Below are positions 1-64,000 of a stretch of DNA of 64,000 nt, one piece after another. The notes beneath the pieces were generated by a model, which was given only the letters and a program-made list of their open reading frames with translations, was not told the origin of the DNA and ran no database searches. The translations under genes and the position numbers were made by a program. Each line of letters opens with the position of its first letter. Position 1 is the first letter of the stretch. The DNA is taken from the NCBI GenBank assembly GCA_002356455.1, contig AP017968.1, positions 2,108,001-2,172,000 of the forward strand, in the 5' to 3' direction. The DNA is from Fusobacterium varium (GTDB lineage: Bacteria; Fusobacteriota; Fusobacteriia; Fusobacteriales; Fusobacteriaceae).

Positions 1-78
1 ACAAATTAAAATTTATTTTGAATTGATTTTTTTATATTTTCAATTTATCTAGAAGTTTTCCTTTAAAATAATTTCTTT

Positions 79-804
79 CTATTTTTCTTTTGCTCTCTCT
101 ACTAATAATTTAAATATTCCTAAAAACTCACTATATCTATTTACAAGGTTTTCTGGATGCCATTGTATTCCCAATACAAATCTTTCATTCATATCTACAG
201 TTTCAAATGCCTCTACAATTCCTTCACAAGAAAAAGCAGTTGCTTTCAGCCCTTTACCTAATTTTTTTACTGCTTGATGATGAAAAGAATTTACATATAT
301 TTTTTCATCTCCAAAAATATCATGAAGAATACTTTCTTTTTTTATATTTACACTATGAAACAACTCATCTCTGTTAATATTAGATGGATGATGTCCCATA
401 GCTGATTGCACCTGAGTATCTATATCCTGATAAAGAGTTCCATCAAAAGCTACATTTATTAATTGGTGCCCTCTGCATATTCCTAATACTGGTATTTTTC
501 TTTTAACTGCTTCTTCTAATAGTTCAAATTCCATTATGTCTCTTTTAGTATCTATTCCAGGAATTTGAAGTCCAGGGTCCTCTCCATAAAATCTAGGAGC
601 CACATCTGCCCCACCACTAAATATTATTCCATCTAAACGATAATCTTCTAAATATTCCTTTGCTATTCCTTCAGGAACTATTGGAATAAAAATTGGAAGC
701 CCTCCTGCTGCAAGTATTGCTTCTGCATATCCATAATTTATAGAATTATATTCCCCTTTTTCCCTCATTTCTCTAAAAGTAGTTATTCCTATTATCGGTT
801 TCAA
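79..804 (-). CDS. Class I glutamine amidotransferase-like hydrolase (peptidase C26, PuuD-like)
   Basis: This 241-residue cytoplasmic protein has the fold signatures of gamma-glutamyl-gamma-aminobutyrate hydrolases. The nucleophile Cys110 lies in the elbow GICRGHQ, and the partner His216 and Glu218 lie in the motif WHPE near the C terminus. By family, such enzymes cleave gamma-glutamyl amides, as in putrescine breakdown or folate polyglutamate removal. The length matches PuuD-type proteins (about 250). No other puu gene is adjacent, so the substrate is not settled. An ATG start preceded by AGGAGG on the minus strand supports the N terminus. It appears monocistronic, with a promoter at 853-881. 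Confidence 0.87.
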   Translation of the reverse strand: MKPIIGITTFREMREKGEYNSINYGYAEAILAAGGLPIFIPIVPEGIAKEYLEDYRLDGIIFSGGADVAPRFYGEDPGLQIPGIDTKRDIMEFELLEEAVKRKIPVLGICRGHQLINVAFDGTLYQDIDTQVQSAMGHHPSNINRDELFHSVNIKKESILHDIFGDEKIYVNSFHHQAVKKLGKGLKATAFSCEGIVEAFETVDMNERFVLGIQWHPENLVNRYSEFLGIFKLLVERAKEK

Positions 805-852
805 TTAATTTTCCTCCTCAACATCTCTTTGTTCTATTACATTCTACTATAT

Positions 853-881
853 AATATACTCTCTAGCGAAAGTTTTTACAA
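853..881 (-). promoter_or_regulatory. Promoter of the peptidase C26 gene
   Basis: On the minus strand a TTGTAA box is followed after 17 bases by TATATT, about 50 bases upstream of the hydrolase start. The spacing is ideal for the housekeeping sigma factor; in DNA this AT-rich, chance matches are possible. Confidence 0.5.
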
Positions 882-1103
882 TACAGAATTATAAAATTAT
901 CTCAAAATATATTTTATACATAATTCAAGTTTAAAATATTTCATATTATTTTAATAAAAAATAAACAAATTTTCTATTTTTTTTAGAATTTCATTAGTAT
1001 ACTTCATTAAATATAATATAATTTTTTTTTATATAAATAATTTATAATAACTGATTATTAAAAAATAAATATAAAACATATTATTGTTTTCATTTCTTTA
1101 AAT
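882..1103. other. AT-rich intergenic stretch
   Basis: This is the middle of a 390-base gap between two divergent genes. It is almost pure A/T with no ORF, no strong hairpin and no recognisable RNA. The only signals in the gap are the two outward promoters annotated on either side. Confidence 0.5.
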
Positions 1104-1132
1104 TTGATTTTCCAGAACGATAGTGATATAAT
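1104..1132 (+). promoter_or_regulatory. Promoter for the two small genes at 1195-1822
   Basis: TTGATT and TATAAT are separated by 17 bases. The TGA before TATAAT also gives an extended -10. The next gene starts about 60 bases downstream with a strong Shine-Dalgarno sequence. Confidence 0.6.
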
Positions 1133-1194
1133 TTGTATTATAAAATATTTGTGTTATTAGTTTCAACCTTTAATTATTAAAGGAGGAATGTAAA

Positions 1195-1485
1195 ATGAAA
1201 AATATACTTTTTATTAGAGTAACTCCTAAAACTGGTTCTGTTTTAAACATTTCTCAAGGGAATCCTAAAATTGGGTTAGAAGTTATTAAAAATAATTCAA
1301 AAAATTATTTATTAAATATTGATGAACTTTTTTTTAAAATTTTAAATCCACATAATACTCCCAACAATAAACTTTCTGGAAATATTTCATTGATAAGTGG
1401 TAGCAGAATTTGTAATTTTTTTTATGAAATAACATATGAAAAACATTCTGATATTACCAGTCTAGCTTTATTTGTAGAAATATAA
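1195..1485 (+). CDS. Hypothetical protein, 96 residues
   Basis: I do not recognise this protein. It begins with ATG after AAAGGAGGAATG (good ribosome binding site) and a good promoter lies upstream, so it is probably a real gene. It has no signal peptide, membrane helix or metal motif. The composition is rich in Asn, Lys, Ile and Leu, with a predicted alternation of short strands (for example ILFIRVTP and ISLISGS). A second small gene follows after 130 bases, so the two may be co-transcribed up to the terminator at 1826. Confidence 0.6.
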   Translation: MKNILFIRVTPKTGSVLNISQGNPKIGLEVIKNNSKNYLLNIDELFFKILNPHNTPNNKLSGNISLISGSRICNFFYEITYEKHSDITSLALFVEI

Positions 1486-1615
1486 ATCTAAAAATCTTTA
1501 TAATAAAAAATATTTACTTAATAAAATTATACTATGATTTTTAAACTTCTTGTATTTAATCTTTCAAAAAGTTATAATATATTTACAGCAATATATTACC
1601 AAAGGAGGAATTATT

Positions 1616-1822
1616 ATGACTTTATTAAAAAAATTTAAAGATAAAAAAGTTCATATAGTCTTAAATACAACTGATAAAACTAGTTTTGATGGGAAAATAA
1701 TTGATGAATTTGATAATTTTATTGAAATTATTACTGATTATTCTCAATATGCTAATCACCAGCAACACATATTAAATAAAAACTTTATTCTTCAGATTTA
1801 TGAATATAAAGAAGAATATTAA
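1616..1822 (+). CDS. Small protein with an Sm-like (LSm-type) sequence pattern
   Basis: The start is placed at the ATG at 1616, seven bases after AAAGGAGGAA, rather than at an upstream in-frame ATG at 1550 that has no ribosome site. The 68-residue product reads as a short amphipathic helix followed by strands: VHIVLNT, a turn with FDGKIIDEFDNFIEI, then FILQIYEY. The pattern of a Gly-centred bent strand (DGKI) followed by DNFIEI resembles Sm-fold domains that bind RNA or nucleotides. The likeness is by eye only. It lacks the Hfq Sm2 motif, so I do not call it Hfq. An intrinsic terminator follows at once. Confidence 0.6.
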   Translation: MTLLKKFKDKKVHIVLNTTDKTSFDGKIIDEFDNFIEIITDYSQYANHQQHILNKNFILQIYEYKEEY

Positions 1823-1825
1823 TTT

Positions 1826-1850
1826 AAAGGCGAATAAATTCGCCTTTTTT
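1826..1850 (+). terminator. Intrinsic terminator after the small Sm-like gene
   Basis: A perfect nine-base stem (AAAGGCGAA with TTCGCCTTT) and a short loop are followed by a run of T, four bases after the stop codon. Confidence 0.9.
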
Positions 1851-2019
1851 ATATACCAGAAAAATATATGGTTTAGTACAGCTTTTTTAATATCTTTTTA
1901 TTATTAAATTAACAAAATTGTTATAATAACCTTTTATTAATATTCTTCAATTTTCAATTGCAAAAATCTTATATTAAACATATATCCCCACCTATGCCCA
2001 AATGCAAGCAAAAAAATTG

Positions 2020-2048
2020 TTGAAATGTTAGAGGAAGTATGATATTAT
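2020..2048 (+). promoter_or_regulatory. Promoter for the riboswitch and purine permease
   Basis: TTGAAA is followed by 17 bases and TATTAT. Transcription would begin near 2055, giving a leader of about 320 bases before the permease start. This leader contains a small hairpin at 2101-2122 (AAGTGCA with TGCACCTT) and then the purine aptamer. Confidence 0.55.
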
Positions 2049-2163
2049 TTTTATGCAGATTTTACTTAAAAACTTCATAAAATGTCATAATGAATATTTT
2101 TAAGTGCATTTCAAGTGCACCTTATGTCACGAAGCTAGTCAAATCAATTAAAAAAAATAAATT

Positions 2164-2230
2164 ACTCATATATCCCTGTAATATGGTCAGGAGTCTCTAC
2201 GGGTTGCCAGTTAACAAGCCGCTATGGGTG
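2164..2230 (+). promoter_or_regulatory. Purine riboswitch aptamer, guanine class
   Basis: The sequence follows the purine (xpt-type) aptamer closely. P1 pairs ACTCAT with ATGGGT. P2 pairs CCTG with CAGG around an ATATGG loop. The J2/3 strand reads GTCTCTAC, and J3/1 reads CTATGGG. The base at the position equivalent to C74 is C, which by established rules selects guanine or hypoxanthine rather than adenine. Two deviations are seen: the usually flipped-out U48 position is C, and P3 has a G-G mismatch. The downstream A/T-rich segment (about 2293-2335) could form the switching hairpin, but the exact pairing is not clear to me. Purine binding would be expected to turn the permease off. Confidence 0.88.
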
Positions 2231-2378
2231 AATTTGATAGTCCTTTTTTTAGTATTATTATTGGATTATTTTCTTTCACATTATAGTTTTTGAGAAAGGA
2301 AATAATCTTTTTTTATTTTCCTATTTTCTTTCCTATTTTAAAGATATATGAAGTAAAATCTTGGAGGTAAATCAAAAA

Positions 2379-3710
2379 ATGAGAAACACATCACCATATG
2401 ATCTTGATGGTATCCCAGTTCTAAGGGAAGCAATTCCTCTTGGGCTTCAGCACATTCTTGCCATGTTTGTAAGTAATATCACTCCATTAATTATTGTGGC
2501 AGGAGCTATGAAGATGCCAAGTGAAACTAAAACTTTCCTTATTCAGTGTACAATGCTTGTTGCTGGAGTTAATACCTTAATTCAGGCATACCGTATTGGA
2601 CCCATAGGGGCTAGACTTCCTATTGTTGTTGGTACAAGCTTTGCTTTTGTCCCTGTTGCATTGTCTATTGGAAGTAAATATGGATATGAAGGTATCCTTG
2701 GAGCTGCCCTAGTTGGAGCTATATTTGAAATATTTATTGGTGCTATTATAAAAAAAATAAGAAGATATTTTCCACCAGTAGTAACTGGAGTAATAGTTTT
2801 ATCTATTGGACTTTCACTTTTACCAGTTGGAGTAAGTAATTTTGCTGGTGGAGTTGGAACACCTGATTTTGGTTCTTTCCCAAATCTTTTTATAGGTATA
2901 GTAGTTCTTATAACTGTTATATTTTTTAAACAGTTTACTAAAGGAATAACAAGTACAGGTTCTATATTTGTAGGAACAGTTGTTGGATTTATTGTTGCTT
3001 TCTTTATGGGAAAAGTTGATCTTACTCCTGTAAAAAATGCTGCTTTTATAAGTTTTCCAACACCTTTCACTTATGGAGTAACCTTTCATGCAGATGCATG
3101 TTTAGCTATGATAATGATGTTTATCGTTTCTGCTGTTGAAACTGTTGGAGACATGTCTGGAGTCACAATGGGAGGAGCTAACAGAGAAGTTACTGATAAA
3201 GAACTTTCTGGTGGTATTTTAGCTGATGGATTTGGAAGTGCTCTTGCTTCTGTATTCTCTGTTTTGCCTACTACATCTTTCAGTCAAAATACTGGTATAG
3301 TTGCAATGACTGGTATTATGAGCAGATTTGTTGTTGGTACTGGAGCAGCTTTCCTAGTTGCTGGAGCTTTTTTCCCAAAAATAGGTGCTATTCTTTCAAT
3401 AGTTCCTGCTAGTGTTCTTGGTGGAAGTTTAGTAATGATTTTTGCTATGATTTCTATAAGTGGTATAAATCTTATCACTAAAGAACCTCTTGTAGGCAGA
3501 AATGCAGTTATTTTATCTGTATCTTTAGGTTTAGGTTATGGACTTGGAAGTGTTCCTGCTGCCCTTAAATATTTTCCTGAAAGTATTCAGCTTATATTTG
3601 GTGGTTCTGGAATAGTTGTTTCTGGTTCTATTGCTGTTCTTCTTAATATCATTCTGCCTTTAGATGAAAAGATTAAAAAAACATTAAAGCCTGAAAAAGT
3701 TTCTCAATAA
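2379..3710 (+). CDS. NCS2-family purine (xanthine/uric acid/guanine) permease
   Basis: This inner-membrane proton or sodium symporter has about 443 residues, the normal NCS2 length, with roughly 14 hydrophobic segments. NCS2 marks include the N-terminal LGLQHILAMF region, the VGDMSG stretch in the middle and SFSQNTG, where the family has its conserved polar pore residues. The start is the ATG at 2379, because GGAGG lies at 2363-2367; an upstream in-frame TTG at 2361 overlaps that ribosome site. A guanine-class riboswitch precedes it and xanthine dehydrogenase genes follow, so the cargo is very likely a purine base. Confidence 0.9.
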   Translation: MRNTSPYDLDGIPVLREAIPLGLQHILAMFVSNITPLIIVAGAMKMPSETKTFLIQCTMLVAGVNTLIQAYRIGPIGARLPIVVGTSFAFVPVALSIGSKYGYEGILGAALVGAIFEIFIGAIIKKIRRYFPPVVTGVIVLSIGLSLLPVGVSNFAGGVGTPDFGSFPNLFIGIVVLITVIFFKQFTKGITSTGSIFVGTVVGFIVAFFMGKVDLTPVKNAAFISFPTPFTYGVTFHADACLAMIMMFIVSAVETVGDMSGVTMGGANREVTDKELSGGILADGFGSALASVFSVLPTTSFSQNTGIVAMTGIMSRFVVGTGAAFLVAGAFFPKIGAILSIVPASVLGGSLVMIFAMISISGINLITKEPLVGRNAVILSVSLGLGYGLGSVPAALKYFPESIQLIFGGSGIVVSGSIAVLLNIILPLDEKIKKTLKPEKVSQ

Positions 3711-3723
3711 AATTAATAAATTA

Positions 3724-3797
3724 CCACACAGCAGAGCAGGTATATAAGCTGTCTTCTTTTGAAGATCTCTTATTAATACTCTGCTGTCTTTTCGTGG
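3724..3797 (+). promoter_or_regulatory. Structured element between the permease and xanthine dehydrogenase genes
   Basis: An outer CCAC/GTGG pair and a nine-base perfect stem (ACAGCAGAG at 3728-3736 with CTCTGCTGT at 3779-3787) enclose a second hairpin (TCTTC-TTTT-GAAGA). A short TCTTTT tract follows, so it may act as a weak terminator for the permease. Directly after it, TGGTATAAT (3795-3803) is an extended -10 that could give the dehydrogenase operon its own promoter. It does not match any riboswitch class I can recall, including the molybdenum cofactor motif. Confidence 0.5.
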
Positions 3798-3834
3798 TAT
3801 AATATAAATAATACAATAACACAGGAGGTAAAAC

Positions 3835-4629
3835 TTGTTTAGTTTTTCTAAATATTTTCCTGCTCAATCTTTGCAGGAAGCCTATGACGAACTTTTAAAA
3901 AGCAAAAAAAATATTATACTTGGGGGAACTTCTTATCTTAGAATGGAAAATACTTCATATAATACTGCTATAGACCTTTCTTCTCTTTCTCTTGATTACA
4001 TCAAAGAAGATGGAGAATATATTCACATTGGAGCTATGACTTCATTTAGAGAAATAGAAACTAACTCTATTATTTTAAATTTATTTAATGGAATTCTTTC
4101 AAAATCTGTAGAAAATATAATAGGAGTTCAATTCAGAAATAATGTTACTGTTGGAGCTACTGTTTTTTCTAAATATGGTTTCTCTGACTTTATCCCTGCA
4201 CTTTTATCTCTTGATACTACTGTTGTTCTTTTCAATGGAGGAGCAATTTCTCTGGAAGAATATTTATCTACAGAAGGAAAGACAAGAGATATTCTTGTTG
4301 AAATAAAAATAAGAAAAGCTATTGGAAAAGGATCTTTTCAAAGTATCAGAAAAAGTAAAACTGACTATGCTATAACTAATACAGCTGTTACAAATGAAAA
4401 TGGAAACTTCAGAATTGCCATTGGTGTAAGACCAGGAAAAGCTAAGCTAGCTTATAAAGCAATGGAGTTATTAAATCATTCTGACAATATCACTGATGAA
4501 GTTATTGATAGAACATGCTGCATTATAACTGAAGAAATTACTTTTGGTTCTAATATGAGAGGAAGCAGTGAATACAGAGCTGCAATATCTAAAGTTATGA
4601 CTAAGAGAGCTATAAAGGAGGTACTGTAA
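3835..4629 (+). CDS. xdhB: Xanthine dehydrogenase-type FAD-binding subunit
   Basis: This 264-residue protein is the FAD-carrying subunit (CoxM/XdhB type) of a molybdenum hydroxylase. The N-terminal FAD domain shows the LGGTSYLR and HIGAMTSFREIE region, and RNNVTVGATV matches the conserved flavin-contact stretch. The C-terminal part (from about residue 160) matches the CO dehydrogenase flavoprotein C-terminal domain. It passes electrons from the iron-sulfur subunit to NAD or another acceptor. The start is TTG at 3835, with AGGAGG six bases upstream. Its stop overlaps the next start (TAATG), showing translational coupling. Confidence 0.88.
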   Translation: MFSFSKYFPAQSLQEAYDELLKSKKNIILGGTSYLRMENTSYNTAIDLSSLSLDYIKEDGEYIHIGAMTSFREIETNSIILNLFNGILSKSVENIIGVQFRNNVTVGATVFSKYGFSDFIPALLSLDTTVVLFNGGAISLEEYLSTEGKTRDILVEIKIRKAIGKGSFQSIRKSKTDYAITNTAVTNENGNFRIAIGVRPGKAKLAYKAMELLNHSDNITDEVIDRTCCIITEEITFGSNMRGSSEYRAAISKVMTKRAIKEVL

Positions 4630-5099
4630 TGCTTTTGACTTTAACTGTAAATGGATTGAAAAGAGAATTATTAATATCCGAGGATGAGTACCTTCTAGAT
4701 ACATTAAGAAAAGCTGGATATTTAAGTGTGAAAAGAGGATGTGACACAGGCTCTTGTGGACTTTGTACTGTTCTTGTTGATGATAAGCCTGTTCTTTCAT
4801 GCAGCACATTATCTGCCAGAATGGACAACAAAAAAATAACTACCATTGAAGGATGTCAGGAAGAAGCTGTAAAATTTGCTAATTTTATGGCTGATGAAGG
4901 AGCAGAACAGTGTGGTTACTGTGCCCCTGGATTTACTTTAACGGTTCTTGCTATGATGAAGGAATATAAAAATCCAACAGATGAAGAAATACTTCATTAT
5001 CTAAATGGAAATCTATGCAGATGCAGTGGATATGTTTCACAGCTCAGAGCAATAAAAAACTTTATGGAGGCTGAAAAATTTAATGAAAATAGTAAATAA
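4629..5099 (+). CDS. xdhC: Xanthine dehydrogenase-type [2Fe-2S] subunit
   Basis: This 156-residue small subunit carries two [2Fe-2S] clusters. The plant-ferredoxin-type set is Cys38, Cys43, Cys46 and Cys58 (GCDTGSCGLC). The second set is Cys95, Cys98, Cys130 and Cys132 (QCGYCAPG and LCRCSGY). All eight ligands are present, so the subunit should be functional. It relays electrons from the molybdenum centre to the FAD subunit. It overlaps the FAD gene by one base and the molybdenum subunit gene by 17 bases, a tight operon. Confidence 0.93.
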   Translation: MLLTLTVNGLKRELLISEDEYLLDTLRKAGYLSVKRGCDTGSCGLCTVLVDDKPVLSCSTLSARMDNKKITTIEGCQEEAVKFANFMADEGAEQCGYCAPGFTLTVLAMMKEYKNPTDEEILHYLNGNLCRCSGYVSQLRAIKNFMEAEKFNENSK

Positions 5100-7326
5100 G
5101 TCTATAAAAAAAATAGATAGTATTGGAATAATAACAGGAAGACCTCTATATACAGATGATTTAATTATAAACAATAATTCTCTTATTGTAAAGCTTTTAA
5201 GATCACCTCATCCCTTTGCAAAAATATTAGATATAGATACAAGCATTGCCAAAAAGGTTCCTGGAGTAGAAGCTGTCTATACATATCATGATGTTCCAAA
5301 AACTATGTTTACTCTTGCTGGGCAGTCTTATCCTGAACCATCTCCATATGATAGGAAAATATTATCTGAGTATGTCAGATATGTAGGAGATCCTGTTGCG
5401 ATTATTGCTGCTGTTGATGAAAAAACTGCTGAAAAAGCGATGAAACTCATAAAAGTAAAATATGAGATTCTCGAAGCTGTCATTGATTATGAAAAAGCTT
5501 TAGATTCAACTATTTTAATTCATCCTGAAGACATACATGTAAATTTTCCAATAGGATTTGACAATAAAAGAAACCTAGCTTCTTCATATCTTGAAACTAA
5601 AGGTGATGTGGATAAAGGATTTGAAGAAAGTGATATCATCATAGAAAAAACTTATTACACTCAGCCTCAAATACATGCTATGATGGAAACTTACAGAACT
5701 GCATGTTATCTTGATGCACATGGAAGATTGGTTGTAATTTCATCCACTCAAATTCCTTTTCATGTAAGAAGGCATCTAGCTAGAGCTCTTGAAATACCAA
5801 GTAGCAGAATAAGAGTCATAAAACCTAAAATAGGTGGAGGTTTTGGTGGAAAGCAAACTTCTGTTTGTGAAATATATCCAGCTTTTGTTACAATGAAAAC
5901 TGGAAAACCTTCTAAAATAATTTATTCAAGAAAAGAAACACAAGCTTATTCCAATACAAGACATGCCATGAGATTAAAAGTTAAAATTGGTTCTGACAAA
6001 GAAGGAAATATAAAAGCTATTGATATAAATGTTTTATCCAATACAGGAGCCTATGGAGAACATGCTCCTACAGTTACTTCTCTTGTAGTTTATAAAACTT
6101 TCCCTTTATATGCTAAAGTTCCTATGAGATGTAAAGCTGACATAGTTTATTCTAATACTATGGTTGGAGCTGCATTCAGAGGATATGGAGCCACTCAGGG
6201 AACTTTTGCTGTAGAATCTGCTGTCAATGAACTTGCTCATGAACTTGGAATTGATCCAACAGAAATAAGAATGAAAAACCTTGTAAATCAATCTGAAAAA
6301 GTTAGTGGAGATATAAAAAAATGTATTTCTATTGGAAAAGAAGCTTTTGACTGGAAAAACAGAACTATTAAAGATATGGGAAATGGCAAAGTCAGAGCCA
6401 GTGGAATGGCTGTTACAATGCAAGGTTCTGGTATTGCTAATGTAGATACTGCTTCTGCAACCTTAAAATTACATGACAGTGGAGATTACACTCTCTATTT
6501 AGGTGTTACAGATATGGGACAGGGATGTGATACTGTTCTGGCTCAAATGGCTTCTGAAATACTTGAAGTTCCTGTAGAAAAAATTATAGTAAATACTGCT
6601 GATACCGATACTTCCCCATATGATCCAGGTGCCTATGCTTCAAGTGGTACTTATGTTACAGGAAATGCTGTAATTCTGGCTGCTGAAAAAATGAAAAAAG
6701 AAATTATTGAGGCAGCTTCTAAATTAATGAAAATTCCTGCTGAAGAATTAGAATATCTTGGAGAAGCAGTACAAGATCAAAACGGTAATAAACTTTCTTT
6801 GAGAGATATTGGTGAAAGAGCTGTATCCTTTGAAGGAAAAAATCAAATTATCACAACTGCAACTTGGGGTGGAGAAACTTCCCCACCTCCATTTATTGCC
6901 AGTTTTGCTGAAGTAGAAGTTGATACTTTTACTGGACATACTGAGGTTCTAGATTTTCTTTCTGTAGTAGACTGTGGTACTCCTATCAATCCTGCTCTAG
7001 CTCAGGTACAGGTAGAAGGAGGAATTGCTCAGGGTATTGGTCTTGCTCTTTATGAAGATATTCAGTTTGATGAAAATGGTAAAGTAAAACATGATACTCT
7101 TATGCAGTATAAAATACCTTCTAGAAAAGATTTAGGAAATATAAATGTTATATTCAGTTATTCAAACGAGCCTACTGGACCATTTGGAGCTAAATCTATT
7201 GGTGAAGTAGTTATTAATACAGCTTCTCCAGCTATTGCAGATGCTATCTATAATGCAACAAATGCTAGAGTAAGAAGTCTTCCAATTACAAGCGAAAAAT
7301 TATTTTGGGCAATTCAAGCAAAATAA
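5083..7326 (+). CDS. xdhA: Xanthine dehydrogenase-type molybdopterin-binding subunit
   Basis: This 747-residue catalytic subunit hydroxylates an N-heterocycle, most likely hypoxanthine or xanthine given the purine permease next door. The molybdopterin-contact motif GGGFGGK is at residues 251-257. The AFRGYG loop, which holds the conserved active-site Arg, is at 364-369. The catalytic base is probably Glu708 in IGEVVINTASPAIADAI. Length and order fit the XdhA/CoxL family. Related enzymes act on nicotinate or aldehydes, and some purine hydroxylases of anaerobes carry labile selenium; sequence alone does not settle either point. No cofactor-assembly gene is in the window. Confidence 0.9.
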   Translation: MKIVNKSIKKIDSIGIITGRPLYTDDLIINNNSLIVKLLRSPHPFAKILDIDTSIAKKVPGVEAVYTYHDVPKTMFTLAGQSYPEPSPYDRKILSEYVRYVGDPVAIIAAVDEKTAEKAMKLIKVKYEILEAVIDYEKALDSTILIHPEDIHVNFPIGFDNKRNLASSYLETKGDVDKGFEESDIIIEKTYYTQPQIHAMMETYRTACYLDAHGRLVVISSTQIPFHVRRHLARALEIPSSRIRVIKPKIGGGFGGKQTSVCEIYPAFVTMKTGKPSKIIYSRKETQAYSNTRHAMRLKVKIGSDKEGNIKAIDINVLSNTGAYGEHAPTVTSLVVYKTFPLYAKVPMRCKADIVYSNTMVGAAFRGYGATQGTFAVESAVNELAHELGIDPTEIRMKNLVNQSEKVSGDIKKCISIGKEAFDWKNRTIKDMGNGKVRASGMAVTMQGSGIANVDTASATLKLHDSGDYTLYLGVTDMGQGCDTVLAQMASEILEVPVEKIIVNTADTDTSPYDPGAYASSGTYVTGNAVILAAEKMKKEIIEAASKLMKIPAEELEYLGEAVQDQNGNKLSLRDIGERAVSFEGKNQIITTATWGGETSPPPFIASFAEVEVDTFTGHTEVLDFLSVVDCGTPINPALAQVQVEGGIAQGIGLALYEDIQFDENGKVKHDTLMQYKIPSRKDLGNINVIFSYSNEPTGPFGAKSIGEVVINTASPAIADAIYNATNARVRSLPITSEKLFWAIQAK

Positions 7327-7565
7327 TTAAAAATTATTTATTCTTTAAATATATTTAAATACTATGGATTGAGATTATTTTTTCTAATGTTTCTTTCATA
7401 CAGATGTTTCATTTTTACATAATAACCATTTTTATAGTATAAATACAAATATAACACTTACAATTTTATTTTATAATTTTGTATAATTTTTTTGATTCTA
7501 TATTGAACTATAAACCAAATGTATCAAAATAATTTTCATTTAAAAAAATAGTTTTCTAACTTTTT

Positions 7566-7593
7566 AAACCACTTGTCTAACAGGTGGTTTTTT
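7566..7593 (+). terminator. Intrinsic terminator downstream of the xdh operon
   Basis: AACCACTTG pairs with CAGGTGGTT (one G-T wobble) around a five-base loop and is followed by seven T. It lies about 240 bases after the xdhA stop, so it probably ends that operon. Confidence 0.8.
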
Positions 7594-8001
7594 ATATAAA
7601 AAATATGATATCTATTCCTTAACCAAAATTTAATTTAATATTTTTACAAAAATTTTTTTAGTTTTTTTAAAATCTTCTTTGTATATTCTTTTTGATTTTT
7701 TCTTAATATAATTTTTTATTATTTTTGAGTTTTTCAATATATAAAAAATATATTCTTTATTCATATATTTTCTTCAATAATTAGAAAAAACTCTATAAAT
7801 ATTTTATTGCTTTTATTTTTAATTCGATTCTTAGACAGATGCTTATAATTTTTAATTAGATTATTTTGTATAAATTTTCAATTTTTTTAATAGTTTTTTC
7901 AAAATATTTTGATTCTACTATTTTTAACATTTTAAATTCTTTTTTCCTTCTTACATTAATAACCATATCATCCCCTGATATTCTTATACTCCTTCAAATT
8001 T
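7594..8001. other. Very AT-rich gap with possible small minus-strand ORF remnant
   Basis: This gap holds no clear gene. On the minus strand a 36-codon frame runs from ATG at 7966 to TAA at 7856 (product begins MVINVRRKKEFK) with a weak GGGGA site. It follows the DUF4253 lipoprotein directly, so it could be a tiny co-transcribed gene or a gene remnant. The rest is A/T runs with scattered stops. Confidence 0.25.
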
Positions 8002-8640
8002 TTAATCCCACCATAAAAATAATTCCTTGTCTATTTTTATAGATTTTTTTAAATTTTCTAAACTTCCTACTCCTTGATCTACTATATCTGGGCAAAATTC
8101 ATATACTTCCTTAGAAAATTCATCTAAATTTTGAGGTAATTTATTGAGTTTTATTAATACCCAATCTCGGCTGCATCCAATTATATCTATCTCATATTTT
8201 TTATCCCATTCTGAAATTTTATCAATTATATCTTCTGTCCCTAATCCATAATTAATTCCATCTGTTCTTCTGTACTTTAAAATATCAAATTTATCTCTTC
8301 CCTTTATAATAGCAACATGCTTTTCAGGATAATTAGTCTCAAATAAAAAAACTCTATAATTATTTTTCTCTAGTTTTTCTTTTATTTTTATGTAATTATC
8401 ATTATATTTTTCAAAATAAATCCCATTATAATACTTATCTTTTTTTATGTCTCCAGTTTCTTGATCAATTGCTGGCAACTGTTTAAAGTCACTTTTTATC
8501 AAAGATTTTACTTCTATTACAAGCTCCTTATCAAAACCTATTTCATTTAATATTTTTTCTTCAGAATTTGATAAATTATTCTTTTTTATACAACCACATA
8601 ACAAAATTAAACATATTCCAAAAGCAACTATCTTTTTCAT
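8002..8640 (-). CDS. Lipoprotein with a DUF4253-like C-terminal domain
   Basis: This 212-residue protein starts with a lipoprotein signal (LILLCGC, lipid-bearing Cys at about 16), so it should be anchored in a membrane facing the periplasm or cell surface. From about residue 105 it matches the DUF4253 pattern: a glycine-rich turn, ISEWDKKY, an IIGCSRDWV strand, EFCPDIV and the terminal LWWD. DUF4253 is of unknown function and is often met near polymorphic-toxin immunity genes, usually without a lipoprotein signal. No toxin gene is visible here. AAGGGGGA precedes the ATG. Confidence 0.75.
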   Translation of the reverse strand: MKKIVAFGICLILLCGCIKKNNLSNSEEKILNEIGFDKELVIEVKSLIKSDFKQLPAIDQETGDIKKDKYYNGIYFEKYNDNYIKIKEKLEKNNYRVFLFETNYPEKHVAIIKGRDKFDILKYRRTDGINYGLGTEDIIDKISEWDKKYEIDIIGCSRDWVLIKLNKLPQNLDEFSKEVYEFCPDIVDQGVGSLENLKKSIKIDKELFLWWD

Positions 8641-8768
8641 CTAATCCCCCTTATGTAATAAAAAATATAACAATCATAAAAATTTTTATTTATTGTTTAT
8701 TTTATGAAAATTTCAAAATTACAAATTGAAAAGCTAAAATGATCTAATAAAATGCTCCTCTACAATAA

Positions 8769-9134
8769 TCAATCATTTTTCAAAAATTCATTACTAACCC
8801 CTTCATTTACCATAATAAGTTTGTTATCTTTGATTTCATAAGTTGCTTTTTCTTCTTTTTGGTCATCAAAACTTTTTGAATAAATAATACCATTCTTAGC
8901 CCTATAAGTATTAGTTATAATATATTGCATCTCACTTTCTCCAGTAGTATAAATAATCTCACCTTCAGCTGTAAATTCAATGGTAAGCTGTTCTATTTTT
9001 TCTCTACTCATTGGATCAATCAAGTATCCACGCCATGTACCAATAAGTTTTTCATCAATAGTCTTAGAATTCCCTATACAACCAATAAATAGAATAAGTA
9101 TAATAAGTAAACTTATTGACCTTAATAATCTCAT
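8769..9134 (-). CDS. Small lipoprotein, lipocalin-like
   Basis: This 121-residue protein has a lipoprotein signal ending LFIGC (Cys about 19) and a ribosome site (AAAGGAGG) before ATG. The mature part opens with LIGTWRGY and continues as alternating strands with a late KATYEIKDNKLIMV. This pattern is typical of small lipocalin-like lipoproteins that report or buffer unknown ligands. The exact family cannot be settled by eye. It lies 128 bases upstream of the DUF4253 lipoprotein on the same strand, so the two may be co-transcribed. Confidence 0.7.
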   Translation of the reverse strand: MRLLRSISLLIILILFIGCIGNSKTIDEKLIGTWRGYLIDPMSREKIEQLTIEFTAEGEIIYTTGESEMQYIITNTYRAKNGIIYSKSFDDQKEEKATYEIKDNKLIMVNEGVSNEFLKND

Positions 9135-9624
9135 TTTTTACCTCCTTTTTTAATCAATATTAATAAAATTTTTTCTCAAAATTTATCTTTTACTTCTTTC
9201 AATATTGCGATAATCTCAATCTTCTAACTTTATACATTTTATAGATATTTTATCTATTTACGATAATTTTTAAAATTTTCCTTTATTTTTAAAACAATTA
9301 AAGTCACTCTTAAAGCTATTATAGCATAATTTTCTATTAAAACAGTATTATTTATAAATAATTCCTGAAAAAGAATGAAGTAAAATAATTTTCTTTCTCT
9401 CTCTTTTTTACATTGCTTCTACATATTTATAATTTAATTTAACACAAAAAGTTTTATTTCTTTTCTTATATTTTTCTAATACTTATTCCCTCATTTATAA
9501 AACAAATGAAAATTATCACTACTTTAATACTGTATCTAGTTTTGTTGTCTTTGACTGTCTTTACTTATAAAGTCTATTTCTATTATTAGCTAAATATTTA
9601 ATACCTTCATTTTTTCCTCTTATT
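9135..9624. other. AT-rich gap before the insertion element
   Basis: I see no gene, strong hairpin or RNA motif in these 490 bases. It holds only A/T-rich DNA with frequent stops in all frames. It ends in an A run where the first IS91-like copy begins. Confidence 0.4.
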
Positions 9625-9718
9625 AAAAAAAGCTGAGTAACATTTAAAAAAAATGTTTTACTCAGCTCTCTTTTTTGTATAATATAGTTACCACCCTAAT
9701 TATACAAAGGAGACATTC

Positions 9719-10927
9719 ATGCAAATCAAACATATTATCTCTAAAGTCAATATAACAAATCTTTTAGGTAAAATCAAGAAATATTTTAAAAATGAACATT
9801 TTGAGGATGTTAAACAGACTATTCAAAAATTCTTAGCTTGTTCTATTGATAAATCTTTTCTCTCTCTTCAATGCCCTAAGTGTCATGAGGCGCATAAAAT
9901 TAAAGTTACTTGTAAATCTAGATTTTGTCCTTCCTGTGGTAAACGTTATTCTGCTGTTTGAACTGAAAAAACTTCCACTTCTCTTATTGATGTTAAACAT
10001 AGAAGTGTCCTTTTTACTATTCCTGAAGAACTTAGAATGTTTTTCTTCTATGATAGAGACCTTTTAACTAAGCTTGCTTATGCTGTTAATGATGTTTTTA
10101 AATATCAATTTCATAACATTAAAGCAAAAAATCAAAGAATTCATAAAATTTCAAAATATTCCTCTAAATACTTTACTAACTCAGATATCATTCATTATGG
10201 ATTGATTACTGTTATTCATACCTTTGGGCGCGATCTTAAATGGAACCCTCATATTCATGCTATTGTTACTTTAGGTGGATTCAATAAAAACTTCCAATTT
10301 CTTGAAAAAAAATATTTTCATGTCAATTCCATTGCTGGACAATGGAAAAAAATGGTTATTGATATTGTTAAATCTGGAAATTATGACAAGCCTGAAATTA
10401 AAGCTAAAGCTTATGCTGCTGCTAACTACCTTTATCGCAAAAATACAAGATTCTTTTTCAATGTTGCAAAAAATGATTTAAATAATAATATTTATGCAAT
10501 TAAATATATTGGCAGATATCTGTCAAGAGCTCCTATCGCAGAATATAAAATTGTTGATTTCTATGATAATAAGGTTACTTTCTATTATGAAAGTCTTGCT
10601 GATGATAAACAAAGAATTGAGCTTACTTTAGATGTGGAAACATTTCTTTCCAAATTAATTATTCACATTCCCCCTAAACATTTCAAAATGATTAGGCGCT
10701 TTGGAATCTATTCTAGAAATATTAAATCAGAACTTAAAAACATCATGAAATTCATGAGAAAATATGTCTCTAAATATTCCAATTCTACTTTTTATCAACT
10801 TGAAATATGGAACGCTTTTGGAGTAAATCCTTTTTATTGTTTTAAATGTAATGCCAGAATGAAAGTTAAAAAAATATCATATTTTAATATACATACAGGC
10901 TCCATTTGCTGGAAAGAATATCGCTAA
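9719..10927 (+). pseudogene. IS91/IS801-family transposase interrupted by in-frame UGA (copy 1)
   Basis: One reading frame of about 402 codons is split by TGA at 9959-9961. The first 80 residues hold a zinc-ribbon (CPKCH and CPSCGK) of the transposase zinc-binding type. After the TGA the frame continues unchanged, with TIPEELR, the HIHAIVTLGG motif that holds the metal-binding histidines of the Y2-type nickase, and YIGRYLSRAPIAEYK. A HIPPKHFKMIRRFG stretch follows near the C terminus. In relatives a Trp normally stands where the TGA is (CPxC...W), so TGG to TGA is the likely change. The second piece could also start at ATG 10037. Strictly it is a broken gene; readthrough is possible. Confidence 0.82.
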
Positions 10928-10952
10928 ACAGCTGATTAACAATCAGCTTTTT
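10928..10952 (+). terminator. Terminator of transposase copy 1
   Basis: AGCTGATT pairs with AATCAGCT around three bases and is followed by six T, starting just after the transposase stop codon. Confidence 0.85.
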
Positions 10953-11156
10953 TGTGCTGTCAATTTTAATCTTATTCAATTAATATATCTAATATGAATA
11001 CAAAATAATTAACATTTTTTATTTTTTCAACAAATTTATCAAATTATAATTTCCTAAGAAATAAAAAAAGCTGAGTAACATTTAAAAAAAATGTTTTACT
11101 CAGCTCTCTTTTTTGTATAATATAGTTACCACCCTAATTATACAAAGGAGACATTC

Positions 11157-12365
11157 ATGCAAATCAAACATATTATCTCTAAAATCAATATAACAAATCT
11201 TTTAGGTAAAATCAAGAAATATTTTAAAAATGAACATTTTGAGGATGTTAAACAGACTATTCAAAAATTCTTAGCTTGTTCTATTGATAAATCTTTTCTC
11301 TCTCTTCAATGCCCTAAGTGTCATGATGCGCATAAAATTAAAGTTACTTGTAAATCTAGATTTTGTCCTTCCTGCGGTAAACGTTATTCTGCTGTTTGAA
11401 CTGAAAAAACTTCCACTTCTCTTATTGATGTTAAACATCGAAGTGTCCTTTTTACTATTCCTGAAGAACTTAGAATGTTTTTCTTCTATGATAGAGACCT
11501 TTTAACTAAGCTTGCTTATGCTGTTAATGATGTTTTTAAATATCAATTTCATAACATTAAAGCAAAAAATCAAAGAATTCATAAAATTTCAAAATATTCC
11601 TCTAAATACTTTACTAACTCAGATATCATTCATTATGGATTGATTACTGTTATTCATACCTTTGGACGCGATCTTAAATGGAACCCTCATATTCATGCTA
11701 TTGTTACTTTAGGTGGATTCAATAAAAACTACCAATTTCTTGAAAAAAAATATTTTCATGTCAATTCCATTGCTGGACAATGGAAAAAAATGGTTATTGA
11801 TATTGTTAAATCTGGAAATTATGACAAGCCTGAAATTAAAGCTAAAGCTTATGCTGCTGCTAACTACCTTTATCGCAAAAATACAAGATTCTTTTTCAAT
11901 GTTGCAAAAAATGATTTAAATAATAATATTTATGCAATTAAATATATTGGCAGATATCTGTCAAGAGCTCCTATCGCGGAATATAAAATTATTGATTTCT
12001 ATGATAATAAGGTTACTTTCTATTATGAAAGTCTTGCTGATGATAAACAAAGAATTGAGCTTACTTTAGATGCAGAAACATTTCTTTCTAAATTAATTAT
12101 TCACATTCCCCCTAAACATTTCAAAATGATTAGGCGCTTTGGAATCTATTCTAGAAATATTAAATCAGAACTTAAAAATATCATGAAATTCATGAGAAAA
12201 TATGTCTCTAAATATTCCAATTCTACTTTTTATCAACTTGAAATATGGAAAGCTTTTGGAGTAAATCCTTTTTATTGTTTTAAATGTAATGCCAGAATGA
12301 AAGTTAAAAAAATATCATATTTTAATATACATACAGGCTCCATTTGCTGGAAAGAATATCGCTAA
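11157..12365 (+). pseudogene. IS91/IS801-family transposase interrupted by in-frame UGA (copy 2)
   Basis: It is the same frame as copy 1, with the same TGA at 11397-11399 between the zinc ribbon (CPSCGK) and the catalytic part. Compared with copy 1 I count six amino-acid changes (V to I twice, E to D, F to Y, V to A, N to K) and about seven silent changes. No further stops or frameshifts occur. The catalytic HIHAIV motif and the C-terminal YIGRYLSR block are intact. The shared stop predates the duplication. An internal ATG at 11475 could start the catalytic part alone, but has only a weak ribosome site. Confidence 0.82.
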
Positions 12366-12390
12366 ACAGCTGATTAACAATCAGCTTTTT
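12366..12390 (+). terminator. Terminator of transposase copy 2
   Basis: It is identical to the copy 1 terminator: an AGCTGATT/AATCAGCT stem followed by six T. Confidence 0.85.
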
Positions 12391-12500
12391 TGTGCTGTCA
12401 ATTTTAATCTTATTCAATTAATATATCTAATATGAATACAAAATAATTAACATTTTTTATTTTTTCAACAAATTTATCAAATTATAATTTCCTAAGAAAT

Positions 12501-12533
12501 AAAAAAAAACCACAGAAATTAAATCTGTGGCTT
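12501..12533 (-). terminator. Terminator of the SDR gene
   Basis: Read on the minus strand, CCACAGA pairs with TCTGTGG and is followed by nine T. Those T are the A run at the right edge of the second IS91-like copy. Confidence 0.85.
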
Positions 12534-12557
12534 TTAAATTATCTCTTTATATCTTGT

Positions 12558-13346
12558 CTATTTTTCTTGTTTATAAGTACATCTACCATCAGCTTGGAAC
12601 ATAGGTGTCATTATAATTTCAGGAATTTGTACATTATCAGGCAGATTACAAATATACATAACAGTATCTGCTATATCATCAGGAGTAAGAGCCTCTATCC
12701 CTTTATACACTTTTTCAGCTTTATCTTTATCTCCTTTGAATCTTATTACACTAAAATTAGTTTCAACCAGTCCAGGTTTTATATTAGTTACTTTCACCTT
12801 TGTATCTACTAAATCTATTCTAAGTCCATCAGAAAGAGTTTTTACTGCTGCTTTAGAAGCACAATATACTGCTCCACCTGCATATGCAGCATCTCCTGCT
12901 ACTGATCCAATATTTACTACAAGAGCTGGTTTATCTCTTTCTACCATACCAGGAACTATTTCTCTTATCATATAAAGCATACCTTTTACATTTGTATCTA
13001 TAACAGCATCTATATCTTCAGCCGAATTAGAATATACTTTTTCCATTCCTAGAGCAAGCCCTGCATTATTAACAAGTATATCTATATTTTTCCATTCTCC
13101 TTCAAGAGCAGTCATTTTTTCTGCAATTTCTTCATAGTTTCTTGCATCAAGCTGTATATTCAATACCTTTACTCCATATTTTTTTTCTATTTCATTTTTT
13201 ACTTCATTTAATACTTCAGTTCTTCTTCCAGTAAGAATAAGGTTAACTCCCATTCCTGCAAGTTTTTCTGCACAAGATTTCCCTATTCCACTTGTAGCTC
13301 CAGTAATCAAAGCAAGTTTCCCCTTTAAACGATTTTCATTAGTCAT
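12558..13346 (-). CDS. SDR-family NADP-dependent 3-hydroxy acid/serine dehydrogenase (YdfG-like)
   Basis: This 262-residue short-chain dehydrogenase has the cofactor motif TGATSGIG (residues 15-22), with Arg following at GRR, which favours NADP. It also has NNAG and the catalytic Ser (IGSVAG) and YCASK triad residues. NIKPGLVETNFS and the helix after it match YdfG-type enzymes that oxidise L-allo-threonine, serine or 3-hydroxy acids; this assignment is by likeness. The start has a good AGGAGG. Shikimate kinase lies 18 bases upstream on the same strand, so the two are probably co-transcribed, though no shared pathway is obvious. Confidence 0.85.
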   Translation of the reverse strand: MTNENRLKGKLALITGATSGIGKSCAEKLAGMGVNLILTGRRTEVLNEVKNEIEKKYGVKVLNIQLDARNYEEIAEKMTALEGEWKNIDILVNNAGLALGMEKVYSNSAEDIDAVIDTNVKGMLYMIREIVPGMVERDKPALVVNIGSVAGDAAYAGGAVYCASKAAVKTLSDGLRIDLVDTKVKVTNIKPGLVETNFSVIRFKGDKDKAEKVYKGIEALTPDDIADTVMYICNLPDNVQIPEIIMTPMFQADGRCTYKQEK

Positions 13347-13364
13347 AAAAAATCCCTCCTTATT

Positions 13365-13883
13365 TTAACTGTTATAAATATAAGCTTCTTTTATTTTTTC
13401 AGCAGTATCATACATATTACTTTCTATATCTATCTTTACACTAAAATCTGCTGATATTCTATATAATACTTCTCTTTTAGAATGAAGTTCCTTTATCTTT
13501 TCAAACATATCATCTACATTAAGAAGAGGTCTTCCTTTACTATGTCGTACTCTTTCATATATACATTCAATAGTACAATCTAAATACACAATAAACGAAG
13601 TTTCCCTTAGAGTTTTTATATTTTCATTGTCTATAATAACTCCCCCACCTGTAGCAATAACTATATTATTATCTAAAGATTCTTCATAAACAATCTCTCT
13701 CTCTAATTTTCTGAAATAAGCTTCTCCCTTTTCTTCAAATATTTCAGGGATAGTTTTTTTCTCTCTTGCAGAGATCATTTTATCTATATCAATAAATTTC
13801 ATATCTAAGTATTTGGCCAGAACTCTGCCTATAGTGCTTTTTCCACTTCCCATAAAACCAATTAGAGCTATATTATCCTTCAT
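13365..13883 (-). CDS. aroK: Shikimate kinase
   Basis: This 172-residue cytoplasmic kinase phosphorylates the 3-hydroxyl of shikimate in aromatic amino-acid synthesis. Walker [10 protein letters not shown] is at residues 9-17. The shikimate-binding Asp lies in [13 protein letters not shown] is the glycine-rich substrate loop, and RPLL is the lid Arg region. Length and domain order are normal for AroK. AGGAGG precedes the ATG. Its promoter is one half of the symmetrical divergent promoter at 13900-13925, shared with asparaginase. Confidence 0.93.
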
Positions 13884-13899
13884 TTGTTCCTCCTTTGGT

Positions 13900-13925
13900 A
13901 ATTATACCATTTCTTTGGTATAATT
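13900..13925. promoter_or_regulatory. Symmetrical divergent promoter between aroK and the asparaginase gene
   Basis: A perfect 10-base inverted repeat (AATTATACCA, six bases, TGGTATAATT) places an extended -10 (TGGTATAAT) on each strand facing outward. The palindrome could also be a repressor operator, or simply two mirrored promoters. Confidence 0.6.
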
Positions 13926-13966
13926 TAAAGTTTAAATCTAGAAATATTTCGGAAACTATTTATCTA

Positions 13967-13995
13967 TTGTTTTTTTTTCGATTTGTAAGTATAAT
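13967..13995 (+). promoter_or_regulatory. Second promoter for the asparaginase gene
   Basis: TTGTTT and TATAAT are 17 bases apart, ending 31 bases before the asparaginase start codon. Confidence 0.5.
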
Positions 13996-14026
13996 TTAGA
14001 AAATAATATCAATTTTGGAGGAAAAA

Positions 14027-15454
14027 ATGCTAGATAAAGTTTTGATTATCAACACAGGTGGAACTATAGGAATGGTAAATAGTGAAAAAGGTGATCCTAA
14101 TAGTCCACTAAGACCAGCTAATGACTGGAATGAAATTGCAAAAGAACATCCTATTCTTGAAAAGTTTTCAACAGATTACTATCAATTTTCACCATTAATT
14201 GATTCATCAGATATGTCCCCTGAAGTATGGATCAATGTAGCTGATATAATTGAAAAGAATTATGAAAATTACAGAGGATTTGTTGTACTTCATGGAACTG
14301 ATACTATGGCATTTACAGCCTCAGCCCTTTCATTCATGCTTAAAAATCTTGATAAACCAGTAGTTTTAACTGGTTCACAGGTACCTTTGCAATTTCCAAG
14401 AAGTGATGCTCTTCAAAATCTTATCACAGCTATACAAATAGCAGGCAATGATTTATATGGTGTAAAACTTGTCCCTGAAGTCTGTATTTTTTTTAGAGAT
14501 ACCCTTATGAGAGGAAACAGATCAAGAAAAATAGATGCCACAAATTATTTTGGTTTTTCTTCTCCTAATTATCCTGCTATTGGAGAAATTGGAGGAGATA
14601 TCAGAATAATAAAGGATAGAATTCTTGACAGACCTTTAAATAAAAATTTTTATGTAGATGGATATATGAATAACAAAGTTATTATTCTTGAATTATTTCC
14701 TGGTTTGAATCCTCAATATTTAAAAACTATATTTGAAAGTACAGATGAAATAAAAGGTGTTATCTTGAAGACTTTTGGAAATGGAAATGCACCTACTAAT
14801 GAAGAATTTTTAGATGTACTTAAATACATTTCATCCAAAGGAATAGTAATAGTAGATATTACTCAATGTACAAAAGGTTTTGTAAAAATGGGATTATATG
14901 AGTCAAGTGCAAAACTTACAGATGCAGGAGTTATAAGTGGTGTTGATTTGACTCCAGAAGCTGCTGTCACAAAGTTAATGTATCTTATAGGAAAAGGATA
15001 TGGTACAGAAGAAATAAAAAAACTTATGCAGATAGATATGTGTGGTGAACAGACTATAAGTCAATATAATTTTGTTTTTGAAAATAATTCTTCTGTACCT
15101 TCAAGTAACTTTGATCTTGAAGTAACTATTCCAAATACATTGAGAGAAGAAGATTTATTTGAGGCAGTAGTACGAATAAAAGAAATAGCAGACAGAGAAT
15201 TTACTGATAAAGAATTAAATATAGCAGTTACTATTGAAGGAAAAAGCCATCATGAAAATGAAAAAGTTCTAAAAATCAATAACAAAATAAATAAAATTAT
15301 AGCTGCTGATAAAAAAAGCCTTCATGCCATTTTTAATCATTCTATAAAAAGTATTATTGATGAAAATGAAATATTAAAGATAAAAATAAATAGCAATATG
15401 AAAATCAATTGGAAAAAAATTAATTTTTCTGTTTACTCTGAATGCCTAAAATGA
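14027..15454 (+). CDS. ansA: L-asparaginase (type I-like) with a C-terminal extension
   Basis: The enzyme hydrolyses L-asparagine to aspartate and ammonia. The nucleophile Thr is in NTGGTIG (Thr10 or Thr13), and the second catalytic pair Thr91-Asp92 is in HGTDTM. The start is ATG 14027 with GGAGG in front; the upstream TTG at 14015 overlaps that site. Bacterial type I enzymes have about 330-350 residues, but this has 475. The final 120 or so (from NNSSVPSSNFDLEV) form an extra Lys/Ile/Asn-rich segment that I do not recognise. No signal peptide is seen, so it is cytoplasmic. It lies next to aspartase. Confidence 0.9.
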   Translation: MLDKVLIINTGGTIGMVNSEKGDPNSPLRPANDWNEIAKEHPILEKFSTDYYQFSPLIDSSDMSPEVWINVADIIEKNYENYRGFVVLHGTDTMAFTASALSFMLKNLDKPVVLTGSQVPLQFPRSDALQNLITAIQIAGNDLYGVKLVPEVCIFFRDTLMRGNRSRKIDATNYFGFSSPNYPAIGEIGGDIRIIKDRILDRPLNKNFYVDGYMNNKVIILELFPGLNPQYLKTIFESTDEIKGVILKTFGNGNAPTNEEFLDVLKYISSKGIVIVDITQCTKGFVKMGLYESSAKLTDAGVISGVDLTPEAAVTKLMYLIGKGYGTEEIKKLMQIDMCGEQTISQYNFVFENNSSVPSSNFDLEVTIPNTLREEDLFEAVVRIKEIADREFTDKELNIAVTIEGKSHHENEKVLKINNKINKIIAADKKSLHAIFNHSIKSIIDENEILKIKINSNMKINWKKINFSVYSECLK

Positions 15455-15564
15455 TATAATAACTTTGTGATAAGATATTTTCATAACATTTAAAAAAAAT
15501 ATATTTATTTTCATTTTTATTAAATAAATATATAATTATTTAATTAGTATATTTTAATTGCGAA

Positions 15565-15591
15565 CTTCATATATTTTTTGAAGCTTTTTTT
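15565..15591 (+). terminator. Probable terminator after the asparaginase gene
   Basis: A short CTTCA/TGAAG stem with a T-rich loop is followed by seven T. It is weak but correctly placed between asparaginase and aspartase. Confidence 0.5.
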
Positions 15592-15604
15592 GGTACTTTC
15601 TATC

Positions 15605-15633
15605 TTGAAAAATATTCATTTACCCTGTATTAT
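15605..15633 (+). promoter_or_regulatory. Promoter for aspA
   Basis: TTGAAA and TATTAT are separated by 17 bases, about 30 bases before the aspartase start; AGGAGGGG follows as ribosome site. Confidence 0.6.
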
Positions 15634-15665
15634 TATTGTGAGGATAAAAATTAGGAGGGGTAAGA

Positions 15666-17087
15666 ATGATAAAATACAGATTAGAAAGTGATTCAATAGG
15701 AACTTTAGAAGTACCTGCAGATGCATATTATGGAGTACAATCTCTTAGAGGACAAAATAATTTTCACATTACTGGTTATAAAGTAAGTGATACTTTTATA
15801 AAAGCACTAGCATATGTAAAAAAAGCCACATCAAAAGCAAACTATGAAGCTGGAGTTATTACTCAGGAAGTAGAAGCTGCTATGATTCAAGCTGCTGATG
15901 AAATCATAAATGGAGGATTCAGAGATCAATTCATCACTGATGTTATCCAAGGTGGTGCAGGAACTTCTATGAATATGAATATGAACGAAGTTATTGCTAA
16001 CAGAGCTAATGAAATATTAGGTGGAGAACTTGGAAAATATGACAGATGTCATCCTAATGACCATGTAAACTATGGACAATCAACTAATGATGTTGTGCCA
16101 ACTGCTGGAAAATTAACAGTTCAATTTATGATAAAAGACTTATTAGTTTCTTTACAGGAACTTTTCGATACATTACAAGCTAAAGGAAATGAATTTGACC
16201 ATGTAATTAAAATGGGAAGAACTCATCTTCAAGATGCAGTACCTATCAGATTAGGACAAGAGTTCAGAGCATTTTCTGGACCAGTAGCAAGAGATATCAA
16301 AAGAATCAAAGGAGCAGTAGAAGAGCTTACTTATGTCAATATGGGAGCTACTGCTGTTGGAACTGGTATTAATGCTGATGTTAACTATGTAGAAAACGTT
16401 GTTAGAATTCTTTCTGAAGTTTCTGGATTTGATTTCAAGCAATCTCCAGATTTAGTTGATGGAACTAGAAATCTTGACAGTTTTGTATGGTTGTCTTCTG
16501 CACTAAAAACTTGTGCTGTAAATCTTTCAAAAACTGCTAATGATTTAAGACTTATGGCTTCTGGACCAAAAGCTGGACTAGCAGAAATTTCTTTACCTCA
16601 ACAACAGCCTGGTTCTTCAATCATGCCTGGTAAAGTAAATCCAGTTATTCCTGAAGTATTAAACCAAGTATGTTTCCAAATTTTTGGAAATGATATTACT
16701 ATAGTTAAAGCTGCTGAAGCAGGACAATTAGAATTAAATGTATTTGAACCAGTTTTATTCTTTAACCTATTCCAATCAATAGAAATATTAAAAAATGGAA
16801 TTAATACTTTTATTAATAACTGTTTGAAAGGAATTACAGCTCAAGAAGAAAATTGTAAAGCATGGGTAGATAGAAGTGTTGGTATCATTACTGCTCTTAA
16901 CCCACATATTGGATATAAAAATGCAGCTGAAATAGCTAAATTATCTATAAAAACTGGAACTCCAGTTGCACAAATAGTCCTTGAAAGAGGATTATTAAGT
17001 AAGGAAGATCTGGATATCATTTTAAATCCATTTGAAATGACTAAACCTGGAATTCCTGGAAAAGAACTTTTAAATAAAAGTAAATAA
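15666..17087 (+). CDS. aspA: Aspartate ammonia-lyase (aspartase)
   Basis: This 473-residue enzyme of the aspartase/fumarase superfamily deaminates aspartate to fumarate. The superfamily signature GSSIMPGKVNP is at residues 316-326 and contains the catalytic Ser. The N-terminal ADAYYGVQSLR and the GQSTNDVVPTA stretch are aspartase-like. GRTHLQDA is the second conserved region. Fumarase C is the alternative, but the N-terminal region and the neighbouring asparaginase favour AspA. With asparaginase it gives fumarate plus two ammonia, useful for amino-acid fermentation. Confidence 0.92.
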   Translation: MIKYRLESDSIGTLEVPADAYYGVQSLRGQNNFHITGYKVSDTFIKALAYVKKATSKANYEAGVITQEVEAAMIQAADEIINGGFRDQFITDVIQGGAGTSMNMNMNEVIANRANEILGGELGKYDRCHPNDHVNYGQSTNDVVPTAGKLTVQFMIKDLLVSLQELFDTLQAKGNEFDHVIKMGRTHLQDAVPIRLGQEFRAFSGPVARDIKRIKGAVEELTYVNMGATAVGTGINADVNYVENVVRILSEVSGFDFKQSPDLVDGTRNLDSFVWLSSALKTCAVNLSKTANDLRLMASGPKAGLAEISLPQQQPGSSIMPGKVNPVIPEVLNQVCFQIFGNDITIVKAAEAGQLELNVFEPVLFFNLFQSIEILKNGINTFINNCLKGITAQEENCKAWVDRSVGIITALNPHIGYKNAAEIAKLSIKTGTPVAQIVLERGLLSKEDLDIILNPFEMTKPGIPGKELLNKSK

Positions 17088-17114
17088 CAGCTCACAAACC
17101 GTCAATCATTCATA

Positions 17115-17148
17115 AAAAAACTCCCTGTCCATGCAGGGAGTTTTTTTA
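17115..17148 (+). terminator. Intrinsic terminator after aspA
   Basis: ACTCCCTG pairs perfectly with CAGGGAGT around a six-base loop, with A run and T run on either side, so it may work in both directions. Confidence 0.93.
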
Positions 17149-17259
17149 TTATCTCTTTATTCTTTTCAAAATATTTTCGTAACTAGAATTAAATATTTTT
17201 TTATTATTGATTTATATTAGAACAAATAATATAAATATAAAATTATTTTATATTATTTA

Positions 17260-17288
17260 TTGACATTATTAAATAATTATTATATTAT
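17260..17288 (+). promoter_or_regulatory. Promoter for the sulfatase-symporter operon
   Basis: TTGACA, 17 bases, TATTAT (with TATAAT three bases further). The surrounding A/T-rich inverted repeats could hold the ROK operator, but no specific site can be named. Confidence 0.6.
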
Positions 17289-17340
17289 AATCTTATAATT
17301 AATTCGTAATATAAAATAATTATTTTAAGGAGAAATTTTT

Positions 17341-18915
17341 ATGAAAAAAAGACCTAATATTTTGTTGATAACTAGTGATCAGCAACACTTTAATACCATA
17401 GGTGCTTTTAATAAGGAAATCCTTACACCTAATCTTGATAGATTGGTTAAAGAAGGAACTACTTTTGACAGAGCTTACTGTCCAAATCCTACCTGTACGC
17501 CTACAAGAGCATCTATTATTACTGGGAAATATCCAAGCCAGCATGGAGCTTGGACTTTAGGAACTAAACTATCAGAAAATGAAAATACAATTGGAAATGT
17601 ACTTAGAGAAAATGGTTATGTGAGTGCTTTAATAGGAAAAGCACATTTTCAACCATTGGCATCTACAGAAGAATTTCCATCTTTGGAAGCTTATCCTTAT
17701 TTACAGAATCTTGAATTTTGGAAAAATTATAAAGATAAATTTTATGGATTTGATCATGTGGAGCTTGCTAGAAATCATACTAATGAATCCCATGTGGGAC
17801 AGCATTATGCTATCTGGCTGGAAGAGAAAGGATGTAAGAACTGGAGAGATTACTATTTAAATCCTACTGGTCATATGAGTGAAGAAGAATATCCTAGATT
17901 AGAAATTTTAGTAGAAAAAGAAGGAAATATTCTTAACAGCAAAAGAAATTGGGGAAAATGGGAAATTCCTGAGGAATATCATTATAATTCTTGGATAGCT
18001 GAAAGATGTAATACTATGCTTGAGCAATACAAAAATAATAATGAAAATTTCTTTCTTTGGGCAAGTTTCTTTGATCCTCATCCAGAATATTTTGTACCTG
18101 AACCTTGGGCATCTATGTATGATCCTGAAAAACTAACTATAGATGAGGATACTTTAAATGATGATCATAAATATAATCCCCCTCATTTTAAAAAGACACA
18201 GGAAAAAAATCCTGATTTCAGTGAATATAAAGAAACTGGCTTTGGTATTCATGGAATGCATTCGCATCTTCAGAAAAAAGAAGATATTAAAAAAGACCTT
18301 GCTTTATACTATGGAATGGTATCAATGATGGATAAATACATAGGAAAAATTCTGGACAAATTAGATGAACTGGGGCTTGCTGATGATACTATAATAGTTT
18401 TTACTACTGACCATGGACATTTTATAGGACAGCATGGTCTTATTAGAAAAGGTCCTTTCCATTATGAAGACCTTATTAAGATACCTTTTATTGTAAAATA
18501 TTCTGATATCGTTCCTGAAAATAAAGTTTCTCACTCTCTTCAATCATTAGTGGATCTTGCTCCTACTTTTTTGAGTATGTGTGGAATAAAAATACCTTAT
18601 GATATGACTGGAATAGATCAGAGTAAGGCATGGACAAATGAAAGTATAAAACTTAGAAATCATATCATTTGTGAAAACCATCATGAACCTACTACTATAC
18701 ATTTAAAAACTTATGTTGATGAAAGATATAAATTAACTGTATATTATAATCATACATATGGAGAACTCTTTGATTTAAAAGAAGATCCTAAAGAATTAAA
18801 TAATTTATGGGATAATATAGAATACAAAGAATTAAAAAGTGAACTACTTTTAAAATATATTTGGGCTGAGCTTGGTAAAGAACCAATGTGGATGCCAAGA
18901 GTAAAACAGGCATAA
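17341..18915 (+). CDS. Sulfatase, Cys-type (YidJ-like)
   Basis: This 524-residue alkaline-phosphatase-superfamily hydrolase removes sulfate esters. The sulfatase signature CTPTRAS begins at Cys52, the residue converted to formylglycine. Because it is Cys, maturation in an anaerobe would need a radical-SAM anSME, which is not in this window. Metal-binding residues are seen in SDQQH near the N terminus and FTTDHGHFIGQHG in the second half. No signal peptide is visible, suggesting a cytoplasmic enzyme acting on an imported sulfated sugar. The symporter gene follows after 40 bases, the same order as yidJ-yidK in E. coli. The substrate is unknown. Confidence 0.88.
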   Translation: MKKRPNILLITSDQQHFNTIGAFNKEILTPNLDRLVKEGTTFDRAYCPNPTCTPTRASIITGKYPSQHGAWTLGTKLSENENTIGNVLRENGYVSALIGKAHFQPLASTEEFPSLEAYPYLQNLEFWKNYKDKFYGFDHVELARNHTNESHVGQHYAIWLEEKGCKNWRDYYLNPTGHMSEEEYPRLEILVEKEGNILNSKRNWGKWEIPEEYHYNSWIAERCNTMLEQYKNNNENFFLWASFFDPHPEYFVPEPWASMYDPEKLTIDEDTLNDDHKYNPPHFKKTQEKNPDFSEYKETGFGIHGMHSHLQKKEDIKKDLALYYGMVSMMDKYIGKILDKLDELGLADDTIIVFTTDHGHFIGQHGLIRKGPFHYEDLIKIPFIVKYSDIVPENKVSHSLQSLVDLAPTFLSMCGIKIPYDMTGIDQSKAWTNESIKLRNHIICENHHEPTTIHLKTYVDERYKLTVYYNHTYGELFDLKEDPKELNNLWDNIEYKELKSELLLKYIWAELGKEPMWMPRVKQA

Positions 18916-18955
18916 TTAAAATATATTAATAATACATATTTAAAAGGGGTGAAAT

Positions 18956-20677
18956 ATGAATCTATTAGCAGTGGTTACATTTATTTTTTTTACTGCATTA
19001 GTAGCAGTAATATCTTGGTATCTTACAAAAAATGAAAACCTTGACTCTAACAGTGGATATTTTTTGGGTGGAAGAAGTTTAAGTGGTGTAGTTATAGCAG
19101 GTTCATTATTATTAACTAATCTTTCCACAGAGCAATTAGTAGGAATGAATGGAAATGCTTTTATGGGAGGCTTGTCAGTAATTGGATATGAAGTGACATC
19201 TGGTATTACTTTAATATTTATGGGATTATATTTCCTTCCAAGATATCTCACAAGTGGATTTACAACTGTTCCTCAATTTCTTGAAGAAAGATATGACAAA
19301 GGAACAAGAAATATAGTGGCAATCCTTTTTCTAATAAGTCTTGGAGTTATTTTTCTTCCTGTTGTATTATATTCTGGAGGAGTTGCCTTAAACTCTCTAT
19401 TTAACATATCAGCAATGTTAGGAATATCAGAGCAGGCTGCTCTCATTCTTACTATATGGGGAATAGGTATTATTGGAGGAATATATGCTATATTTGGTGG
19501 TTTAAAAGCAGTTGCTGTTTCTGATACTATCAATGGTGTTGGGCTTATAGCAGGTGGATTGCTTATTCCCGTTCTAGGGTTAAAAACTTTAGGTGATGGA
19601 AGTTTTTCTCAAGGAATTGAAAAATTAATATTAAATCATCCTGAAAAATTAAATGCCATAGGGGATGCTGCTGCACCAGTTCCATTTTCTACTCTCTTTA
19701 CAGGAATTATATTGATTAATACTTTTTACTGGTGTACAAATCAGGCAATAGTACAAAGAGCTTTTGGAGCTAAAAGTTTAGCTGAAGGACAGAAGGGAGT
19801 TATTTATGCTGGATTTTTAAAAATATTTGCACCTGTAATTCTAGCAATCCCAGGAATAATTGCTTTTCATCTATATGGAAATGATATAATTAAAGGTGAT
19901 TTTGCTTATCCTATACTTGTAAATAGAGTTCTTCCTACCCCTCTAGTAGGATTCTTTGGAGCAGTGCTTTTTGGAGCTATTTTAAGTTCTTTCAACTCTG
20001 CTTTAAATTCTGCTTCTACATTATTTTGTTTAGATTTGTACAAACCTATTATTAACCCTGACATAGAAGATAAAAAGCTAGTAACAGTTGGAAAAATATT
20101 TGGAACTATTTTGGGGATTCTTGCAATTTTAGTAGCACCATATATAGTAAATGCACCAAATGGACTATTTGAATTTATGAAAAAATTTATGGGATTTTTC
20201 AATGTTCCAACTCTTGTAATAGTATTTGTTGGTTTTTTCTCAAGAAAAATACCTGCTGTTGCAGCTAAAGTTGCTATCTTTGTATTCATGTTTCTTTATG
20301 GAATGATGCAGTTTGTATATAAAGTTAATATAAGTTTTCTTCATGTATTAGGTATACTGTTTCTCCTTTGTGTAATAATTATGGTTATTATTGGATATGT
20401 AGCTCCTATGAAAACTCCATATGTGCAAAGCAGAAAAAATGAAATTTCTCTGGTACATTGGAGATATGCAAATCCTATGAGTTCTCTAATAGTAACAACA
20501 ACTATATATGTCTATATACTCCTTTCTCACTATGGTTTGGTTGGTCTTAAAGAAAATATTGGAAACAGATTTATGTTAATAACAGCTGTCTATATTATTT
20601 CATCTGCTGTACTTTTCATTTTGGTAGATAAAATGGGAACAGCCAAAGTAAAAGAAACAGTAAAGCAAATAATATAA
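18956..20677 (+). CDS. Sodium:solute symporter (SSS/SLC5 family, YidK-like)
   Basis: This 573-residue inner-membrane transporter has about 14 hydrophobic helices. Family marks are the N-terminal FFLGGRSLSG-like stretch (seen as YFLGGRSL), SGGVALN and SSFNSALNSASTLFCLDLY, the SSS signature region with sodium-binding Ser residues. In this family sugars, sialic acid or inositol enter with sodium. Placement 40 bases after the sulfatase and facing a ROK regulator suggests uptake of a sulfated or related sugar. AAAAGGGGTG precedes the ATG. A terminator follows at 20775. Confidence 0.88.
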   Translation: MNLLAVVTFIFFTALVAVISWYLTKNENLDSNSGYFLGGRSLSGVVIAGSLLLTNLSTEQLVGMNGNAFMGGLSVIGYEVTSGITLIFMGLYFLPRYLTSGFTTVPQFLEERYDKGTRNIVAILFLISLGVIFLPVVLYSGGVALNSLFNISAMLGISEQAALILTIWGIGIIGGIYAIFGGLKAVAVSDTINGVGLIAGGLLIPVLGLKTLGDGSFSQGIEKLILNHPEKLNAIGDAAAPVPFSTLFTGIILINTFYWCTNQAIVQRAFGAKSLAEGQKGVIYAGFLKIFAPVILAIPGIIAFHLYGNDIIKGDFAYPILVNRVLPTPLVGFFGAVLFGAILSSFNSALNSASTLFCLDLYKPIINPDIEDKKLVTVGKIFGTILGILAILVAPYIVNAPNGLFEFMKKFMGFFNVPTLVIVFVGFFSRKIPAVAAKVAIFVFMFLYGMMQFVYKVNISFLHVLGILFLLCVIIMVIIGYVAPMKTPYVQSRKNEISLVHWRYANPMSSLIVTTTIYVYILLSHYGLVGLKENIGNRFMLITAVYIISSAVLFILVDKMGTAKVKETVKQII

Positions 20678-20774
20678 TAAAATTAAAATATAAAACTCTA
20701 TATTAAAAAATACAAAATCAAAAAATTAAAAAAGCAATATAACTTTAAAATAGTTTTATTACAAATAATTAAAT

Positions 20775-20818
20775 AATACTGAGATGAAGATTTAATTCCT
20801 TTATTTCAGTATTTTTTA
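20775..20818 (+). terminator. Terminator of the symporter operon
   Basis: AATACTGA pairs with TCAGTATT over a 26-base loop and is followed by six T. Confidence 0.65.
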
Positions 20819-20901
20819 TTTAATAGATAAAAATTATGATATGTTAGAGAAATACAGAAATATATGAAAATCAAAAATTAAAAAAACAGTATAAAATTTA
20901 A

Positions 20902-20953
20902 TAAAAAAAGGCTGAAATAATCAGCAAATAAATCACTAATTTCTAACAGCCTA
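20902..20953 (-). terminator. Terminator of the ROK regulator gene
   Basis: On the minus strand AGGCTG pairs with CAGCCT, with an inner CTGA/TCAG hairpin, followed by seven T. Confidence 0.7.
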
Positions 20954-20962
20954 TCGTTTTAT

Positions 20963-22144
20963 TTATAACATATAAAATCTTTCTTTTAATACTGAAAATA
21001 TAGGAGCACATCTTTCCTCTTTATCAGAAATACTGCTCACAGATATTATTTTTTTAAAATCAAATATCTGTTTATTATGTATATATCCAAAAAGGTAATT
21101 GGTAAATACATCATTTTTAAAAATATTACCACAAAGAACTATTTTTTTAGGATAAAATAGAGTAAACATATTTAATATAAGTACAGCTAAATAATCTGCT
21201 GCTTCTTGAAGTATTTTTAATACTGCTATCTCTCCCAATTCTCCTGCTTTAAGTATAATATCAAAAGTAAGATTTGATTTATTTCCAGAAGTCATTGAAA
21301 ATATAATTGGAGTACTTTCTTTAGAGTATATCCTTTCAATTTTTTCAAGAACAGCTCTTTCAGAATAATTATTTTCAAAGCAGCCTTTTCTTTTACATAT
21401 AGGACATATATTTTCATCATTATTAATTATTGAATGTCCTATCTCACCACTCAGTGAAGATTCTTTTTTAAAAAGCTCACTTTGAATAACCAAACTTCCT
21501 CCTATCCCTGTTCCATATTTCAGAAAAAAGAAATCAGAAAGCTCTTCATCTAAAAACATTTGATAAATAGCTAAATTTTTTACATTATTGTTTACATAAA
21601 TTGGTATCTCTAATTTATCTTCCATTATTTTTTTTAAAGGCACAGATTCACTCCAAAATCCAATAAAATTCATAGTAGAACCAGTATTAAAATCAATTGC
21701 TCCCACTATGCTTATTCCTATTCCCAGTAAATCTTTCTTATTTAGATTATTCTCAGATATAAAATTTTTTGTCTCATTTATGAGTTCATTTAAAAAAATA
21801 TATGCTTCTGAAGTATCTCTGTTAAAATATTTTTGAGCCTCTACATCTCCTTTTAAATTAGTAAGAGTAAGTGAGAAAAAATTATTTTTTATATCTATTC
21901 CTATTATTTTTTTATAATCATAATTTATAGATAAAATTACTTTTTTTCTTCCTGGCTTATCACTATTTATCTCTCCAAGTTCTTTTATCATCCCCTGCTC
22001 CAGCAAATCAGAACATATTTCTGTAAGTGTACTTGGTGAAAGATTTATAATTTCTGAAAGATCTTTTTTAGATACATTGTTATTTTTTCTTAATGCATTT
22101 AAGATTTTGGAAATATTTCTTTTCTTTATATCTTTTATTTTCAT
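20963..22144 (-). CDS. ROK-family transcriptional regulator
   Basis: The product (about 393 residues) has an N-terminal winged helix-turn-helix (NNVSKKDLSEIINLSPSTL, residues about 21-39) and a C-terminal ROK sugar-kinase-like domain. The latter has GTGIGGSL and the zinc-binding motif CPICKRKGC. This is the NagC/Mlc/XylR layout: DNA binding is released or tightened by a sugar ligand. The start is ATG 22144, five bases after GGGTGG; an in-frame GTG at 22153 overlaps that site. It lies convergent to the sulfatase and symporter genes and probably controls them in response to the desulfated sugar. Confidence 0.88.
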   Translation of the reverse strand: MKIKDIKKRNISKILNALRKNNNVSKKDLSEIINLSPSTLTEICSDLLEQGMIKELGEINSDKPGRKKVILSINYDYKKIIGIDIKNNFFSLTLTNLKGDVEAQKYFNRDTSEAYIFLNELINETKNFISENNLNKKDLLGIGISIVGAIDFNTGSTMNFIGFWSESVPLKKIMEDKLEIPIYVNNNVKNLAIYQMFLDEELSDFFFLKYGTGIGGSLVIQSELFKKESSLSGEIGHSIINNDENICPICKRKGCFENNYSERAVLEKIERIYSKESTPIIFSMTSGNKSNLTFDIILKAGELGEIAVLKILQEAADYLAVLILNMFTLFYPKKIVLCGNIFKNDVFTNYLFGYIHNKQIFDFKKIISVSSISDKEERCAPIFSVLKERFYML

Positions 22145-22336
22145 TGAAACCACCCTTTTATAATACTAATATAATTATAGCATAGAGAAAGAAAATATTG
22201 TAAAATAAAAATTAAGTTCAATTTAAAAAAGTTTCAACAATTTTATGATTTTTTTCGTCTAATATAATGTTGTAAAAAGGAATAGCTCTATAACTTATTA
22301 ATATAAATAATAGAAACATTCAACAAGGAGGCATCA

Positions 22337-23299
22337 ATGGAAAATCTAAAAGAACAAATCGAAGTTGAAAGAGAGAATATTCTTTCTTTGAAAAAGGAAA
22401 TTGAAAAAAAAATAATTGGTCAAGAGGATATGGTAAGAAAAATCCTTATTGGTATTCTTACTGGTAATCACATCCTTTTAGAAGGACTTCCAGGATTGGC
22501 AAAATCTTTAACTGTAAATACTTTAGCTCAAACATTAGGTTTAAAATTCGCAAGAATACAGTTCACTCCTGACTTACTTCCCAGTGACATCATAGGTACT
22601 GAAATATACAATGAAAAAACTGGTGATTTTTATACTAAAAAAGGACCTATTTTTGCTAATATAGTACTCGCAGATGAAATCAATAGAGCTCCTGCTAAAG
22701 TACAGTCAGCATTGCTTGAAGCTATGCAGGAAAAGCAAATTACAATAGCCAGTGAAACTTTTAAACTGGACAGACCTTTTATTGTACTTGCTACACAAAA
22801 CCCTATTGAACAAGATGGTACTTATCCTTTACCTGAAGCACAGCAGGATAGATTCTTAATGAAAGTAAAAATTGAATACCCTACAAAAGCAGAAGAAAAG
22901 GATATGCTTAAACTTCTTACTTCTGTAACTGATTTTGATTCTATTCAAATAAATGAAATATTAAACAAAGAAAAAATAGAAAAAATTAAACAGATTATAA
23001 GAGAAATTCATATAGATGAAAAACTCATGGACTATATCCTTGATATAGTATTTAAAACAAGAGAAACTAATAATTATATTGCCTGTGGAGCGTCACCGAG
23101 AGCCTCAATAGCACTTGTTGTATCTGCTAAAGCAAATGCTTTTCTGGAAGGAAGGGCTCATGTTATTCCTCAGGATATAAAGAGAGTTATCTTTGATGTA
23201 TTACGTCACAGAATGATTCTTACATATGAGGCAGAAGCTGAAGGGAAAAAAGTAGAAGATATCATTACTGATATACTTGAAGTAGTTGAACTGCCATAG
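22337..23299 (+). CDS. MoxR-family AAA+ ATPase
   Basis: This 320-residue AAA+ ATPase has Walker A GLPGLAKS at residues 50-57, Walker B VLADEINRAP near 110, sensor TQNPIEQ and an arginine-finger region (QDRFLMK). MoxR proteins act as chaperones that load metals or help assemble VWA-domain partners. It is the first gene of an eight-gene run with DUF58, VWA, TPR and BatD-like products, the classic Bat layout. The next gene begins 17 bases after its stop. CAAGGAGG precedes the ATG. Confidence 0.92.
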   Translation: MENLKEQIEVERENILSLKKEIEKKIIGQEDMVRKILIGILTGNHILLEGLPGLAKSLTVNTLAQTLGLKFARIQFTPDLLPSDIIGTEIYNEKTGDFYTKKGPIFANIVLADEINRAPAKVQSALLEAMQEKQITIASETFKLDRPFIVLATQNPIEQDGTYPLPEAQQDRFLMKVKIEYPTKAEEKDMLKLLTSVTDFDSIQINEILNKEKIEKIKQIIREIHIDEKLMDYILDIVFKTRETNNYIACGASPRASIALVVSAKANAFLEGRAHVIPQDIKRVIFDVLRHRMILTYEAEAEGKKVEDIITDILEVVELP

Positions 23300-23316
23300 T
23301 CTGAACAGGAGGAGTT

Positions 23317-24129
23317 ATGAACAGAGCTGAGATTCTAAAAAAAATAAAAAAGATAGAAATAGCTTCTTCCATACTTGCTGATGAATTGTTTGCAGGAAAA
23401 TATCGTTCATATTTCAAGGGAAATGGAATGGAATTCTCTGATATAAGAAGATATGCTCCTGGAGACGATGTTAAGAAAATAGATTGGAAAGTAAGTGCAA
23501 GGCAAAGAAAGACTTATGTAAAGGAATTTACTGAAGAAAGAGAGCTTGCTATATTTCTTCTTATTGATATATCTAAATCAAATAGCTTTTATGCCAAAAA
23601 AGATTTATTGTGCCAATTGGTAGGAAGTCTTGCATTCAGTGCTAATAAAAATAGTGATAAAGTAGGAGCTGTTTTATTTACAAATAAAATAGAAAAGTTC
23701 ATTCCACTAAAAAAAGGAAGAAATCATTCTCTTGTTATATTGGATAATTTATTAAGTTTTGAACCACAAGGTAAAAAAACAGATATATCCAAAGCGCTTG
23801 ATTTTCTAAATAAAATAGCCAAAAGGAGAGCTATTGTATTTTTAATCTCTGACTTTATAGATAGTGGTTATGAAAAATCTATGGCTGTTACAGCACAAAA
23901 ACATGACCTTATTCCTATCAGGATTGCAGATAGAAAATATGAAACACTTCCAAAGGGAGCTATATTTAATATGATAGATTCTGAAACAGGAGAAGAGATA
24001 GTAATAGAGAATTTTGATAAAGATATTGCACTCAATGAGAATATTCCTAAAAATATACTCAATCTTTATACTGATGAGGATTATATTGTTACTCTTTCTA
24101 ATTTTTTCAAGAGAAGGAGGTCATTATGA
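23317..24129 (+). CDS. DUF58-domain protein of the Bat operon
   Basis: This 270-residue protein has the DUF58 hallmark block FSDIRRYAPGDDVKKIDWK (residues about 42-60), followed by a VWA-like domain with FLLIDISKS in which the D-x-S-x-S metal site is partly kept. These proteins are found beside MoxR and probably bind it. It has no membrane helix, so it is cytoplasmic. The start codon follows AGGAGG. Its stop overlaps the next start by four bases (ATGA). Function beyond association with MoxR/VWA systems is not known. Confidence 0.9.
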   Translation: MNRAEILKKIKKIEIASSILADELFAGKYRSYFKGNGMEFSDIRRYAPGDDVKKIDWKVSARQRKTYVKEFTEERELAIFLLIDISKSNSFYAKKDLLCQLVGSLAFSANKNSDKVGAVLFTNKIEKFIPLKKGRNHSLVILDNLLSFEPQGKKTDISKALDFLNKIAKRRAIVFLISDFIDSGYEKSMAVTAQKHDLIPIRIADRKYETLPKGAIFNMIDSETGEEIVIENFDKDIALNENIPKNILNLYTDEDYIVTLSNFFKRRRSL

Positions 24130-24842
24130 AGAAAATATTGATTGTAATTTTCATGACATTATCTTTTATTCTTTCTGCAAAAGATATCAATGTAGGAGAT
24201 ACAGTTACTTTACAAATAACAGGAGTATCTAAAGAAAAAATAATGGATTCTTTTAAAAATACAGAATTCTCCATAGAAAATATAAAAGATGGAAAAGATG
24301 GTACAGTCATCCTGTCTGTAAAAGGATTTAAAACTGGTAAAAGCACAATAAATATAGGCAACAAAGAGGTAAACATAGATATAAAATCACTTTTAAATCC
24401 TGAGGACAAAGAGATATTTATTAATCTCTCTGATGAAAGCAATAAGAATTTATTTCTTCATCAATTTCCATATGTAGCTCTTATAAGTGGAGTAACAGGA
24501 GTTGGAGCTCTTATTTTTATTCTTTTAGGATTAAAAATAAAAAAGGATAAAATTATTTTTCTTACTCCAGAAGAAAAATTTGAAAATGAAATGAGTATAT
24601 TATCTGATAATAAATGGTCTTATGAAATGAGTTATGCACTTAGAGAATATATAGATAAAAAATATAATTCTCACTTCATCAATGGTATTTATTCTCCAAT
24701 TAAAAATCTTAATGATGAAGATATCCAATTCATTGAATGGCTGGATAATTATAAATTTTCTAAAAATAGAGAGGACTATTTTCAGCAGAGTAAAGAAAAA
24801 GCCTTTGAAATATATAGAAAAATAAAGGAGGTAAAAGAATAA
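24126..24842 (+). CDS. Bat-operon membrane protein, BatD/DUF4381-like
   Basis: This 238-residue protein has a signal peptide (MKKILIVIFMTLSFILSA), a short periplasmic beta-rich part, one membrane helix (about residues 117-137) and a cytoplasmic C-terminal helical part containing SYALREYIDKKY. The last part recalls DUF4381-type proteins that sit between DUF58 and BatA genes in other bacteria. I cannot give a firm family. Overlaps with both neighbours (ATGA upstream, TAATG downstream) show that it is part of one translationally coupled operon. Confidence 0.8.
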   Translation: MKKILIVIFMTLSFILSAKDINVGDTVTLQITGVSKEKIMDSFKNTEFSIENIKDGKDGTVILSVKGFKTGKSTINIGNKEVNIDIKSLLNPEDKEIFINLSDESNKNLFLHQFPYVALISGVTGVGALIFILLGLKIKKDKIIFLTPEEKFENEMSILSDNKWSYEMSYALREYIDKKYNSHFINGIYSPIKNLNDEDIQFIEWLDNYKFSKNREDYFQQSKEKAFEIYRKIKEVKE

Positions 24843-25801
24843 TGTTTAAATTTGCATCACCATACTTCCTTATTCTAGTTCCTGTTATTCTTTTTCTTTT
24901 TTTAAAAAAGAGAAAAAGTCAAGGAATTGAGGTTCCTGGAATAGAACCAATTAAAAATTTTAAATTAAAAACAAAAAAATATCTTATTGGAAAATACCTA
25001 ATACTTTTTTCATTGATATTAATAACAATTGCCTTAGCTAGACCTCAGTTGTTATCAGAAAATAGAATTGTAAAAAAAGATGGTATTGATATTGCTATCT
25101 CCTTAGATCTTTCACAGTCTATGCTGCAGGAAGATTTCACTCCAAACCGTCTGGAAAAAGCTAAAGAGGTTCTTGGTGAATTTATAGATAAAAGAGGAAA
25201 TGACAGATTATCTCTTATTGTATTTGGAGGAGATGCCTACACAAAAGTTCCTCTTACATTTGACCATAATGTAATAAAAGAAATGACAGGAAAACTCACT
25301 GTTGATGATATAACAAGTAATACGAGAACTGCCATTGGTATGGGAATTGGAGTTGCTTTAAATAGATTAAAAGATTCTGAAGCCAAGTCTAAAGTCATAA
25401 TACTTTTAACTGATGGAGAAAATAACTCTGGAGAGATGAGTCCATCTGCTGCTGCTGATATTGCCAAAGAACTTGGTATAAAAATATATACTATTGGTAT
25501 TGGAGCAAAAGAAATTAAAGTTCCTTCATTTTTTGGATATAAAACAGTTCAAAATACAGAACTTGATGAAAATATGTTAAAAAGTATTGCTGAAACTACT
25601 GGTGGAGAATACTTCAGAGCCAGTGACAGCAAAGAGTTTAAAGAAATTTTTAATAAAATAGATGCCTTAGAAAAAACAAAGATAGATGGAAGGACATTCT
25701 ATGACAAACATGAACTTTTTGAAAATTTATTAAAACTTTCTTTGATACTTTTAGTTCTGGGAATATTTTTTGAATATGTTTTCTATGTCAGAATACCATA
25801 A
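24842..25801 (+). CDS. batA: VWA-domain membrane protein BatA
   Basis: This 319-residue protein has two N-terminal membrane helices (about 5-20 and 55-70), a von Willebrand A domain and a C-terminal helix. The metal-ion-dependent adhesion site is complete: DLSQS (about residue 91), a Thr in TRTAIGMG, and the Asp in LLTDGENNSGEMS. BatA and BatB are thought to form a membrane complex with MoxR that helps stress or oxygen tolerance; that role rests on Bacteroides and Leptospira work and is inferred here. AAAGGAGG precedes the start. Confidence 0.9.
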   Translation: MFKFASPYFLILVPVILFLFLKKRKSQGIEVPGIEPIKNFKLKTKKYLIGKYLILFSLILITIALARPQLLSENRIVKKDGIDIAISLDLSQSMLQEDFTPNRLEKAKEVLGEFIDKRGNDRLSLIVFGGDAYTKVPLTFDHNVIKEMTGKLTVDDITSNTRTAIGMGIGVALNRLKDSEAKSKVIILLTDGENNSGEMSPSAAADIAKELGIKIYTIGIGAKEIKVPSFFGYKTVQNTELDENMLKSIAETTGGEYFRASDSKEFKEIFNKIDALEKTKIDGRTFYDKHELFENLLKLSLILLVLGIFFEYVFYVRIP

Positions 25802-25816
25802 TAAGAGGTGAATAAC

Positions 25817-26785
25817 TTGGAATTCGGAAATATAAATTATACTGTATACATAATAGTTCCTGCACTCATCCTCTTTTTCATGATAATTGGTATGAGTAAA
25901 AGAAACAGGATACTTGATATACTCAAATTAAAAAAATATAATTTTCTACAAATAATTAAAATTATATCTATAACTCTTGGTGCCATTATGATAGTTATAG
26001 CTCTATTATCTCCCCAAAAACTTCTGGATGAAGATACTGTTGAAGTTAAGGGGTTAAATATATATGCTCTTGTTGATACATCAAGATCTATGATGACTGA
26101 AGATGTCTATCCTAATAGACTGGAAGCAGCAAAAAGAACTTTAGAAAATCTTCTTCAAGGTTTAAAGGGAGACAGAATTGGATTTATTCCATTCTCTGAT
26201 AGTGCCTACATTCAAATGCCTCTTACTGATGATTATTCCATTGGTAAAAATTATATTAATGCTTTGGATACTAATTTAATTTCTGGTGGTGGTACAGAAC
26301 TTTATCAAGCCTTAGAACTTGCTGAAAAATCTTTCAAAGAGATTAACAGTGACAATAAAACTATAATTATTCTTTCAGATGGTGGGGATTTTGATGAAAA
26401 ATCTTTAAAATTTGTAAAAGACAATAAAATGAATGTTTTTTCAATTGGTATTGGTACTGAAGAAGGAACTATAATTCCAGAATATATTAATGGCAAAAAG
26501 ATTGGTTTCATAAAAGATCAAAACGGCTCTGCTGTTGTAAGTAAACTTAACTCTGACTTTTTACGGAAACTCTCTTCAGAAAGCAATGGAAAATACTATG
26601 AAGTAAATAACCTTAAAGATGATACTTCTAATTTCTTTAAAGATACTATTAATTTAGAGAGAAAAAATCAAAGGAATGAAAGTATGAAAGTATATAAAAG
26701 ATATTTTCAAATACCTTTAAGTATTGGAATGCTTCTTATTCTTCTTGGTTACTTCATAAGAGGAGGAGCAAAAGATGAAAAATAA
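25817..26785 (+). CDS. batB: VWA-domain membrane protein BatB
   Basis: This 322-residue protein has the BatA layout: two N-terminal helices, a VWA domain with DTSRS (MIDAS), TELYQAL and LSDGGDFDE, and a C-terminal membrane helix (IPLSIGMLLILLGYFI). I place the start at TTG 25817, six bases after AGAGGTGA; the GTG at 25808 lies inside that ribosome site. It follows batA by 15 bases and overlaps the next gene by 11. The TPR protein downstream is the usual BatC partner. Confidence 0.87.
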   Translation: MEFGNINYTVYIIVPALILFFMIIGMSKRNRILDILKLKKYNFLQIIKIISITLGAIMIVIALLSPQKLLDEDTVEVKGLNIYALVDTSRSMMTEDVYPNRLEAAKRTLENLLQGLKGDRIGFIPFSDSAYIQMPLTDDYSIGKNYINALDTNLISGGGTELYQALELAEKSFKEINSDNKTIIILSDGGDFDEKSLKFVKDNKMNVFSIGIGTEEGTIIPEYINGKKIGFIKDQNGSAVVSKLNSDFLRKLSSESNGKYYEVNNLKDDTSNFFKDTINLERKNQRNESMKVYKRYFQIPLSIGMLLILLGYFIRGGAKDEK

Positions 26786-27878
26786 AATAATATGTCTTGC
26801 TGTTCTTGTACTTTCCCTTATAGCTTTTGCTGCTTCTTTTAATAGAACACAAGCTTATTACTACAACAATAAAGGAAACTCTTTCTTTAAAGAAATGAAA
26901 TTTCAAGAAGCTCGAAATGAATATAATAAATCTTTAGAAATAAGAGAAAATAGTGAGGTTAGAAATAATATTATAAAATCTCTTTATGAAGAGAAAAAAT
27001 ATAAAGAAATTACTGAAACTCTCAGCACAGAGTATTTTATTAGAGGAAATTCATATGCCTTTCTTGGAGATGAAACTGCACAGCAAAATCCTGAGGAAGC
27101 TATAAAAAATTATAAAACTGCTCTTGAAGAATATAAGCTTGCTATGAAAACTTCTAATGATTTAAATATTAAAAAAAATTATGAAATAGTGTTAAAAAAG
27201 ATAGAAGCCTTGAACAACAATCAAAATCAGCAAAGCCAAGATAAACAAAATGACAAGCAAGATCAGAACAACGAACAGGATAATAAGCAGAATCAGCAAA
27301 ATCAAGATAAGCAAAATAATAAGCAAGACCAGAACAAAGATCAGGATAATAAACAGGATCAACAGAACAATCAAAATCAGCAGAATCAAGACAAGCAAAA
27401 TGATAAGCAAGACCAGAACAAAGATCAAGATAACAAACAGGATCAGCAAAACAATCAAAATCAGCAGAATCAAGATAAGCAAAATAATAAGCAAGACCAG
27501 AACAAAGATCAGGATAATAAACAGGATCAACAGAACAATCAAAATCAACAGAACAATCAAAATCAACAGAATCAAGACAAGCAAAATGATAAGCAAGACC
27601 AGAACAAAGATCAAGATAACAAACAGGATCAGCAAAACAATCAAAATCAACAGAATCAAGATAAACAAAATGATAAGCAAGATCAAAACAAAGATCAGAA
27701 TGATAAACAGAATAGTATTCCTCAAGGTGAGGTACAGCCTATAGACTCTAAAGATGAAGGAAGAGATGGAGAAGTCAGAGCTATTTTAAAAAGACTGGAA
27801 GGTAACGAAAAACAATCCTTTAAAAATAACGAAAGAGTTATAAATATAGATACTGGAAATTCTAATAATAGATGGTAG
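26775..27878 (+). CDS. batC: BatC-like TPR protein with a Gln/Asn/Asp/Lys tandem repeat
   Basis: This 367-residue exported protein has a signal anchor (residues about 4-20) and TPR-type helices (YYNNKGNSFFKEMKFQEA, then a second near residue 90) up to about residue 147. From about 155 to 315 it is an extreme low-complexity tract built from a 28-residue unit (QDKQNDKQDQNKD...). A conserved acidic tail near EGRDGEVRAIL follows, typical of BatC/BatE C termini. TPR proteins of Bat operons bind the VWA partners. The tract is highly charged and soluble; it may be a flexible spacer. AGGAGGAG precedes ATG. Confidence 0.87.
   Translation: MKNKIICLAVLVLSLIAFAASFNRTQAYYYNNKGNSFFKEMKFQEARNEYNKSLEIRENSEVRNNIIKSLYEEKKYKEITETLSTEYFIRGNSYAFLGDETAQQNPEEAIKNYKTALEEYKLAMKTSNDLNIKKNYEIVLKKIEALNNNQNQQSQDKQNDKQDQNNEQDNKQNQQNQDKQNNKQDQNKDQDNKQDQQNNQNQQNQDKQNDKQDQNKDQDNKQDQQNNQNQQNQDKQNNKQDQNKDQDNKQDQQNNQNQQNNQNQQNQDKQNDKQDQNKDQDNKQDQQNNQNQQNQDKQNDKQDQNKDQNDKQNSIPQGEVQPIDSKDEGRDGEVRAILKRLEGNEKQSFKNNERVINIDTGNSNNRW
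27237..27713 (+). repeat. In-frame 84-bp tandem repeat, five units plus a partial, with a 168-bp higher-order period
   Basis: Units start at 27237 (66 bp), 27303 (84), 27387 (84), 27471 (102, with an extra 18 bp), 27573 (84) and 27657 (partial). Units two and four share the same silent bases, and units three and five share another set, so a two-unit block was duplicated. All changes keep the frame. Confidence 0.9.
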
Positions 27879-27887
27879 AGGTGAAAA

Positions 27888-29516
27888 ATGAAAAAACTTT
27901 TTAATTTACTGCTTTTTTTACTTATCAGCAGTTTTACATTTTCTGAAATAATCTTGGATGTCAGTAACAATAATCCATCTATAAATGAACCTATATCTCT
28001 GCAGGTAAAATTTTTGGACAGCGACAAAAAAGATTATACAATAGATGGAATAGAAAATTTTAAAATAGCTTCTAAAGGAAGCCAATCAAGCTATTCCATA
28101 GTAAATGGTAAATCTACAAGTTCAAAATCAGATGTATACACTATAATTCCTCTTAAAGAAGGAAGTTTTAATTTAAAAGTAAATGGAAAAAATGAAGCTT
28201 CAAATTCTATAAATATAAATGTTTCAAAAGGAACAAAAGTTAATGTTGAAGGTAAAATAACTCTTCAGGATAATTTAAAAGAAAAAAATACTTTTTATTT
28301 TGGACAAAAAATACCATTTGAAGAAAAATTATTGACAACCGTTCCGTTGAGAAACCTGCAGTATATAGACAGACCAAACTTTGGAGATCTTTCTGTAAAA
28401 GATATAACTCCTGCAAACAATAGAGGTGGGTATACTGAAAAATATTTTACTGATGAAACTGGGAAAAGAGGGCTAGAAATAACTCTTTATCAAGCTCTAC
28501 TGCAGGCTAATTCATCTGGAGAAAAATTTATAAAAGGTGGATATGTTGCTGTAACTGAGAGCAGTCCCAATGACAGTTTTGTATTTGGAAGTACTTCTGC
28601 ACCTGTATATCTAGGTGCTAAAGAAATGAATGTCAATATTCTTTCTCTTCCAGCCGGAAAACCTGTTGGTTTTCAAGAAGTTGTTGGAGAACTAAAAGGA
28701 GATTATTCTTGGAATAATGACAGAATAAATTTTGGAGAATCTGTAGTTCTTACTTTAAAGTTATATGGAGATGTTAATCTGGATATGCTTGAAAAAATAG
28801 TTTCTAATAATTTTTCTGATTTTAATATTTTTGAAAGTTCTAAAGAAAGTGGAGAAAAAATTGTAAATGGAAAATATTATGCAGAAAAAAACTTTGAAAT
28901 AGCTTTTATTCCCAAAGTAACTGGCAAAATAAATATTCCGGCTATTAAAATCCCATATTTTGATACAGCAGATAAAAAATATAAAGAATTTGAAGTACCC
29001 ACAAAAGTGATAGAAGTAACAGGCTCTTCTAATGGGGCAAATATTTCAGCATCACCCAAAGTTCCACCTGTGAGTAATACTCCTGCTGTTGTATCAACTT
29101 CACCAGCAGCAATAGAAAAAATTGATATATCTTCTATCCCTGATTCACAGATAGAAAAAATTGATACATCAGACAATAAGCTTATGATTGGGGTTATAAT
29201 TCTTTCATTATTGGAAGCAGGTATTATCATATTTCTAATATTAGATAGAAAAATATTAAAAAATTCATCCATTCCCAAATTAAAACAAATGAAAAAAGTA
29301 AGAGATGATAAAGAATTTTATAATCTTTATTGTGAACTTATGAAAGAAAAATTTGATTTCAGCCCAAAAGCTCACTTAGAAGATAAGCTTCTAAAAAGTG
29401 GGGCCAGTGAAAAAATAATCGAGTTGAATAGAGATATTGAAAAAAAAATCTATGCTTTTGAACCATTAGATAGAAATGAAATATTGAGAATACTTAAAAA
29501 GGAGTTAAAAGGATGA
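27888..29516 (+). CDS. batD: BatD-like membrane protein
   Basis: This 542-residue protein has a signal peptide (LFNLLLFLLISSFTFS). Several periplasmic immunoglobulin-like segments follow (IILDVSNNNPSINEPISLQV opens the first). A membrane helix near residue 435 (LMIGVIILSLLEAGIIIFLI) and a cytoplasmic helical tail end the protein. This is the BatD 'oxygen tolerance' architecture at the usual length of 500-600. It closes the VWA/TPR set. AGAGGTGA precedes ATG, ten bases after batC. Its TGA stop overlaps the start of the DUF4250 gene. Confidence 0.88.
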   Translation: MKKLFNLLLFLLISSFTFSEIILDVSNNNPSINEPISLQVKFLDSDKKDYTIDGIENFKIASKGSQSSYSIVNGKSTSSKSDVYTIIPLKEGSFNLKVNGKNEASNSININVSKGTKVNVEGKITLQDNLKEKNTFYFGQKIPFEEKLLTTVPLRNLQYIDRPNFGDLSVKDITPANNRGGYTEKYFTDETGKRGLEITLYQALLQANSSGEKFIKGGYVAVTESSPNDSFVFGSTSAPVYLGAKEMNVNILSLPAGKPVGFQEVVGELKGDYSWNNDRINFGESVVLTLKLYGDVNLDMLEKIVSNNFSDFNIFESSKESGEKIVNGKYYAEKNFEIAFIPKVTGKINIPAIKIPYFDTADKKYKEFEVPTKVIEVTGSSNGANISASPKVPPVSNTPAVVSTSPAAIEKIDISSIPDSQIEKIDTSDNKLMIGVIILSLLEAGIIIFLILDRKILKNSSIPKLKQMKKVRDDKEFYNLYCELMKEKFDFSPKAHLEDKLLKSGASEKIIELNRDIEKKIYAFEPLDRNEILRILKKELKG

Positions 29517-29704
29517 AATATAATTATCTGACAATGGATATAAATATTGCTTATAGTATGTTAAATATGAAATTAAGAGATTTTTATTCATCTATTGAAG
29601 ATCTTTGTGAAGACGAAGGAGTAGATAAAGAAGCTCTTCTCTCACGTTTTAAGGATAATGGATTTATTTATAATAATTCTACAAATCAATTTACAAATAT
29701 GTGA
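29513..29704 (+). CDS. DUF4250-family small protein
   Basis: This 63-residue cytoplasmic protein matches the DUF4250 pattern: an N-terminal DINIAYSMLNMKLRDFYSS segment, then EDLCEDEGVDKEALLSRF and an aromatic C-terminal stretch. The family has no known function. Its start overlaps the batD stop by four bases (ATGA), and AAAGGAGTT lies upstream, so it is translationally coupled to the Bat operon. A later in-frame ATG at 29534 is possible. The terminator at 29766 probably ends the whole operon. Confidence 0.8.
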   Translation: MKYNYLTMDINIAYSMLNMKLRDFYSSIEDLCEDEGVDKEALLSRFKDNGFIYNNSTNQFTNM

Positions 29705-29765
29705 AATAAGAAATAAAAACAGATAGATTTATTTTCTTAAACATTATATAAAAAAATTGACTGAT

Positions 29766-29810
29766 AAGGATTAATTTCTGCATAACACAGAAGTTAATCC
29801 TTTTAATTTT
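29766..29810 (+). terminator. Terminator of the MoxR/Bat operon
   Basis: AAGGATTAA pairs with TTAATCCTT, extended inside by TTCTG with CAGAA, and is followed by TTTTAATTTT. It lies 60 bases after the DUF4250 stop. The 190 bases after it hold no gene or hairpin that I can see. Confidence 0.85.
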
Positions 29811-30004
29811 ATCTTAATTCTCCTGTTACAATAATTTATCTGTTCCTCTATTTATGACATTCATTAATAAAATTTATAGCATTCTGTTTAAAACTTTTTA
29901 TTATCTTTAATGCTTATTATTTCATTGCAAAATAAAATATCAAATTAATTTAAAAATCCAATATTATTTTAAAAATTAATATTCTCTAAATATATAATAT
30001 GTAA

Positions 30005-30033
30005 TTGAATTTTTTATATTTTTCTGATATAAT
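30005..30033 (+). promoter_or_regulatory. Promoter for codBA
   Basis: TTGAAT, 17 bases, TATAAT, with TGA before the -10 box (extended). The leader to the codB start would be about 105 bases with no recognised riboswitch. Confidence 0.6.
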
Positions 30034-30144
30034 CCTACATTGGAATAAAGTTTAGTATTTATATATATTTTCTTTTTTATCTCTTTTAATGTACTGACTT
30101 TTATTATGTTTTTAACAAAATAATATATATATGAGGAGCTGAAA

Positions 30145-31395
30145 ATGAGTAACTTAAACAATCAAACGAACATTGAAAAAGATTCTGAATATTCTCTTTC
30201 TGCTGTTCCATCTTCCAAAAAAACACAGGGGTTATGGGCAGCAATGGTAGTTCTTGTAGGATTTACATTCTTTACTCCCAGTATGACTGCTGGTGGAAAT
30301 CTTGGTATTGGTATGAATATGACGAATTTCTTTTCTGCTATGATTATCGGAAATGCATTTCTTGGGGTATACTGTGGAACTTTAGGCTATATTGGACAAA
30401 AAACTGGACTTACTCTTGATCTTCTTGGACATCATTCTTTTGGTACAACTGGTTCCTTTTTACCTTCTGCACTTATAAGTTTTACACAAATAGGTTGGTT
30501 TGGAGTAGGAGTTGCAATGTTTGCTATTCCTGTATCCAGCCTTACTGGAATTCCTGTATGGGTTCTAATTGTTATTACTGGTATTATAATGACTCTTACT
30601 GCATATTATGGAATAAAAGCTCTTGCTGTCTTAGGTTCTATTGCTGTTCCCTTAATTGCTGTACTTGGAGTATTTTCATTAAACTGGGGAATAACTAAAG
30701 TTGGTGGATTTATGAATATATTTTCAGAAACACCTGAAGTTCCTCTAAGTCTTGCAACTGGTATAGCTATTGTTGTTGGTTCTTTTATTTCAGGTGGAAC
30801 TGCTACACCTAACTTTACACGTTTTTCTAAAACTGCAAAAATAGCTGTTATAGCTACTGTAGTTGCTTTCTTTATTGGAAACTCAATTATGATGATATTT
30901 GGAGCTGTAGGAGGAGCTGTTACTGGAGTTGCTGATATCTTTGATATACTTATTCTTCAAGGACTTGCAATCCCTGCTGTCATAACTCTGGGACTTAATA
31001 TCTGGACTACTAATAATAATGCTCTGTATACTGCTGGACTTGGAGTTTCAAACATTACTAAAATACCTATGAAACCAATGGTGCTTTTAGGTGGAGTAGT
31101 AGGAACTGTTACTGCTGTATGGTTATATTATAACTTTGTTGGATTTCTTAACTTGTTAAGTGGGATGATTCCTCCAGTAGGTGCTGTTATTATTCTTCAT
31201 TATTTTACTCACAAATCTGAATATGGAAATAAAAATTATAAATATAAAGATTTTAACTTTGCTGGTATTTTTGCTGTTGCAGTTGGAGCTTTAATTGGTA
31301 TATTTATTCCATGGGGAATAAAACCTTTAAACTCTCTTGTCAGTGCTGGTATAATATTTATAATTCTTGACAATATACTTAATAAAAAAAAATAA
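30145..31395 (+). CDS. codB: Cytosine permease
   Basis: This 416-residue inner-membrane transporter of the NCS1 family has about 12 helices. TPSMTAGGNLGIGM and the LGLNIWTTNNNALYTAGLG block are characteristic of CodB-type permeases. It imports cytosine with protons. The partner deaminase gene begins 14 bases downstream, the same order as E. coli codBA. ATGAGGAG precedes the ATG. The N-terminal 30 residues are polar and cytoplasmic. Confidence 0.93.
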   Translation: MSNLNNQTNIEKDSEYSLSAVPSSKKTQGLWAAMVVLVGFTFFTPSMTAGGNLGIGMNMTNFFSAMIIGNAFLGVYCGTLGYIGQKTGLTLDLLGHHSFGTTGSFLPSALISFTQIGWFGVGVAMFAIPVSSLTGIPVWVLIVITGIIMTLTAYYGIKALAVLGSIAVPLIAVLGVFSLNWGITKVGGFMNIFSETPEVPLSLATGIAIVVGSFISGGTATPNFTRFSKTAKIAVIATVVAFFIGNSIMMIFGAVGGAVTGVADIFDILILQGLAIPAVITLGLNIWTTNNNALYTAGLGVSNITKIPMKPMVLLGGVVGTVTAVWLYYNFVGFLNLLSGMIPPVGAVIILHYFTHKSEYGNKNYKYKDFNFAGIFAVAVGALIGIFIPWGIKPLNSLVSAGIIFIILDNILNKKK

Positions 31396-31409
31396 CGAGG
31401 AGGTAATCA

Positions 31410-32645
31410 ATGCTTATTAAAAATATATTTATTGAAAATAGTAAAACTGCTTCTGATATTAGGGTAGAAGATGGTATATTCAAAATTATTTCTTCATCTC
31501 TTGAAGCTCTTCCAGGAGAAGAAGTCATAGATTGTACTGGTAAATCAGCTTTTCCTCCATTTATAGAAAGTCATGTACACCTTGATACATGTCTTACTGC
31601 TGGTGATCCTGTATGGAATATGTCTGGAACTCTTTTTGAAGGAATTGAGTGCTGGTCTAAAAGAAAAGAAAAACTAAATAAGGAAGATGTAAAAAATCGT
31701 GCTCGTCGTGCTATAAAAATGCAGGCTTCTAATGGGATACAGCATGTACGTACTCATGTAGATGTTACTGATTCTACACTTATTGCTATGGAAGGAATGC
31801 TGGAACTTAAAGATGAATTAAAAGATTTTGTAAATATACAAATAGTTGCATTTCCCCAAGAAGGGATATTAAGTTATCCCAATGGAAAACAGCTTTTAGA
31901 AAATGCTGTAAAAATGGGAGCTGACTGTGTAGGTGCTATTCCTCATTTTGAATTTACTCGTGAATATGCAGTAGAAAGTGTTAATTTCTGTATGGAACTT
32001 GCTGAAAAATATGGGCGTTTGGTAGATGTTCACTGTGATGAAATAGATGATGAACAATCAAAAGGACTGGAAGTATTAGCTTGCCGTGCACTTGAAAGTG
32101 GTATGAAAGATATGGTAACTGCCAGCCATACTACTGCTATGCACAGTTACAACAATGCTTACTGCAGTAAACTATTCCGTCTTTTAGGAATGTGTGATAT
32201 CAATTTTGTATGTAATCCTCTTGTTAATACACATCTTCAGGGAAGATTTGATACCTATCCTAAACGTCGTGGAGTTACACGTGTGAAAGAACTTCTTGCA
32301 AATGGAAATAATGTTTCTATGGGGCATGATGATATATTTGATCCTTGGTATCCTCTTGGAGATGGAAATATGATGACTGTAGTACATATGGGACTTCATG
32401 TATGCCAAATGATGGGATATGAAGAAATACTTAACAGCTACAAACTTATTACTCATAATGCTGCCCGTACTCTTCATTTAGGTAATTCTTATGGGATAAA
32501 AGAAGGTAATCCTGCCAGCTTTATTGTATTAAATAATAATAATTTTTATAATGTATTAAACAAGCAAAGTGAAGTATTATACAGTTTTAATCGTGGAAAA
32601 CTTATAGCTTCTGCTGTTCCTGTGGTAAAAAAAATACTGTTCTAA
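31410..32645 (+). CDS. codA: Cytosine deaminase
   Basis: This 411-residue amidohydrolase converts cytosine to uracil and ammonia. Metal ligands are visible in HVHLDT (first two His), [21 protein letters not shown] (His and catalytic Glu), SHTTAMHSY and [11 protein letters not shown] (the Asp). The run [20 protein letters not shown] is almost as in E. coli CodA, making this specific rather than a general amidohydrolase. With codB it forms a pyrimidine salvage unit. ACGAGGAGG precedes the ATG. Confidence 0.95.
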
Positions 32646-32881
32646 TAAAAAAATGAGGATATCTTTAAATTTAAAATAAATTTTAGAAATTAAAAAAGTT
32701 TGCGTAGTTAATTATACAGGTAAAATATAAAAAATAGTAATATTCTGATTCAGTAATCCCTGTTACTCTAATTATTGAATTATTTGCTTTTCTATATTTT
32801 ATAATCAAAATTACCAATAAAACTCTCTACTATAATAATTCTAAAATTTTATTTCTATTTAAGGAATGTCCTCTTTTCAAT

Positions 32882-33319
32882 TTACTTTATAATATAAATA
32901 AATTCCTGACATGGGTAATCAAATACTGTTATGAGATTTCCTTCTGAAAAACCAGCTTTTTTATATAATTTTCTAGCATTTCCTCCCTTTTCATCTCCAG
33001 CTCTATAAGTAATTACAATCAGCTTTGTTCCTATTGGGAATAATGAGATAACTTTTTTTACAAGTTCCAGTCCTATTCCTTTATTCCTATACTCTGGATG
33101 TACTGCTAAAAAGCTTATCTCCTGTTCAATATAAGAAAAAACTAAAGCTCCCACTACTTTTTCATTTTCCTTTACCACTATTGTTTCATTTTTCTCCATT
33201 TTCTCTATCAAAATATTTTTATAACATTCTAAATCTAACCCAGGAAAATTTCCACTTACAAGCTTTACAAGTTCCACCCAAGCTTTAAAATCATTTTTTT
33301 CTCCAAATACAGCTTCCAT
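32882..33319 (-). CDS. GNAT-family N-acetyltransferase
   Basis: This 145-residue protein has the GNAT acetyl-CoA motif [14 protein letters not shown] (about residues 79-92; Q/RxxGxG/A core RNKGIG). A strand before it (ISFLAV) and a C-terminal KLYKKAGFSEGN complete the pattern. The substrate cannot be read from sequence. It has its own start with AGAAAATAT and only a weak ribosome site. It lies downstream of the chloramphenicol acetyltransferase-like gene but is separated from it by a terminator, so it is probably a separate unit. Confidence 0.85.
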   Translation of the reverse strand: MEAVFGEKNDFKAWVELVKLVSGNFPGLDLECYKNILIEKMEKNETIVVKENEKVVGALVFSYIEQEISFLAVHPEYRNKGIGLELVKKVISLFPIGTKLIVITYRAGDEKGGNARKLYKKAGFSEGNLITVFDYPCQEFIYIIK

Positions 33320-33342
33320 ATATTTTCTCCATCTACTTTATT

Positions 33343-33393
33343 AAAAAAAGAGAGAGTTAAAATCATTATTTTTTTGATTTTTCTCTCTCTTTC
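33343..33393 (-). terminator. Terminator of the chloramphenicol acetyltransferase-like gene
   Basis: On the minus strand AAAGAGAGAG pairs with CTCTCTCTTT around an A/T loop and runs into seven T, beginning six bases after the gene's stop. Confidence 0.85.
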
Positions 33394-33398
33394 AATCC

Positions 33399-34052
33399 TT
33401 ATCTCTCCAGCCAATCCCTATCTACACACATTTTCTGTAGTTCCTTAAAAAACCTTCCAGCATGAAATCCATCGCATACAGCATGATGTACTTGTATGGA
33501 AAGAGGAATTATTATTTTATCATTCTTTTTCACATATTTTCCAAAAGTAAATATAGGAAGAAGATAACTTCCATCTGAATATATATTTAGATTAAATCCA
33601 GTAAAGTTTACCCATGGTATAATTGAAATTGAAAATGTATAAGATGGTATTTCTCCTTTTGGAAACATACTTTCACTATTTTCATATAATTTTTCATCTT
33701 TTAAATAATTTTTATAAAATTTAAAAAAATCCTCATCATAGTCAGTCCATAAATTGAAAAATGTTTCTTGCTTTTTATTAAAAATGGTATAAGCAGGCAT
33801 TATATTTTCCCAATATCCAAGTTTTTCATCTTTGTCCATATTCATTCTAAATTCTATATATTTATTTACAGCTTTAGATAAAAGATATATGAGTACTGGA
33901 TAAAGTTTTATGTTTTTCTCTTTCAAATTTATTTTTAATTCAGTTATATCCAATTCTGCATTCATTGTAAAGGTACATTTTACATTTTTATAATAGTAAT
34001 AAAAATATTCTTTTCTTTTCCAATTATCTATATCAATATACTTAAATTTCAT
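33399..34052 (-). CDS. Type A chloramphenicol O-acetyltransferase-like enzyme
   Basis: This 217-residue protein is the right length for classical CAT trimers. The catalytic His is in QVHHAVCDGFH (about residue 189-190), the HHxxxDG hallmark, with the structural Asp kept. PAYTIFNKKQETFFNLW and NFTGFNLN match the family's substrate-pocket regions, the latter with the conserved Thr-Gly-Phe. It should acetylate chloramphenicol or a similar hydroxyl compound. Some homologues in anaerobes have not been tested for resistance, so resistance is inferred. Codon use looks like the neighbours', suggesting a resident gene. Confidence 0.85.
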   Translation of the reverse strand: MKFKYIDIDNWKRKEYFYYYYKNVKCTFTMNAELDITELKINLKEKNIKLYPVLIYLLSKAVNKYIEFRMNMDKDEKLGYWENIMPAYTIFNKKQETFFNLWTDYDEDFFKFYKNYLKDEKLYENSESMFPKGEIPSYTFSISIIPWVNFTGFNLNIYSDGSYLLPIFTFGKYVKKNDKIIIPLSIQVHHAVCDGFHAGRFFKELQKMCVDRDWLER

Positions 34053-34139
34053 TTTTTCCCTCCTGAATTTTTATATTTTCAAGAGGCTTATTTGCTTGTT
34101 CTTATCATTTTCTATCTCCTCTGACCAGCAGATAACAGT

Positions 34140-35525
34140 TTATTTTTTCATGATTTCTTCTATTTCATTATAGTATTTAGGCATTTTATCTCCCAATCTT
34201 CTGCCACCATCAGCAGTAATTACAAAATCTCCCTCATATCTCATCCCACCAAATCCAAAATATTCTTCTATTTTATCATAATTCAGATATTCCATAAATT
34301 TTCCTGCTGCTTTCCATCTTTTCACAAGTTCAGGAATAAAATATATACCTGGTTCTATAGTAAATACATACCCTTCTTTTAATACTCTTGCCAATCTTAA
34401 AGATTTTAATCCAAACTGCATATCTCTAGGAAAACTTTCATATCCTACAAGATCTTCTCCCAGATTTTCCATATCATGTACGTCTAATCCCAGCATATGT
34501 CCTAGTCCATGGGGGAAAAACACAGCATGAGCCCCAGCTTTTACTGCCTCATCTGCATTTCCCCTCATCAATCCTCTTTTTATCATACCTTCAGCTAATA
34601 CTTTTGAAACAGCCAAATGCACATCTTTATAATTTATTCCAGGTCTTACCATCTCTTCTGCTTTTTCAAACATTTCTATCAATAGAGAATATATATCCTT
34701 CTGTTTATCGCTATATTTTCCACTTACAGGAAAAGCAGTTGTCATATCTCCACAATATCCTTCTCTGTTCTTTGCTCCACAGTCAAGAACAATCATATCC
34801 CCATCTTCTATGGTATTATCATATCCATGATTATGCAGAATATGTCCATTTTTAGTAAATATAGTAAAAAATGAAGTTTCTCCATAATATTTCTTTGTTA
34901 CTGCTTCAATAGCTGCTACTACTTCATATTCTTTCATTCCTGCTTTTACTGTTTTCATAGCAGTAATATGCATTTCTTTTGTTATATTTACTGCTTTTTC
35001 TATCTCTTCTATTTCTGTTTGTGATTTTACATTTCTTTGTTCTATTATGGCCTTTATTAAATTTAATGATGTATGTTCATCATATTTAAATGGATCTAAT
35101 TCTAAAGCTTTGCTTAACTTCATTATATTATCAGCTCTATATTGAGGTATTAAAAGAATATCTCTTTTATCTTTTTTTAACTGAGCTGCAAATTTTTCAA
35201 ATTCTGACATCTCTATAAAATTTTCTATTCCTGCTTCTGCTGCATAGGCTTTAAGTAGTTTCTGTTCTCCCATCCACACTATGTCATCCAATGTAAAATC
35301 AGTTCCAAAGATATAATCTTTGTCATTATCTATATCTATTACTCCTATAAGACTTGGAATGTCTATTCCAAAATAATAGAGAAATGTTGAATCCTGATTG
35401 AAAGAATAGCAATTATCTTTATAATTTCTAGGTGATTCATTATTTCCTGGAAGAATTACAACCCCTTTTCCCAGTTTTTTTTTAAGTACTTCTCTTCTCT
35501 GAATATAAATTTCTCTTCCCAGCAT
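34140..35525 (-). CDS. Xaa-Pro aminopeptidase (aminopeptidase P, M24B)
   Basis: This 461-residue metallopeptidase releases N-terminal residues that precede proline. It has an N-terminal AMP_N domain (residues about 1-135) and a C-terminal pita-bread domain. Its metal ligands are visible in VLDCGAKNREGYCGDMT (two Asp), FPHGLGHMLGLDVHD (His), FTIEPGIYF (Glu) and MRYEGDFVIT (Glu). The length is normal for PepP. It is cytoplasmic with no signal peptide and probably helps peptide catabolism. The YdcF-family gene lies upstream on the same strand with 30 bases between them. Confidence 0.92.
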   Translation of the reverse strand: MLGREIYIQRREVLKKKLGKGVVILPGNNESPRNYKDNCYSFNQDSTFLYYFGIDIPSLIGVIDIDNDKDYIFGTDFTLDDIVWMGEQKLLKAYAAEAGIENFIEMSEFEKFAAQLKKDKRDILLIPQYRADNIMKLSKALELDPFKYDEHTSLNLIKAIIEQRNVKSQTEIEEIEKAVNITKEMHITAMKTVKAGMKEYEVVAAIEAVTKKYYGETSFFTIFTKNGHILHNHGYDNTIEDGDMIVLDCGAKNREGYCGDMTTAFPVSGKYSDKQKDIYSLLIEMFEKAEEMVRPGINYKDVHLAVSKVLAEGMIKRGLMRGNADEAVKAGAHAVFFPHGLGHMLGLDVHDMENLGEDLVGYESFPRDMQFGLKSLRLARVLKEGYVFTIEPGIYFIPELVKRWKAAGKFMEYLNYDKIEEYFGFGGMRYEGDFVITADGGRRLGDKMPKYYNEIEEIMKK

Positions 35526-35555
35526 TTTTCCCCCTTAATTTATTTTATTTTTAAA

Positions 35556-36314
35556 TTAATATCTTATCTTATAATACACCATTCCAATATATTCTTTCAA
35601 TAGCAATCCCAGTTTTTTAAAATTATTATATTCTGGAATATAATCAAAGAAATTTTCTGTTTGGCTTTTAGCCATAAAATCACAAGGAGCAGGATAAAAT
35701 ATTAATCCTTCTTCTCCTTTATCAAAAGTTTTTATACTTCGTGGCATATGAAATGCTGATGTAATAAGCACTGCTTTTTTTTCTTTTGCTTCTTCCATCA
35801 TCTTTTTTACGTATATAGCATTCTCTTTTGTATTTCTACTTTTTTCCTCTATTATAATATCTTCACTTGGCACTCCCAAAGCTATTAATTCTCTTCTATA
35901 TACAGAACTTTCACTTTCTTTATCCTGAAGTGGAGTTCCTCCAGATATATATACTTTTTTAGGATATTTATTATAAAACTGTGCAGTCTTCATTATTCTT
36001 GTATTAGCACCTTCTGCTGGTACATTTCCTCCAGCACTGTTTGGAATTATTCCTCCTCCTAAAAGAATATAAACATCTGCATCTTGTAGTTTTACTGTTG
36101 ATACTAATGGATATTCACTTTCCAATTTAAAAAGAAATCTATCTATAAAAAAGTCACTTGTTCCTAAATAAGTTCCAATTCCAATCAAAATTAAAATAAT
36201 TCCAAATTTTATCTTCCTATTAAGTATATTTTTTAATCCTATATAAATAAAAATTAAAACAAATGGTAGTGGTGATAGCAGTATTAACGAAATTATTTTT
36301 TCAAGAATAAACAT
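35556..36314 (-). CDS. YdcF/ElyC/SanA-family (DUF218) membrane protein
   Basis: This 252-residue protein has two N-terminal membrane helices (about residues 5-25 and 35-52) and a DUF218 domain. Family marks are ADVYILLGGG, a GANTRIMKTAQF stretch, VYISGGTPL, EEKSRNTKENA and LITSAFHMPRS. ElyC and SanA relatives affect cell-envelope integrity in E. coli and may act on lipid-linked precursors; the reaction is unknown. Good AAGGAGCT precedes the ATG. It is divergent from the autotransporter gene. Confidence 0.88.
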   Translation of the reverse strand: MFILEKIISLILLSPLPFVLIFIYIGLKNILNRKIKFGIILILIGIGTYLGTSDFFIDRFLFKLESEYPLVSTVKLQDADVYILLGGGIIPNSAGGNVPAEGANTRIMKTAQFYNKYPKKVYISGGTPLQDKESESSVYRRELIALGVPSEDIIIEEKSRNTKENAIYVKKMMEEAKEKKAVLITSAFHMPRSIKTFDKGEEGLIFYPAPCDFMAKSQTENFFDYIPEYNNFKKLGLLLKEYIGMVYYKIRY

Positions 36315-36453
36315 ACACAGCTCCTTTATATCTAAGTTCTTTCTTATATATTACTATAATTTGTTAAAAAATAAAAGGATTTTTAAAATTTTGTCTAATA
36401 ACTGTAAAGTGTAGGGGAAAATCAATTAATATATACTTTACAAGGAGAGAAAA

Positions 36454-38814
36454 ATGAAAAAATATCTATTAATTTTCATATTTCTCGGTATGTACTTAAA
36501 TAGTCCTGCTGAAGAAAATGAAAGTATAACTAACTCAGAAACAATTTATAATGGCATAGTTGGAGCTGCTCACACGGATATATTAAATACTGGTATTATA
36601 AAAAATGATAGCTCTCATGGAATAACTGGTTCTTCATTCTCTTTAATACAAAATTTTGGAACAATAAAAAATAATGGTGATTATGGAATTGATGTATCTG
36701 GTGATTCAGTAATAGTTAATGGAAAGGGTGGTGAAATTTCCAATGATGGAAGTTTTGGAATAAGGCTTATTAATGGCGAAAAAGTATCTAATTTTGGAAA
36801 AATAGAAAATATAGGAGATTATGGAATTTCTGCTTATTCTACTAAAGAAGCAATAAATGAAAAAAGTGGAGTGATCTCCAATAATGGAAATACAGGTTTC
36901 TATATACATAATAGTGTCGGTACAAATGATGGAACTATTTCCAATAGTGGAAATTACGGATTCACAATTGATTCTAACAGTCAAGGAATAAATAATGGTA
37001 TAATCGCCAATAAAGGAAAATTTGGAGTTTCTGTATATAACAGTATATTTATAAATTCTGCTGCTGGTGAAATAAAAAATGGCTCAAGTTATGGGCTTGC
37101 AATCCAAAATGGAGGACATGGAGAAAATTATGGTATAATTGCCAATAAGGGAAATGTTGGAGTTTCTGTTAGTAATTCCTCATCTTTTGTCAATCATGGT
37201 ACAATAGAACAAGATGGAAAAATAGCGATTCTTATGGGAAATGGAAATAATACTTTGGAACTTGGTACTGCCTCTAAAATAAAAGGAATAGTTGAAGGAA
37301 ATAAAGGTACTGATACTCTTATTTTATCTGAAACCCCATCAACAGGAGAATCCTTTACCAATGGTACAATTGATTTTACTATTCAAAATTTTTCAAACAT
37401 AGCAGTAAAATCTGGTACTTGGAATTTAAGTAAAGATATGGTTCTTGTAGTTCCTGACAAATTTAGAGAAAATCCATCTTCTGTTTCTATACCACCTATA
37501 TCTAAAGAAAAACTAGAAGGAACTTTTATTATTAACACTGATGTAAAATTAACATTAAATATACAGGTGAGTGATCTTCTTACTCCTACATTGAGTACTG
37601 GCAAACTCATTAACAATGGGATAATCAATGAAAGACCTGTTGACTCTTTGTATGTAACAAATGATACTATAATCAAAATACCTGCTGTCTACATAAAAGA
37701 CAGTAATAATAGTAATATAGGGAAAATAAATGTAACCAATGTTGCTGAAGGATGGCTTGGAAATTATGAATATGATAAAGAAAATGGGATATTATATCTT
37801 GTTTTAAATAAAAAACCTGATAATCCTGCTCCTAATAATGATATAGTTGGTGGTTTTTATGACTCTGTTTATAATTATCCAAAATCTAATATTCATGAAA
37901 TTAATAATATGAAAGCCAGAGATAAAAACTACTCTTTGAATAGAGAATTTAATTTAAATTCTAATTCCAATATTCAATCTGCTGAACTTGTTTCATCTTA
38001 TGGTAAATATTATGGAAGTTCTTATCATCCATCTTATTCATACAGGTCATATGGTTTCAATGGACAGTCCATTTTTCCTTACAATAATTTTACATTTGGC
38101 TTAAACTATGGATATATAGGAAGTAAAGCTAATTTCAATGATAAAGGAAGCAGTACAGAAAACATTGATTCTTTTACATTGGTTGGAAGTGCTTCTTATC
38201 TTCAGGAGAACTGGCTTAATATTTTTCAGGCAGGTCTTGGATACTCACGCCATGATTTAAAAAGAAGAATACTAGATAGAGAAGATAACTATAATAAAAG
38301 AGAAATAACTGGAAAATTTGATTCATTTCTTACTTCTTTTGGATGGGAAACTGGATATATTCTATCTGGGAATAACAAGAAAAATTATGTATACCCTTAT
38401 GCTGGCTTAGATTATATATGGAATAAAGATCAAGGTTACACTGAAAAACAGGATACAATTGCTGATGAAGATAATTATGCATTAAATATCAAAAAAAATA
38501 CTTCTCCATCCCTCATTTCAAAAGCGGGGTTAAAATATAAATATAATATTTCTGAATCTTGGAATATTAATGGAGACTTTACATGGTATCATTCAAGTAA
38601 AAAACCTAGAAATACCCACACTGATTTTATTTTTAAACCTGATGTACATTACACAATACCTGCATTAAAAATGTCAAAAGATACAGAAATTATAAATATA
38701 AATGCTTCATATACTACTAAAACCCTTTTAGAATATAATGTAGGACTTCATGGTTTAATTAATAGGGATTATTTTGAATCTTCTGTTTCTTTAGGAATAA
38801 AATATACATTTTAA
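36454..38814 (+). CDS. Autotransporter with a repeat-rich passenger and C-terminal beta-barrel
   Basis: This 786-residue outer-membrane protein has a signal peptide (KKYLLIFIFLGMYLNSPA). The passenger (about 25-290) is a run of roughly 20-residue units of the form N-x-G-x-I-x-N-x-G-x-x-G-(I/F/V)-x-V, a pattern expected to form a right-handed beta-helix. A less repetitive part follows. From about residue 510 there is an autotransporter barrel ending in the aromatic SLGIKYTF. This is a type V secretion architecture common in fusobacteria. The passenger is short for the group. The ligand is unknown. ACAAGGAGAG precedes the start. Confidence 0.88.
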   Translation: MKKYLLIFIFLGMYLNSPAEENESITNSETIYNGIVGAAHTDILNTGIIKNDSSHGITGSSFSLIQNFGTIKNNGDYGIDVSGDSVIVNGKGGEISNDGSFGIRLINGEKVSNFGKIENIGDYGISAYSTKEAINEKSGVISNNGNTGFYIHNSVGTNDGTISNSGNYGFTIDSNSQGINNGIIANKGKFGVSVYNSIFINSAAGEIKNGSSYGLAIQNGGHGENYGIIANKGNVGVSVSNSSSFVNHGTIEQDGKIAILMGNGNNTLELGTASKIKGIVEGNKGTDTLILSETPSTGESFTNGTIDFTIQNFSNIAVKSGTWNLSKDMVLVVPDKFRENPSSVSIPPISKEKLEGTFIINTDVKLTLNIQVSDLLTPTLSTGKLINNGIINERPVDSLYVTNDTIIKIPAVYIKDSNNSNIGKINVTNVAEGWLGNYEYDKENGILYLVLNKKPDNPAPNNDIVGGFYDSVYNYPKSNIHEINNMKARDKNYSLNREFNLNSNSNIQSAELVSSYGKYYGSSYHPSYSYRSYGFNGQSIFPYNNFTFGLNYGYIGSKANFNDKGSSTENIDSFTLVGSASYLQENWLNIFQAGLGYSRHDLKRRILDREDNYNKREITGKFDSFLTSFGWETGYILSGNNKKNYVYPYAGLDYIWNKDQGYTEKQDTIADEDNYALNIKKNTSPSLISKAGLKYKYNISESWNINGDFTWYHSSKKPRNTHTDFIFKPDVHYTIPALKMSKDTEIININASYTTKTLLEYNVGLHGLINRDYFESSVSLGIKYTF

Positions 38815-38817
38815 TTC

Positions 38818-38857
38818 AAAAAAGAGAAACTCAAAGCTATGAGTTTCTCTTTTATTT
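38818..38857. terminator. Bidirectional terminator between the autotransporter and a GNAT gene
   Basis: AAAGAGAAACTCA pairs perfectly with TGAGTTTCTCTTT and is flanked by A and T runs, serving the two convergent genes. Confidence 0.92.
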
Positions 38858-39319
38858 TTATAAGATACATTCCATTTTTATATCAGCTTCCTCATATTTA
38901 TTTTCATCACATTTTAATTCTACAAATCCATATTTTTTATATAAATGAAGAGCTGCTTTTAACTGATGATTGGAGTAAAGCAGAAGTTTTTTTGCTCCTT
39001 CTTCTCTTGCTTTTTCAAAACATTTTTCCACTAATAAACTTCCAATCCTTTTTCCATGATATTTATCTGAAACAGCAAGTTTTAGTATTTCAAAATCTCC
39101 ATTTTCTATTTTTCCCAATGAAACAGTTCCTACACACTCTCCATCCATTTCAGCAATATATACAAACCCACCTTTATCAATTATTTTCTCTCTAGGATTA
39201 TTCAGCATTTCTTCATCTACTGGTTCTAATAAATCATACTTTAAAAGCCATTCATATCCTAATTTTTTAAAATCTTCAAGGTATCTTTCCTCAAAATCAA
39301 CTATAAATACTTCTCCCAT
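38858..39319 (-). CDS. GNAT-family N-acetyltransferase
   Basis: This 153-residue protein has the acetyl-CoA motif DKYHGKRIGSLLVEKC (about residues 81-96), a preceding strand LKLAVS and a late LHLYKKYGFVEL, all as in GNAT enzymes. The N-terminal part (EERYLEDFKKLGYEWLLKY) is like the common small-molecule group. The substrate is unknown. AGGAGGGG precedes the ATG. EF-G-like gene fusA2 lies upstream... on the same strand it is downstream of this gene, with a terminator after it rather than between. Confidence 0.84.
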   Translation of the reverse strand: MGEVFIVDFEERYLEDFKKLGYEWLLKYDLLEPVDEEMLNNPREKIIDKGGFVYIAEMDGECVGTVSLGKIENGDFEILKLAVSDKYHGKRIGSLLVEKCFEKAREEGAKKLLLYSNHQLKAALHLYKKYGFVELKCDENKYEEADIKMECIL

Positions 39320-39337
39320 TTATCCCCTCCTAAAATT

Positions 39338-39377
39338 AAAAAGGCCACTCAGCAAATTTCTTCACTGAAAATGGCCT
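39338..39377 (-). terminator. Terminator of the EF-G-like gene
   Basis: On the minus strand GGCCA pairs with TGGCC, with a further CAGTGAA...TTGCTG inner region, ending in five T. It lies between the EF-G-like stop (39391) and the start of the next gene on that strand (39319). Confidence 0.75.
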
Positions 39378-39390
39378 CTGTAGTTATATA

Positions 39391-41451
39391 TTATGCCTTT
39401 CTGCTTTCAATTATTTTTTTAGCTAATATTTCTGGTACTTCTTCATATCTTGCAAATTCAAATCTATAATGTCCTCTTCCTTGAGTCATAGCCCTAAGAT
39501 CAAGAGCATATTTTAATATTTCAGCCTGAGGAACTTCTACATTCAATACTTGTTCTCCATATTGGTTAGGTTCCATCCCTAATATTCTTCCTCTACGTTT
39601 ATTCATATCTCCCATTACATCTCCCATGTAATTTTCAGGAACTACAATCTCAAGTTTCATGATAGGTTCCAAAAGAACTGGTTTCGCTAATTCCATACCT
39701 TTTTTAAATGCAAGTATGGCTGCCTGTTTAAAAGATATTTCATTAGAATCTACAGGATGATATGATCCATCAAATATAGTTGCTTTGAAATTGATAACAG
39801 GATATCCTGCAAGTATTCCTTTTTCTTTTGCTTCAAGAAGTCCTTTTTCAACTGCTGGCATATATGTCTTAGGAACTACTCCTCCTTTTACTTCATCTAT
39901 AAATTCAAACTCATTTTTACATGGTTCGAATTTAATATGAACATCTCCATATTGTCCTGCTCCTCCAGATTGTTTTTTATGTTTTCCCTGAACAGAAGTT
40001 ATTCCTTTTATTGTTTCACGATAAGATACAACTGGATCAGTAAGTACAGCATGTACTCCAAATTTATTTTTTATTTTACAAAGAATTACATACAGATGTT
40101 TTTCTCCCTGCCCACCAATTAATAGCTGTTTAGTTTCAGCGTTTCTATACATAACAAATGTAGGATCTTCTTCCATCATTCTCTGAAGACATGTACTCAA
40201 TTTTTCATCATCAGCCTTTTGAGCAGGTTCTACACTTGAATATAGACACACTTCTGGAAGTTCAATATTATCATAAACTATAGGTTTATCTTTATCACAA
40301 AGTGTATCTCCAGTTTGAGTAAACTGGAGTTTAGTTGTAGCTCCAATATCTCCTGCCACAAGTTCTTGAGCCTCTTCCTGTTTGTTTCCTCTCAAATATA
40401 TAATCTGAGCTATTCTTTCTTTTTTATTTTTATTAGGATTTAATACCTCAGTATCTTTTTTCAATGTTCCTGAATTTATTTTAAATAATGATATTTTTCC
40501 GATAAATGGGTCAACTAGAGTTTTGAAAACTATTGCTGAGAAAGGCTCATCCTTAGATATCTTTCTGGCTTCTGGCTCTCCAGTAACAGGATTAGTTCCT
40601 ATTCTCTCTCCATTAAACATTTCAGTTGGTGTAGGCATATAATCAGAAATCATTTTAAATAAAGTATGAACCCCTATTCCCTGTAGAGCTGACCCAACTA
40701 TTACTGGAACTATATCTCCAGAAATTACCCCTTTATGTAGACCAGTTTTTATCTCTTCCAGAGTAAATTCTTCTCCATTAAAATATTTATCCATTAATGT
40801 TTCATCAGTTTCTGCCACAGCCTCAAGGAGTAAACTTCTTACTTCTGATATATCTAAATCTTCAGGTATAGGTCCATCTACACACTCTACACCATTAAAT
40901 ATTCTTCCTATTAATTCCACCAGATTTACAAATCCTTTAAATTCTTCTTTATCACCAATTGGTACACAGAAAGGAGCAATTTTCTTTCCAAATTTTTCTT
41001 TCATTTCACGCAGTAGTTTCTCATAATTAATATATCCTTTATCCATTTTGTTGATAAAAATAATTCTTGGAAGTTTTCTTTCTTCTAATATTCTCCATGC
41101 TTTTTCAGTTCCTACTTCTACTCCTGATGTTGCATCCATTACTATAACAGCACTTCCTGAAACTCTTACTGCTGAATATACTTCACCAGAAAAGTCAAAA
41201 TAACCTGGAGTATCTAAAAAATTATACTTACAGTTACCATATTCTACAGGAACTATTGAAGTATTGATTGAAAACAGTCTACGAGTTTCTTCTTTATCAA
41301 AGTCAGATACTGTTGTTCCTTCTTCTACAGATCCCATTTTGTTTGAAAACTTAGAAATATACAGTAAAGCTTCTGTAAGAGTAGTTTTTCCACTTCCTCT
41401 ATGTCCTAAAAGAGATATATTTCTTATGTTGCTTGTTTCAAAGTTTCTCAT
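39391..41451 (-). CDS. Elongation factor G-like GTPase (EF-G2 type)
   Basis: This 686-residue translational GTPase has G1 GHRGSGKT (residues 16-23), G3 DTPGYFDF and G4 NKMD. The EF-G domains follow in order: domain II, III, IV with GQYGDVHIKF, and V with MGDMNKRRGRILGM. It differs from canonical EF-G in its P-loop (GHRGSGKT in place of AHIDAGKT) and in switch I, placing it with the EF-G2-like paralogues whose cellular role is uncertain. Ribosomal-protein and EF-Tu genes are absent nearby, which also argues against the housekeeping copy. Confidence 0.9.
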   Translation of the reverse strand: MRNFETSNIRNISLLGHRGSGKTTLTEALLYISKFSNKMGSVEEGTTVSDFDKEETRRLFSINTSIVPVEYGNCKYNFLDTPGYFDFSGEVYSAVRVSGSAVIVMDATSGVEVGTEKAWRILEERKLPRIIFINKMDKGYINYEKLLREMKEKFGKKIAPFCVPIGDKEEFKGFVNLVELIGRIFNGVECVDGPIPEDLDISEVRSLLLEAVAETDETLMDKYFNGEEFTLEEIKTGLHKGVISGDIVPVIVGSALQGIGVHTLFKMISDYMPTPTEMFNGERIGTNPVTGEPEARKISKDEPFSAIVFKTLVDPFIGKISLFKINSGTLKKDTEVLNPNKNKKERIAQIIYLRGNKQEEAQELVAGDIGATTKLQFTQTGDTLCDKDKPIVYDNIELPEVCLYSSVEPAQKADDEKLSTCLQRMMEEDPTFVMYRNAETKQLLIGGQGEKHLYVILCKIKNKFGVHAVLTDPVVSYRETIKGITSVQGKHKKQSGGAGQYGDVHIKFEPCKNEFEFIDEVKGGVVPKTYMPAVEKGLLEAKEKGILAGYPVINFKATIFDGSYHPVDSNEISFKQAAILAFKKGMELAKPVLLEPIMKLEIVVPENYMGDVMGDMNKRRGRILGMEPNQYGEQVLNVEVPQAEILKYALDLRAMTQGRGHYRFEFARYEEVPEILAKKIIESRKA

Positions 41452-41686
41452 AATTATGCCCCCTTATTGTTTTGGAAAGTTCTTTCTGATATTTTGTTCC
41501 TAAATCATTGTACTATTGTATATAGCTAATAAATCACAATTAGTCAATAGGTAAATTTAAATTTATTTTAAAAAGTCTCTTTCATATATTTCAAACATTT
41601 CTGAAAATTTATATTTTTAAAGAATATGATTTGAAATTTTTCCATATATCAGGTTTATATATTTTTTCAATACTTATTGCTTAAAA

Positions 41687-41716
41687 TTGACTTTTACTCA
41701 TAAGTTCATGTATAAT
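41687..41716 (+). promoter_or_regulatory. Promoter for the GNAT/SEC-C gene pair
   Basis: TTGACT, 18 bases, TATAAT, ending 45 bases before the start codon. The rest of the 310-base gap from 41452 shows only A/T-rich DNA with no gene or hairpin. Confidence 0.65.
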
Positions 41717-41761
41717 ATAAAAAACAAGCGTTATGCTTATATATTCTTTCAGGAGGGAAAA

Positions 41762-42265
41762 ATGGAAAAGTTTCAGACAAAATTAGATGGTTTTACTATA
41801 AGATTTGCAACTGAAGAGGAATGTCCTCTTATTCTAAAATTTATAAAAGAGCTTGCTGATTATGAAAACCTTTTAAATGAGGTAGTGGCAACTGAGGAAA
41901 TATTAAAAGAATCTATATTTATAAATAAAAAAGCTCAGGTAGTTTTTGGTGAACTTAATGGAGAACCTGTAAGTTTTGCACTTTTCTTTAATAATTTTTC
42001 TACTTTCTTAGGAAGAGCAGGAGTATACCTTGAAGATCTCTATGTCAAACCTGAATACAGAAATAAAGGAATAGGAAAAATCATGCTTTCTTTTTTAGGA
42101 AAAGTAGCAAAAGATAATAACTATGGAAGAGTAGAATGGTGGTGTCTTGACTGGAATAAATCTTCTATTGAATTTTATAAAAAAATGGGAGCTATTCCTA
42201 TGGATGAATGGACAGTATTCAGAGTTACAGGAGAAAATTTAGATAAATTAGCAGGAGAATTTTAA
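41762..42265 (+). CDS. GNAT acetyltransferase, diamine (SSAT)-like
   Basis: The start is ATG 41762 behind AGGAGGG; the open frame extends upstream to a TTG that is part of the promoter. The 167-residue product has [36 protein letters not shown] (acetyl-CoA motif) and [19 protein letters not shown]. The set is close to spermidine/diamine or thialysine N-acetyltransferases, so a small amine substrate is likely but unproven. Its stop overlaps the next start by one base (TAATG), so it is coupled to the SEC-C protein. Confidence 0.87.
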
Positions 42266-42678
42266 TGGAAATCAAAACAGCAGAAGAATTAATGAAAGCA
42301 AGATATAATGCCTATGTTACTGGAAATATAGAATTTATCAAAAATTCTCATGATCCAGAAAGTATGAATGGCATAGACTGGGCTGAATGTGAAAAATGGT
42401 CTAAAGAATCAGAATGGCTGGGACTTGAAATTGTAAATACTAACAAAGGAACTGAAAATGATGATGATGGAATAGTTGAATTTAAAGCCACATATAAAGA
42501 AAATGGAAAAACTGTTATTCACCATGAAAAAAGTTATTTTGTAAAAAAGAATGGTAAATGGTATTACCAAAAATGGCTTCCTTTACAAGAAACTATTATA
42601 AATGAAAATAAAATAGGACGAAATGATCCATGTCCTTGTGGAAGTGGAAAAAAATATAAAAAATGCTGTGGAAAATAA
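42265..42678 (+). CDS. YchJ-like protein with a C-terminal SEC-C zinc motif
   Basis: This 137-residue cytoplasmic protein ends in the SEC-C zinc-binding motif [17 protein letters not shown] (ligands Cys123, Cys125, Cys134 and Cys135), as found at the C terminus of SecA. The N-terminal 110 residues ([32 protein letters not shown]) match the NTF2-like YchJ domain. The function of this family is unknown. It is translationally coupled to the upstream acetyltransferase. Confidence 0.88.
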
Positions 42679-42742
42679 AGCTATATGACAAACATCAGGG
42701 GAAGATTCGTAAAACATATAACTTTAGTAGGAGGAAAACAAA

Positions 42743-43108
42743 ATGAAAAAAACATTATTAGGTATGTTTTGTCTTTTATCTGCAGTTGCTTTTGCTGGTG
42801 ATTTTGATAGAGAAGAACATATATTAGCTGGTGAAATTTATAAAAATTTTCCTGTTCTTGAAGCTGGTAAAAGAATAATTGTAAAGGAAATTGATGTAGA
42901 TATTGAAGATGACAAAGCTGTAGAAGTAGATGTTGAATTTACTGTTGGTTCAGAAGTAAATGTTGGAAATTATGATGCCTATGCGAAGAAGATAAGTGAG
43001 GAGATAAATAAAAATATCAAATCTACAATAGGAAATGACTTTAAACTTATAAAACTTGAATTAGATACTTCTGGTATCAAAAATGACAAAAAAATATACA
43101 GATACTAA
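42743..43108 (+). CDS. Small exported protein of unknown function
   Basis: This 121-residue protein has a signal peptide ending SAVAFAGDF and a mature part of alternating charged strands (IIVKEIDVDIEDDKAVEVDVEFTV is the core pattern; two halves quoted). It contains no cysteine and no domain I know. A periplasmic location is likely. AGTAGGAGG lies ahead of the ATG. It follows the SEC-C gene by 64 bases and may share its transcript. The YwqK/MORN-like exported protein follows after 40 bases. Confidence 0.72.
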   Translation: MKKTLLGMFCLLSAVAFAGDFDREEHILAGEIYKNFPVLEAGKRIIVKEIDVDIEDDKAVEVDVEFTVGSEVNVGNYDAYAKKISEEINKNIKSTIGNDFKLIKLELDTSGIKNDKKIYRY

Positions 43109-43148
43109 ATCTTTTTTTGAATTATATAATAGACAAAAGGGGTAAGAT

Positions 43149-43640
43149 ATGAAAAAAATTGTATCACTTATTTTTTTGTTCCTTTCAGCTGTGAGTTTTT
43201 CTGAAAGACTGGTAATAAACCCTAAACTCTACATAGATTCTGGAATCATTTTTATCAATGGAGAAGAAAGTGCTTATACTGGAACTCTTGTAAATAAAGA
43301 TGCTGAAGGACATTTGTTGAGTTCAATAGATTATAAAAACGGCAGATTAAATGGAAAAGCTGTTTTTTATTATCCATCTGGCTGTGTAGAATACTTGGCT
43401 GAATTTGTAGATGAAAAACCTTTATCTATAACTTTATACTATACAAATGGAAATATATATCAAAAAAGATACATAGATCAAAATAATAATGAAATTTTAG
43501 AAGAATACTATCTTAATGGAGAAAAAGCTAAAGAATATACATCAAAAGATGAAGCTATACTTTGGAATAATATATATTATTCCAGTGGTAATATAAAAAA
43601 AGATGAATTTAGTGACCCAGAGTTTGAAGTATTTGAATAA
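43149..43640 (+). CDS. Exported MORN-variant repeat protein
   Basis: This 163-residue protein has a signal peptide (KKIVSLIFLFLSAVSFS) followed by MORN-variant (YwqK-type) repeats: DYKNGRLNGKAVFYYPSG, YTNGNIYQKRY and YYLNGEKAKEY. Each repeat has the form Y-x-N-G-x-x-x-G. Such proteins form short beta-hairpin ladders; many fusobacterial genomes carry several. The role is not known. AAGGGGTAAG precedes the ATG. A terminator starts eight bases after the stop. Confidence 0.82.
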   Translation: MKKIVSLIFLFLSAVSFSERLVINPKLYIDSGIIFINGEESAYTGTLVNKDAEGHLLSSIDYKNGRLNGKAVFYYPSGCVEYLAEFVDEKPLSITLYYTNGNIYQKRYIDQNNNEILEEYYLNGEKAKEYTSKDEAILWNNIYYSSGNIKKDEFSDPEFEVFE

Positions 43641-43647
43641 AATTAAA

Positions 43648-43677
43648 GAAGCTGGCTTTAAATTGCCAGCTTTTTTT
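43648..43677 (+). terminator. Intrinsic terminator, usable from both sides
   Basis: AAGCTGGC pairs perfectly with GCCAGCTT around an eight-base loop and is followed by seven T. It separates the convergent MORN-variant and alanine racemase genes. Confidence 0.92.
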
Positions 43678-43682
43678 AATAT

Positions 43683-44756
43683 TTATATTTTTTCCCTTGC
43701 TATCCTTGAATTTATTGCTGGTAAAATTTCACATATATGGAGTCCTGTATCTTTTCTTATTTTTGAAACATCTGGATATAATATTACATTATCTCCTTCT
43801 TTTATTAATTCATCCGCCTCTATAAATGTATTATCCATAGTTACCAGTAATATTTTATAAGGCTTTCCATTTATTAAGCAATAACTTTTTTCATTTGCTT
43901 TAAAAAAGCCTTCTCCATATCCAATTTTTATCTTTGCTGCATAAGTAAAATTTTTTTCACATAAAGTCGTTTTTAAATTATAGGCCAGATACCTTGATTT
44001 ACTTACATCTCTCACTCCTGCTATTTTTCCTTCTAATCTGAATATCTGTTTTAAGCCTTCATGAAAAAAACCTTCTTCCTGCAAACCGTAAATATATATT
44101 CCAGGTCTAAGATGTGTCATTATCTCACAGTTTCCAAATAGTAATATCCCTACACTATTTTGCATATGAATCATTTGAAATCTGTCTTTACCTAAATATT
44201 TTACTATTTCTGTAAATTTTTCAATAAGTTCCACACCTTCTTCGTATTCTACAGCATAAAGATGAGAATATATACCTTTAAAAAATAATTTCTTTTCTTC
44301 TATATATTTCTTTAAATTTTCTATATCCTCTTGAACTATTCCATTTCTTCCAAAACCAAAATCTATTTTTAATTGTATATTATCTGGAGAAATTCCATTT
44401 TCTATAAGCTCTTTTAATTCTGCAAAAGTATTAGCCGATACTTCTATAGACCTATTATTTTTTATAATATCCAAAAATTCTATCCCAATACTTTCAAATA
44501 CAAGTATTCTGCTTTCTGTAATTTTTTTATTTTCCAATATTTTTTCAGCTTCATTTAAACGAGCTACAGCAAATTCTCTATATCCATTATTATAAAGTAT
44601 TTCTGATACCATTCCTATATCATGACCATAAGCATTAGCCTTTAATACTGGAAGTATTTTCTTTTCATATTTATTTTCTAAATGTTTTATATTATGAATG
44701 AGATTTCCTTCTGAAATCAGCATTTTTATAGAATTGGCTGCCATTTTAAATACCAT
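43683..44756 (-). CDS. alr: Alanine racemase (PLP fold type III)
   Basis: This 357-residue cytoplasmic enzyme interconverts L- and D-alanine for the cell wall. The PLP lysine is Lys39 in LKANAYGHD. The second catalytic residue, a Tyr, is in IGYGEGF. DFGFGRNG and LRPGIYIYG are further family blocks. Its start lies inside the end of the amino-acid binding protein gene (11-base overlap), so it is probably translated from that transcript. That pairing leaves open a racemase of another amino acid that the transporter brings in. Confidence 0.88.
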   Translation of the reverse strand: MVFKMAANSIKMLISEGNLIHNIKHLENKYEKKILPVLKANAYGHDIGMVSEILYNNGYREFAVARLNEAEKILENKKITESRILVFESIGIEFLDIIKNNRSIEVSANTFAELKELIENGISPDNIQLKIDFGFGRNGIVQEDIENLKKYIEEKKLFFKGIYSHLYAVEYEEGVELIEKFTEIVKYLGKDRFQMIHMQNSVGILLFGNCEIMTHLRPGIYIYGLQEEGFFHEGLKQIFRLEGKIAGVRDVSKSRYLAYNLKTTLCEKNFTYAAKIKIGYGEGFFKANEKSYCLINGKPYKILLVTMDNTFIEADELIKEGDNVILYPDVSKIRKDTGLHICEILPAINSRIAREKI

Positions 44757-45480
44757 GCTTTGCTTTTAGTTTGTCAATAGTTCCATCTGTCATCATCTCT
44801 TTTAATACTTTATCAAACTTATCTTTTAACTCTACATCTTCTATATTAAATGCCATAGCTTTATTTTCCCCTTCTACTGTTACTACAGTTTTTAAATCTG
44901 GATTACTTTCAAGATATTTTTTAGCTACAGTTGCATCTAACAGCATAGAATCTATTTTTCCAGCTTTTAAAGCAAACAGAGCTGCTGTATGCCCAGAAAA
45001 TGGCACTATCACTGCTCCAGGAACTTTTTTTACTATATCTTCTTCTGTAGTCCCCAATTCTATACCAAATCTCTTATTTTCTAAGTCTTCCAAAGACACC
45101 ATTGGACTAGTTTTCAAAGCTATATAACACATAGCTGGTGAAATATATGGAGTAGAAAAATTAATAAATTTTTTTCTTTCTTCACTGACACTCATACCTG
45201 CTATTACAATATCTACTTTTCTTGTTTGCAGTGCTGAAATCAAACCATCAAAATTCATATTCATCCATTTATATTGAAATCCCATTCTTTTAGAAAATTC
45301 CTCTATAATATCTGGATCTAAACCAACTATTTTATCATTTTCCAGATATTCAAATGGTGGGTACTCTGCATTTGTTCCAATCACATAAACTTTTCCTGTA
45401 GTTTTTGTCTCTTTTTCTTTTCCACACCCCACAAATATCATAATCATTAATACTGTTAGTAAAGCTAAAACCTTTTTCAC
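44746..45480 (-). CDS. Amino-acid ABC transporter substrate-binding lipoprotein (SBP family 3)
   Basis: This 244-residue protein has a lipoprotein signal ending MIFVGC (Cys about 19). The family 3 binding-protein pattern follows: GTNAEYPPFEYLENDKIVG, MNFDGLISALQTRKVDIVI, ERKKFINFS and LGTTEEDIV. It binds a polar or basic amino acid in the periplasm. No permease or ATPase gene is adjacent, so it must work with a transporter coded elsewhere, or as an orphan. Start is GTG after AGGAGG. It lies behind a structured leader with an intrinsic terminator. Confidence 0.9.
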   Translation of the reverse strand: MKKVLALLTVLMIMIFVGCGKEKETKTTGKVYVIGTNAEYPPFEYLENDKIVGLDPDIIEEFSKRMGFQYKWMNMNFDGLISALQTRKVDIVIAGMSVSEERKKFINFSTPYISPAMCYIALKTSPMVSLEDLENKRFGIELGTTEEDIVKKVPGAVIVPFSGHTAALFALKAGKIDSMLLDATVAKKYLESNPDLKTVVTVEGENKAMAFNIEDVELKDKFDKVLKEMMTDGTIDKLKAKHGI

Positions 45481-45506
45481 AAATCTTCCTCCTTAATTTT
45501 TTCTAT

Positions 45507-45538
45507 AAAAAAAACACCAGTCCAAAAAAGACTGATGT
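45507..45538 (-). terminator. Attenuator hairpin in the leader of the binding-protein gene
   Basis: On the minus strand ACATCAGTC pairs with GACTGGTGT (one wobble) around T/G-rich loop and is followed by eight T. It sits 26 bases before the GTG start of the gene it precedes, so it is a regulated terminator rather than an end of an upstream gene. A competing GATGT/ACATC pairing can form just upstream. Confidence 0.8.
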
Positions 45539-45690
45539 TGATTACAAATAAAGACATCTTAATCTATAAATATTTAGATACAAAATGCTAATTAATCCAC
45601 AAACTTTCTTTAAGGAACATGTAATTACTATTTACTTTTAATCTGTTCCTTAATCTCCTTAGCATTTTGCCACCATCCTATAAAATAATT
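45539..45690 (-). ncRNA. Structured 5' leader of unknown class before the amino-acid binding protein
   Basis: Transcription from the promoter at 45697-45725 gives about 210 bases before the GTG. The leader has an 11-base perfect closing stem (CAAAATGCTAA with TTAGCATTTTG) that encloses a 10-base perfect hairpin (TTAAGGAACA with TGTTCCTTAA), and then the attenuator. It has no motif of the glycine, lysine, SAM, T-box, TPP or other classes I can recall. Confidence 0.6.
45588..45665 (-). CDS. Possible leader peptide, arginine-rich
   Basis: A 25-codon frame lies wholly in the leader. Its ATG is in the 5' half and its TAG in the 3' half of the closing stem. It begins MLRRLRNRLK, with four Arg and one Lys codon in the first ten, and GGTGG lies five bases before the ATG. 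It could be an attenuation peptide that senses arginine supply, or a chance frame in a structured RNA. Confidence 0.3.
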   Translation of the reverse strand: MLRRLRNRLKVNSNYMFLKESLWIN

Positions 45691-45696
45691 TTCTCA

Positions 45697-45725
45697 ATTA
45701 TATTCCTATATCCTATTAAAGTCAA
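45697..45725 (-). promoter_or_regulatory. Promoter of the binding-protein/alr operon
   Basis: On the minus strand TTGACT and TATAAT are separated by exactly 17 bases; one of the best promoter matches in the window. Confidence 0.8.
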
Positions 45726-45809
45726 TAATTTTTTGAAAATTTTTTTTTGTTTTTTTATACTTTAAATGATTTTTCACTTTTTTAGATTAGAATCATTTAC
45801 TCAATATTT

Positions 45810-47558
45810 TTATTCCTTTACTTTCCAGTTTAAATTTTGATTTTGTAGTTCAACCATTTTATAATATGCTCCTTTTTTCTTTAATAAATTTTCTGGGGAA
45901 TCCTGTTCTAATATTTTTCCATCTTTTAATATTATTATCTTATCTGCTGATGCTACTGTTCTCATACGATGTGCTATAAGCAATACAGTTTTATCTTTTA
46001 TTAATTTTCCTAGAGCAGACTGAATCAAAGTTTCATTTTCCACATCTAAAGAAGCTGTTGCTTCATCTAATAAAATGATAGGTGCATCTTTTAACAAAGC
46101 TCTTGCTATTGATAGTCTTTGTCTTTCTCCTCCAGAAAGTGTTGAGCCATTTTCTCCTATTACAGTATTATATCCTTGTGGAAATCTTTTTATAAATTCA
46201 TCACATTGTGCTGCTTTAGCTGCATTATAAACCTCTTCATCTGTAGCACTTCTTTTCCCTATCCTTATATTCTCAAGTATAGTGCCATTAAATAGTACCA
46301 CATCCTGAAAAACTATTGAGAATTTTTCAAGAAGTATTTCTGGGTCTATAGTGCTTATATCAATACCACCTAAAGTTATTTTTCCTTTTGTCACATCCCA
46401 GAATCTGGCTGCCAGTTTAACTGCAGTACTTTTTCCTCCTCCTGACTCTCCAGCTAATACAGTTATTTTTCCCTGTTCAGCTGTAAAGGAAATTCCATTT
46501 AATACTTTTTCTCCACTATTATATGCAAATTCTACTTTATCAAATACAATATCATAATTATCAATAAAGAATTCCTTCACTCCTTCCTGTATCCTCTGTC
46601 CATTCATTTCCTTCATTCTCTTTATAGTCAATAAGGAATTGAATATATCCCCAATTTGTATCAATACTACAGATAAAGGATCATATAACCTTGATGCTGC
46701 AAAAAGATACATCAAATATACTAAAAAATCTATTTCTCCTTTTAAAAATAATTTTATTCCTACAAAGGTTACTGCTGCAAAACCTAATCTTAATATTCCC
46801 TGAGCTGAAACTATCAATGTTCCAGTTGTCAGTTCAGATAACAGTGATGCTTTTATGATTTTAAAAAAACCTGCATCTAAATCCTGTAAATATTTATCTT
46901 CCATATTATATGATTTTATTTCTCTGATATTTTCAAGATATTCCTGTACTTTATCTGAAGCTGCCAGTTTAGCTTCTATTTTTTTCTGTCCCATTCTATC
47001 TTGTATAAATTTACTTCCTGTTGTTATTAATATGGCCATTGGAAAAACAAAAAGTGTACTCAAAGCCATTTTCCAATTAACAGTAAATAATCCAACTCCT
47101 ATTAAAGTTATTGAAATTAAACTTCCAAAAAGTTGTGGAACAGAGTGGGAAAATGTATGTTCAAGCTCTGTACAGTCCCCCATAATTGTAATTGTCAATT
47201 CAGAAAGGTCTTTTTTTCCAAAAAATGACAGAGGAAGTTTACGAAGTTTTTCAGCTAAAGCTACCCTTCTATTAGCACTTTCTGAATATGCTGAAAAGTA
47301 TGTCCTATCATATTGAATTCTATGTGTAACAAATATAATAATTAAAAATAATATTGAATACTCCATATAAACTAAAAGGTTTATTTCATAAGAATCATTT
47401 TTTTCTATATATTTCATTAAATCTTTTATTGTTAAGAGCAGTAATCCTGCTGGAAGTATCAGACTCATATTTGCTGCTGCACTGCTTAGTATCCCTTTTT
47501 TTAAGTCCTTTTCTCCCTGATCACTTAGAGCAAATATTTCTTTAAGCATTTTTTTCAC
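45810..47558 (-). CDS. ABC exporter half-transporter (IrtB/YbtQ-like)
   Basis: This 582-residue protein has a membrane domain of six helices (residues about 15-310) followed by an ATPase domain. Walker A is GESGGGKST, the signature is LSGGERQR, and Walker B is IILLDEATASLD with the catalytic Glu. It forms the second half of a heterodimer with the upstream gene, which it overlaps by 17 bases. Paired transporters of this sort move siderophores (IrtAB, YbtPQ) or drugs and lipids. Nearby haem and AraC genes favour a metal role, but this is inference. Confidence 0.88.
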   Translation of the reverse strand: MKKMLKEIFALSDQGEKDLKKGILSSAAANMSLILPAGLLLLTIKDLMKYIEKNDSYEINLLVYMEYSILFLIIIFVTHRIQYDRTYFSAYSESANRRVALAEKLRKLPLSFFGKKDLSELTITIMGDCTELEHTFSHSVPQLFGSLISITLIGVGLFTVNWKMALSTLFVFPMAILITTGSKFIQDRMGQKKIEAKLAASDKVQEYLENIREIKSYNMEDKYLQDLDAGFFKIIKASLLSELTTGTLIVSAQGILRLGFAAVTFVGIKLFLKGEIDFLVYLMYLFAASRLYDPLSVVLIQIGDIFNSLLTIKRMKEMNGQRIQEGVKEFFIDNYDIVFDKVEFAYNSGEKVLNGISFTAEQGKITVLAGESGGGKSTAVKLAARFWDVTKGKITLGGIDISTIDPEILLEKFSIVFQDVVLFNGTILENIRIGKRSATDEEVYNAAKAAQCDEFIKRFPQGYNTVIGENGSTLSGGERQRLSIARALLKDAPIILLDEATASLDVENETLIQSALGKLIKDKTVLLIAHRMRTVASADKIIILKDGKILEQDSPENLLKKKGAYYKMVELQNQNLNWKVKE

Positions 47559-49332
47559 TTTCCTTTCTAATATCCCATTTTACAGAAGTTTGGTAATTTT
47601 TCCACATTTCTGCATACATCCCTTTTATTTCTATAAGCGTATTATGTTTACCTTTTTCAATTACTTTTCCATCTTTTAAAACCAATATCTGATCTGCATT
47701 TTTTATTGTAGAGAGTCTGTGGGCTATCATTACTACTGTTTTATTTTTTGTGAGGAATTCTAATGCTGCCTGTATCTTATGCTCATTTTCTGGATCTGCA
47801 AAAGCTGTTGCCTCATCTAATATTATTATTGGTGAATCTTTTAATATAGCACTGGCAATAGCTATTCTCTGCATCTCTCCACCAGAAAGATATACACCTT
47901 TTGCTCCAATTATTGTTTCTATTCCATCAGGAAATTTTTTTATTATTTCTTCACACTGTGCTGCTTTTACAGCTTCCATTACTTTTTCTAAAGAAGCTTC
48001 TGGTTTTGAAATACGAATATTTTCTAAAATACTTCTTTTAAATAAATGTATATCCTGAAACACAAAAGATATCATTTTCATCAATTCTGATATCTCTATC
48101 TCTTTAATATCAATTCCCCCTATAAGAATCTTTCCATCATCTATATCCCAAAATCTTGGTATTAAAGCTGCTGCTGTTGTTTTTCCACTTCCTGATTCTC
48201 CAACTAATGCTGTTGCTGTCCCTTGTGGAATAAAAAAACTTACCTTATTTACAGCAGGTTTTTCCTTTCCTTTATATGTAAAAGATACATCACAAAATTC
48301 TATAGTATAGTTCTCTGGCAATTTTATTTTTTGGGACTTTTCTAGTTTTTTTTCTTCCAACAAAGAAACTATCCTGTTTACAGACTCATCAGCTACAGAT
48401 TTTGCTTCTCCTATATACATTATTTTATTTATCATCATTGAACACAGAGGAATAAAAAGAATATAAAATATGAAATTCTGTAAAAATTTCAAAGGATCAT
48501 ATGAACTTTTTATTAATATTATCCCAGCTGGTATTAATAATATAAAAGTTCCATTAATCACAGTTATAAAAGAAGTCATTGGATTTTTAAATTCCTGACA
48601 GAATTTTATTACAAATTTTTTATATTCCATTATAGTATCATAAAAACTTTTAAAAGAATAAACAGTTTGTTGAAATACCTTTACTACCGGAATTCCTCTT
48701 ACATATTCCACTGCTTCATTATTCATTTTTTCCAAAGAATCCTGATACTGTTTTATATATTTTACTGATTCCCCTGTTATTGATTTAAACTGTATAAAAA
48801 AACCTATTCCTAAAGGTATCAGACAGATTATTCCCAATCTCCAATCAAATATCAGTAATATTATCGGCATTGCCACAAAAGTTGTTAACGCTCCTGTTAA
48901 ATCTGGAAGAAGATGTGCTATAAAACTCTCTGTCATTTTAGAATTTTCATCTATTATTTTTCTTAATTTTCCACTTGGGTTATCAATAAAATATCCTAAA
49001 GGAAGTTCAGACATATGTCTTAATGCTTTAGATTTCATATTAAACGCAGTATAGAAAGCTGCTATATGAGTGCACATAAGAGCTGCAAAATATACAGTAA
49101 ATCCTCCTACTGCTGTAAGAAGTGCCCATTGTCCATACTTTATTACTTCTTCTGCATTTATTTTTGATATATCTGTAATTCCTTTCAATACTTCCTGTAC
49201 AACTTTCCAAAGCAATATAAAAGGACACATCATAATTAATGCACTTATCCCTGACAATATACATCCTGTAATCAGCAAATATTTATGTTTTCCTGCAAAA
49301 TATATCATCCCTATTTTTTCTTCTTTGAACAT
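47542..49332 (-). CDS. ABC exporter half-transporter (IrtA/YbtP-like)
   Basis: I start this at ATG 49332 (MFKEEKIGM) behind AAAGAGG; the frame is open a further 28 codons upstream without a ribosome site. The 596-residue product has six membrane helices, then Walker A GESGSGKTT, signature LSGGEMQR and Walker B IIILDEATAFADPE. In the last, the D-loop is ADPE where SLD is usual, a feature of one half of asymmetric exporters of the IrtA/YbtP type. It is translated together with the downstream half (overlap 17 bases). Confidence 0.87.
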   Translation of the reverse strand: MFKEEKIGMIYFAGKHKYLLITGCILSGISALIMMCPFILLWKVVQEVLKGITDISKINAEEVIKYGQWALLTAVGGFTVYFAALMCTHIAAFYTAFNMKSKALRHMSELPLGYFIDNPSGKLRKIIDENSKMTESFIAHLLPDLTGALTTFVAMPIILLIFDWRLGIICLIPLGIGFFIQFKSITGESVKYIKQYQDSLEKMNNEAVEYVRGIPVVKVFQQTVYSFKSFYDTIMEYKKFVIKFCQEFKNPMTSFITVINGTFILLIPAGIILIKSSYDPLKFLQNFIFYILFIPLCSMMINKIMYIGEAKSVADESVNRIVSLLEEKKLEKSQKIKLPENYTIEFCDVSFTYKGKEKPAVNKVSFFIPQGTATALVGESGSGKTTAAALIPRFWDIDDGKILIGGIDIKEIEISELMKMISFVFQDIHLFKRSILENIRISKPEASLEKVMEAVKAAQCEEIIKKFPDGIETIIGAKGVYLSGGEMQRIAIASAILKDSPIIILDEATAFADPENEHKIQAALEFLTKNKTVVMIAHRLSTIKNADQILVLKDGKVIEKGKHNTLIEIKGMYAEMWKNYQTSVKWDIRKESEKNA

Positions 49333-49502
49333 ATGTATACCTCTTTCTTTTTTTGATAATTCATTGTATTTTATTTTAAAGTATCTTTCTACTCTAAAAA
49401 GTTTCATATGCTCCAAAAAGACAATTATTTTTTTACATTCCCATAGCTTCTTTCTATATTATTTCTGTAAATTGAATAATAATTCTCTAAATTTTGTAAT
49501 AT

Positions 49503-49540
49503 AAAAAATAGGTAGTTTCCTATGTTTCTACCTATTTTTT
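49503..49540 (-). terminator. Terminator of the PLP decarboxylase gene
   Basis: AATAGGTAG pairs perfectly with CTACCTATT around a 12-base loop, with six or more A and T on the sides; it starts 12 bases after the decarboxylase stop. Confidence 0.88.
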
Positions 49541-49551
49541 ATAATTACTAT

Positions 49552-50763
49552 TTATAATATTTTACTATCAGAAATTTTCTCTCCATATAAATAATATTGT
49601 TTTGGGATTCTCTGACTTGAAAATAAAAGTGGAGATAATGAATATGCATAACTCCCTGCATTAGTAATCTCAATGATATCTCCTATTTGAGCGTGATTTA
49701 CTTCTGCATTTTCACGAATAACATCTAGTGCTGTACAAAGATTTCCAACAATATTGACCCTTTCTTTTTCAGTTGACTCATTTAATACCCGAACAGCAAA
49801 TTCATCCTGACATGTATAGAGAGGTTCATAACCTATAGGAATTTCTCCAGCAATTTTATAAATTAGATTTGCTATAGAGGGTCGCATGAATCCATTCATT
49901 GCATTTTCCACAATCAAATATTTTTGACCTAAAGATTTCTTTATATCTACAATATGTGTATAATATTTTCCTGCATTACAAGTAACAAAACGTCCTGTTT
50001 CAATTAAAAGTCTTGCATTTAATACAGCATAATTTTCTTCTGCAATTTCAAAAATTATACTATTGAGTTTTTCTAAATCTACAGGTTTATCTTGTGCTTC
50101 TCTATATAAGGCTCCTATTCCACTTCCAAAATTAATAAATTCAATATTAACATTTTTTATAGAATGAATTTTTTTGGCAAGTTCAAAGCAATTCTTATAA
50201 TATCTGCCCAATATTTGAAAATCTAATATTTGTGATTGAATATGGATATGAATACCAGCAACTTTAATGTTTGAATATTCTGCTAAGATATCTTCTCCCT
50301 CTAAAAGCTGTTCTATATCAATCCCAAATTTACTTGAAATTCCAAATTCATTCTGCATAGAAAAATTAGGATTCACACGAATTCCTATTTTTATAGTTTC
50401 CTTATGTCTAGCTGCTATTGCATTGATATGTTTAATCTCTGATATACTGTCAGCAATAATTGTACATTTCCCATAGCATATTTCAATGTCTTCCTTTGTT
50501 TTTCCTGGAACAGAGTAAAATATCTTCTCAGGTACTATTCCATTTTCCAGAGAAAGAAGTACTTCTCCTGCAGAAGCAGCATCTGCTCCAAACCCTTCTT
50601 TTGAAATATTTTGAACTATGGGTGAAAATGGATTAGTTTTAATAGAATATAAAAATTCAAAATTGGGAAGTTCAGTTTTTAGTTTCTGGCATTGGCTTAT
50701 AATCTGCTCTCCATTATAAATGTAACATGGAACATGATCCTTTAAAAAAGTTAATAAATTCAT
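49552..50763 (-). CDS. PLP-dependent decarboxylase of the ornithine/diaminopimelate type (fold III)
   Basis: This 403-residue enzyme has the PLP lysine at Lys42 (YSIKTNP), HIHIQSQI with the ring-stacking His, FGSGIG for the phosphate, and a late NLCTALDVI carrying the Cys that closes the partner active site. It belongs to the LysA/ornithine decarboxylase family. The loop differs from diaminopimelate decarboxylase (CTALD in place of CESGD), so the substrate may be another amino acid. SbnH and similar enzymes in metallophore pathways have this type. The exporter pair downstream makes that worth testing. GGAGGGG precedes ATG. Confidence 0.82.
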   Translation of the reverse strand: MNLLTFLKDHVPCYIYNGEQIISQCQKLKTELPNFEFLYSIKTNPFSPIVQNISKEGFGADAASAGEVLLSLENGIVPEKIFYSVPGKTKEDIEICYGKCTIIADSISEIKHINAIAARHKETIKIGIRVNPNFSMQNEFGISSKFGIDIEQLLEGEDILAEYSNIKVAGIHIHIQSQILDFQILGRYYKNCFELAKKIHSIKNVNIEFINFGSGIGALYREAQDKPVDLEKLNSIIFEIAEENYAVLNARLLIETGRFVTCNAGKYYTHIVDIKKSLGQKYLIVENAMNGFMRPSIANLIYKIAGEIPIGYEPLYTCQDEFAVRVLNESTEKERVNIVGNLCTALDVIRENAEVNHAQIGDIIEITNAGSYAYSLSPLLFSSQRIPKQYYLYGEKISDSKIL

Positions 50764-50950
50764 TTCCCCTCCATATACTCATAGATAAAAGTTTTCCTTC
50801 TTCATTCAGACTGGCAAATCATTCTGCTCTAATGGATCCTTCAAATCCTGACAGCATTGGTTTCAGCATTCCTGCCAAATCCAAATATTTCTGCATACCT
50901 TCTTTAATAGATTTTATTTCAAATAAAACAATCACATCTGTTATTATTAT
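50764..50950 (-). pseudogene. Degraded ABM-domain (antibiotic biosynthesis monooxygenase-like) gene
   Basis: Read from about 50947 on the minus strand, the frame gives ITDVIVLFEIKSIKEG, MQKYLDLAGMLKPML and GFEGSIRAE. A TGA follows at 50819-50821, and then FASLNEEGKLLSMSIWRGNE in the same frame. This is the order of strands and helices of ABM-domain proteins, including the SLNEEGKLLSLSFW-type core. The start codon is not clear (ATA or GTG behind AGAGG), there is a premature stop, and the C-terminal third has been lost into the decarboxylase gene. I take it as a pseudogene; readthrough is less likely because of the truncation. Confidence 0.7.
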
Positions 50951-51051
50951 ATTCCTCTACTTTAAAATATTATACCCAAATAATATCAGCTTCTGTTTTT
51001 TGTTTAGAATATTGAAATAATCATAATTATATTATAATTTAATATCCTTGT

Positions 51052-51354
51052 TTATTCTGAATAATCCCATTGATATTTCTTTAAATCTACATGAGTCTTA
51101 TTTTTTAAAACAATTCCTTCCTTCTGTAATAAGAAACCCTGTAAACCCCATCCAGGAACAAGCCGCCCAGCATGATTAACTACTCTGTGACAAGGATATT
51201 CTCCATAATATTCTGCCATACTGAGAACTTTCCCTACAAGTCTTGCATTTTTATCCTTACCGATTAATCTTGCTATTTGTCCATAAGTAGCAACACGACC
51301 CTCTGGAATTTCATCTACCACAGAAAGTATTTCATAAATTAAATCTTCCTGCAT
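51052..51354 (-). CDS. MGMT-family DNA-binding domain protein (methyltransferase or ATL)
   Basis: This 100-residue protein is only the C-terminal domain of O6-alkylguanine transferases. The start is ATG 51354, eight bases after AGGGGTGA; the upstream GTG overlaps that site. The helix-turn-helix ATYGQIARLIG, the arginine finger NARLVG and the active-site YPCHRVVN (Cys55) are present. Alkyltransferase-like proteins often replace this Cys with Trp. Here it is kept, so it could repair directly, but the Glu that normally completes the catalytic set is not evident. It acts on alkylated DNA in the cytoplasm. Confidence 0.85.
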   Translation of the reverse strand: MQEDLIYEILSVVDEIPEGRVATYGQIARLIGKDKNARLVGKVLSMAEYYGEYPCHRVVNHAGRLVPGWGLQGFLLQKEGIVLKNKTHVDLKKYQWDYSE

Positions 51355-51573
51355 AATACAATTCACCCCTCTATAATATCAATACACCCTAGACTATGAT
51401 TCGGAAAAAGAATCATTTACCAAACTTACCTAAAATATTATCAATTTTTTTCATAATAATTTCTTTTTTATATTATTATATCATAACCTTCATTTAAAAT
51501 CTTGTCATATTCGGACATAATATTTAAGTATTCATATGCTGTCTGCATACTATAAAAAAATAATTATAAATAT

Positions 51574-52530
51574 TTAATTATTTTTTCTATATTCAGATGG
51601 AGAACATCCAACTACTTTTTTAAATACAGATGCAAACTTACTTGGATTGTCATATCCCATTTTTCCTGATATTTCAGCTATTGTTTTATCTGTTTCCCTA
51701 AGCATAGAGGCAGCTTTATATATACGATATTCCCTTCTCCATACAGAAATAGATTTTCCATAAATACCCTTAAAACATTTTTTCAAAGTAGTTATTCCTA
51801 TATCATGTTCTTGAGCCAGTTCCTGAAGTGTTATATTCTTTTCTAAATCTTCTGTTAAATGCTCCTTTATATGCTTTACTTTTTCCACTTGATTTTTAGG
51901 AAAATATGGAGATAATAAATTATTTTTTTCAATTGGAACTATAGTAAAAAAAAGTAAAAGTTCCAATACTTTTATTTTGAAATATCCCTTTTGTATTCTT
52001 TCATCTACATTATATAATTCATGAAATATATGCTCTATTTCATCTGTTGCCCTTATTATAAAATAATCTTTATCCAAAAATACTCTTTCTTTTATTTTAT
52101 TTAAATCTATATTTATTCCTTCCATGATTCCTTTAAGAAATTTTTCTGCTGTTTCAATATCTATCAACACTTCTATTCCTTCATAATACCCTAAAGGAAA
52201 GCCAGAAGTTGTCCTTTGAATTTTGCAGCTGTTCACTTCCAGATCTCCTTCTCCAAGATATAAATATGAATCATTGTGTATTTTGCATTCAAATCTCCCT
52301 TTTTTGCAATGATTTATTTCAATAATATCTCTGGAAATATTTTCAGGTTCAAAACAATAAAAAGTATTAAAATTATTATATATAATATCTATTCCAGGAA
52401 ACACATGATGGCATATAATTTCTCCATATCCATCTAAGCATTTTACTTTATATATAACTTTATCTTCAGTTTTTTTGATTATTTTCAAATTTTCTTTATA
52501 TAAATTATTTTTTTCTATTATAGACTCCAT
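51574..52530 (-). CDS. AraC-family transcriptional regulator (YbtA/PchR-like)
   Basis: This 318-residue protein has a C-terminal AraC DNA-binding domain (residues about 215-315) with two helix-turn-helix units: TLQELAQEHDIGITTLKKCF and IAEISGKMGYDNPSKFASVF. The N-terminal 200 residues resemble the sensor part of PchR/YbtA-type regulators, which respond to iron chelates. That fits the surrounding exporter and haem genes. It is divergent from the YbaN gene, and the 150-base gap between them could hold its site. No specific operator can be named. Confidence 0.86.
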   Translation of the reverse strand: MESIIEKNNLYKENLKIIKKTEDKVIYKVKCLDGYGEIICHHVFPGIDIIYNNFNTFYCFEPENISRDIIEINHCKKGRFECKIHNDSYLYLGEGDLEVNSCKIQRTTSGFPLGYYEGIEVLIDIETAEKFLKGIMEGINIDLNKIKERVFLDKDYFIIRATDEIEHIFHELYNVDERIQKGYFKIKVLELLLFFTIVPIEKNNLLSPYFPKNQVEKVKHIKEHLTEDLEKNITLQELAQEHDIGITTLKKCFKGIYGKSISVWRREYRIYKAASMLRETDKTIAEISGKMGYDNPSKFASVFKKVVGCSPSEYRKNN

Positions 52531-52683
52531 TCTTTTCCCCTCTCTATAAATTATTGTTTTATATTTATACTTATATCATATTAATTTTGCTTTTCAAAAT
52601 ATTTTTGTTTTAAATTTTTTTATATTGACATAAAATTAATTTAGTATTATCATTTATATAGATATCAATAAAAGGAGTTAATT

Positions 52684-53046
52684 ATGGTAAAAAAGAGATT
52701 ATTATTTATTTCAGGATTTATTTCTCTAGCTTTAGGGATAGTAGGTATTATCCTTCCATTACTTCCTACTACTCCATTTTTATTACTCAGTGCTTACTGT
52801 TTCAGTCAATCTTCTGAAAAGTTTCACAATTATATTTTGAACAACAAAGTTTTTGGACAATATATCAGAGATTATAATGAAAAGAAGGGAATAACATTAA
52901 AAAATAAAATAACTGCTATTTCTCTTTTAATTTTAAGTATAGGATTCTCAATGTATAAACTGAATTATCTCCATATAAGAATAATGCTCGCAGTAGTATT
53001 TACAGGAGTAAGTTTTCACATTCTGAAACTTAAAACATTAAGATAA
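52684..53046 (+). CDS. YbaN-family (DUF454) inner-membrane protein
   Basis: This 120-residue protein has three or four hydrophobic segments. The DUF454 block FISLALGIVGIILPLLPTTP is followed by FLLLSAYCFSQSSEKFHNYI; both halves are highly typical. The function of YbaN proteins is unknown, though some lie near haem or iron genes. Here it is divergent from an AraC regulator and next to a haem uptake operon. AAAAGGAG precedes ATG. A terminator follows at 53131. Confidence 0.88.
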   Translation: MVKKRLLFISGFISLALGIVGIILPLLPTTPFLLLSAYCFSQSSEKFHNYILNNKVFGQYIRDYNEKKGITLKNKITAISLLILSIGFSMYKLNYLHIRIMLAVVFTGVSFHILKLKTLR

Positions 53047-53130
53047 AAATGGATAACCCATTAAGCAGAAATATAGCTTCAGAACTTTTTCAGTATAAAT
53101 ATTTATTATTAATTTTGTTCTTAAAATTAA

Positions 53131-53169
53131 AAACAGTAAGCTTATTATATTTAAGCTCACTGTTTTTTT
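53131..53169. terminator. Terminator between the YbaN gene and the haem operon
   Basis: AACAGTAAGCTTA pairs with TTAAGCTCACTGTT (one mismatch) and is followed by seven T on the plus strand and a short A run on the other side. It lies between convergent genes. Confidence 0.8.
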
Positions 53170-53246
53170 ATGTTTTACTCACTTCGTTAATTATACAAAT
53201 TTTCTAATTTCTAAAATTTACCTTAACTGTTGTAATCCTATTCTAT

Positions 53247-54137
53247 TTATTTTTCTACCTTTAAAAGCTCATCATAAAATTCTAATACTAATTCAAAAAT
53301 TCTTGGTGATCCTCTTAATATTTTATTAGAATCCACAATGAAAATATTATCTTTCTGTCCTGCCTTTATCTCTTTTATAGCAGGATTACTATTTTTAATA
53401 TCATCAACTGATTTTATACTCATAGCACCTGCTAAAAAATCTGGATTTTCTTTTAAAAGAAATTCTTGTGATATTATTGGTCTTTCTCCAGTAAGGTTGT
53501 TAGTTATATTTTCTACTCCAAGAAGTTCAAGAACTTCTCCTGGCAAAGTTTTACCATTGAATCCCATCATTGGTGACACTGAATACAGAACAGTTCCTTT
53601 TAAACCTAAAGGCTTATTTTTTATTTTTTCTTTTAAATCATCTAATTTACTTACACTGTCATTATAGAGTTTTTTACTTTCTTCTTTTTTTCCAAGTATT
53701 TCCCCATAAGCATTTATATTATCCAATATCTCCTGTATGTTTCCAGCTTCATTTATAAGATATGGTATTTTCAAACTTTTTAAAGTTTCTCCTGTCTTAG
53801 TTGACATCCCATTCAATATTACCAAATCTGGAGTATAAGATAATATCTTTTCAAGACTTGGTTTTGATATATTTCCCACACTTTCTAAATCTTTTGTTTT
53901 TTCTTCAGGATATATTTTACTCATTGCAGTTTTTCCTATCGCAGCTATTTTCTCTTCTCCATTTAATAGATATATAGTTTCTACCACTGCTGGATCCAAC
54001 ACAATCAATTTATTATATTCTTTAATCTCTATACTATTTCCATAGTTGTCTTTTATGAGATTGTTTTCTATTTTCAATGCAAGCATTTCTCTGCTTGATA
54101 TCAGCATTAATGCTGCTACCATTAGTTTTTTTATCAT
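53247..54137 (-). CDS. Periplasmic haem/iron-chelate binding protein (BtuF/HmuT-like)
   Basis: This 296-residue protein has an N-terminal signal (LMVAALMLISSREMLA) with no lipobox, so it is a soluble periplasmic protein. It has the class III binding-protein layout: two small lobes joined by a long helix. KIAAIGKTAMSKIYP, VGNISKPSLEKILSYTPDLVI and ANINAYGEILGK-like blocks (seen as NINAYGEILGK) are typical. It feeds the permease and ATPase coded just upstream. It is the last gene of the unit and overlaps the ATPase gene by four bases. The ligand is likely haem from context. Confidence 0.87.
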   Translation of the reverse strand: MIKKLMVAALMLISSREMLALKIENNLIKDNYGNSIEIKEYNKLIVLDPAVVETIYLLNGEEKIAAIGKTAMSKIYPEEKTKDLESVGNISKPSLEKILSYTPDLVILNGMSTKTGETLKSLKIPYLINEAGNIQEILDNINAYGEILGKKEESKKLYNDSVSKLDDLKEKIKNKPLGLKGTVLYSVSPMMGFNGKTLPGEVLELLGVENITNNLTGERPIISQEFLLKENPDFLAGAMSIKSVDDIKNSNPAIKEIKAGQKDNIFIVDSNKILRGSPRIFELVLEFYDELLKVEK

Positions 54138-54925
54138 TTATTCCCTCCTTTTGATCTGGGAATTATGTAAGGAATATCATTTTCTGTATAGAAAATACTG
54201 CATTCCAATTCATATATTTCCTTTAAATTAGCAGCTGTAAATGTTTCCTTGGGGCTTCCTTTACAGTACACTTTTCCATTTTTCATCATAACTATTTCAT
54301 CGCAAAACATAGCTGCAAGATTGAGATCATGCAGAACTGCAACTGCTGTTATTCCTTTTTCAGTTATTGTTTCCTTTACTTTTTCCATAAGATCTATTGC
54401 GTGATTTAAATCAAGAGCAGAAGTAGGCTCATCTAAAAGTATTATTTCTGTTTCCTGTGCCAGTGCCCTTGCCAAAAGCACTCTTTGAAATTCTCCTCCT
54501 GAAAGGGTTACTGCTTTTCTTTTTATAAAACTTTCAAGTTCCAGCTGACGTATGTATCTATATGCTGTTTCCTTATCTTTTTGAGTATATCCATCCCAGC
54601 TGTTCTGTAAATGTGGAAGTCTTCCCATCAAAACAAAATCCTCTACATCCATAGCAGACATAAGCTGTGATTTTTGCGGAACTAATGAAATACATTTTGC
54701 TTTTTCTTTTTGTGTATAATCTTTGCTGTCTTTATTTAATATTTTTATATTTCCTGAGTCATTTTTTAGGTATCCAAGAATATTTTTCAATAGTGTAGAC
54801 TTTCCACAACCATTAGGTCCAAGTATTCCAGTCAGTTTTTTTGATTTAATATCTAAATCTATTTCTTTTAATATCTGCCTGCTTCCATAAGAGAAATCTA
54901 ATTTTTCTACTTTTATTATATCCAT
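54134..54925 (-). CDS. Haem/iron-chelate ABC transporter ATPase (FecE/HmuV-like)
   Basis: This 263-residue ATPase has Walker A GPNGCGKST (about 36-44), the signature LSGGEFQR, Walker B IILLDEPTSALD and the switch His in VLHDLNLA. The pattern is that of the FecE/BtuD group. It energises the FecCD-type permease, whose gene it overlaps by one base (TAATG), and the binding protein gene overlaps its stop. It is located on the cytoplasmic face of the inner membrane. Confidence 0.92.
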   Translation of the reverse strand: MDIIKVEKLDFSYGSRQILKEIDLDIKSKKLTGILGPNGCGKSTLLKNILGYLKNDSGNIKILNKDSKDYTQKEKAKCISLVPQKSQLMSAMDVEDFVLMGRLPHLQNSWDGYTQKDKETAYRYIRQLELESFIKRKAVTLSGGEFQRVLLARALAQETEIILLDEPTSALDLNHAIDLMEKVKETITEKGITAVAVLHDLNLAAMFCDEIVMMKNGKVYCKGSPKETFTAANLKEIYELECSIFYTENDIPYIIPRSKGGNK

Positions 54926-55896
54926 TAAAAATCTCTCCTTTTATTTCTTAAAGCTAAATATAAAAAGAATGGTGCACCGAAAAATGCTGTTATTACTCCA
55001 ATTGGTACTTCAACTGGTGCTAATACTATCCTTCCAAATGTATCGCATATAAGGAGAAAAAATCCTCCAGCCAATATAGTACTTGGAAGCATTTTAGTAT
55101 TAGAAGGACCCACAACCATTCTTATAGTATGTGGTATTATAAGGCCTACAAATCCTATCATTCCTGAGAAAGCCACCGAAAAAGCTACTATCAGTGCAGA
55201 TACTGTTAAAATCTTAATTTTCAAACGATTTACATCTACTCCTAATGAATGTGCTTCCTCATCTCCTGATAATAAAGCGTCTAATTGATTCCTTTTTGAA
55301 TAAAAATAACTAACTGAAAATATCAATGGTATTAATATAAAAATAACTCTTTTCCAAGTTGCATTTCCTAAATATCCCATCATCCACATTGTTATCTTAA
55401 AAGAATCTTCTCCTATCATATACATAGCAAAAGAAGTAAAAGCTCCCAGAAATGAAGAAACTGCTATTCCTACTATAAGTAGAGTGGCTACATTTACTTT
55501 ATTCCCTTTTTTAGCCATTTTAAAAATCATCAAAGTACTAAACAAACACGTAATAAAAGCAATAATTCCATACATAAAATCTGGCATGCCAAATACAAAA
55601 GCTATAACTGCTCCAAAAGTTGCACTTGCTGCTATTCCTATAATATATGGGTCTGCCAATGGATTTTGAAATACTGTCTGTACAACTGCTCCACTTGATG
55701 AAAGCATCATTCCTATAAGAACTGCCATAGCTATTCTAGGAAGTCTTAGATTAAATATTATTATTCTCATATATTCAGGAGCTTTTTCTGGATTAAATAT
55801 ATATTCCAGAGGAATAGGAACACTCCCTAAGGGTATAGAGAGTATTCCTACTATAAAAATTCCTATTGTTAATGCTATAGGTAAAACTTTTTCCAT
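54925..55896 (-). CDS. Haem/iron-chelate ABC permease (FecCD/HmuU-like)
   Basis: This 323-residue inner-membrane protein has about ten helices with FecCD marks: RLPRIAMAVLIGMMLSSSGA, VQTVFQNPLADPYIIGI and FVGLIIPHTIRMVVGPSN. The GLIIPH motif contacts the ATPase. It is placed directly after the TonB receptor (28 bases), with AAATAAAAATG start region and a modest ribosome site. With its partners it moves haem or a chelate into the cytoplasm, where the HmuW-type enzyme would act. Confidence 0.92.
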   Translation of the reverse strand: MEKVLPIALTIGIFIVGILSIPLGSVPIPLEYIFNPEKAPEYMRIIIFNLRLPRIAMAVLIGMMLSSSGAVVQTVFQNPLADPYIIGIAASATFGAVIAFVFGMPDFMYGIIAFITCLFSTLMIFKMAKKGNKVNVATLLIVGIAVSSFLGAFTSFAMYMIGEDSFKITMWMMGYLGNATWKRVIFILIPLIFSVSYFYSKRNQLDALLSGDEEAHSLGVDVNRLKIKILTVSALIVAFSVAFSGMIGFVGLIIPHTIRMVVGPSNTKMLPSTILAGGFFLLICDTFGRIVLAPVEVPIGVITAFFGAPFFLYLALRNKRRDF

Positions 55897-55924
55897 TTTT
55901 ATTTCCTCATTTTTATTTTTTATT

Positions 55925-57955
55925 TTATAAACTATATCTGAATCCTACATAATAATTTCTTTCAGCTGCAGGATCATAAGTAAACACTCCTGTTGATTCT
56001 GTATAATCTACATCTTCATAATATTTTTTATCAAATACATTATTTATTCCAGCATGTAAACTTAAACCAAAATCAAAGTTATAGTTTGCTCTGATATTTG
56101 TCACTACATGAGAATTCTTTTTTCCACCTAGATTTTTATTATTTAAGTAAACATCATCTATATATACAACTTCTCCACCTACATTAAATCTATTAGTAAA
56201 AGCATAATTTGCCCCTATATTAAATTTATTTCTAGGTACATTAGCTACTCTGTTTCCAGATACATCTACACCTTTTACTTCTCCATCTTTAATTTTTGCA
56301 TTAATATATGCATAAGATTGTGATAAAGTAAGTTTATCTATATATTGTTCTGCTTTAAGCTCAAATCCTACTCTCTCTGTTTTTCCTAGATTGTAGTTAT
56401 CAATAGTCATACTGGCACTTCCCATTGTTCCATTAGTTTCACTTGTTATTTCATCTTTAGTGATTGTATAGAACACTGACGCATTTAAACTTGTAAATCC
56501 TATATAATCTGATACTCCAATTTCAAAGTTATCATATTTTTCTGATTTAAGATTATTCAAATAATATCCAGCTGCATTTTTATTTGTCAACAACGCTGGT
56601 GGAGGTGATGTGAATCCTCTCTCATATCTGATATATGTTTTTCCTGTATCTGAATATAGATAATTAGCTGATACCTCATATGCGAAATTATCTTCATCTG
56701 TAGTTGTATCTATTCCAGGTCCAGTTGAACTTGTTCTTTTTACTTTATAATCTGCTCTTTCATATCTCACACCTTGAGCAAACTCAAAATTTCCCCATAC
56801 ATAGTTATTCATTACAAATCCACTTATTGTTTCTTTATTTAAATCATTTACTGTAAGAATATTATTCATCATTGGAGGCATATTCATTAAACTTTTTCTT
56901 TTAGCGTCATTATCAATATATTCTAAACCAAAAATTACTGAACTTCCTTCTCCATAGGCATATCTTAATTTAGATTTTATACCTTTCTTTTTATCTCTGA
57001 ATAAAGCATCTTGTGTCATCCAAAGTTTTATTGGTCCCATTGCCCCTTGATAACTTCTGCTGTCTATTTTCATTTCAGTTTCCTGTGAAAATAATACTAA
57101 ATTTAAATCAAGGTTTTCAGTTAATTTATTATTATAAGTTAAAACATATTCATCCTTATCTGTTTTTGTTTTACTATGTTCGCCATCTACTAGTCCTGAC
57201 TGTTTTCTGTCATCTTCCACCTGAGCTCTTGTAAGCATCTCTGGATATGTTTCATCTGCCTTATATTTTGAATATTTAAACCCTATATTTTGTGTATCAG
57301 ATATTCTGTATCTTATATCTCCCTGAAAATAATCAGAATCTGATTTATCATAGTCTCTGTACCCTTCTCTGTCATTTTTTGTATATGTAAGATTTACATC
57401 AAAATTTCCAAAACTTTCTCCTACAGTTACATTAGTTTTATTGCTTCCATATTCCCCATGGTCAAATCCTACTGCTGCTGTTCTTCCAACTCCTCTTTTT
57501 GTGATAATATTTACAACTCCTCCAGAAGTTCCACTTCCATAAAGAACTGAACCTCCACCAGGAAGAACTTCTATCCTTTCAATATTATCTACAGCTATTG
57601 TATTAATAGGAGTGGCTGTCATTGACGTATCCAGAGAGTTCATCTGTACCCCGTCTACAAGTATCTGTACATTCTGTTTAGCCTTATCTCCTTGTCCTCT
57701 CAAGTCAATTATTGAATCTTTCCCCTGTTTTACAATATTGATGCTTGGAATATCATTCAATATCTGATCAACTGTCTGATAATTCCTCTCCTTGATTTCT
57801 TTAGATGTCACTACACTTGGATTGCTTGCTGTTTTTCTCATTTCTGTTTCAAATCCTGTTGTAGAATAAATAACACTCTTTCCTAAATCAACACTTTGTT
57901 CTCCATATGCTGTTACTGCCAATACCGCCCAAAGCAGTGCTGTTTTTTTACTCAT
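55925..57955 (-). CDS. TonB-dependent outer-membrane receptor (haem/iron)
   Basis: This 676-residue receptor has a signal peptide (KKTALLWAVLAVTAYG), a plug domain (residues about 40-150; NDIPSINIVKQGKDSIIDLRG and ERIEVLPGGGSVLYGSGTSG, each quoted in part) and a 22-strand barrel ending in YYVGFRYSL. A possible TonB box lies near VIYSTTG. It imports a metal chelate across the outer membrane using the ExbBD-TonB energy coded 2 kb away. Cobalamin or siderophore receptors look similar. The HmuW gene upstream in the same unit makes haem the best guess. AAAGGAG precedes ATG. Confidence 0.88.
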   Translation of the reverse strand: MSKKTALLWAVLAVTAYGEQSVDLGKSVIYSTTGFETEMRKTASNPSVVTSKEIKERNYQTVDQILNDIPSINIVKQGKDSIIDLRGQGDKAKQNVQILVDGVQMNSLDTSMTATPINTIAVDNIERIEVLPGGGSVLYGSGTSGGVVNIITKRGVGRTAAVGFDHGEYGSNKTNVTVGESFGNFDVNLTYTKNDREGYRDYDKSDSDYFQGDIRYRISDTQNIGFKYSKYKADETYPEMLTRAQVEDDRKQSGLVDGEHSKTKTDKDEYVLTYNNKLTENLDLNLVLFSQETEMKIDSRSYQGAMGPIKLWMTQDALFRDKKKGIKSKLRYAYGEGSSVIFGLEYIDNDAKRKSLMNMPPMMNNILTVNDLNKETISGFVMNNYVWGNFEFAQGVRYERADYKVKRTSSTGPGIDTTTDEDNFAYEVSANYLYSDTGKTYIRYERGFTSPPPALLTNKNAAGYYLNNLKSEKYDNFEIGVSDYIGFTSLNASVFYTITKDEITSETNGTMGSASMTIDNYNLGKTERVGFELKAEQYIDKLTLSQSYAYINAKIKDGEVKGVDVSGNRVANVPRNKFNIGANYAFTNRFNVGGEVVYIDDVYLNNKNLGGKKNSHVVTNIRANYNFDFGLSLHAGINNVFDKKYYEDVDYTESTGVFTYDPAAERNYYVGFRYSL

Positions 57956-57988
57956 TTTTTTATCTCCTTTCAGATGTTTTATATATTT

Positions 57989-59257
57989 TTAACTATTAAA
58001 AAGTTTTTCCAGAACATAAATGATTACATCACTAGAAAGATTATTTCCCCAGAATACTCCATCTGTTGTCAGAACATAACTTTCTTCATTTTCTTTTAAC
58101 AAACCTTTTTCTTCATATTCTTTCATTCTTTCTCTAAAGAACTTTAATTCATCTTCTTTTAAAATATCTTTTAATGCTTCTTTTGGTATTATTGGAAACT
58201 GCATTATTCCAGATAATTTTGAAAATCTCTCATGATACTCTGTCTGCTGTGAATAAAAAGACATCTCTTTATTCATTCTGTAAACTCCAATTCCGTGAAC
58301 TGATCCTCCAGCTCCCACTCCAATAGGAAAAGTATCTCCACCTGTATTTCTCACTTTAATATATTTATAATTATCTCCACCATTTCTTGCTATTTTTGTA
58401 AGTTCAAGAATGTGATATTTATCTTCTTTTAACATTTCATCTACAAAATGCTGATATAAGAAATAATCTTTTTTCATATCTTCTTCCATCTTCACTCTTT
58501 CAGCTTCTATATCCTTGGATAATTTTGAACCTTCATGTACCATGAGAGAATAGAAACTTGCACTGCTTATTTCTAATTCCTTTACTATTTTTGCATCTTC
58601 CAGTACTTCATTTATTGTCTGACCAGGAAAATTATATATAATATCTACACAAACATCTCCCTTGAAAAATCCTTTTAATTTTTTTAATTTTTCTATTGTT
58701 TCTTCTTTTCCATAAGTTCTGTTATAAAATCTTCTTCCTGTTTCAGAAAAAGTCTGTATTCCAACACTTAATCTATTTACTCCATATTTCATCATAATTT
58801 CCAATTTTTCTTCTGTCAGATTATGCAGAGTTGTTTCAAAAGTAAATTCATAATCTTTTGCTAAAACAACATTTCTCTTTATACTTTCAAGTATTACTTC
58901 AAGCTGTTGTGGTTTATAAACAGTTGGTGTCCCTCCGCCAAAAAAGATTACATCAAAAATCCCCTTTTTAAAATATTCTGTTTTTCCATATTTATCAAAT
59001 TCATCAGCTAGATATTGAGCATATGAATCCAAGCTTCCATCTATTTGTTTTCTGTTAAGATTACAGAAAGAGCATATTTTATCACAGTATGGTGTATGTA
59101 CATAAATTGCCTTTTTTCTTTCATCTGGAGTTTCTCTCAACATAGCTTCAAAAATTTCTTTATCTGCCTTCTTTCCAGAAATATATTTGTTAATCAAACT
59201 ATTGCTATCATGATGAGATTTCAATCTTTTATCAAATAGCATTAAATTATTTGTCAT
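57989..59257 (-). CDS. hmuW: Anaerobic haem-degrading radical SAM enzyme (HmuW/ChuW/HutW type)
   Basis: This 422-residue radical SAM protein has the cluster motif CDKICSFC (Cys58, Cys62, Cys65) and the SAM motif FFGGGTP. The N-terminal FDKRLKSHHDSNSL segment is particular to the ChuW/HutW group, not to coproporphyrinogen dehydrogenase. By published work on this family, it uses radical chemistry and methyl transfer to open haem and free iron without oxygen, giving anaerobilin. It is the first gene of the leftward haem unit, 33 bases from the receptor. A promoter lies at 59348-59376. HemW is the main alternative but does not have this start. Confidence 0.87.
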   Translation of the reverse strand: MTNNLMLFDKRLKSHHDSNSLINKYISGKKADKEIFEAMLRETPDERKKAIYVHTPYCDKICSFCNLNRKQIDGSLDSYAQYLADEFDKYGKTEYFKKGIFDVIFFGGGTPTVYKPQQLEVILESIKRNVVLAKDYEFTFETTLHNLTEEKLEIMMKYGVNRLSVGIQTFSETGRRFYNRTYGKEETIEKLKKLKGFFKGDVCVDIIYNFPGQTINEVLEDAKIVKELEISSASFYSLMVHEGSKLSKDIEAERVKMEEDMKKDYFLYQHFVDEMLKEDKYHILELTKIARNGGDNYKYIKVRNTGGDTFPIGVGAGGSVHGIGVYRMNKEMSFYSQQTEYHERFSKLSGIMQFPIIPKEALKDILKEDELKFFRERMKEYEEKGLLKENEESYVLTTDGVFWGNNLSSDVIIYVLEKLFNS

Positions 59258-59347
59258 TTTTTCCTCCTAAATTTCGCACTTTAAAACTACAGTTTACTAT
59301 TAAAACAATACTTCATTTCAATAAAAAAACTTTTTATGCCTGAGGTT

Positions 59348-59376
59348 ATATTAATATTTATTTTTTTTATTGTCAA
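59348..59376 (-). promoter_or_regulatory. Promoter for the leftward haem operon
   Basis: On the minus strand TTGACA is followed by 17 bases and TAATAT. It lies about 90 bases before the hmuW start, leaving a leader with no hairpin that I could define. Confidence 0.65.
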
Positions 59377-59419
59377 GTAAAAAAATTAATTAATACAAAA
59401 TTATAGTTTTTGAAATTAT

Positions 59420-59467
59420 TTGACTTTAAAAGTATTTTTTGATATAACTTATTATAATGATAAAATT
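59420..59467 (+). promoter_or_regulatory. Promoter and possible Fur-like site for the rightward haem operon
   Basis: TTGACT, 17 bases, TATAAC is the promoter (59420-59448). Just after it, TTATAATGATAAAATT (about 59451-59466) resembles the ATAATGATAA core of Fur boxes and overlaps the expected transcription start. In AT-rich DNA this match is weak evidence. Confidence 0.5.
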
Positions 59468-59483
59468 TTAGGAGGTTTCTTTA

Positions 59484-59990
59484 ATGAAAACACTTGTTAC
59501 TTATTCTACAAAAACTGGCAATACTAAAAAAGTTGCAGAATCTATTGCTAAGGCTATAAAAAATTCTGAAATAATGGATATTTCAGAGGTAAAAAATCTG
59601 GATTATGATTTAATCATTATAGGGACATGGATAGATAAAGGAACTGCAGATGCAAAAGCTTTAAACTTTATAAAAACTCTTGCAAATAAAAATACAGCAT
59701 TTTTCTTTACATTAGGAGCATATCCAGATTCAAAACATGCTTTAGATTGTGTTGAAAATATAACTAAACTTTTTACTGACAATGAAAACAAAGTTCTGGG
59801 GCATTTCCTATGTCAAGGCGCTGTAGATCCTAAACTTATAGAAATGATGAAAACTAAATTAGGACCTGATCATCCTCATGGCCCTAATCCTGAAAGAATC
59901 AAGAGATGGGCAGATGCAAGCCTTCATCCTGATGAAACAGATTTGAATAATGCATATGTATATTTTAAAGAACTTGTTGAAAAACTTTAA
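59484..59990 (+). CDS. hmuF: Flavodoxin-family protein (HmuF-like, anaerobilin reduction)
   Basis: This 168-residue protein has the FMN-phosphate loop YSTKTGNTKK (residues 7-16), IIIGTWIDKG for the isoalloxazine ring and a third FMN contact near FTLGAYPDSKH. It is longer than classic flavodoxins by a tail with GPDHPHGPNPERIKRW. In Fusobacterium a flavodoxin of this kind next to hmuW is reported to carry haem and to reduce anaerobilin. The divergent placement beside the HmuW gene fits that role well. It shares a transcript with exbB, exbD and tonB. Confidence 0.86.
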   Translation: MKTLVTYSTKTGNTKKVAESIAKAIKNSEIMDISEVKNLDYDLIIIGTWIDKGTADAKALNFIKTLANKNTAFFFTLGAYPDSKHALDCVENITKLFTDNENKVLGHFLCQGAVDPKLIEMMKTKLGPDHPHGPNPERIKRWADASLHPDETDLNNAYVYFKELVEKL

Positions 59991-60017
59991 TTAAATTTTT
60001 AGGAGGAACATACTGAA

Positions 60018-60638
60018 ATGATGTACTATTTTAAAGTAGGAGGTCCACTGATGTGGATACTTTTCATACTATCTCTTATCTCTACAACTGTTATAATTGA
60101 AAGATTATTCTTTTTCTTTAAGAAAGAAAAAACAATGAACAGAAACTTTAGAAAAGAAGTAATAATGGCCGTTTCTAATAGAGATATGTGTAGAATAATT
60201 GAAATTTGTGATAAAGAAAGAAATTCTGTTGGGTGTACAGTTAAAAAATTCCTTTGCAGATGTAATATATGTGATACTAACCTAAAAGACTTTCACCAAT
60301 TTGATCAGATAATAAAAGAAATTGAGATGGATGAAATCAGTCCGCTGGAAAAAAGACTTCATATTTTAGGAATAATAGCTCATGTAGCTCCTATGCTTGG
60401 ACTTTTGGGAACTGTTACTGGAATGATAGATGCTTTTAAAGATCTTTCAAAATTTGGTGCAGGAGATCCTACTATTGTAGCTGATAGTATTTCAAAAGCT
60501 TTGATAACTACAGCAGCTGGTCTTTCTATTGCTATACCTGCACTAGTGGTATATAATCTGTTAAATAAAAGAATTGAAGAAATTGAAGAGGAAATAGATA
60601 AGATAACAACTAATGTTATTAATATTGTGAGGGGATAA
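60018..60638 (+). CDS. exbB: ExbB proton-channel protein with a cysteine-rich loop
   Basis: This 206-residue MotA/TolQ/ExbB protein has three membrane helices (about 10-30, 115-135 and 155-180). The conserved block [20 protein letters not shown] is followed by [20 protein letters not shown]. With ExbD it makes the inner-membrane proton channel that drives TonB. The cytoplasmic loop between the first two helices has six cysteines at 58, 64, 73, 80, 82 and 85 (CRCNIC at the end), which is unusual for ExbB. Start is ATG 60018 after AGGAGGAAC; the ATG at 60021 is also possible. Confidence 0.9.
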
Positions 60639-60640
60639 AA

Positions 60641-61036
60641 ATGGCTAGATACAAGAAAAAAAGAACTCTCCTTACCCCTGATCTGACGCCGCTTATAGAT
60701 GTGGTGTTTTTGCTTTTAATATTCTTCATAGTTTCTACAACATTTAACAAATATGGTAATATTGATATTGATCTTCCAACTTCTACACTGGCAAGTGAGG
60801 AAAACAATGAGAAAAATTTGGAAATCATTATTGATAAAGATAATAGGTATTTCATTACTTTTGGAGATAAAAAAAATGTAGAAGTAACTTTTGATGAGAT
60901 AGACGGTTATCTCAGTGGAGCAAAAAGTGTTTCTGTTACTGGGGATAAAGATTTGAAATATCAAAATATTATTGATATCATAACTAAAGTCAAAAAACAT
61001 AGCATAGAAAATTTAGGAATAAATTTTTATGAGTAA
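60641..61036 (+). CDS. exbD: ExbD biopolymer transport protein
   Basis: This 131-residue protein has a short cytoplasmic N terminus ([20 protein letters not shown]), in which the Asp of the single membrane helix (LIDVVF) is the proton carrier, and a periplasmic domain. The length is normal for ExbD. The start is three bases after the exbB stop, with GAGGGG as ribosome site. It forms the channel with ExbB and the energised complex with TonB. Confidence 0.93.
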
Positions 61037-61053
61037 AGGATAAGAGGTTTAAT

Positions 61054-61785
61054 ATGAAGAGATACTTTATTATAGCACTTCTATTACATGGAATACTCTT
61101 TCTGCAATTGAGTCTTCCTACTGTTACAAAAGATTTAGATAACAAAGAGAATTTATTGAAGCAAAGTGTTCCAGTTACTTTTACTCAAGTGAGTAATGCT
61201 GCCCCTGTAGCTGCTGCAGCTCCTCAGCCTGTTGCAGAAACACCTAAGCCCAAAAAAATCCCTAAAAAAGAAATTCCAAAGTCTGAGGTACCTAAACCTG
61301 TTCCAAAGAAAACAATACCTAAAAAAACTGAACCTAAAAAAGAAACAACTAAAGAACCTGAAACAGAAATAAAAGAAACTCCAAAAGTTGCGGAAACTAC
61401 AGCTAGTGGTAACTCTGGCCACAGTTCTAGTGGTGCTTCTATGCCTGGTATAGACAGTTTGTTTACAGCTAATGCTGATGGAACTTATAATGCAGTATCT
61501 AATCATGGGATAAAATATAAAATAGTTAAAGAAATAACTCCTGCATATCCTAAGCAAGCTGAAAATATCAGATACAGGAAAAAAGTAATGGTAAAAGCAA
61601 AATTTTTAGTAGATCAATCAGGTAATGTAAAAAATATTTCTATTATCAATTCACATAGTAAGCTAGGATTTGACCAGGCTGTGATAGACGCTCTAGGAAA
61701 ATGGAAGTTTTCACCAATTGTATATAATGGAAAAGTTATAAGCGTTTATTTCCAAAAAGAATTTATTTTTGAACCAAAATCATAG
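61054..61785 (+). CDS. tonB: TonB energy-transducing protein
   Basis: This 243-residue protein has an N-terminal membrane anchor (ALLLHGILFLQLSLP). A periplasmic Pro/Lys-rich rod (about 65-115, repeats of PKK, PKP and EPKK) follows. After a Ser/Gly-rich stretch comes the TonB C-terminal domain (from ITPAYPKQAENIRYRKKV to the end). The domain has a KAKFLVDQSGNVKNISI strand pair and a WKFSP motif. It spans the periplasm and works the receptor coded at 55925-57955. AAGAGG precedes ATG. A terminator begins 18 bases after the stop. Confidence 0.92.
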   Translation: MKRYFIIALLLHGILFLQLSLPTVTKDLDNKENLLKQSVPVTFTQVSNAAPVAAAAPQPVAETPKPKKIPKKEIPKSEVPKPVPKKTIPKKTEPKKETTKEPETEIKETPKVAETTASGNSGHSSSGASMPGIDSLFTANADGTYNAVSNHGIKYKIVKEITPAYPKQAENIRYRKKVMVKAKFLVDQSGNVKNISIINSHSKLGFDQAVIDALGKWKFSPIVYNGKVISVYFQKEFIFEPKS

Positions 61786-61802
61786 AACTATGTAAAAAAA
61801 TT

Positions 61803-61852
61803 AAGTTTTAGAATTTCAAGATTTATATTCAAGAAGTTCTAAAACTTTTTTA
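61803..61852 (+). terminator. Terminator of the flavodoxin-exbBD-tonB operon
   Basis: AAGTTTTAGAA pairs perfectly with TTCTAAAACTT around a 23-base loop and is followed by a T run. Confidence 0.85.
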
Positions 61853-61980
61853 TTTAATAGATATATCTATATCTTAATTCTAATACTTATTTTTTCTATT
61901 GATATATCTCAAATAACTATATTCTTTGAAATTACAACGCTGTATCTTTTCAAAATCTAATTATCTCTTAATATATAAAA

Positions 61981-62013
61981 AAAAATGGTGCAGTTCCCTA
62001 CACCATTTTTTAA
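61981..62013 (-). terminator. Terminator of the PTS EIICB gene
   Basis: AATGGTG pairs with CACCATT around a ten-base loop; on the minus strand it is followed by a T run (the A run at the left edge). It starts 15 bases after the gene's stop. Confidence 0.82.
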
Positions 62014-62028
62014 TTTATCTTTTTAATT

Positions 62029-63480
62029 TTATACCAATTTCTTTAATTCTGTTGCAACGAACTCAACTTCTGGTCCAACTATTACTTGAACAGCTGTTTT
62101 ACTTGGTTTCAATACACCAGGAACCAGTTTTTTAATTTCTCCTTCTTTTACTACAGAGCTATCTGCTACATCAAGTCTTAATCTAGTAGTACAGTAATCA
62201 ATATTGATTATATTAGCTTTTCCACCTAAAAGTGGTAATAGTGCTGTCGCTAATTCAGTATTTGAAGTAACTTTTGATGTTGCTGTTTCTTCTGCTGTAT
62301 CGTCATCTTCTCTCCCAGGAGTTTTAAGGTTGAATTTTTCAATAGCAAATTTAAATACTACATAGTAGATTACAAAGAATACAAGTCCTTGTATTATAAG
62401 CATATACCAACCTTGAGCAAGTGGATTTCTTGTTGAAAGAACCAAGTCAATAAATCCAGCTGAGAATCCAAATCCAGCCATCCAATGCATAGAAGCTGCA
62501 ATGAATACTGATATTCCAGTTAATACTGCGTGAACTAAGTATAATGCAGGAGCAACGAACATGAATGCAAATTCAATTGGTTCTGTAACTCCAGTAAAGA
62601 AACTTGCAAATCCAGCAGCTAACATGATAGAAGATATTTTAGCTCTGTTTTGAGGTTTTGCAGTTCTGACAAATGCAAGACAAGCTCCCAGTAATCCAAA
62701 CATCATGATTGGGAAAAATCCAGCTTGATACATTCCAGTTTTTCCTATTACAGCAGTTCCTTCAGCTATTGATTTTGCTCCACCTAAGAAGTTTGGAATA
62801 TCATTTATTCCAGCAACGTCAAACCAGAATACTGAGTTTAATGCATGGTGTAATCCAACAGGTATTAATAATCTGTTGAAGAATCCATATATTCCAGCTC
62901 CAACTGGTCCTAATTTACTGATTCCTTCTCCAAATGATACAAGTCCAGAATAAACTGCTGGCCAGATATACATAAGTATGAAAGAAACAAGCATCATAAC
63001 AAATGATGAAATAATTGGAACAAGTCTTTTTCCACTAAAGAAAGATAAGAATTTAGGCAGTTCTACTTCACTGAATTTATTATAAAGTGCTGAAGATATA
63101 ACTCCACAAAGAATACCAGTAAATTGGTTATTTATTTTAGCAAATCCAGCAGGAACTTCATTAGCTGGAATTCCTTTAATCATTCCTACCGCACCTGGAG
63201 ATAATAAAGTAGTTACAACCAAGAAAGAAACTAATCCAGCAAGAGCTGCTGATCCATTTTTATCCTTAGACATACCAAAAGCTACACCAATAGCAAACAG
63301 AATAGGCATATTATCAATTATTGCCCCTCCTGATTTAATAAAGAAAGCTGCTAGTACACTTTCTCCTCCCCATCCTACAGGGTCAATCCAATATCCTAAA
63401 CCTAACAATATTGCCGCTGCAGGTAAAACAGCAACTGGCACCATAAGTGCTTTACCTATTTTTTGTAGATAACTAAACAT
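62029..63480 (-). CDS. nagE: PTS EIICB for GlcNAc/glucose
   Basis: This 483-residue transporter has a EIIC membrane domain (residues 1 to about 385, with GLHHALNSVFWFDVAGINDI, quoted in full, and FFTGVTEPIEFAFMF) and a EIIB domain at the C terminus. The phosphorylated Cys is Cys430 in IDYCTTRLRL. The features of the EIIC domain favour N-acetylglucosamine over glucose, but this is by eye. There is no fused EIIA, so a separate one must supply phosphate. AGGGAGG precedes the ATG. It is transcribed alone. Confidence 0.87.
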   Translation of the reverse strand: MFSYLQKIGKALMVPVAVLPAAAILLGLGYWIDPVGWGGESVLAAFFIKSGGAIIDNMPILFAIGVAFGMSKDKNGSAALAGLVSFLVVTTLLSPGAVGMIKGIPANEVPAGFAKINNQFTGILCGVISSALYNKFSEVELPKFLSFFSGKRLVPIISSFVMMLVSFILMYIWPAVYSGLVSFGEGISKLGPVGAGIYGFFNRLLIPVGLHHALNSVFWFDVAGINDIPNFLGGAKSIAEGTAVIGKTGMYQAGFFPIMMFGLLGACLAFVRTAKPQNRAKISSIMLAAGFASFFTGVTEPIEFAFMFVAPALYLVHAVLTGISVFIAASMHWMAGFGFSAGFIDLVLSTRNPLAQGWYMLIIQGLVFFVIYYVVFKFAIEKFNLKTPGREDDDTAEETATSKVTSNTELATALLPLLGGKANIINIDYCTTRLRLDVADSSVVKEGEIKKLVPGVLKPSKTAVQVIVGPEVEFVATELKKLV

Positions 63481-63562
63481 AACTTTCCCTCCTTATAATT
63501 ATTTTTTAAATTTTTTTTTAGTTCTTTTTCCTTAGTTAAGAATTTATAATTCATTTGATTTC

Positions 63563-63571
63563 ATTATAGCA
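63563..63571 (-). promoter_or_regulatory. Extended -10 for the EIICB gene
   Basis: On the minus strand TGCTATAAT stands about 85 bases before the start codon; no clear -35 is seen. The remaining gap to 63840 is AT-rich, with a TATAAT near 63810 that could serve the next gene. Confidence 0.45.
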
Positions 63572-63840
63572 TAATAAAAAAATTATTTCTACTAGATTTT
63601 AAAAAAACAAGTGTTCTTTTTCAGTGTCAATTATATTGAATAAAATACATTTAGTTTCTTATGTTTAATATCATCCTTTTATTACTCTATATTATCTATT
63701 TTATATATTGTACTGTAATTTTTTCTTTCTTCCTTTAAATAGCCATGAATTTTTTTTTCAAAATAATAAAGGAAATCGATTTTAAAGAATAATATATTAT
63801 ATAGAGATACTATAATTTAGAATTAATTTTAGGAGGTAAC

Positions 63841-64000
63841 ATGAAAAAAATAATAACATTAATCGGAACTATGCTTATAACTATTTCAGCTTTCTCTGCA
63901 TCTGTCACAGATTTTGAAACTCAAATGAAATCTTTGGAAAAAGAATATCAGCTTCTTCTAAAAAAGGAAGATCAGAGATATGTTCAGGAAAAGCAAATAG
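63841..64000 (+). CDS. FadA-like adhesin, 5' part only
   Basis: The frame begins at ATG 63841 behind AGGAGGTAAC and runs off the window after 53 codons. The visible product has a signal peptide (KKIITLIGTMLITISAFSAS) and the start of a helical coiled coil: FETQMKSLEKEYQLLL followed by KEDQRYVQEKQ. Order and spacing match FadA, the Fusobacterium adhesin (cleaved signal, then LdaEYQ-like and EE-RF-like heptads). The downstream part is not seen, so the class within the family is open. Confidence 0.75.
   Translation, partial: MKKIITLIGTMLITISAFSASVTDFETQMKSLEKEYQLLLKKEDQRYVQEKQI

Follow-up and report, generated by a model that had tools for sequence, protein, structure and literature searches.

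A probable arginine-sensing leader-peptide attenuator upstream of an amino-acid-binding protein gene in Fusobacterium varium

Between a promoter and the GTG start codon of an amino-acid-binding protein gene in Fusobacterium varium lies a structured leader that ends in an intrinsic terminator, which raises the question of what this leader senses and by what means. The locus sits on the minus strand of the window (the whole 64,000-nucleotide stretch of DNA that was analysed). A sequence-only reading had described an attenuator-type leader that might be a new amino-acid-responsive RNA. We put at roughly nine in ten the probability that the leader is a ribosome-mediated transcription attenuator, predicted to sense charged tRNA-Arg, and not a riboswitch. 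This assignment draws on sequence and comparison, namely an open reading frame (ORF) with its Shine-Dalgarno (SD) site, Arg enrichment, a terminator, helices and complementarity in relatives, and arginine-related downstream genes; from these we infer translation of the ORF, ribosome stalling, and the direction of the response.

The leader in the window

All features of the leader are on the minus strand. A sigma-70-type promoter (45697-45725) combines a -35 element TTGACT (45725-45720), a 17 nt spacer, and a -10 element TATAAT (45702-45697); it matches the consensus at 11 of 12 positions, is the top-scoring promoter in 4.2 kb, and has identical hexamers upstream of the orthologues L010 and L011. 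An outer protector stem, P1, pairs the 5' arm GCAAAATGCTAA (45659-45670), which includes the leader start codon, with the 3' arm TTAGCATTTTGT (45580-45591), which includes the TAG stop codon. Within it, the inner protector stem P2 pairs TTAAGGAACA (45644-45653), containing Arg codon 6 (AGG), with TGTTCCTTAA (45610-45619). The intrinsic terminator, AACATCAGTCT / GGACTGGTGTT plus a U-tract (45505-45539), has an 11 bp stem at 45539-45513 and lies about 32 nt from the GTG. These elements agree with the sequence-only reading, which had named a near-consensus promoter, an 11-base outer stem (in fact slightly longer), a 10-base inner hairpin, and a strong terminator 26 bases before the GTG, a distance that holds when measured from the U-tract. 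The folding energy of 45507-45690 gives z = -3.65 against shuffles, and z = -2.07 with the terminator excluded.

What had been overlooked is an ORF that spans both stems. The leader peptide MLRRLRNRLKVNSNYMFLKESLWIN is encoded at 45588-45665 by 25 codons, with an SD site AGGATGG (45673-45679) 7 nt upstream of the ATG. Arg codons AGG, AGA, AGG, and AGA occupy codons 3, 4, 6, and 8, so that Arg accounts for four of the first eight codons. When the window leader was shuffled with dinucleotide composition preserved, none of 400 shuffles gave an SD-led ORF with an equal number of Arg codons. Two features of leader-peptide attenuators are therefore found here: a small SD-led reading frame, complete with start and stop codons, between promoter and terminator, and enrichment of that ORF in codons of arginine, with arginine-related genes downstream in relatives.

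The first gene under putative control (44746-45480) encodes a family 3 amino-acid-binding protein (SBP_bac_3), and the second (43683-44756), which overlaps it by 11 bases, encodes an alanine-racemase-family PLP enzyme. The enzyme scores 143.8 bits against TIGR00492, under the cut-off of 168, and its substrate may be an amino acid other than alanine. The binding protein does not reach the cut-off of the NCBIfam models that describe named Arg or Lys binders.

Rfam searches at gathering and permissive thresholds returned nothing beyond chance matches in the leader, and the T-box model RF00230 matched neither the leader nor the source genome (G000). The sequence-only reading had recognised no riboswitch or T-box hallmark and had named an Rfam search as a check; that search gave no class match in the leader and upholds the statement. 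Far from the leader, a purine riboswitch aptamer at 2146-2244 on the plus strand (RF00167, 57.5 bits) is the only Rfam match in the window at gathering score.

Arginine leaders in relatives

The source genome (4.12 Mb) is one of 61 family genomes compared. Among these Fusobacteriaceae genomes, an Arg-rich leader ORF with an SD site, followed by a terminator, precedes at least 18 homologous binding-protein genes, and a conserved Arg codon is in frame in every one of these leaders. The SD site of the orthologue leaders is AGGAGG. The leader peptide of a 91% orthologue reads MLRRLRNRLKINNNYMFLKESLWFE, that of a paralogue in the same genome MLFKNLRSMPQLNISNIFLYKRIL, and further examples are MLRNLRNTKQLNKFVILRDSRLNCFIL, MLRHLRRSNLQLNNYF..., MFTRRIRNLTQYKRIFLRIHL, MTARRRKAVHNRSAYLRILD, and MRARRKNLHNMTDSFRILL. 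In 19 representative leaders, Arg makes up 54 of the 228 residues in codons 2-13 (24%) versus 3.4% in the genes of the window, an enrichment of about seven-fold, and 40 of 60 leader Arg codons are AGG (versus 22%). Three leaders (L029, L032, and L033) retain Arg through CGT, CGC, and CGG codons, while AGG and AGA serve elsewhere; this use of synonymous codons indicates that the amino acid is conserved and not the RNA alone. Two leaders (L002 and L015) have only one Arg codon among the first nine.

Other residues are also frequent in codons 2-13, with Leu at 36, Asn at 33, and Lys at 23 occurrences, as might be expected of an attenuator for one of these amino acids or for general translation speed. 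Leu, Asn, and Lys are, however, common in AT-rich ORFs, whereas Arg exceeds its frequency in the window genes by the factor given above, and argC, argJ, and a dimethylargininase-like gene are among those that follow such leaders in relatives. We accordingly give a response to anything other than arginine hardly any credence.

The genes that accompany the binding protein vary among relatives. At L030 and L027, the Arg leader and binding-protein gene are followed by the dimethylargininase-like gene (the L030 protein was scanned). Arg leaders also precede operons at L002, L014-L019, L026, L028, L029, L032, and L033, in which the binding-protein gene is joined by one for a PLP aminotransferase and, usually, one for an iron-ADH/GldA-like protein; the aminotransferase (L029 protein scanned) matches the gamma-hydroxyarginine cyclodehydratase GntC among others, below cut-off. 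It is possible that these operons encode an undescribed arginine pathway. Near argH, the binding-protein genes at L034-L037 are preceded by short single-Arg leader ORFs (MYRKNKKAFYDK, MNRKNEKNKTAE, and MEINRIIKN, each ending at a stop codon) and terminator-like hairpins, and these are possibly diverged attenuators. Other binding-protein genes of the source genome have no Arg-rich leader ORF. One of them (L008, G000:C1:1704411-1705139:-) is preceded by an apparent His leader, MKVITVLKNTLHHHHHR, and then a terminator, which suggests that the leader-peptide mechanism is in use in this genome.

A covariance model built from 13 leaders was run over 98 Fusobacteriota genomes, with gene identity not used. 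The strong matches (E < 1e-7) that we inspected were all upstream of binding-protein genes. The next match, L059 (E 9.7e-5), lies upstream of argC (TIGR01850, 426 bits, cut-off 233.6) and argJ, and weak matches with the Arg-rich ORFs MLFRNDRNRVQNNKNSIFYYILSN and MIRRFRIRTSKKLNIKPYSFKLVDQI lie upstream of amino-acid ABC permease-ATPase operons. Further weak matches (L041-L044, L060, L061, L063, L065, L067, L068, L070, L071, and L073) were taken as chance; most of the inspected ones fell inside coding sequence and lacked an Arg ORF led by an SD site. For L063 and L065, the dismissal was by analogy with L060 and L061.

An SD site with an Arg-rich ORF was found in 18 of 30 argC upstream regions, or 19 of 30 counting L059/L102, whose leader has two Arg and falls below this criterion. 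The identical criterion selected 1 of 30 argH upstream regions, an imperfect control in that several of these regions are coding. The argC leaders are also found in another family of the order, taken here to be Leptotrichiaceae (for example, MKMIRRIRDNKFTQLNYKPLSDGV), and there have an Arg-rich ORF and terminator in common but little sequence. Upstream of argC at L084, L085, and L089, two Arg-rich leader ORFs stand in tandem, suggesting that these are double attenuators.

These comparisons bear on whether the leader is a riboswitch, an RNA that would itself bind an amino acid and control the terminator with no need for translation. The compact, stable fold of the window leader, its terminator and alternative pairings, and the transport gene downstream would all suit such an RNA. 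A conserved SD-led ORF whose Arg codons are in frame and vary synonymously speaks against it, however, and in the binding-protein leaders the conserved nucleotides are mostly in the ORF, SD site, and hairpin arms. The argC leaders of Leptotrichiaceae, which keep the ORF and terminator and little else, and the lack of an Rfam match argue in the same direction, and we regard direct binding as most improbable. Of the earlier proposal of a new amino-acid-responsive RNA, then, the responsiveness is well supported but the reading as a riboswitch is not: what is conserved is a translated-looking Arg-rich ORF with helices. The description as an attenuator-type leader is likewise well supported, by the leader ORF, the terminator, and the protector and antiterminator helices.

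Pairings predicted to switch the terminator

All 40 leaders gave a terminator call in the interval from leader ORF to gene, although in a few, L030, L080, L083, L088, and L093 among them, the hairpin called may not be the one that works. In most leaders, the terminator 5' arm finds its best partner at the ORF end, ∼50-77 bases past the leader ATG. In the window, the predicted antiterminator joins a 5' strand near the leader ORF 3' end (AAAGA, TGT, GATTA; 45593-45611) to a 3' strand that overlaps the terminator 5' arm (TAATC, ACA, TCTTT; 45527-45544), and it appears in the stalled-state fold when the RNA is taken up to the terminator loop. At single loci, the complementarity is moderate (P 0.19 in the window, P 0.08 in the orthologue L011). 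In 18 representative leaders, antiterminator complementarity restricted to the ORF-end position beats shuffled spacers (Fisher combined P ∼1e-13) and a P1-type helix between the start-codon and stop-codon regions beats shuffles (combined P 9e-9), both values being optimistic because the representatives are not fully independent. Two more features of leader-peptide attenuators are thus found, an intrinsic terminator after the ORF and, at the family level, an antiterminator that a ribosome at the stop codon could cover.

Conservation and covariation of the two stems in relatives had been proposed as a check. The stems are kept in related leaders; P2 shows compensatory change in only two of eight pairs. 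Of the two outcomes that the sequence-only reading had named as refuting it, an Rfam match to a known class and a lack of stem conservation among relatives, neither was observed. A short GATGT/ACATC pairing, proposed earlier as the competitor of the terminator, exists at 45558-45554 with 45538-45534; it is shortened in the orthologue in genome G026 (GATGA), is not the best partner elsewhere or the best-supported competitor in the family, a place taken by the antiterminator above, and was rejected as the main switch. A crude comparison of folding in the stalled and stop states gave a small difference, with related sequences as its input. Summing the pairing probability across that arm of the terminator discriminated poorly, and the positioned duplex test was clearer.

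Taken together, these pairings are consistent with the following sequence of events. With RNA polymerase still transcribing the leader, a ribosome would begin to translate the Arg-rich ORF. When arginine is plentiful, the ribosome would reach the stop codon and cover the antiterminator strand, or depart so that P1 and P2 form; the terminator would then fold, and transcription would end upstream of the binding-protein gene. When arginine is scarce, the ribosome would stall at Arg codons 3-8 and mask the 5' arm of each protector stem, leaving the antiterminator strand at the ORF end free, as the usual ribosome footprint would predict. This strand would then pair with the terminator 5' arm, and polymerase would read into the binding-protein and racemase-like genes.

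The leader peptide might instead stall the ribosome on arginine or a related small molecule, and not through a shortage of charged tRNA. SpeFL, a ribosome stalling peptide, responds to ornithine in this manner. In the binding-protein leader group, conservation does go beyond Arg to a peptide core, R-[NST]-x-x-[KQ]-hydrophobic-N, but this core is missing from the argC and ABC-operon leaders, to which Arg richness alone is common. The conserved positions also build the P2 loop and arms, so conservation at the RNA level could explain them, and stalling at high arginine would, with this antiterminator, have the wrong sign for an operon of uptake and synthesis. We consider nascent-peptide arrest very unlikely, and charged tRNA-Arg remains our preferred signal.

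Relation to known arginine control and known attenuators

In bacteria, the control of arginine genes is commonly attributed to ArgR or T-boxes. ArgR/AhrC regulons have the identical task of controlling arginine uptake and synthesis, but theirs is a DNA-binding repressor. In searches whose controls gave matches, 97 of 98 Fusobacteriota genomes had no ArgR C-terminal domain, and the N-terminal domain was over cut-off in none of the 61 family genomes. An ArgR-regulated operon would need ArgR in its genome, and this was not found. T-boxes were nearly absent from the 16 genomes tested.

Classical leader-peptide attenuators control the trp, his, leu, thr, and ilv operons of Proteobacteria and Actinobacteria (for example, PMC1262725). 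The leader described here resembles them in its small ORF with many codons for the regulatory amino acid, its protector, antiterminator, and terminator helices, and its related downstream operon, and differs in the amino acid (arginine), the phylum (Fusobacteriota), an outer protector stem in which the start codon is paired to the region of the stop codon, and a binding-protein gene without its own permease or ATPase. The closest arginine-codon leader that we found is orf34 of Salmonella speF, a bacterial leader ORF in which the Arg codons AGG CGG sense arginine supply; it controls ornithine decarboxylase by way of Rho, RNase G, and the ribosome-binding site of speF (PMC6386406). In the leaders described here, the genes are for arginine uptake or synthesis and follow an intrinsic terminator. 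Leader-peptide attenuators outside Proteobacteria and Actinobacteria are represented by the His leaders of hisS/hisZ in bacilli, which, unlike ours, sense histidine and occur in Firmicutes; the main text of the premature-terminator survey that reports His leaders in Firmicutes (PMC2965389) is silent on Fusobacteria.

The mechanism is ordinary and well known. Our searches of openly accessible papers found no arginine attenuator in Fusobacteriota (Fusobacteria, Leptotrichia), and within that literature one in this phylum appears to be undescribed. The window leader very likely belongs to a phylum-wide set of arginine attenuators. A bolder proposal, which we hold to be unlikely, is that Fusobacteriota gave up ArgR and T-boxes for arginine and that Arg leader-peptide attenuators, some in tandem, run an arginine regulon of argCJ operons, amino-acid ABC operons, and orphan binding proteins with racemase, Fe-ADH, or aminotransferase, with the peptide core of the binding-protein group perhaps adding nascent-chain arrest.

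These findings lead to the prediction that the whole phylum, Fusobacteriaceae and Leptotrichiaceae included, senses arginine via leader-peptide attenuation. This would extend a classical mechanism to an amino acid and a phylum for which we found no earlier account and provide testable arginine-responsive operons where few regulators have been characterised, and the leaders may help to assign arginine-related roles to adjoining genes of uncertain function.
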